A stretch of 14,031 nt of DNA, taken from contig JAUYDJ010000096.1 in assembly GCA_030690025.1 (NCBI GenBank), positions 1 through 14,031 of the forward strand, in the 5' to 3' direction. The stretch's first letter is position 1. Every line of letters starts with the position of its first letter. Source of the DNA: Chloroflexota bacterium (GTDB taxonomy: Bacteria > Chloroflexota > Dehalococcoidia > Dehalococcoidales > JAUYDJ01). The position numbers and the translations under genes were made by a program. Below, in pieces: positions 1 to 14,031 of this stretch. The notes beneath the pieces are model-generated. The model made no database searches. It was not told the origin of the DNA and saw only the letters and a list, made by a program, of their open reading frames with translations.

Positions 1-1
1 C

Positions 2-169
2 CCCAAAAGTCGTCCGACCAAAGTGCTGGCCGAGCAACTGCCCCTCCTCGGGCAAAAATCGCCGCTCATCGAGGAGTTGGCGAAGCTGGATATCGACTCT
101 TTAAGCCCGCTGGAAGCGCTCACCAGGCTCTACGAGTTGCAGAAGAAAGCCAGGGAAGAGTCCCGGTAA
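2..169 (+). CDS. mutS: DNA mismatch repair protein MutS, C-terminal end (partial)
   Basis: The reading frame is open from the left edge and ends at a TAA at 167-169, giving the last 55 residues of a protein that starts outside the window. The tail contains LAKLDIDSLSPLEALTRLYELQ, which resembles the extreme C-terminus of bacterial MutS, where a leucine-rich I(D/N)xLTPLEALxxLxxL helix forms the dimer or tetramer contact. MutS recognises mismatched bases and starts methyl-independent or MutL-dependent repair in the cytoplasm. Nothing of the ATPase or mismatch-binding domains is visible here, so the call rests on this short segment alone. The next gene is on the same strand but appears to have its own promoter. 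Confidence 0.75.
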   Translation, partial: PKSRPTKVLAEQLPLLGQKSPLIEELAKLDIDSLSPLEALTRLYELQKKAREESR

Positions 170-174
170 GAAGT

Positions 175-204
175 TTGTCAGGTATTGATTACAGGTGTTA
201 CAAT
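175..204 (+). promoter_or_regulatory. Candidate sigma-70 type promoter of the alpha/beta hydrolase gene
   Basis: TTGTCA (175-180) and TACAAT (199-204) are separated by 18 bases. Each matches the -35 and -10 consensus at five of six positions. Transcription would start near 211, downstream of the TTG codon at 185, which argues against that TTG as the gene start. A near-perfect inverted repeat, GGTGTTA (194-200) and TGACACC (214-220), overlaps the -10 box and could be an operator. This is inference from sequence only. Confidence 0.45.
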
Positions 205-247
205 TAATAGGTTTGACACCCGACTGGCTAAGAAAGGTGGGGCGGCT

Positions 248-1054
248 GTGCCCGGGGAAGGATGGAGGATGAATAGCTTACACCAGAAACAGATGAAGGT
301 CGGGGGGCTGGATGTCCACTATGTTCAAGCTGGGCATGGCGACCCGCTAATTGTGATTCACGGCGGCGCTAACGGTGCCGGGGCATGGAAGAAGAATGTG
401 GCCGAGCTGGCCAAGAAATATACCGTGTACCTCCCTGACCTGCCTGGGTTCGGGCAGAGCCAGGAGATGGACGGCGATTACTACATCCCGGAGCTGGTGG
501 AGTTCGTCGAGGGTTTTTCCAATGAGCTGGGACTGAAGAAGTTTTACCTGATGGGGCATTCCATGGGCGGTGCCGTGGCGGTAAGCTACGCCTTGAAATT
601 CCCCGGGAAAGTGCTGAAGCTGGTGCTGGTAAGCAGCATGTGTATCGGCAAGGAGATTGCCCTGTGGGTGAGGCTGTTCTCCTCCCCGGTGCTGAGCTAT
701 TCTATCGGCAGGATTATTATTCACCTGTTCCGCGCCGTGAAGTGGGTGTCCGACCGGATAATATCCGGGATTGAGATTGCCCTGCCCTTTTCCCGGACGA
801 GCATCCGTATTGGTACCGCGGCTACTACGTTCCACCAGCAGACCATGGTGCTGGCGCCGCGGCTCTGTGAAATCACCGCGCCTACGCTGGTGGTGTGGGG
901 CGCCAGGGACCCCATTGTGCCGGCCATGCATGCCTGGATGGCCGGGGCGTTGATTCCCGAGTGCGAGGTAAAGGTCTTTGAGGACTGCGGTCACAGCGTC
1001 TACCGCCAGAAAGTTGACGAGTTTTCCGATTTAGTTAACGGCTTCTTAGGCTAG
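248..1054 (+). CDS. Alpha/beta hydrolase fold protein
   Basis: This is a soluble serine hydrolase of the alpha/beta fold superfamily; the substrate cannot be told from sequence. With the GTG start at 248 it is 268 residues long. The nucleophile elbow is GHSMGG (Ser105), the acidic residue is Asp221 in GARDP and the catalytic histidine is His249 in CGHS. The oxyanion-hole motif VIHGG lies near residue 37. Between about 132 and 205 there is a helical lid region rich in hydrophobic residues. The start is uncertain: a TTG at 185 would lengthen it by 21 residues but lies upstream of the predicted transcription start. The ATG at 269 has GGAGG directly against it, too close for normal initiation. 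GTG 248 has AGGTGG about 7 bases upstream. A strong hairpin terminator follows 25 bases after the stop. No signal peptide is visible, so it is probably cytoplasmic. Confidence 0.85.
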   Translation: MPGEGWRMNSLHQKQMKVGGLDVHYVQAGHGDPLIVIHGGANGAGAWKKNVAELAKKYTVYLPDLPGFGQSQEMDGDYYIPELVEFVEGFSNELGLKKFYLMGHSMGGAVAVSYALKFPGKVLKLVLVSSMCIGKEIALWVRLFSSPVLSYSIGRIIIHLFRAVKWVSDRIISGIEIALPFSRTSIRIGTAATTFHQQTMVLAPRLCEITAPTLVVWGARDPIVPAMHAWMAGALIPECEVKVFEDCGHSVYRQKVDEFSDLVNGFLG

Positions 1055-1078
1055 GGGACTGGCGACCCCATCCCCTCC

Positions 1079-1113
1079 ATCCCCTTCTCCTTCACAGGGA
1101 GAAGGGGATTTTT
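1079..1113 (+). terminator. Intrinsic terminator after the hydrolase, related to the intergenic repeat family
   Basis: A perfect 12-base stem, ATCCCCTTCTCC (1079-1090) paired with GGAGAAGGGGAT (1098-1109), encloses a 7-base loop and runs into TTTTT. This is the standard form of a rho-independent terminator and sits 25 bases after the hydrolase stop codon. The stem sequence is nearly the same as one arm of the palindromic elements at 3228-3296, 8816-8960 and 13088-13212, and it is preceded by a remnant GCGACCCCATCCCCT (from 1067) that resembles their terminal repeat. Confidence 0.7.
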
Positions 1114-1150
1114 GGTTTTGGGAAAGATTACAGCTTAGGGAGTACTAATG

Positions 1151-1179
1151 TTGTTTGACGAAGTGTTTTATATTATAGT
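1151..1179 (+). promoter_or_regulatory. Weak candidate promoter of the PRTase-SLOG unit
   Basis: TTGTTT (1151-1156) and TATAGT (1174-1179) are spaced by 17 bases in an AT-rich stretch just ahead of the unit. The -35 match is poor (three of six). Transcription would start near 1186, and a GAGG Shine-Dalgarno sequence at 1195-1198 stands 7 bases before the GTG start at 1206. Confidence 0.3.
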
Positions 1180-1205
1180 TAATTGAGGAAATTTGAGGAT
1201 AGCAA

Positions 1206-1808
1206 GTGGTCAGTATAAAACCTATAAAGCTTTTTGGAAATTGGTCTCAAGGGTTCGCTCTTGATTTACACACTGTGAGCAGCGAGTTCTTGGGATACGA
1301 CGAATACGGACATGAAATGTTCGATACAAAAAGAAGCGAAATAGGCGAGTTGCTGTATAAACTCAAATACGGGGCAGACAAGTCTGGCATGAATGAAATT
1401 TTGGACACGGTAGTTAGTTTTCTCAGAGATACATGGAAAATCACTGGAATCCTGGATTGCGTAATACCCGTGCCACCTTCAAAGGCAGATAGAGATTTTC
1501 AGCCTGTCATAGAAATAGCTGCGGGCATAAGCTTGAAGTTGGGAATCCCAGTATACAAAGATGCTTTGAAGAAGATTAAAGTGACGTCTCAGTTCAAAAA
1601 TGTATTCGAATATGAAGAAAGACTCAAACTATTGAGTAATGTGTTTACCGTCACAAGTGCGTTAACTAGTGGAAAGAATATTTTACTTTTTGATGACTTA
1701 TACGGGTCTGGGGCTACTGTTCACACTATAACTCGCGTTTTATGTGAGCAAGGTAAGGCAAGAGGGGTGTACGTGTTGGCGTTAACTAAGACAAGGAGCA
1801 AATCGTGA
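1206..1808 (+). CDS. ComF-like phosphoribosyltransferase without zinc ribbon
   Basis: This 200-residue protein belongs to the type I phosphoribosyltransferase fold. The PRPP-binding loop is FDDLYGSGAT (residues 162-171), matching the (V/I)DDxxxTGAT pattern. The segment IPVPPSK (87-93), followed by a predicted helix and LGIPVYKDALKKIK (112-125), follows the order of ComF proteins. So does an N-terminal LYKLKYG (50-56). The cysteine-rich zinc ribbon that opens classical ComF is absent, and ALDLHT (18-23) takes up the N-terminal region instead. PRTases of this type move a ribose-5-phosphate group between PRPP and a base; which base is unknown. The GTG start has a well-spaced GAGG at 1195-1198. 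The stop TGA overlaps the GTG start of the next gene (GTGA, 1805-1808), so the two are probably translated together. Base composition is clearly AT-richer than the genes on either side, which suggests transfer. Confidence 0.75.
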   Translation: MVSIKPIKLFGNWSQGFALDLHTVSSEFLGYDEYGHEMFDTKRSEIGELLYKLKYGADKSGMNEILDTVVSFLRDTWKITGILDCVIPVPPSKADRDFQPVIEIAAGISLKLGIPVYKDALKKIKVTSQFKNVFEYEERLKLLSNVFTVTSALTSGKNILLFDDLYGSGATVHTITRVLCEQGKARGVYVLALTKTRSKS

Positions 1809-2404
1809 AAAAAGTCTTTATAGGCGGTTCACGAAGGATATCTAGGCTGAACAAAGATATCAAGAGTAAATTGGATCAAGTTATTCGGAAAGGATACACA
1901 GTGCTTATTGGGGATGCAAACGGGACAGATAAAGCTGTGCAGAGTTATCTAGCTAGTAAGAACTATGCGAATGTTCTTGTGTTCTGTATGGCGGATAGAT
2001 GCAGGAATAACATTGGTGACTGGCGAACTAGAGGCATAGAAGTATCTCATAACAACAGAGATTTTTATTATTACGCTACGAAAGACCTGGAAATGGAAAA
2101 GGAAGCGGACTATGGATTTATGATATGGGATGCCAAAAGCAAGGGCACACTCAATAATATCGTGAACCTCCTAAAAGAGGGCAAAAAGACCTTGATTTAC
2201 TTTTCTCCAGAAAAGAGCTTTTATACGCTAGATACTTTTGTTGATTTGGTGGAGATTCTGGCTAAATGTGACCCAAAGTCTGTAGAGGAACTCAAAGAGA
2301 AACTGGGCTTGTCACAATTATTGCCTTTGCCTGACAGTCTTGTTGAATCTACACAGTTAAGATTGCAGTTGGTGGCAAAAGATACAGAGTATCATGGGCA
2401 TTGA
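1805..2404 (+). CDS. SLOG-superfamily (YspA/DUF2493-like) Rossmann protein
   Basis: This 199-residue protein looks like a member of the SLOG superfamily (YspA, DprA and LOG relatives), which bind or cleave nucleotides. Visible landmarks are an N-terminal GGSR (7-10) after the first beta strand and GDANGTDKAV (36-45), which matches the GDAxGAD pattern of DUF2493/YspA proteins. Near 85-116, RDFYYYATKDLEMEKEADYG leads into a FMIWDAKSKGT block (105-115), which matches the (R)Nxxm...AD..i.FWdgxSxGT block of the same family. The last 50 residues are helical and unassigned. The gene overlaps the upstream PRTase by 4 bases, so the pair is likely one transcript and perhaps one pathway or complex. It ends 28 bases before the end of the convergent lipoprotein gene. 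A nucleoside-deoxyribosyltransferase-like activity is an alternative reading. The function is unknown; the fold call is moderately sure. Confidence 0.65.
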   Translation: MKKVFIGGSRRISRLNKDIKSKLDQVIRKGYTVLIGDANGTDKAVQSYLASKNYANVLVFCMADRCRNNIGDWRTRGIEVSHNNRDFYYYATKDLEMEKEADYGFMIWDAKSKGTLNNIVNLLKEGKKTLIYFSPEKSFYTLDTFVDLVEILAKCDPKSVEELKEKLGLSQLLPLPDSLVESTQLRLQLVAKDTEYHGH

Positions 2405-2432
2405 AACTGAAAAGAGTCGCCCTATCTCCACA

Positions 2433-3158
2433 TTACTTGAAAATATCGGCCATGTAGGTGATGAAGAACACGTCCCCGGATTTGAGCGCGTTCACCGCGC
2501 CGTATAAGGCGCTCTTATGGAGGACGTTCTTTTCGTAGGTGTACACATTGACTTTCCAGTTGGCCATTGCGCCTCTGGCTATGGCTTCTGCGCTGCTATA
2601 CCCTGCCGCCCACAAGACCTCATGCCATGAGACATATTCAGGGTTTTCCATACGCGCGTTGGCTCTCATAGTCTGGTTATTGTTTCTTGCCCACCCGTAA
2701 AGGTTTTCACCCCAGTTCAGAGCAGGCACCCCGCTATTTGCTCTTTCCCGATTTATCAGGTTGAAAATGGCCTGTTCGATGTCCTTTTCATTGATTACCG
2801 CTGTTCCGGTTATAGCCGCGTCGTACTGCTTTTTGAGTTCGGTATATTTTGCGCCCGATTCATTGAGCTGTGCCTGCACCGCCGCTATTTCGGCCGCCTT
2901 AGCATCATACTGTTTTTGCAGCTCGGCGTATTTTTTGTTCAACTCTTCATAGCGTGTTTGCGCTTCGCTAGGTCCGGACATTTGCGCCCGCAGTGACGCG
3001 AGTTCGCTCTTAGCTGCATTGAGCTCGCTCTTGGTGGCGCTCAGCTCGCTGCTTAGCGCTTCATACTGTTGCGGCGATACGCCTCCGCCGCAGGAAACAA
3101 CGCCCAGAAGTGTCACGATGGACAGGGATACTGCTATGATGGCTTTGCCTATCTTCAT
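2433..3158 (-). CDS. Lipoprotein with periplasmic/extracytoplasmic coiled coil and CAP/SCP domain
   Basis: The 241-residue product starts with a lipoprotein signal peptide: MKIGK, a hydrophobic core, and the lipobox VVSC with Cys23 as the lipidated residue. Residues about 28-115 are a coiled coil built from repeats such as ELSATKSELNAAKSEL and YAELQKQYDAKAAEI. From about 124 to the end lies a CAP (SCP/PR1, cysteine-rich secretory protein type) domain. It opens with a helix containing LINRERANSGVPALNW (134-149), and WHE (178-180) and His214 are candidate members of the usual His/Glu cleft. CAP proteins act outside the cytoplasm; their biochemical role in bacteria is mostly undetermined. The ATG has AGGAAG a few bases upstream. 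The gene converges on the SLOG gene with only 28 bases between stops. The coiled coil probably acts as a spacer holding the CAP domain away from the membrane (inference). Confidence 0.8.
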   Translation of the reverse strand: MKIGKAIIAVSLSIVTLLGVVSCGGGVSPQQYEALSSELSATKSELNAAKSELASLRAQMSGPSEAQTRYEELNKKYAELQKQYDAKAAEIAAVQAQLNESGAKYTELKKQYDAAITGTAVINEKDIEQAIFNLINRERANSGVPALNWGENLYGWARNNNQTMRANARMENPEYVSWHEVLWAAGYSSAEAIARGAMANWKVNVYTYEKNVLHKSALYGAVNALKSGDVFFITYMADIFK

Positions 3159-3194
3159 ATCTTCCTGCCTCTTTCTCTAAACGCTTTACTGTCA

Positions 3195-3227
3195 ATTATA
3201 ACGCAAAACCTGCCGGAATATTTCGGC
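3195..3227 (-). promoter_or_regulatory. Candidate promoter of the CAP lipoprotein with an overlapping palindrome
   Basis: On the minus strand a perfect TATAAT lies at 3200-3195, which puts transcription start about 30 bases before the ATG. No good -35 hexamer lies 17 bases upstream. That position is instead occupied by GCCGGAATATTTCGGC (3212-3227), a 16-base palindrome with only the fifth pair imperfect. A promoter with a good -10, a poor -35 and a palindrome over the -35 would fit activator or repressor control, but this is speculative. Confidence 0.35.
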
Positions 3228-3296
3228 GAATCCCCCCTTAACCCTGCAAAAAATAAATCCCCCTCTCTTTCGACAAGGAGAAGGGGATGTGAGGTC
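3228..3296. repeat. Short member of the intergenic TGACC-type palindromic repeat family
   Basis: The stretch runs from GAATCCCCCCTTAACCC to GGGGATGTGAGGTCA. Read on the minus strand its right end is TGACCTCACATCCCCTTCTCC, close to the end of the 126-base copy at 4808-4933. The left end CCCCCCTTAACCC resembles the inner part of the same terminal repeat. The copy is about half length and lacks the central GAGAGGGGGC hairpin in its complete form. Confidence 0.55.
3247..3288 (-). terminator. Intrinsic terminator of the PK_C-FAH operon
   Basis: On the minus strand, 20 bases after the FAH-family stop codon, ATCCCCTTCTC (3288-3278) can pair with GAGAGGGGGAT (3267-3257). The 11-base stem has one G-U pair and a 10-base loop. 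It is followed at once by a T-rich run, TTTATTTTTT (3256-3247). The stem is part of the repeat element at 3228-3296, so the element seems to serve as the terminator. Confidence 0.65.
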
Positions 3297-3307
3297 ACAA
3301 TAAGGCG

Positions 3308-4066
3308 CTAACCTTTAATAACGTAGTTCCGCAGCGTGCCGATGGGGGCAATCTTTATCTCGATGGTATCGCCGGGGAGCATGCGGCTGATGCCGCTGGG
3401 CGTGCCGGTGGCAATAATGTCCCCCGGCAGCAGGGTCATCACGTTGGTGATAAAGTTTATGAGCACCGGGACGCCAAAGAGGAGGTCGCTGGTGTTGGCC
3501 CGCTGCTGGCGCACCCCGTTCAGGAAGGTCTCCACCCAGACATTGCCCGGGTCAAGGTCGGTCTCGATACACGGCCCAACCGGGGCAAAGGTATCAAAGC
3601 CCTTGGCACGTGTCCACTGCTTGTCCTTAGCCTGGTGGTCGCGGGCGGTGACATCGTTCACACAGGTGTAGCCCAGCACATAGCTAAGGGCCTCTTTTTG
3701 CGATACGTGGGACGCCCGCTTCTTTATTACCACGCCCAGCTCGCACTCGTAGTCGATGTGGGTGGAGGAGGGGGGATAGATAATCTTATCCTCCGGGCCG
3801 ATGACGGCGGTGGACGGCTTGATAAATAAAAGCGGGGTTTCCGGCTGGTGAGATTTGGTCTCCTCGATGTGGCTGCGGTAGTTAAGCCCCAGGCAGACTA
3901 TCTTGGACGGCTGGCACGGGGCCAGCAGCCTGACCTCCCGGAGTGAGTACTCGTGGCCGGTGGGGGTTAGGGCACGGAAGGGGGTGCCCGCCATCTCCCT
4001 GACTGACTCTCCCTCCAATATGCCGTACCTTATCTTGCGGTTTACCGCAAAACGAACAATCTTCAT
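3308..4066 (-). CDS. Fumarylacetoacetate hydrolase family protein
   Basis: A 252-residue enzyme of the FAH superfamily, whose members cleave or decarboxylate 2-oxo/4-oxo acids with a bound divalent metal. The N-terminal lobe (1-50) resembles the small domain of the HpcE/YcgM group. The core begins with KIVCLGLNYRSH (55-66). The metal ligands are expected to be Glu107 and Glu109 in DYECELG and Asp138 in VNDVTARD. Further conserved blocks are RAKGFDTFAPVGP (153-165) and GDIIATGTPSGIS (215-227). Substrate could be a hydroxyhepta-dienedioate, acylpyruvate or similar oxo acid; the sequence does not decide. The ATG is preceded by AGGGAGA at good spacing. It lies 10 bases downstream of the pyruvate-kinase-C-like gene and is followed by an intrinsic terminator, so the two form an operon. 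Confidence 0.9.
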   Translation of the reverse strand: MKIVRFAVNRKIRYGILEGESVREMAGTPFRALTPTGHEYSLREVRLLAPCQPSKIVCLGLNYRSHIEETKSHQPETPLLFIKPSTAVIGPEDKIIYPPSSTHIDYECELGVVIKKRASHVSQKEALSYVLGYTCVNDVTARDHQAKDKQWTRAKGFDTFAPVGPCIETDLDPGNVWVETFLNGVRQQRANTSDLLFGVPVLINFITNVMTLLPGDIIATGTPSGISRMLPGDTIEIKIAPIGTLRNYVIKG

Positions 4067-4076
4067 CTTCGTCTCC

Positions 4077-4640
4077 CTAAAAATGTGGTTTGCACAAAAT
4101 CTCCTTCACTTTGAGGTCGAAGAAGCGATGGGTGTTTACCGGCCGCACTACGATGGCGGTGTTGGTGCCGCTGTGCCGCCCGGCAATGGCGATAACGTCC
4201 TCTTTGGTATTTACCAGGCCGGCATCGGCGGCCATCATGACGATTTCAACGGCCACCTTCATGCCGTCGCCAAAAAGGCGCAGCGTGTTGGCGATGATTT
4301 CCAGGGTAAGGTACATGTTGAACTTGACCCGCGCCGCCCGGTCCACGCCGGCAAAGGCGTGCGTGGCCGTCAGGACGGTGCCGTGCTTGCTCTCAATCAG
4401 CTTGCGGTTTTCCTCGGTGAAGGACTGGGTATCCGGCTCGTCAAAGCCGGTAGCGTGACTGACCGCAATTACCCGGATGCCCTTGAGTACATCCAGCGCC
4501 TTGAGGGCGGTGGCGCCGCTGGTGGAGGCAATCAGCACGGTCTTGATACCCGCCTCATCGGCGCGCTGCTTGACGATACGCAGCACCTCGTCAATATAGT
4601 TACGCTCGGGGTCTTCAAAATAGACAGTCTTTAGTTCCAT
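4077..4640 (-). CDS. Stand-alone pyruvate kinase C-terminal (alpha/beta) domain protein
   Basis: This 187-residue protein resembles only the C-terminal domain of pyruvate kinase (PK_C), the domain that binds effectors in the full enzyme. Visible blocks are VLIASTSGATALKAL (35-49), IRVIAVSHATGF (55-66), a central helical part with RVKFNMYLTLEIIANTLRLF (104-123) and GRHSGTNTAIVVRP (154-167). The barrel and active-site residues of pyruvate kinase are missing, so it is not a pyruvate kinase. Free-standing PK_C proteins are known in archaea and some bacteria without an assigned role. The ATG has a good AAAGGAGA upstream. It is the first gene of a two-gene operon with the FAH-family enzyme, so a link to oxo-acid metabolism is possible but unproved. 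Confidence 0.8.
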   Translation of the reverse strand: MELKTVYFEDPERNYIDEVLRIVKQRADEAGIKTVLIASTSGATALKALDVLKGIRVIAVSHATGFDEPDTQSFTEENRKLIESKHGTVLTATHAFAGVDRAARVKFNMYLTLEIIANTLRLFGDGMKVAVEIVMMAADAGLVNTKEDVIAIAGRHSGTNTAIVVRPVNTHRFFDLKVKEILCKPHF

Positions 4641-4665
4641 ATTTAAGGTCTCCTTTCTATAGCAA

Positions 4666-4685
4666 CTCTGGACATTTTACCAGAG
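4666..4685 (-). promoter_or_regulatory. Operator-like inverted repeat around a -10-like box, PK_C operon
   Basis: CTCTGG (4666-4671) and CCAGAG (4680-4685) form a perfect 6-base inverted repeat with an 8-base centre. On the minus strand the centre contains TAAAAT (4679-4674), a five-of-six match to a -10 box about 33 bases ahead of the PK_C ATG. A repressor bound here would block that promoter. No clear -35 hexamer was found, so the promoter call is weak. Confidence 0.35.
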
Positions 4686-4807
4686 ACGGCGGTTCTTGGC
4701 TAGGTTTACAGCCAACGGGTCCCTTTGCATTTGGTTGCTCGGCCTTCTCATAATGTGGTGCCGTTTGCACCTGGTACTTGTTCTGGCAATTTCTTGATCT
4801 TGATGCG

Positions 4808-4933
4808 TGACCTCTCCCCTTAATCCCCTCTCCTCAAGAGGAAAGGGGGAAGATATTTTGAGAGAGGGGGCGAAGCCCCCTCTCTCTTACTTTCCCCCCC
4901 TTCCCTATTAGGGAAGGGGCAGGGGATAGGTCA
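4808..4933. repeat. MITE-like palindromic element, full copy (126 bases)
   Basis: The ends are TGACCTCTCCCC (4808-4819) and GGGGATAGGTCA (4922-4933), inverted repeats that agree at 11 of 12 bases. In the middle stands a perfect 12-base stem, GAGAGAGGGGGC (4860-4871) and GCCCCCTCTCTC (4875-4886), with a GAA loop. Each arm carries a smaller hairpin, the clearer being CCCCTTCCC/GGGAAGGGG near 4901-4919. No coding capacity is present. It could fold into a large cruciform or, in RNA, a multi-hairpin structure. I could not find a clear target-site duplication. Confidence 0.65.
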
Positions 4934-4999
4934 AACATAAATGAAATGACACCAAATGTAAATAATGTCACAGCCAACTAACAGGACATAAAGATTGAC

Positions 5000-6334
5000 G
5001 TGGCCAGACAGACACTGTTAAAATTGGGAGGAATGGAAGCGAGACTTGTCCTGTTTCCGCTAACGGCTAAGGTTAACAGTCAGAACCACCTGGTAGTTGG
5101 CGGCTGTGATACGGTGAAGCTGGCCGCCGAGTTCGGCACGCCGTTGTATGTGTTTGACGAAGCGACCCTCCGCGGCAAGTGCGCCGAATTCAGGAGCGAG
5201 TTTAACCGGGTCTATCCCGGCACGGTGGTGCTGTACGCCTGCAAGGCCTTCATCAACAAGGCGCTGTTCAACCTGCTTAACGAGGAAGGGCTGGGGCTGG
5301 ACGTGGTCTCCGGCGGCGAGATGGGCATCGCTAAGTCGGTGGGTTTCCCCGCGGCAAGGGTCTATTTCCACGGCAATAATAAGACCCCTGATGAGCTAAA
5401 AGAGGCGCTCGACTGGCCTATTGGCCGCATTGTAGTGGACAACTTCCACGAGCTGACGCTGCTGGCTGACCTGGCTGAAGGTCACAAGCAGGACATCCTG
5501 CTGCGGCTGACACCGGGCATTGACCCGCACACCCACAAATATATTACTACCGGCACCATCGACAGCAAGTTTGGCTTCCCGGTAGGCGAGTGGGACAAAG
5601 CCGTCTCCAAAGCCCTATCAACGCCCAACCTTAACCTGGTCGGCCTGCACTTCCACGTCGGCTCGCTCCTGTTCGAGACCGAACCCTATGAGAAATCCAT
5701 CGAGGTAGTGCTCGATTTTGCCGCTAAGATGAAGTCGAAGTATGGTTTTGAGCTGAAGGAGCTGGGGGTGGGTGGTGGTTTCGCTATACAGTATGTGGTG
5801 GCGTCACCGCCGCCGCCGATTTCTACCTATGCCGGGGCGATTTCCTCCCGGATTAAGAGCAAATGCCGGGAGCTCAAGCTGGCTTTACCGAAGCTCATCA
5901 TCGAGCCGGGCCGTTCCATAGTGGGACGGGCCGGGGTGGCGCTCTATACGGTGGGCGTGGTCAAGGCTATTCCCGATGTCAGGCGCTATGTTTCCGTGGA
6001 CGGCGGTATGGCGGACAATATACGCCCGGCCATCTATGGTTCCGTTTATGAAGCCGTGGTCGCGAATAAGATGTCAGAAAAGGAGGCAGGTAAGGTCACC
6101 ATTGCTGGCAAGTTCTGCGAATCAGGCGATATTCTTATCCGGGATATTGAGTTACCTCCGGTCTCCGCCGGTGATGTCATAGCTATACCCAGTTCAGGCG
6201 CCTATTGCCTGGCCATGTCAAGCAACTATAACGCCGCTTTCAAACCGGCGGTGGTCCTGGTCAAGGATGGTAAAGCACGACTGATTCGACGCCGTGAGAC
6301 GGTCGACGACCTGACCAGATGTGATTTACCCTGA
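5000..6334 (+). CDS. lysA: Diaminopimelate decarboxylase
   Basis: LysA removes the D-centre carboxyl of meso-diaminopimelate to give L-lysine, using pyridoxal phosphate. With the GTG start it has 444 residues, close to the usual 420-440. It has the alanine-racemase-like barrel first, then a beta domain. The PLP lysine is Lys82 in YACKAF. Phosphate-binding parts are HVGS (219-222), GVGGGF (246-251) and EPGRS (302-306). The beta domain supplies the catalytic cysteine Cys373 in CES and the tyrosines of GAYCLAMSSNYN (400-411). The true start may be ATG 5033, because relatives usually begin near LFPLTAKVN. However, the GGGAGGA before that ATG touches it, leaving no normal spacing, and the GTG at 5000 has only weak upstream signal. 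The gene is first in a same-strand run with holB and ricT, with 65 bases before holB, and shows no terminator in that gap. Confidence 0.93.
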   Translation: MARQTLLKLGGMEARLVLFPLTAKVNSQNHLVVGGCDTVKLAAEFGTPLYVFDEATLRGKCAEFRSEFNRVYPGTVVLYACKAFINKALFNLLNEEGLGLDVVSGGEMGIAKSVGFPAARVYFHGNNKTPDELKEALDWPIGRIVVDNFHELTLLADLAEGHKQDILLRLTPGIDPHTHKYITTGTIDSKFGFPVGEWDKAVSKALSTPNLNLVGLHFHVGSLLFETEPYEKSIEVVLDFAAKMKSKYGFELKELGVGGGFAIQYVVASPPPPISTYAGAISSRIKSKCRELKLALPKLIIEPGRSIVGRAGVALYTVGVVKAIPDVRRYVSVDGGMADNIRPAIYGSVYEAVVANKMSEKEAGKVTIAGKFCESGDILIRDIELPPVSAGDVIAIPSSGAYCLAMSSNYNAAFKPAVVLVKDGKARLIRRRETVDDLTRCDLP

Positions 6335-6399
6335 GAGCCTCATTCTGTCCCCCGGCAATTTCCCCGGGCGGAGTCCGCCTGTTTCCCTGAAGATTTAAG

Positions 6400-7422
6400 A
6401 TGTGGCAGTCAGCCGGACAAACGAGGGCGGTGTCTTTACTCCAGCGCAGCCTGGCGAAGGGGCTCTTGGCCCATGCCTATCTGCTGGTGGGGCCGCCGCG
6501 CGTGGGCAAAATGACGCTGGCCATGGACCTGGCCCGGGCTTTGAACTGTGCGGCGGCGGAGCCTCCCTGCGGCGAATGCGTCTCCTGCCAGAGAGTGGCT
6601 GCCGCCAAGCATCCCGATGTGCAGCTAATCGGCCTGCCCGCCGGGGACAACTCGGTTGAGAAAACTCGCATTGAGATAAGCATCGAACAGATTAGAGATT
6701 TGCAGCACACGGCCAACCTGCCGCCCTTTGAGGGCAAATACAAGGTCTTTATTATTAACGGGGCTGAGCTGCTTTCCAATGAGGCGGCCAACTGCCTGCT
6801 CAAGACCCTGGAGGAGCCGGCCAGCCAGGTGGTTTTTATCTTGCTGACCACCAACGACCGGCTGTTGCCCGCCACGGTAGTCTCACGCTGCCAGCGGCTC
6901 GAATTGCGCCCCCTGGCGGCCAACGAGGTGGAGTCGGCGCTGGGTAAGCGGGGGATTGAGCCGGCCAAGGCCAGGCTGCTGGCCCGGCTTTCCCGCGGCT
7001 GCCTGGGCTGGGCAATTGCGGCGGCGGCTGATGACAGCCTGCTCGATGCGCGTGCTGAGAAAATCGACCGGCTGCTCAATATCGTCCGCGCCGATTACGA
7101 TGAGCGTTTCGTTCAGGCCGGTCAGCTGGCGAGCCAATTCAGCCAGAACCGGAGTGCCGTTTTGGAGACGCTCGACCTGTGGCGGGACTGGTGGCGCGAC
7201 CTGCTGCTGGTCAAAGCCGGATTCGGCGAGGGCGTCACCAATATTGACCGGCTGGCTGTTCTTGACGAAATGGCCAAGAGCTATGACCTGCCGCAGGCCA
7301 GGATGGTGATTAATCATATCCAGGCGGCCGGGGAGCAGCTGAAATTGAATGCTAACCCCCGGCTGGCCCTGGAAGTGCTGATGCTTAATATACCCGCAGG
7401 GAGTGTGGTGAAATATGGCTGA
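6400..7422 (+). CDS. holB: DNA polymerase III delta-prime subunit (clamp loader)
   Basis: Delta-prime is part of the clamp-loader complex that places the beta sliding clamp on primed DNA. The 340-residue protein has the AAA+ clamp-loader layout. Its P-loop-like GPPRVGKM (31-38) has Met where Ser or Thr is normal. It has a zinc module formed by Cys50, Cys57, Cys60 and Cys63, then LLSNEAANCLLKTLEEP (124-140), and the SRC arginine-finger motif (152-154). The damaged P-loop fits delta-prime, which in many bacteria does not hydrolyse ATP, and speaks against tau/gamma. The C-terminal third is helical, as expected for the collar domain. The gene overlaps ricT by 8 bases, the same holB-ricT neighbourhood as in Bacillus. 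A GGCGGA/TCCGCC palindrome (6367-6379) lies in the short leader. Confidence 0.88.
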   Translation: MWQSAGQTRAVSLLQRSLAKGLLAHAYLLVGPPRVGKMTLAMDLARALNCAAAEPPCGECVSCQRVAAAKHPDVQLIGLPAGDNSVEKTRIEISIEQIRDLQHTANLPPFEGKYKVFIINGAELLSNEAANCLLKTLEEPASQVVFILLTTNDRLLPATVVSRCQRLELRPLAANEVESALGKRGIEPAKARLLARLSRGCLGWAIAAAADDSLLDARAEKIDRLLNIVRADYDERFVQAGQLASQFSQNRSAVLETLDLWRDWWRDLLLVKAGFGEGVTNIDRLAVLDEMAKSYDLPQARMVINHIQAAGEQLKLNANPRLALEVLMLNIPAGSVVKYG

Positions 7423-8221
7423 AATTGTTGGCATACGTTTCAAGAGGGCGGGTCGGGTATACTACTTCGACCCGGCCGGCATCGACCTCAAGATAAATGA
7501 CTGTGTGGTGGTGGAGACCAGCCACGGTGTGGAGCTGGGCAAAGTGGTCATTGCCCCGCGGCAGGTGGCCGAAGGTGAGGTAACCGAGCCGCTCAAGCCG
7601 GTAACGCGCAAGGCCACACCCGAAGACATCAAGCGTGTCGAGGACCTGCAGAGCAAAGAAGAAGAGGCGCTGATTGAGTGCGGCAAGCAGATTGCCCGGC
7701 TCAATCTGTCCATGAAACTGCTGACGGCGGAGTATAATCTCGACGGCAGTCGCTTGACCTGCTGCTTCAGCGCCGAGGAGCGGGTGGACTTCCGCGAGCT
7801 GGTCAGAGAGTTGACCCACAGTCTCAAGACACGCGTGGAACTGCGGCAGGTAGGCCCGCGCGATGAGGCCAAGCTGGTGGGCGGTTTTGGCCGGTGCGGG
7901 CGCCAGCTTTGCTGCGCCAGTTTCCTGACTGAGTTCGACCCGATTTCCATCAAGATGGCGAAGGACCAGGACTTACCCCTCAACCCGATGAAGATTTCCG
8001 GGGTGTGCGGCCGCCTGCTGTGCTGCCTGAGCTATGAGCGCGACCAGTACCGTGATATTAAAGCAAAGCTGCCGAAGATGGGGCAGCGGGTATCCACGCC
8101 AACTGGTTTAGGCAGCGTGGTGGGCGTCAATCCACTGCGGGAAACGGTGATGGTGGAGATGGCGGACGAGACCACTCAGGAGCTGTCGCTGGACCAGATT
8201 ACCGTCGTCGAGGGCCCCTAG
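7415..8221 (+). CDS. ricT: PSP1-domain protein RicT (YaaT)
   Basis: The 268-residue product matches the PSP1/RicT family. In Bacillus subtilis RicT forms the Y-complex with RicA and RicF, carries iron-sulfur clusters and helps RNase Y mature certain mRNAs. Here the N-terminal part (EIVGIRFKRAGRVYYFD, 3-19) is followed by a helical stretch. Two cysteine clusters typical of the family follow: GRCGRQLCC (Cys161, Cys166, Cys167) and GVCGRLLCC (Cys198, Cys203, Cys204). The final part (218-268) is a small beta-rich domain. The start ATG lies inside the end of holB with AGGGAG about 11 bases upstream. The stop codon TAG forms half of a CTAG shared with the stop of the convergent HNH gene. The sporulation link in the family name need not hold here. 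Confidence 0.9.
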   Translation: MAEIVGIRFKRAGRVYYFDPAGIDLKINDCVVVETSHGVELGKVVIAPRQVAEGEVTEPLKPVTRKATPEDIKRVEDLQSKEEEALIECGKQIARLNLSMKLLTAEYNLDGSRLTCCFSAEERVDFRELVRELTHSLKTRVELRQVGPRDEAKLVGGFGRCGRQLCCASFLTEFDPISIKMAKDQDLPLNPMKISGVCGRLLCCLSYERDQYRDIKAKLPKMGQRVSTPTGLGSVVGVNPLRETVMVEMADETTQELSLDQITVVEGP

Positions 8222-8733
8222 TTGTATTCCACCGGCAGGTATTTTTGCCATTCCTGCCGTACCTGCAGATAGTGGTGGGGGATATAGAAGTAGGTATTGT
8301 TGTGGGGTGGGGCCGGTGTGTGTCGCAGCTTCATGCCCGCTTCAGCCGGCGTCCTGCCCGCCTTGCGCCGGTTGCAGCGCACACAGGCACCGACCACATT
8401 CTCCCAGGTATGTTTACCGCCGCGGTATTTGGGAATGACATGGTCTAAGGTGATCTGCCTGGTCTGCTTGCCGCAGTACTGGCAGGTGTACTGGTCGCGG
8501 TTGAATATCTCAAGTCTGGTTAGCTTTCGCTGCGACCGTGGCCGCTTCACCTGGGAGTCCAACCGAATCACCGAGGGCAATTCAAAGACTTGGCTCGCCG
8601 AGTGCACCACGCCGGCGCCATTTTCCAGCATTTCAGCTTTGCCCTGGTAGATTAGCACCACGGCACGGCGGGCACGGCAAATATTGAGCGGCTCGTAGTT
8701 CTGATTGAGCACCAGGACTGGAAAGTTCACCAT
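8218..8733 (-). CDS. HNH endonuclease family protein
   Basis: This 171-residue protein has a C-terminal HNH nuclease domain. Zinc is expected to be held by CQYC (Cys84, Cys87) and CVRC (Cys117, Cys120). The catalytic block is LDHVIPKYRGG (96-106), with His98, followed by TWENVVGAC (109-117) and the typical ending RTPAEAGMKL (127-136). The N-terminal 75 residues (FPVLVLNQNYEPLNI) match the domain found in chromosomally encoded, widely conserved HNH proteins of unknown substrate, often not linked to phage or restriction. A role in DNA repair or processing is possible but unproved. On the minus strand TAAAAT (8757-8752) and TTGCAT (8780-8775), 17 bases apart, may be its promoter. Its stop overlaps that of ricT. 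Confidence 0.85.
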   Translation of the reverse strand: MVNFPVLVLNQNYEPLNICRARRAVVLIYQGKAEMLENGAGVVHSASQVFELPSVIRLDSQVKRPRSQRKLTRLEIFNRDQYTCQYCGKQTRQITLDHVIPKYRGGKHTWENVVGACVRCNRRKAGRTPAEAGMKLRHTPAPPHNNTYFYIPHHYLQVRQEWQKYLPVEYN

Positions 8734-8751
8734 TTGATTTCTCTGACTTCA

Positions 8752-8780
8752 ATTTTAACCAAAAACACTTAGCTATGCAA
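8752..8780 (-). promoter_or_regulatory. Candidate promoter of the HNH endonuclease gene
   Basis: Minus-strand TTGCAT (8780-8775) and TAAAAT (8757-8752) are separated by 17 bases. The -10 matches at five of six positions and the -35 at only three. Transcription would begin near 8745, about 12 bases before the ATG, leaving a short leader. Confidence 0.35.
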
Positions 8781-8815
8781 ACAACAGGTTAGCATTCCAT
8801 TCTTCTTACTATGTT

Positions 8816-8960
8816 TGACCCTATCCCCTTAATCCCCTTCCCCTATTCAGGGGAAGGGGAAATGTGTTGAGAAGGGGGCTTTGCCCCCTTCTTTTAGTTA
8901 TCTTCCCCCTCACGCATAGACTGCCAGTAATACTATGGGAGAACAGGTTGGTGAGGGTCG
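8816..8960. repeat. MITE-like palindromic element, long copy
   Basis: The left end TGACCCTATCCCCTTAATCC agrees with the copies at 4808 and 13212 (minus strand). An arm hairpin CCCCTTCCCC/GGGGAAGGGG has a 6-base loop (8834-8859). The central stem AGAAGGGGGC/GCCCCCTTCT (8870-8892) has a TTT loop. The right arm is more diverged and longer, ending in GTGAGGGTCG near 8951-8960, which is a plausible decayed terminal repeat. The right border is therefore less sure than the left. It lies just downstream of the double-AAA+ gene, whose stop is at 8968. Confidence 0.55.
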
Positions 8961-8967
8961 ATTAATC

Positions 8968-10392
8968 TCATTCAGTGCTTCTCCGGCCGGGGCTTCTTCT
9001 AGCGCCGCGGGGAGTCTCCTTCCGGTTGGAACGCGGGTCAGCACGGAAGTCGGGCGCCATGATGTTCCAGACCAGGCTTAGCTTATGGTCGAGAAAGCGT
9101 GAACTGATGGGGCTGTCAATCTCATCCAGTGAGCAGCGTGTCGTCACCACGGTGGGCAGGCGCGAGTTGTAACGGTAGTTGATGACCTGGTACAGCTTCT
9201 CCTGCGCCCAGGGGGAGGTTGACTGCTCCCCGAAATCGTCCAGGATGAGCAGGGGGGTAGTCTTGACGCCCTCAAAGAGCTGGTCGTAGGAGACCTTGCT
9301 CTCCGGGCTGAAGGTGGAGCGCAGGTGGTCAAGGAAATCGGGTATGACGATGAACAGCGCCGGCTGCTTGGCCTGGTAGCGGTAGTTGGCGATGGCGGCG
9401 GCGAGGTGAGTTTTGCCGCAGCCGGTAACACCCTGTAGTACCAGCCAGCCCTCCGGTGACTTGGCAAAGTTTAGCGCTTCGCGGAAAACGTTCTCCAGGT
9501 TTTCCCGCTGGTCGGGGGGCAGGTTGACCCGTTTGTAGTCGAAGGTCTCAAAAGTCATGGTCTTCTGCAGCTCGAACCCCGGTCCCCAGCCATACTCCTG
9601 GAAGGGCGACGGCTTGCCCTCGATGGCGTATACCTGGCTCAGCCTGGGGTCGGTCAGGCGGGCGCGCACGCGGTCTTCCATCTCGTCAACCGGTGTGCTG
9701 GTGGTAATGACGGTAGGCAGCTCGTTATTGAAGCGGTGATTGAGCAGCTGGTCGAGCTTTTCTCTTGCCCAGGGCGTGCTGGTCTGGGCGCCCAGGTCAT
9801 CCATGATAAGCAGGGGGGCGTTGCGCACCCGGTCGAACAGCTCATCATAGGGTATTTCGCTGGCCGGGCTGAAGGCAGCGCGCAGGTGGTCAAGGAGGTC
9901 GGGGACAGTCTGGAAAAAGACCGGGTAGCCGTGCTTGATGCGCTCGTTGGCGATGGCGGCGGCCAGGTGGGTCTTACCGCAGCCGCTGGCGCCAATCAGT
10001 ACCAGCCAGCCTTTCGGTTCGGCGGCAAATGCCTTAGCCGCCTCGTAGGCACGTTTGAACCTGGCCTGATTGGCCGGGTCACCGCTTCTACCCTCGGGGA
10101 GCAGGTTATCAAAGGTGAGGCGGGTCAGCGTACCCAGGTTGCTGTAGCGCTCGAGGCGGGCCTGGCTTTCTTTATCCAGCTCAGCGCGGGCGCAGCGGCA
10201 GGGCTTGGCCTTGCCGAAGTCGGGATGCCCCAGCGGCACATCGGCATAGACAAAGCCGGCGCCTTTGCATACGGGACAGACAGAGTCAGGCGGTGTTTCC
10301 CTGGCGTCAGCGCTGGACCATGTGTCCGTATTTGCCTTTGACGTATTTGTCGGGGTCTTCCTTCTTCGTAGAATCTCGCTGATATGCTCCAT
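8968..10392 (-). CDS. DnaC/DnaI-like helicase loader with two tandem AAA+ domains
   Basis: With the ATG at 10392 the product has 474 residues, about twice the length of DnaC or DnaI. An N-terminal zinc-finger-like module uses Cys39, Cys42, Cys65 and Cys67 (CPVC ... CRC). AAA+ domain 1 (about 88-258) has Walker A GASGCGKT (134-141) and Walker B LLIMDDL (194-200). Domain 2 (about 278-450) has GVTGCGKT (321-328) and LLILDDF (381-387). The two copies align well throughout (GWLVL, HLAAAIAN, DHLR, FSP, LPTV), so they come from internal duplication. Only domain 2 keeps the SRF and APDFR blocks typical of DnaC ends. The protein should load or remodel DnaB, encoded two genes upstream. The longer start at 10434 is less likely: GAAGG stands 8 bases before ATG 10392. 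Even so the gene overlaps the DnaD-like gene by 86 bases in another frame. Confidence 0.85.
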   Translation of the reverse strand: MEHISEILRRRKTPTNTSKANTDTWSSADARETPPDSVCPVCKGAGFVYADVPLGHPDFGKAKPCRCARAELDKESQARLERYSNLGTLTRLTFDNLLPEGRSGDPANQARFKRAYEAAKAFAAEPKGWLVLIGASGCGKTHLAAAIANERIKHGYPVFFQTVPDLLDHLRAAFSPASEIPYDELFDRVRNAPLLIMDDLGAQTSTPWAREKLDQLLNHRFNNELPTVITTSTPVDEMEDRVRARLTDPRLSQVYAIEGKPSPFQEYGWGPGFELQKTMTFETFDYKRVNLPPDQRENLENVFREALNFAKSPEGWLVLQGVTGCGKTHLAAAIANYRYQAKQPALFIVIPDFLDHLRSTFSPESKVSYDQLFEGVKTTPLLILDDFGEQSTSPWAQEKLYQVINYRYNSRLPTVVTTRCSLDEIDSPISSRFLDHKLSLVWNIMAPDFRADPRSNRKETPRGARRSPGRRSTE

Positions 10393-11020
10393 CACTCTTA
10401 CCTTCGGCGGACCACCGCTCCAGAATGGCGGCAATATATCTCCAGTTGCGCTTGTTCAGGTTGACGGCTTCTTTGATAGCCTCTCTAATCCAGCTTTCCG
10501 GGTACTGCTTGGCGGCGTCACGCAGTTCTTCGGCTACCATCGGGGTGAGCAGTCCGATGTTCTGCTCATACAGGGTGAAAATGTCAGGCAGCTCCGCTAG
10601 TTTAACATAAGGCGTCCCGGTCACTTTCAGTCCCGGCAGGGGAAGCTCGCCGCTCTGGATTTTGGCCGTAACCTGGCGGTTTGCCTCGGTGTTAAGCAGG
10701 TATATATCTTCAGCGGCCCCGTCTCTATCCAGCGTGACGTGCAGGAAAGTCCCCCGCTGCGCCGCCATGTCCAGGGCGGCGCGTAATGCCTTGTCCGCTT
10801 CGGCAGACTCGTCAAAGCCGCTCATCAGGCTTTTACTCGCCAGCAGCTCACGAAGGGTGACAAAGCGCGGCGAGCCTTTTTTGTGATAGAGGGTGCCCAG
10901 AATGTGAAGCGTGACTTTTAGCTCCGCCATGTCTTCGATTTGCGGCAGCAGGGTAGAGAAGAAAAAATTGGGGATGGGGGTAAACTCCATCCGGGGCGGG
11001 AAACCAGCAATCGGCTTCAT
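10307..11020 (-). CDS. DnaD-domain primosomal protein
   Basis: The 237-residue protein carries a DnaD-type C-terminal domain at about 136-203. Its main blocks are IFTLYEQNIGLLTPMVAEEL (137-156), PESWIREAIKEAVNLNKRNW (164-183) and a RYIAAILERW ending (184-193). The N-terminal part (about 11-110) looks like a winged-helix domain, as in DnaD of Gram-positive bacteria. It ends in a basic tail, DKYVKGKYGHMV. DnaD proteins bind DNA and DnaA and help bring the helicase and its loader to the origin or to stalled forks. The ATG overlaps the dnaB stop as ATGA (11017-11020), pointing to translational coupling. Its own 3' end overlaps the loader gene by 86 bases. The context, dnaB before and a DnaC-like protein after, supports a primosome role. 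Confidence 0.8.
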   Translation of the reverse strand: MKPIAGFPPRMEFTPIPNFFFSTLLPQIEDMAELKVTLHILGTLYHKKGSPRFVTLRELLASKSLMSGFDESAEADKALRAALDMAAQRGTFLHVTLDRDGAAEDIYLLNTEANRQVTAKIQSGELPLPGLKVTGTPYVKLAELPDIFTLYEQNIGLLTPMVAEELRDAAKQYPESWIREAIKEAVNLNKRNWRYIAAILERWSAEGKSDGAYQRDSTKKEDPDKYVKGKYGHMVQR

Positions 11021-12396
11021 AGCAGGCTCGGCTCTTCGCGGGCGGTGCTCATGTCTTCAAACTTGGCTGTCTCCGGCGTGAAGCGCAGGTCTATTTCACC
11101 GGTGGGGCCATTGCGGTTCTTGGCGGTGATGATGTTGGCGATGCCTTTGGGATACTCCTGTCCACCGTGTTCGACTTCCCACTCCTCCGGAGTCTTGAAG
11201 TAGTAATCATCCCGGTAAATGAACAGGACAAGGTCGGCGTCCTGCTCAATGGCGCCGCTTTCACGCAGGTCGGAGAGCTGGGGCCTGTGGGTGGCGCGGA
11301 ACTCCACGGCGCGGCTGAGCTGGGAGACAGCCAGCACCGGCGCATTTAGCTCGCGGGCCAGGGCTTTAAGGGCGCGGGAGATGTAGCTGATTTCCTGGAC
11401 GCGGTTTTCCGACTTCCCGTCGCCCTGCATCAGCTGTAAATAGTCGATAATGATGAGGTCGATGCCGCGCTCGAAATGAAGGCGCCGGGCTTTGCTGCGT
11501 ACCTGGGAGGCGCGCAGCATGGGGTAATCATCGATATAAATCTGGGTCTCGGCGAGGAGGCCCTGGGCCTCCATGATTCTCTTTTCCTCGTTTCCACCGT
11601 CAGGGTGCTTTTCGTGGGGGACACGCCGCGAATTGACGCCGGACTCGCTGGACAGCAGGCGCTGCACCAGGGAATCGCGCGACATCTCCAGGCTGAACAG
11701 GGCCACGCAAGCGCCCTGCTCCACGGCGGCATTCCGGGCCACACTCAAAGCAAAGCTGGTCTTGCCCATGCTGGGCCGTCCGGCCACGATAATCAGGTCG
11801 GCGCGCTGAAAACCGCCCAGGAACTCGTCTAGCTTACTGAAGCCGGAGCGGACGAATGGGAGCGGGGCTCCAGGGGTGGGCGTGCTGGTGGTGGTCTCAA
11901 AGTATTTGTCCAGCACCTGGCGGATATGTACCAGGTCCTGGTTGCTCTGCCCGTGGCGCAGCCGGTATAAAAGTTCCTCGGAACGGCTTAAGCTGGCCTC
12001 AACGTCGACTTCGCTGCTGTAGCCAATAGCGGTAATCTGGTTGCCGGCATCGATGAGGCGGCGCAGTATGGACAGGCGGTAGACGATTTGGGCATAGGAC
12101 TCGATGTCCAGCGAGGTAGGGCAGCTGGCGATGAGTTGGCTTAAATAGGCGGCGCCGCCAACGGTCTCCAGCTTTTTCTCGCGGTTAAGCTCCTGGGCCA
12201 CCGAAATCTGGTTTATCGCCTCGCCGCGCTGATAAATAGACAGGCAGGCCTGATAAATCAACCGGTTCGGCTCATGGTAAAAGTCCGCCGACTGCAGGAA
12301 GGAGTCAACCTTGTAAATCGACTCAGCGTCTATCAGCAGCGAGCCGTTGACAGCTTCTTCAGCATCGATGTCATGCGGTGGCAGCTTTTCATTCAA
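11017..12396 (-). CDS. dnaB: Replicative DNA helicase DnaB
   Basis: DnaB is the hexameric helicase that unwinds DNA at the replication fork. This protein has 459 residues, a normal length. The N-terminal domain begins KLPPHDIDAEEAVNGSLLID (4-23). The RecA-like motor domain has Walker A GRPSMGKTS (206-214), FSLEMSRD (234-241), Walker B LIIIDYLQLM (314-323), VLAVSQLSR (354-362) and LRESGAIEQDADLVLFIYR (377-395) near the arginine finger. No intein or insertion is seen. The start is TTG at 12396: no ATG or GTG lies in frame before the conserved N-terminus, and the ATG at 12392 is in another frame. The Shine-Dalgarno sequence GAGGAG (12412-12407) sits inside the repeat tail of the L9 gene, which dnaB overlaps by 8 bases. 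Confidence 0.95.
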   Translation of the reverse strand: MNEKLPPHDIDAEEAVNGSLLIDAESIYKVDSFLQSADFYHEPNRLIYQACLSIYQRGEAINQISVAQELNREKKLETVGGAAYLSQLIASCPTSLDIESYAQIVYRLSILRRLIDAGNQITAIGYSSEVDVEASLSRSEELLYRLRHGQSNQDLVHIRQVLDKYFETTTSTPTPGAPLPFVRSGFSKLDEFLGGFQRADLIIVAGRPSMGKTSFALSVARNAAVEQGACVALFSLEMSRDSLVQRLLSSESGVNSRRVPHEKHPDGGNEEKRIMEAQGLLAETQIYIDDYPMLRASQVRSKARRLHFERGIDLIIIDYLQLMQGDGKSENRVQEISYISRALKALARELNAPVLAVSQLSRAVEFRATHRPQLSDLRESGAIEQDADLVLFIYRDDYYFKTPEEWEVEHGGQEYPKGIANIITAKNRNGPTGEIDLRFTPETAKFEDMSTAREEPSLL

Positions 12397-12940
12397 CCTT
12401 CTCGGTCTCCTCTGTCTTCTCGGTCTTCTCGGCCTTCTTGGCCTTCTTGGGTTTCTCGGTCTCCTCGGTCTTCTCGGTCTCCTCGGCCTTCTCGGTCTCC
12501 TCGGCGATAACGTTGACCTTGATTACCGGTGTCAGGTCTTTGCCCAGCTTGATGATGACCTCGTGGCTGCCGAGTTGGCGGATGGGGTCGGCTAATTCAA
12601 TCTTCCTTTTGTCGACGATGAGTTTGGCCTTCTCCAGCTCACTGGCGATATCGGCGTTGGTAATAGAGCCGTAAAGCTGGCCTTTTTCTCCTGCCTTGGC
12701 CTTGAGGGTAATTTCCTTGCCTTCCAGCCGTTTTGCCAGCTCATTCATCTGGGCTTCTTCCTGGGCCTGGGCGCGCTCCTTGATTTTATTTTGCATTTCG
12801 GTAAGGCTGAGCGCTGCCGGCACCGCCAGCACGGCCAGCTTTTTGGGCAGAAGGTAGTTCCGGCCGTAGCCGTCAGCTACCTCCTTGATATCACCGGCCG
12901 TAGCCACTTTGGGCACATCCTGCAGAAAAATAACTTTCAT
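12389..12940 (-). CDS. rplI: 50S ribosomal protein L9 with a charged repeat tail
   Basis: L9 binds 23S rRNA near the L1 stalk. The ATG at 12940 gives 183 residues: the N-domain starts MKVIFLQDVPKVATAGD with the signature GYGRNYLLPKK (24-34). The connecting helix follows (about 40-75), then the C-domain (about 77-146). Typical bacterial L9 is about 148-150 residues. Here an extra tail of some 37 residues follows, made of EETEK and KKAKKAEKTEK units. A longer start at 12970 would begin on top of the predicted -10 box and has no support. AAAGG stands 9 bases before the ATG. The gene overlaps dnaB by 8 bases and heads the rplI-dnaB-dnaD-like-dnaC-like run. Confidence 0.93.
   Translation of the reverse strand: MKVIFLQDVPKVATAGDIKEVADGYGRNYLLPKKLAVLAVPAALSLTEMQNKIKERAQAQEEAQMNELAKRLEGKEITLKAKAGEKGQLYGSITNADIASELEKAKLIVDKRKIELADPIRQLGSHEVIIKLGKDLTPVIKVNVIAEETEKAEETEKTEETEKPKKAKKAEKTEKTEETEKVE
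12397..12412 (-). promoter_or_regulatory. Ribosome binding site of dnaB inside the L9 repeat tail
   Basis: GAGGAG (12412-12407) lies 10 bases before the TTG start of dnaB, and an AAGG touches the start codon. The GAGGAG belongs to the repeated codons of the L9 tail, and equivalent GAGGAG copies occur further upstream in the same tail. This site decides in favour of the TTG at 12396. Confidence 0.5.
12399..12504. repeat. rplI: Degenerate purine-rich tandem repeat encoding the L9 tail
   Basis: On the minus strand the DNA is built from GAGGAGACC and GAGAAG-type units, nearly all purines plus CC. The units are multiples of three bases and encode the EETEK/EKTEK tail. Copy number changes here would not shift the frame but would change the tail length and the number of Shine-Dalgarno-like GAGGAG copies before dnaB. 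Confidence 0.7.
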
Positions 12941-12969
12941 AGTTTCTACCTTTCTATAAATTACCCCCA

Positions 12970-12999
12970 ATTATACGACAACCCGGTGGTTAAGGGAAA
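12970..12999 (-). promoter_or_regulatory. Candidate promoter of the rplI-dnaB cluster
   Basis: A perfect TATAAT lies at 12975-12970 on the minus strand, about 30 bases before the L9 ATG. A weak -35, TTTCCC, lies 18 bases further upstream (12999-12994). The transcript would begin near 12963, which rules out the in-frame codon at 12970 as the L9 start. Confidence 0.45.
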
Positions 13000-13087
13000 G
13001 ATGTTTCGGGAATGGGTCAAGATTTAATTTGAAAATCCTTTTGGGTTCTGTCCCCTCTGGTTTATGCCTTTTCGTTTCATGAAGGTA

Positions 13088-13212
13088 TCAACCTCACTCC
13101 TTTTATTCCGATAGCATCGGGAAGAGATTCTAGAGAGGGGGCTGAAAGCCCCCTCTCTTACTTTCACTCCCCTTCCCCTGTTTAGGGGAAGGGGTAAAAG
13201 GGGATAGGGTCA
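13088..13212. repeat. MITE-like palindromic element, full copy (125 bases)
   Basis: Read on the minus strand it starts TGACCCTATCCCC (13212-13200) and continues with the arm hairpin CCCCTTCCCC/GGGGAAGGGG (6-base loop, 13194-13169). The central stem AGAGAGGGGGC/GCCCCCTCTCT follows (13132-13158, 5-base loop). The other end, TCAACCTCACTCC (13088-13100, plus strand), is a decayed match to the terminal repeat. Order, spacing and length match the copy at 4808-4933. It sits between plsX and the rplI cluster. Confidence 0.6.
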
Positions 13213-13296
13213 ACCATAATAGGAAAAACAAATCAAGCACAACAGAACCTGGCTTAGCCGCAGCAAGCTCTGGACTGTCTAAGTAACCTTGTCCGG

Positions 13297-14031
13297 TTAG
13301 AGCTTGCCGTTCTTAATAATGTTGACCAGGTCCTGTTCCGCGGTGCGCTTGGCCAGGCCGATGGCGTTTTTCATGGCCTTGGCCTGGCTGCGGCCGTGGG
13401 CGAAGATTATATTCCCGTTTACTCCCAGGAGGCACGCCCCGCCCCGCTCTTTGTAGTCCATGCGTTTGGCCAGCGTGCCCATGCCGAGTATGTGGGAGGT
13501 AAGGCGGGCGGGCAGGTGGGCCGCGTCATTAAGCGCCTGCCCCAGTTGTATTTGCAGGCTCTGGATGGTGTCGCCCATCCCTTCCAGGGTTTTGAGCACG
13601 ATATTGCCGGTAAAACCGTCAGTAACCACCACATCGGCCCGGCCCCGGGGTAAATCGTGCCCCTCGATATTACCGATGAAGTTTAGGTCGCTATCCTTGA
13701 GCATCTGGTGAGCCTGCTTGGCCACGCGGTTGCCTTTGCTTGCCTCTTCGCCGTTGCTGAGTAAGGCAACCCGCGGCGACTCTATTTCCAGGATGCTGCG
13801 AGCGTAGATGCTGCCCATGCGGGCAAACTGCACCAGGTGGTTGGGCCGGCAGTCCACGTTGGCGCCGGCATCGATAAGCAGGAATGGGGCAGCGCCAATC
13901 ATAATGGTGGTACCGATGGCCGGGCGCTCCACTATCTTGCCCAGCCTGAGCAGGGCGGCGACGAACACCGCCCCGCTGTGACCGGCGGAGACGAAGGCGG
14001 CGGCTTTGCCTTCTCTTACCAGGTTAATGCC
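13297..14031 (-). CDS. plsX: Phosphate acyltransferase PlsX (partial, start beyond the window)
   Basis: PlsX makes acyl-phosphate from acyl-ACP and phosphate at the membrane surface, the first step of phospholipid synthesis in the PlsX/PlsY route. The frame is open to the right edge, giving the last 244 residues. The segment INLVREGKAAAFVSAGHSGA at the edge, then RPAIGTTIM, LLIDAGANVDCRP, FARMGSIYA, LLSNGEEASKG, NFIGNIEGHDL and VVVTDGFTGNIVLKTLEGMG follow the family in order. In the usual SAGNTGA block this protein has SAGHSGA. The true start lies outside the window, so the internal GTG at 13968 should not be taken as the start. It is 356 bases upstream of rplI on the same strand, with a palindromic element between them. 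Confidence 0.95.
   Translation of the reverse strand, partial: GINLVREGKAAAFVSAGHSGAVFVAALLRLGKIVERPAIGTTIMIGAAPFLLIDAGANVDCRPNHLVQFARMGSIYARSILEIESPRVALLSNGEEASKGNRVAKQAHQMLKDSDLNFIGNIEGHDLPRGRADVVVTDGFTGNIVLKTLEGMGDTIQSLQIQLGQALNDAAHLPARLTSHILGMGTLAKRMDYKERGGACLLGVNGNIIFAHGRSQAKAMKNAIGLAKRTAEQDLVNIIKNGKL

Follow-up and report, generated by a model that had tools for sequence, protein, structure and literature searches.

A phosphoribosyltransferase–SLOG gene pair related to PsyrTA and ShosTA as a probable mobile toxin–antitoxin module

The gene pair and its two proteins

The window, that is, the whole stretch of 14,031 nucleotides analyzed here, is one whole contig (JAUYDJ010000096.1) belonging to the draft genome of a Chloroflexota bacterium (1.56 Mb, 75% complete). 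The DnaB protein encoded in the window has at least 120 relatives, and those with an organism name come from two Dehalococcoidales, one Desulfobacteraceae and one Omnitrophota draft genome, which hints at Dehalococcoidales. Its open reading frame list contains, on the forward strand, a phosphoribosyltransferase (PRTase) gene encoding 200 amino acids (1206..1808) and a SLOG-like gene encoding 199 amino acids without an HTH tail (1805..2404), both of which begin with GTG. As the initial annotation had noted, the two genes overlap as GTGA (1805..1808, forward strand), in which the stop codon of the first is joined with the start codon of the second, and this overlap would couple the translation of the two. 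Shine-Dalgarno-like sequences were recognized by eye on the same strand 6 bases 5' of each start, GAGGA (1195..1199) in front of the PRTase gene and AAGGAG (1793..1798) within the PRTase gene in front of the SLOG-like gene. A terminator-like hairpin with a T run (1079..1109, forward strand) separates the pair from the upstream alpha/beta hydrolase gene, and a promoter scan of positions 1000-2600 gave 5 sites compared with 2.9 expected. The sequence motifs read earlier in the two proteins were all found, again on the forward strand. The PRPP loop FDDLYGSGAT corresponds in the alignment to residues 162-171 of the PRTase (1689..1718). In the SLOG-like protein, GGSR (residues 7-10, 1823..1834) is invariant or nearly so in the family alignment, GDANGTD (residues 36-42, 1910..1930) aligns to the GxAxGxD of DprA-like proteins, and WDAKSKGT (residues 108-115, 2126..2149) aligns to their SGT region.

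Among named families, the PRTase domain nearest to the window PRTase is that of PsyrT, which is the best PADLOC match (E 1.8e-19, PsyrT positions 536-687 of 689). The PRTase also matched PADLOC ShosT (E 1.9e-6) and, weakly, PRTase_III-A (E 8.4e-5), and the Pfam family Pribosyltran was matched at E 0.0031, which is under the cut-off. Public annotation often labels the PRTase a "ComF family protein." The initial annotation had also called it ComF-like while noting that the ComF zinc ribbon is missing. The latter point is correct, with no CxxC in the protein compared with CxxC in six of the six ComF proteins checked, but ComF-likeness does not hold as kinship: NCBIfam comF was matched with 43.8 bits (E 2.6e-11) against a cut-off of 233.55, and phylogeny places the two apart. 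The maximum likelihood tree of 73 PRTases included SLOG-paired, DprA-partnered, PsyrT and ShosT proteins and 16 ComF proteins, one of them the window genome's own. The SLOG-paired and DprA-partnered PRTases formed one clade with a support of 100/97, and this clade, together with six PsyrT and two of the three ShosT, was split from the 16 ComF at 96/87. The window PRTase clade is sister to PsyrT and not nested inside it. The two ShosT in this half of the tree sit on a branch of length 3.4; the third, L118, which is a ShosT by PADLOC, lies outside on a branch of length 5.6 and was given no weight. In this tree, the window PRTase lies on the side of the PsyrT toxins and of the two ShosT just mentioned and not with ComF. 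ComFC/ComF has the PRTase core in common with the window protein and differs in zinc ribbon, clade and partner.

In the PRTase alignment, 31 columns are identical across all 29 rows, the window included. The Asp-Asp of the PRPP loop was found in 87 of the 92 loci read, and the window keeps it; in the other five loci, the frame was broken or another stretch was picked. Arg-Ser occupies positions 167-168 in 70 of the 87 Asp-Asp loci, whereas residue 167 of the window PRTase is Gly, with Gly-Ser also present in L024. This substitution could be taken as a sign that the window pair is decayed or idle and functionless in its present genome. We judge this very improbable, given that both frames are full length with the conserved columns and motifs of the family and that the overlap and the putative ribosome-binding sites are in place.

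The second protein is likely SLOG-like, with a predicted Rossmann-like SLOG fold. Searches with the window protein itself gave nothing in Pfam or PADLOC at E values of up to 1 and no credible match in the PDB; marginal matches were obtained in NCBIfam (E 0.046) and PHROGs (two, one of them to a DprA-like family, E 0.053). Among its relatives, L130 matched Pfam DprA (E 1.4e-4) and L010 matched YAcAr, a SLOG family of Pfam (E 0.0085), and weak PADLOC ShosA matches were seen in relatives only (L130, E 0.0026; L072, E 0.0077). An hhalign comparison of a 100-SLOG profile with nine DprA-like antitoxins aligned 129 columns with an E value of 0.0024 but a probability of only 12, placing GGSR on GSR and GDANGTD on GxAxGxD. 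The earlier designation of the protein as YspA-like is not supported, with Pfam devoid of any match at this limit; hhalign against the DUF2493 (YAcAr) set gave E 0.32, a weak result from a set of five nearly uniform sequences.

Distribution, base composition and carrier elements

For the analysis of adjacency, the best 80 of 163 PRTase relatives in genome contigs were kept. The PRTase gene is followed by a same-strand SLOG gene in 77 of these 80 loci, with an overlap of exactly four bases in 61 of the 77; the SLOG genes of L017 and L052 are cut by the contig end. The recurrent adjacency of the two families across genomes, the absence of which would have counted against the initial annotation, was thus borne out, and because there are 861 PRTase and 2387 SLOG homologues (E ≤ 1e-3) and the gene order is kept, the window pair is more than two chance open reading frames. 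The distances of the paired proteins are correlated (r 0.78 over 44 pairs, a value reached in 0 of 2000 permutations), which is no evidence of protein contact because any co-inherited pair gives such a correlation.

The named-phylum loci among the best 80 of the 163 relatives belong to 18 phyla. The 33 paired loci of the tree that have a named phylum represent 14 phyla and show 21 phylum changes, with or without the window, compared with a minimum of 13. SLOG was present in 47 of the 49 searched genomes of the PRTase loci, as a single copy in all except one genome, and in the window's own phylum it was found in 3 of 400 genomes, in all three as a pair. It might be supposed that the genes form a competence or nucleotide-salvage pair, ComFC with a DprA-like helper, serving ordinary metabolism or DNA uptake; the public annotation fits this, and ComFC and DprA are both DNA-uptake proteins. 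We find this hardly credible. The PRTase is without a zinc ribbon and separate from ComF in the tree, the distribution is patchy, as the 3 of 400 genomes illustrate, and a ComF match was found elsewhere in 18 of the 19 genomes searched, although these matches are also under the NCBIfam comF cut-off, so that the score alone is weak.

The pair differs from its surroundings in base and codon use, as had been noticed from the window. Its GC content is 0.403 (PRTase gene 0.408, SLOG gene 0.398) compared with 0.572 for the remaining window, and its GC3 is 0.42 compared with 0.62-0.79 for the 13 other tabulated genes. In the relatives with enough flanking sequence, the pair is AT-richer than its surroundings in 68 of 72, with a mean difference of -0.074, and in none of the 72 is it more than 0.05 GC-richer. 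Because the relatives share this property, a low GC content does not by itself prove that the pair arrived recently in the window; it is a trait of the PRTase–SLOG family and only indirectly indicates recent transfer into the window genome. In an empty-site check among relatives of the window genome, with 41 genomes searched, both flanking genes were found, besides the window genome, only in G298, where they lie far apart, and no insertion site was recognized.

Plasmid records matched the PRTase in 64 cases and SLOG in 97, many of them near-copies, and 41 of the 64 PRTase-matching records are typed as conjugative. The pair adjoins a CBASS cluster on a conjugative Agrobacterium rubi plasmid, whose pair region is similar in gene order to that of a Rhizobium plasmid, and it adjoins SIR2 and nucleotidyltransferase genes on a Sinorhizobium plasmid; restriction genes lie near it on E. 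coli, Enterobacter and Sagittula plasmids. It is located immediately 3' of rep on pLI100 of Listeria innocua, and adjoins IncFII repA on a K. pneumoniae plasmid and ParA/ParB on a Methylorubrum plasmid. In E. coli, a close copy of the pair is present in 8 of 5426 complete genomes, one on a plasmid and seven on the chromosome. In the four chromosomal regions read, which occupy two different chromosomal sites, the pair lies between a VgrG/Pvc8-type gene, which we take to be gpD of P2, and the ogr gene of a P2-like prophage, with a single gene separating it from a Hok/Gef gene. The other three chromosomal copies match this prophage interval, which alone was compared, over its full length at a level of at least 99.8%, and phage 500465-2 has a different gene in the same interval. 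The E. coli pair is cargo of P2-like prophages. SLOG was absent from 50,697 phage records, the phage records gave one weak PRTase match, IMG/VR yielded no confirmed locus, and the E. coli prophage pair had no match in the viral collections. The view of the initial annotation that this is a transferred two-gene unit tied to conflict systems is supported by the plasmids, the P2-like prophages and the kinship with PsyrTA and ShosTA.

The initial annotation had also asked whether the pair lies near defence genes. Annotated defence genes occur within about 5 kb in 6 of the 12 pair-bearing plasmid regions read, which were hand-picked and some of which are related. For the chromosomal relatives, the survey covered 40 of the 80 loci and 150 of their 153 neighbours; each PADLOC family had matches to at most 2 of the 150 (172 families matched, 25 of them listed), and the 25 commonest Pfam families were mostly metabolic or general and included no plasmid genes, so that defence islands are not evident around the chromosomal relatives. 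These neighbourhoods also bear on the possibility that the pair serves purely for addiction, maintaining a plasmid or prophage with no anti-phage role. The adjoining replication and partition genes, the Hok/Gef gene close to the prophage pair, and the 64 PRTase-matching plasmid records, 41 typed as conjugative and many of them near-copies, would suit such a role. However, the pair occurs on contigs of 18 named phyla, plasmid genes are missing from the commonest neighbour families, half of the plasmid regions read (with the selection just mentioned) have defence genes close by, and kin systems are reported to defend against phages (PMC9122126). We regard pure maintenance as unlikely, but as a contender to be kept in mind.

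Partner exchange, HTH tails and gene loss

In 3 of the 80 loci (L063, L073 and L076), a DprA-like gene occupies the position of the SLOG gene. The three DprA-like proteins match PADLOC PsyrA (E 9.7e-51, 6.9e-55 and 7.7e-59) and also ShosA and Pfam DNA_processg_A, and no SLOG was found elsewhere in the two searchable genomes of these loci. Since the SLOG- and DprA-partnered PRTases share the 100/97 clade, the small SLOG protein and DprA-type proteins stand in for each other as partners within one group of PRTases.

We compared the pair with the known systems that it resembles. PsyrTA (RqlHI) has the same order of toxin and then antitoxin and the nearest named PRTase domain, and PsyrA-like partners are those found in the three exceptional loci. 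However, the PRTase of PsyrTA is fused to a RecQ-family helicase and its partner is the DprA-family PsyrA, whereas the window PRTase of 200 amino acids has no helicase and its 199-amino-acid SLOG-like partner has no PADLOC PsyrA match. RqlI is reported to have a predicted C-terminal HTH (PMC4670107), which some SLOG relatives likewise have. ShosTA has a stand-alone PRTase of similar size, but in L116-L118, the three loci with ShosT that were read, its DprA-like gene comes first, whereas the window partner comes second, is smaller and has no PADLOC ShosA match. Because the helicase and the DprA partner were looked for and are absent, the pair is by its sequence a member of neither PsyrTA nor ShosTA and is best regarded as a variant of their kind that is undescribed in the literature searched. 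Rousset et al. (2022, PMC9122126) reported a DprA+PRTase system that is also P2-like prophage cargo with a DprA/SLOG-type partner; the E. coli pair differs in having a small SLOG partner and in its place, which is between the VgrG/Pvc8-type gene and ogr, whereas the hotspot in that report lies beside cos between gpA and gpQ. Type III-A retrons have a PRTase effector in common with the window pair, but their reverse transcriptase and ncRNA were not recognized at the pair; an RNA antitoxin of this kind was rejected, with no reverse transcriptase seen by eye among the window open reading frames and no Rfam match at 900-2700. As in type II toxin–antitoxin systems, the two genes are small, co-directed and overlapping, but the DNA-binding antitoxin and the operator are absent in the window, while an HTH tail and a palindrome occur in 11 relatives (7 Pfam-checked).

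The initial annotation knew of no named system with exactly this pairing, and this agrees with the models and literature that we searched, in which PsyrTA and ShosTA are the close named kin. No description of a PRTase paired with a small SLOG protein was found in this literature, which was mostly non-subscription and partly seen; it includes the DefensePredictor paper (PMC13092281), whose accessible part has a validated system labelled "PRTase" that was compared by label alone.

Some relatives of the SLOG protein carry DNA-binding tails. In eight loci, it has about 285 residues and ends in a C-terminal dnstrm_HI1420 "addiction module antidote" tail, which was confirmed by Pfam in L033, L046, L051, L071 and L072 and assigned by tail motif and public annotation in L129, L133 and L148. 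Three plasmid loci have another tail, HTH_37, found by Pfam in L131 and L140 and by likeness in L150. In the 998,901 bases of 93 loci, the palindrome TGTAACC-N4-GGYTACA occurs in seven copies, all just 5' of the PRTase gene in HI1420-type loci, the copy of the eighth such locus (L072) being degenerate, and TACAARATYTTGTA occurs in three copies, all 5' of HTH_37-type pairs. The palindrome is thus exact in 10 of the 11 HTH-tailed relatives, and five rounds of simulated sequence contained no copy of either. Because both motifs were defined after these loci had been viewed, the counts are descriptive, and the weight lies on the symmetry of the palindromes, their place and their match to the tail type. 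The HTH-tailed SLOG proteins would repress their own promoter through the dedicated palindrome. In the window, the SLOG protein is without such a tail and the pair without a palindrome, as is the case in most relatives. A copy of TGTAACC-N4-GGYTACA with one mismatch lies 5' of L032, in which the SLOG gene reaches the contig end.

We also surveyed decay in 94 loci, 91 of them with both genes, with a cut-off of our own for calling a gene broken. The PRTase gene is broken and the SLOG gene whole in five loci (L025, L055, L062, L082 and L147), one of which, on a plasmid (L147), has its PRTase gene interrupted by an IS3-type transposase gene. No locus has a broken SLOG gene with a whole PRTase gene, contig ends aside. 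Five against zero is a small count to which draft-genome errors may contribute. Both genes are short in L029, and the PRTase frames of L059 and L148 stop at about model position 165 of 200 and yet passed the cut-off. Furthermore, ten plasmid regions that were read have a SLOG gene with no PRTase gene within about 4 kb; nine of the ten are alphaproteobacterial, and six of those nine plasmids are typed as conjugative.

Proposed functions of the two proteins

The best reading of these observations is that the PRTase would be a toxin and the SLOG protein its antitoxin, because the SLOG gene is exchanged with DprA-type antitoxin genes, its relatives carry HTH tails with matching palindromes, the decay observed falls on the PRTase gene, and plasmids carry SLOG genes without a PRTase. 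The initial annotation had suggested that the pair could make and sense, or make and destroy, a modified nucleotide, and the genetics point instead to a toxin and an antitoxin. This idea can be put as Thoeris-like immunity, in which the PRTase makes a modified nucleotide upon infection and the SLOG protein reads it as a sensor or effector. This would agree with the link of the pair to mobile elements and with the SLOG-domain ThsA effectors, which are reported to be activated by cyclic ADPR isomers (PMC11204291). However, the SLOG fusions observed are antitoxin-type HTH tails and not effectors, SLOG is retained where the PRTase is broken and stands on plasmids without it, and the other partners of the PRTase family are DprA-type antitoxins. 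We consider a nucleotide signal improbable. In our view, the pair quite probably acts as a toxin–antitoxin module that is mobile; its most likely role is phage defence by abortive infection, and it would also stabilize its carrier element.

This view draws on the published kin systems. The PsyrT protein RqlH is reported to owe its genotoxicity to its PRTase domain, and most of this effect is lost when its PRPP pocket is altered; RqlI, which is DprA-like, binds RqlH and counters the toxicity (PMC4670107). ShosT has been reported to be a PRTase/pyrophosphatase that disturbs purine metabolism and is countered by ShosA (PMC12593503 on Pu et al. 2025), and a DprA+PRTase pair gave E. coli protection against T7 and lambda (PMC9122126). 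If it works as RqlH/PsyrT and ShosT do, the proposed PRTase toxin, in which the Asp-Asp pair of the PRPP loop is retained, would target PRPP and purine nucleotides and poison DNA metabolism. The SLOG antitoxin, whose translation would be coupled to that of the PRTase through the overlapping start, would bind and silence the PRTase. It would be a reduced replacement for DprA-like antitoxins such as PsyrA/RqlI and ShosA, and its size is close to that of their Rossmann-like core. The SLOG protein of some relatives may have gained an HTH tail with which it represses its own promoter via the palindrome. The toxin would be set free when an infection disturbs the complex of SLOG and PRTase, and loss of the carrier element would likewise release it.

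PRTase toxins recur across phage defence, in PsyrTA, ShosTA and retrons, and the pair described here would be a natural minimal version in which a small SLOG core seems to be enough as the partner, and this small complex could serve to map how such partners hold a PRTase toxin. PADLOC would miss the family, as it matches the PRTase to the PRTase end of PsyrT only and does not match the SLOG protein at all. The HTH tails with their palindromes bear on repression, the P2-like prophage site on phage defence, and the PRTase-less plasmid SLOG genes on counter-defence.

The loss of a toxin with its partner kept is the pattern that would be expected of orphan antitoxins. The nine alphaproteobacterial PRTase-less SLOG proteins form one clade (94/84) within the clade of paired, HI1420-fused SLOG proteins (95/99), having lost both the HI1420 tail and the toxin partner; a PRTase match is absent from eight of the nine plasmids and spans only 35 residues in the remaining one (E 6e-4). 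We propose, tentatively and with somewhat more doubt than belief, that the pairs constitute an unrecognized, multi-phylum, minimal PRTase–SLOG defence family in which the DprA antitoxin was exchanged for a SLOG core, and that the PRTase-less SLOG proteins of alphaproteobacterial plasmids are counter-defence orphan antitoxins. If this is true, they would let a plasmid enter cells that are armed with the PRTase toxin. The tenth PRTase-less SLOG, from Planktothrix, is a 125-amino-acid fragment on a long branch.

A variable interval before ogr in P2-like phages

In P2-like phages and prophages (loci L195-L199), the cargo carried between ogr and the VgrG/Pvc8-type tail gene varies. In E. coli chromosomes, the cargo found before ogr in prophages of this set is the PRTase-SLOG pair, and in phage 500465-2 the interval is occupied by a gene other than the pair. 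The interval is possibly a second cargo site of P2-like (pro)phages, additional to the cos hotspot described by Rousset et al. (2022; PMC9122126).

SLOG genes without a PRTase, and extra or broken copies

Seven rhizobial-type plasmids (L134, L136, L137, and L143-L146) each carry a SLOG gene with no PRTase gene. A DUF736 gene follows the SLOG gene in all seven, and, within the stretches shown, DUF2493 is encoded upstream of it in six of the seven and toprim is present in five. Toxin–antitoxin genes, which vary from plasmid to plasmid, are present in 5/7. A Planktothrix plasmid (L141, 3989-5365) encodes a 125-aa SLOG fragment close to another SLOG protein, of the YpsA family.

At locus L020, an intact PRTase-SLOG pair is followed some 3 kb further downstream by a second SLOG copy (6958-7830), which aligns only to positions 2-121 of the 183 positions of the model. 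In plasmid pM308-NDM1 (L147), an IS3-type transposase gene interrupts the PRTase gene, and the SLOG gene is whole. The plasmid collection includes two chromosome-sized records of Neisseria gonorrhoeae of about 2.17 Mb (NZ_CP119142.1 and NZ_CP119140.1), in both of which PRTase and SLOG were matched.

Other genes of the window

The minus-strand gene at 8968-10434 encodes a 488-aa DnaC/IstB-like protein with two tandem ATPase cores; IstB_IS21 matched it in two stretches. Its neighbours are a DnaB_2-domain gene (10307-11020) and the replicative helicase gene of the window. A ribosomal protein L9-like gene, its likeness judged by eye, is located at 12389-12970 (minus strand); within it, a tandem repeat with an 18-base unit (12397-12505) encodes the C-terminal tail of its product, which is repetitive and rich in Glu, Lys, and Thr. 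A stand-alone 187-aa protein (4077-4640, minus strand) matches pyruvate kinase in the C-terminal domain alone (PK_C, E = 4e-11).
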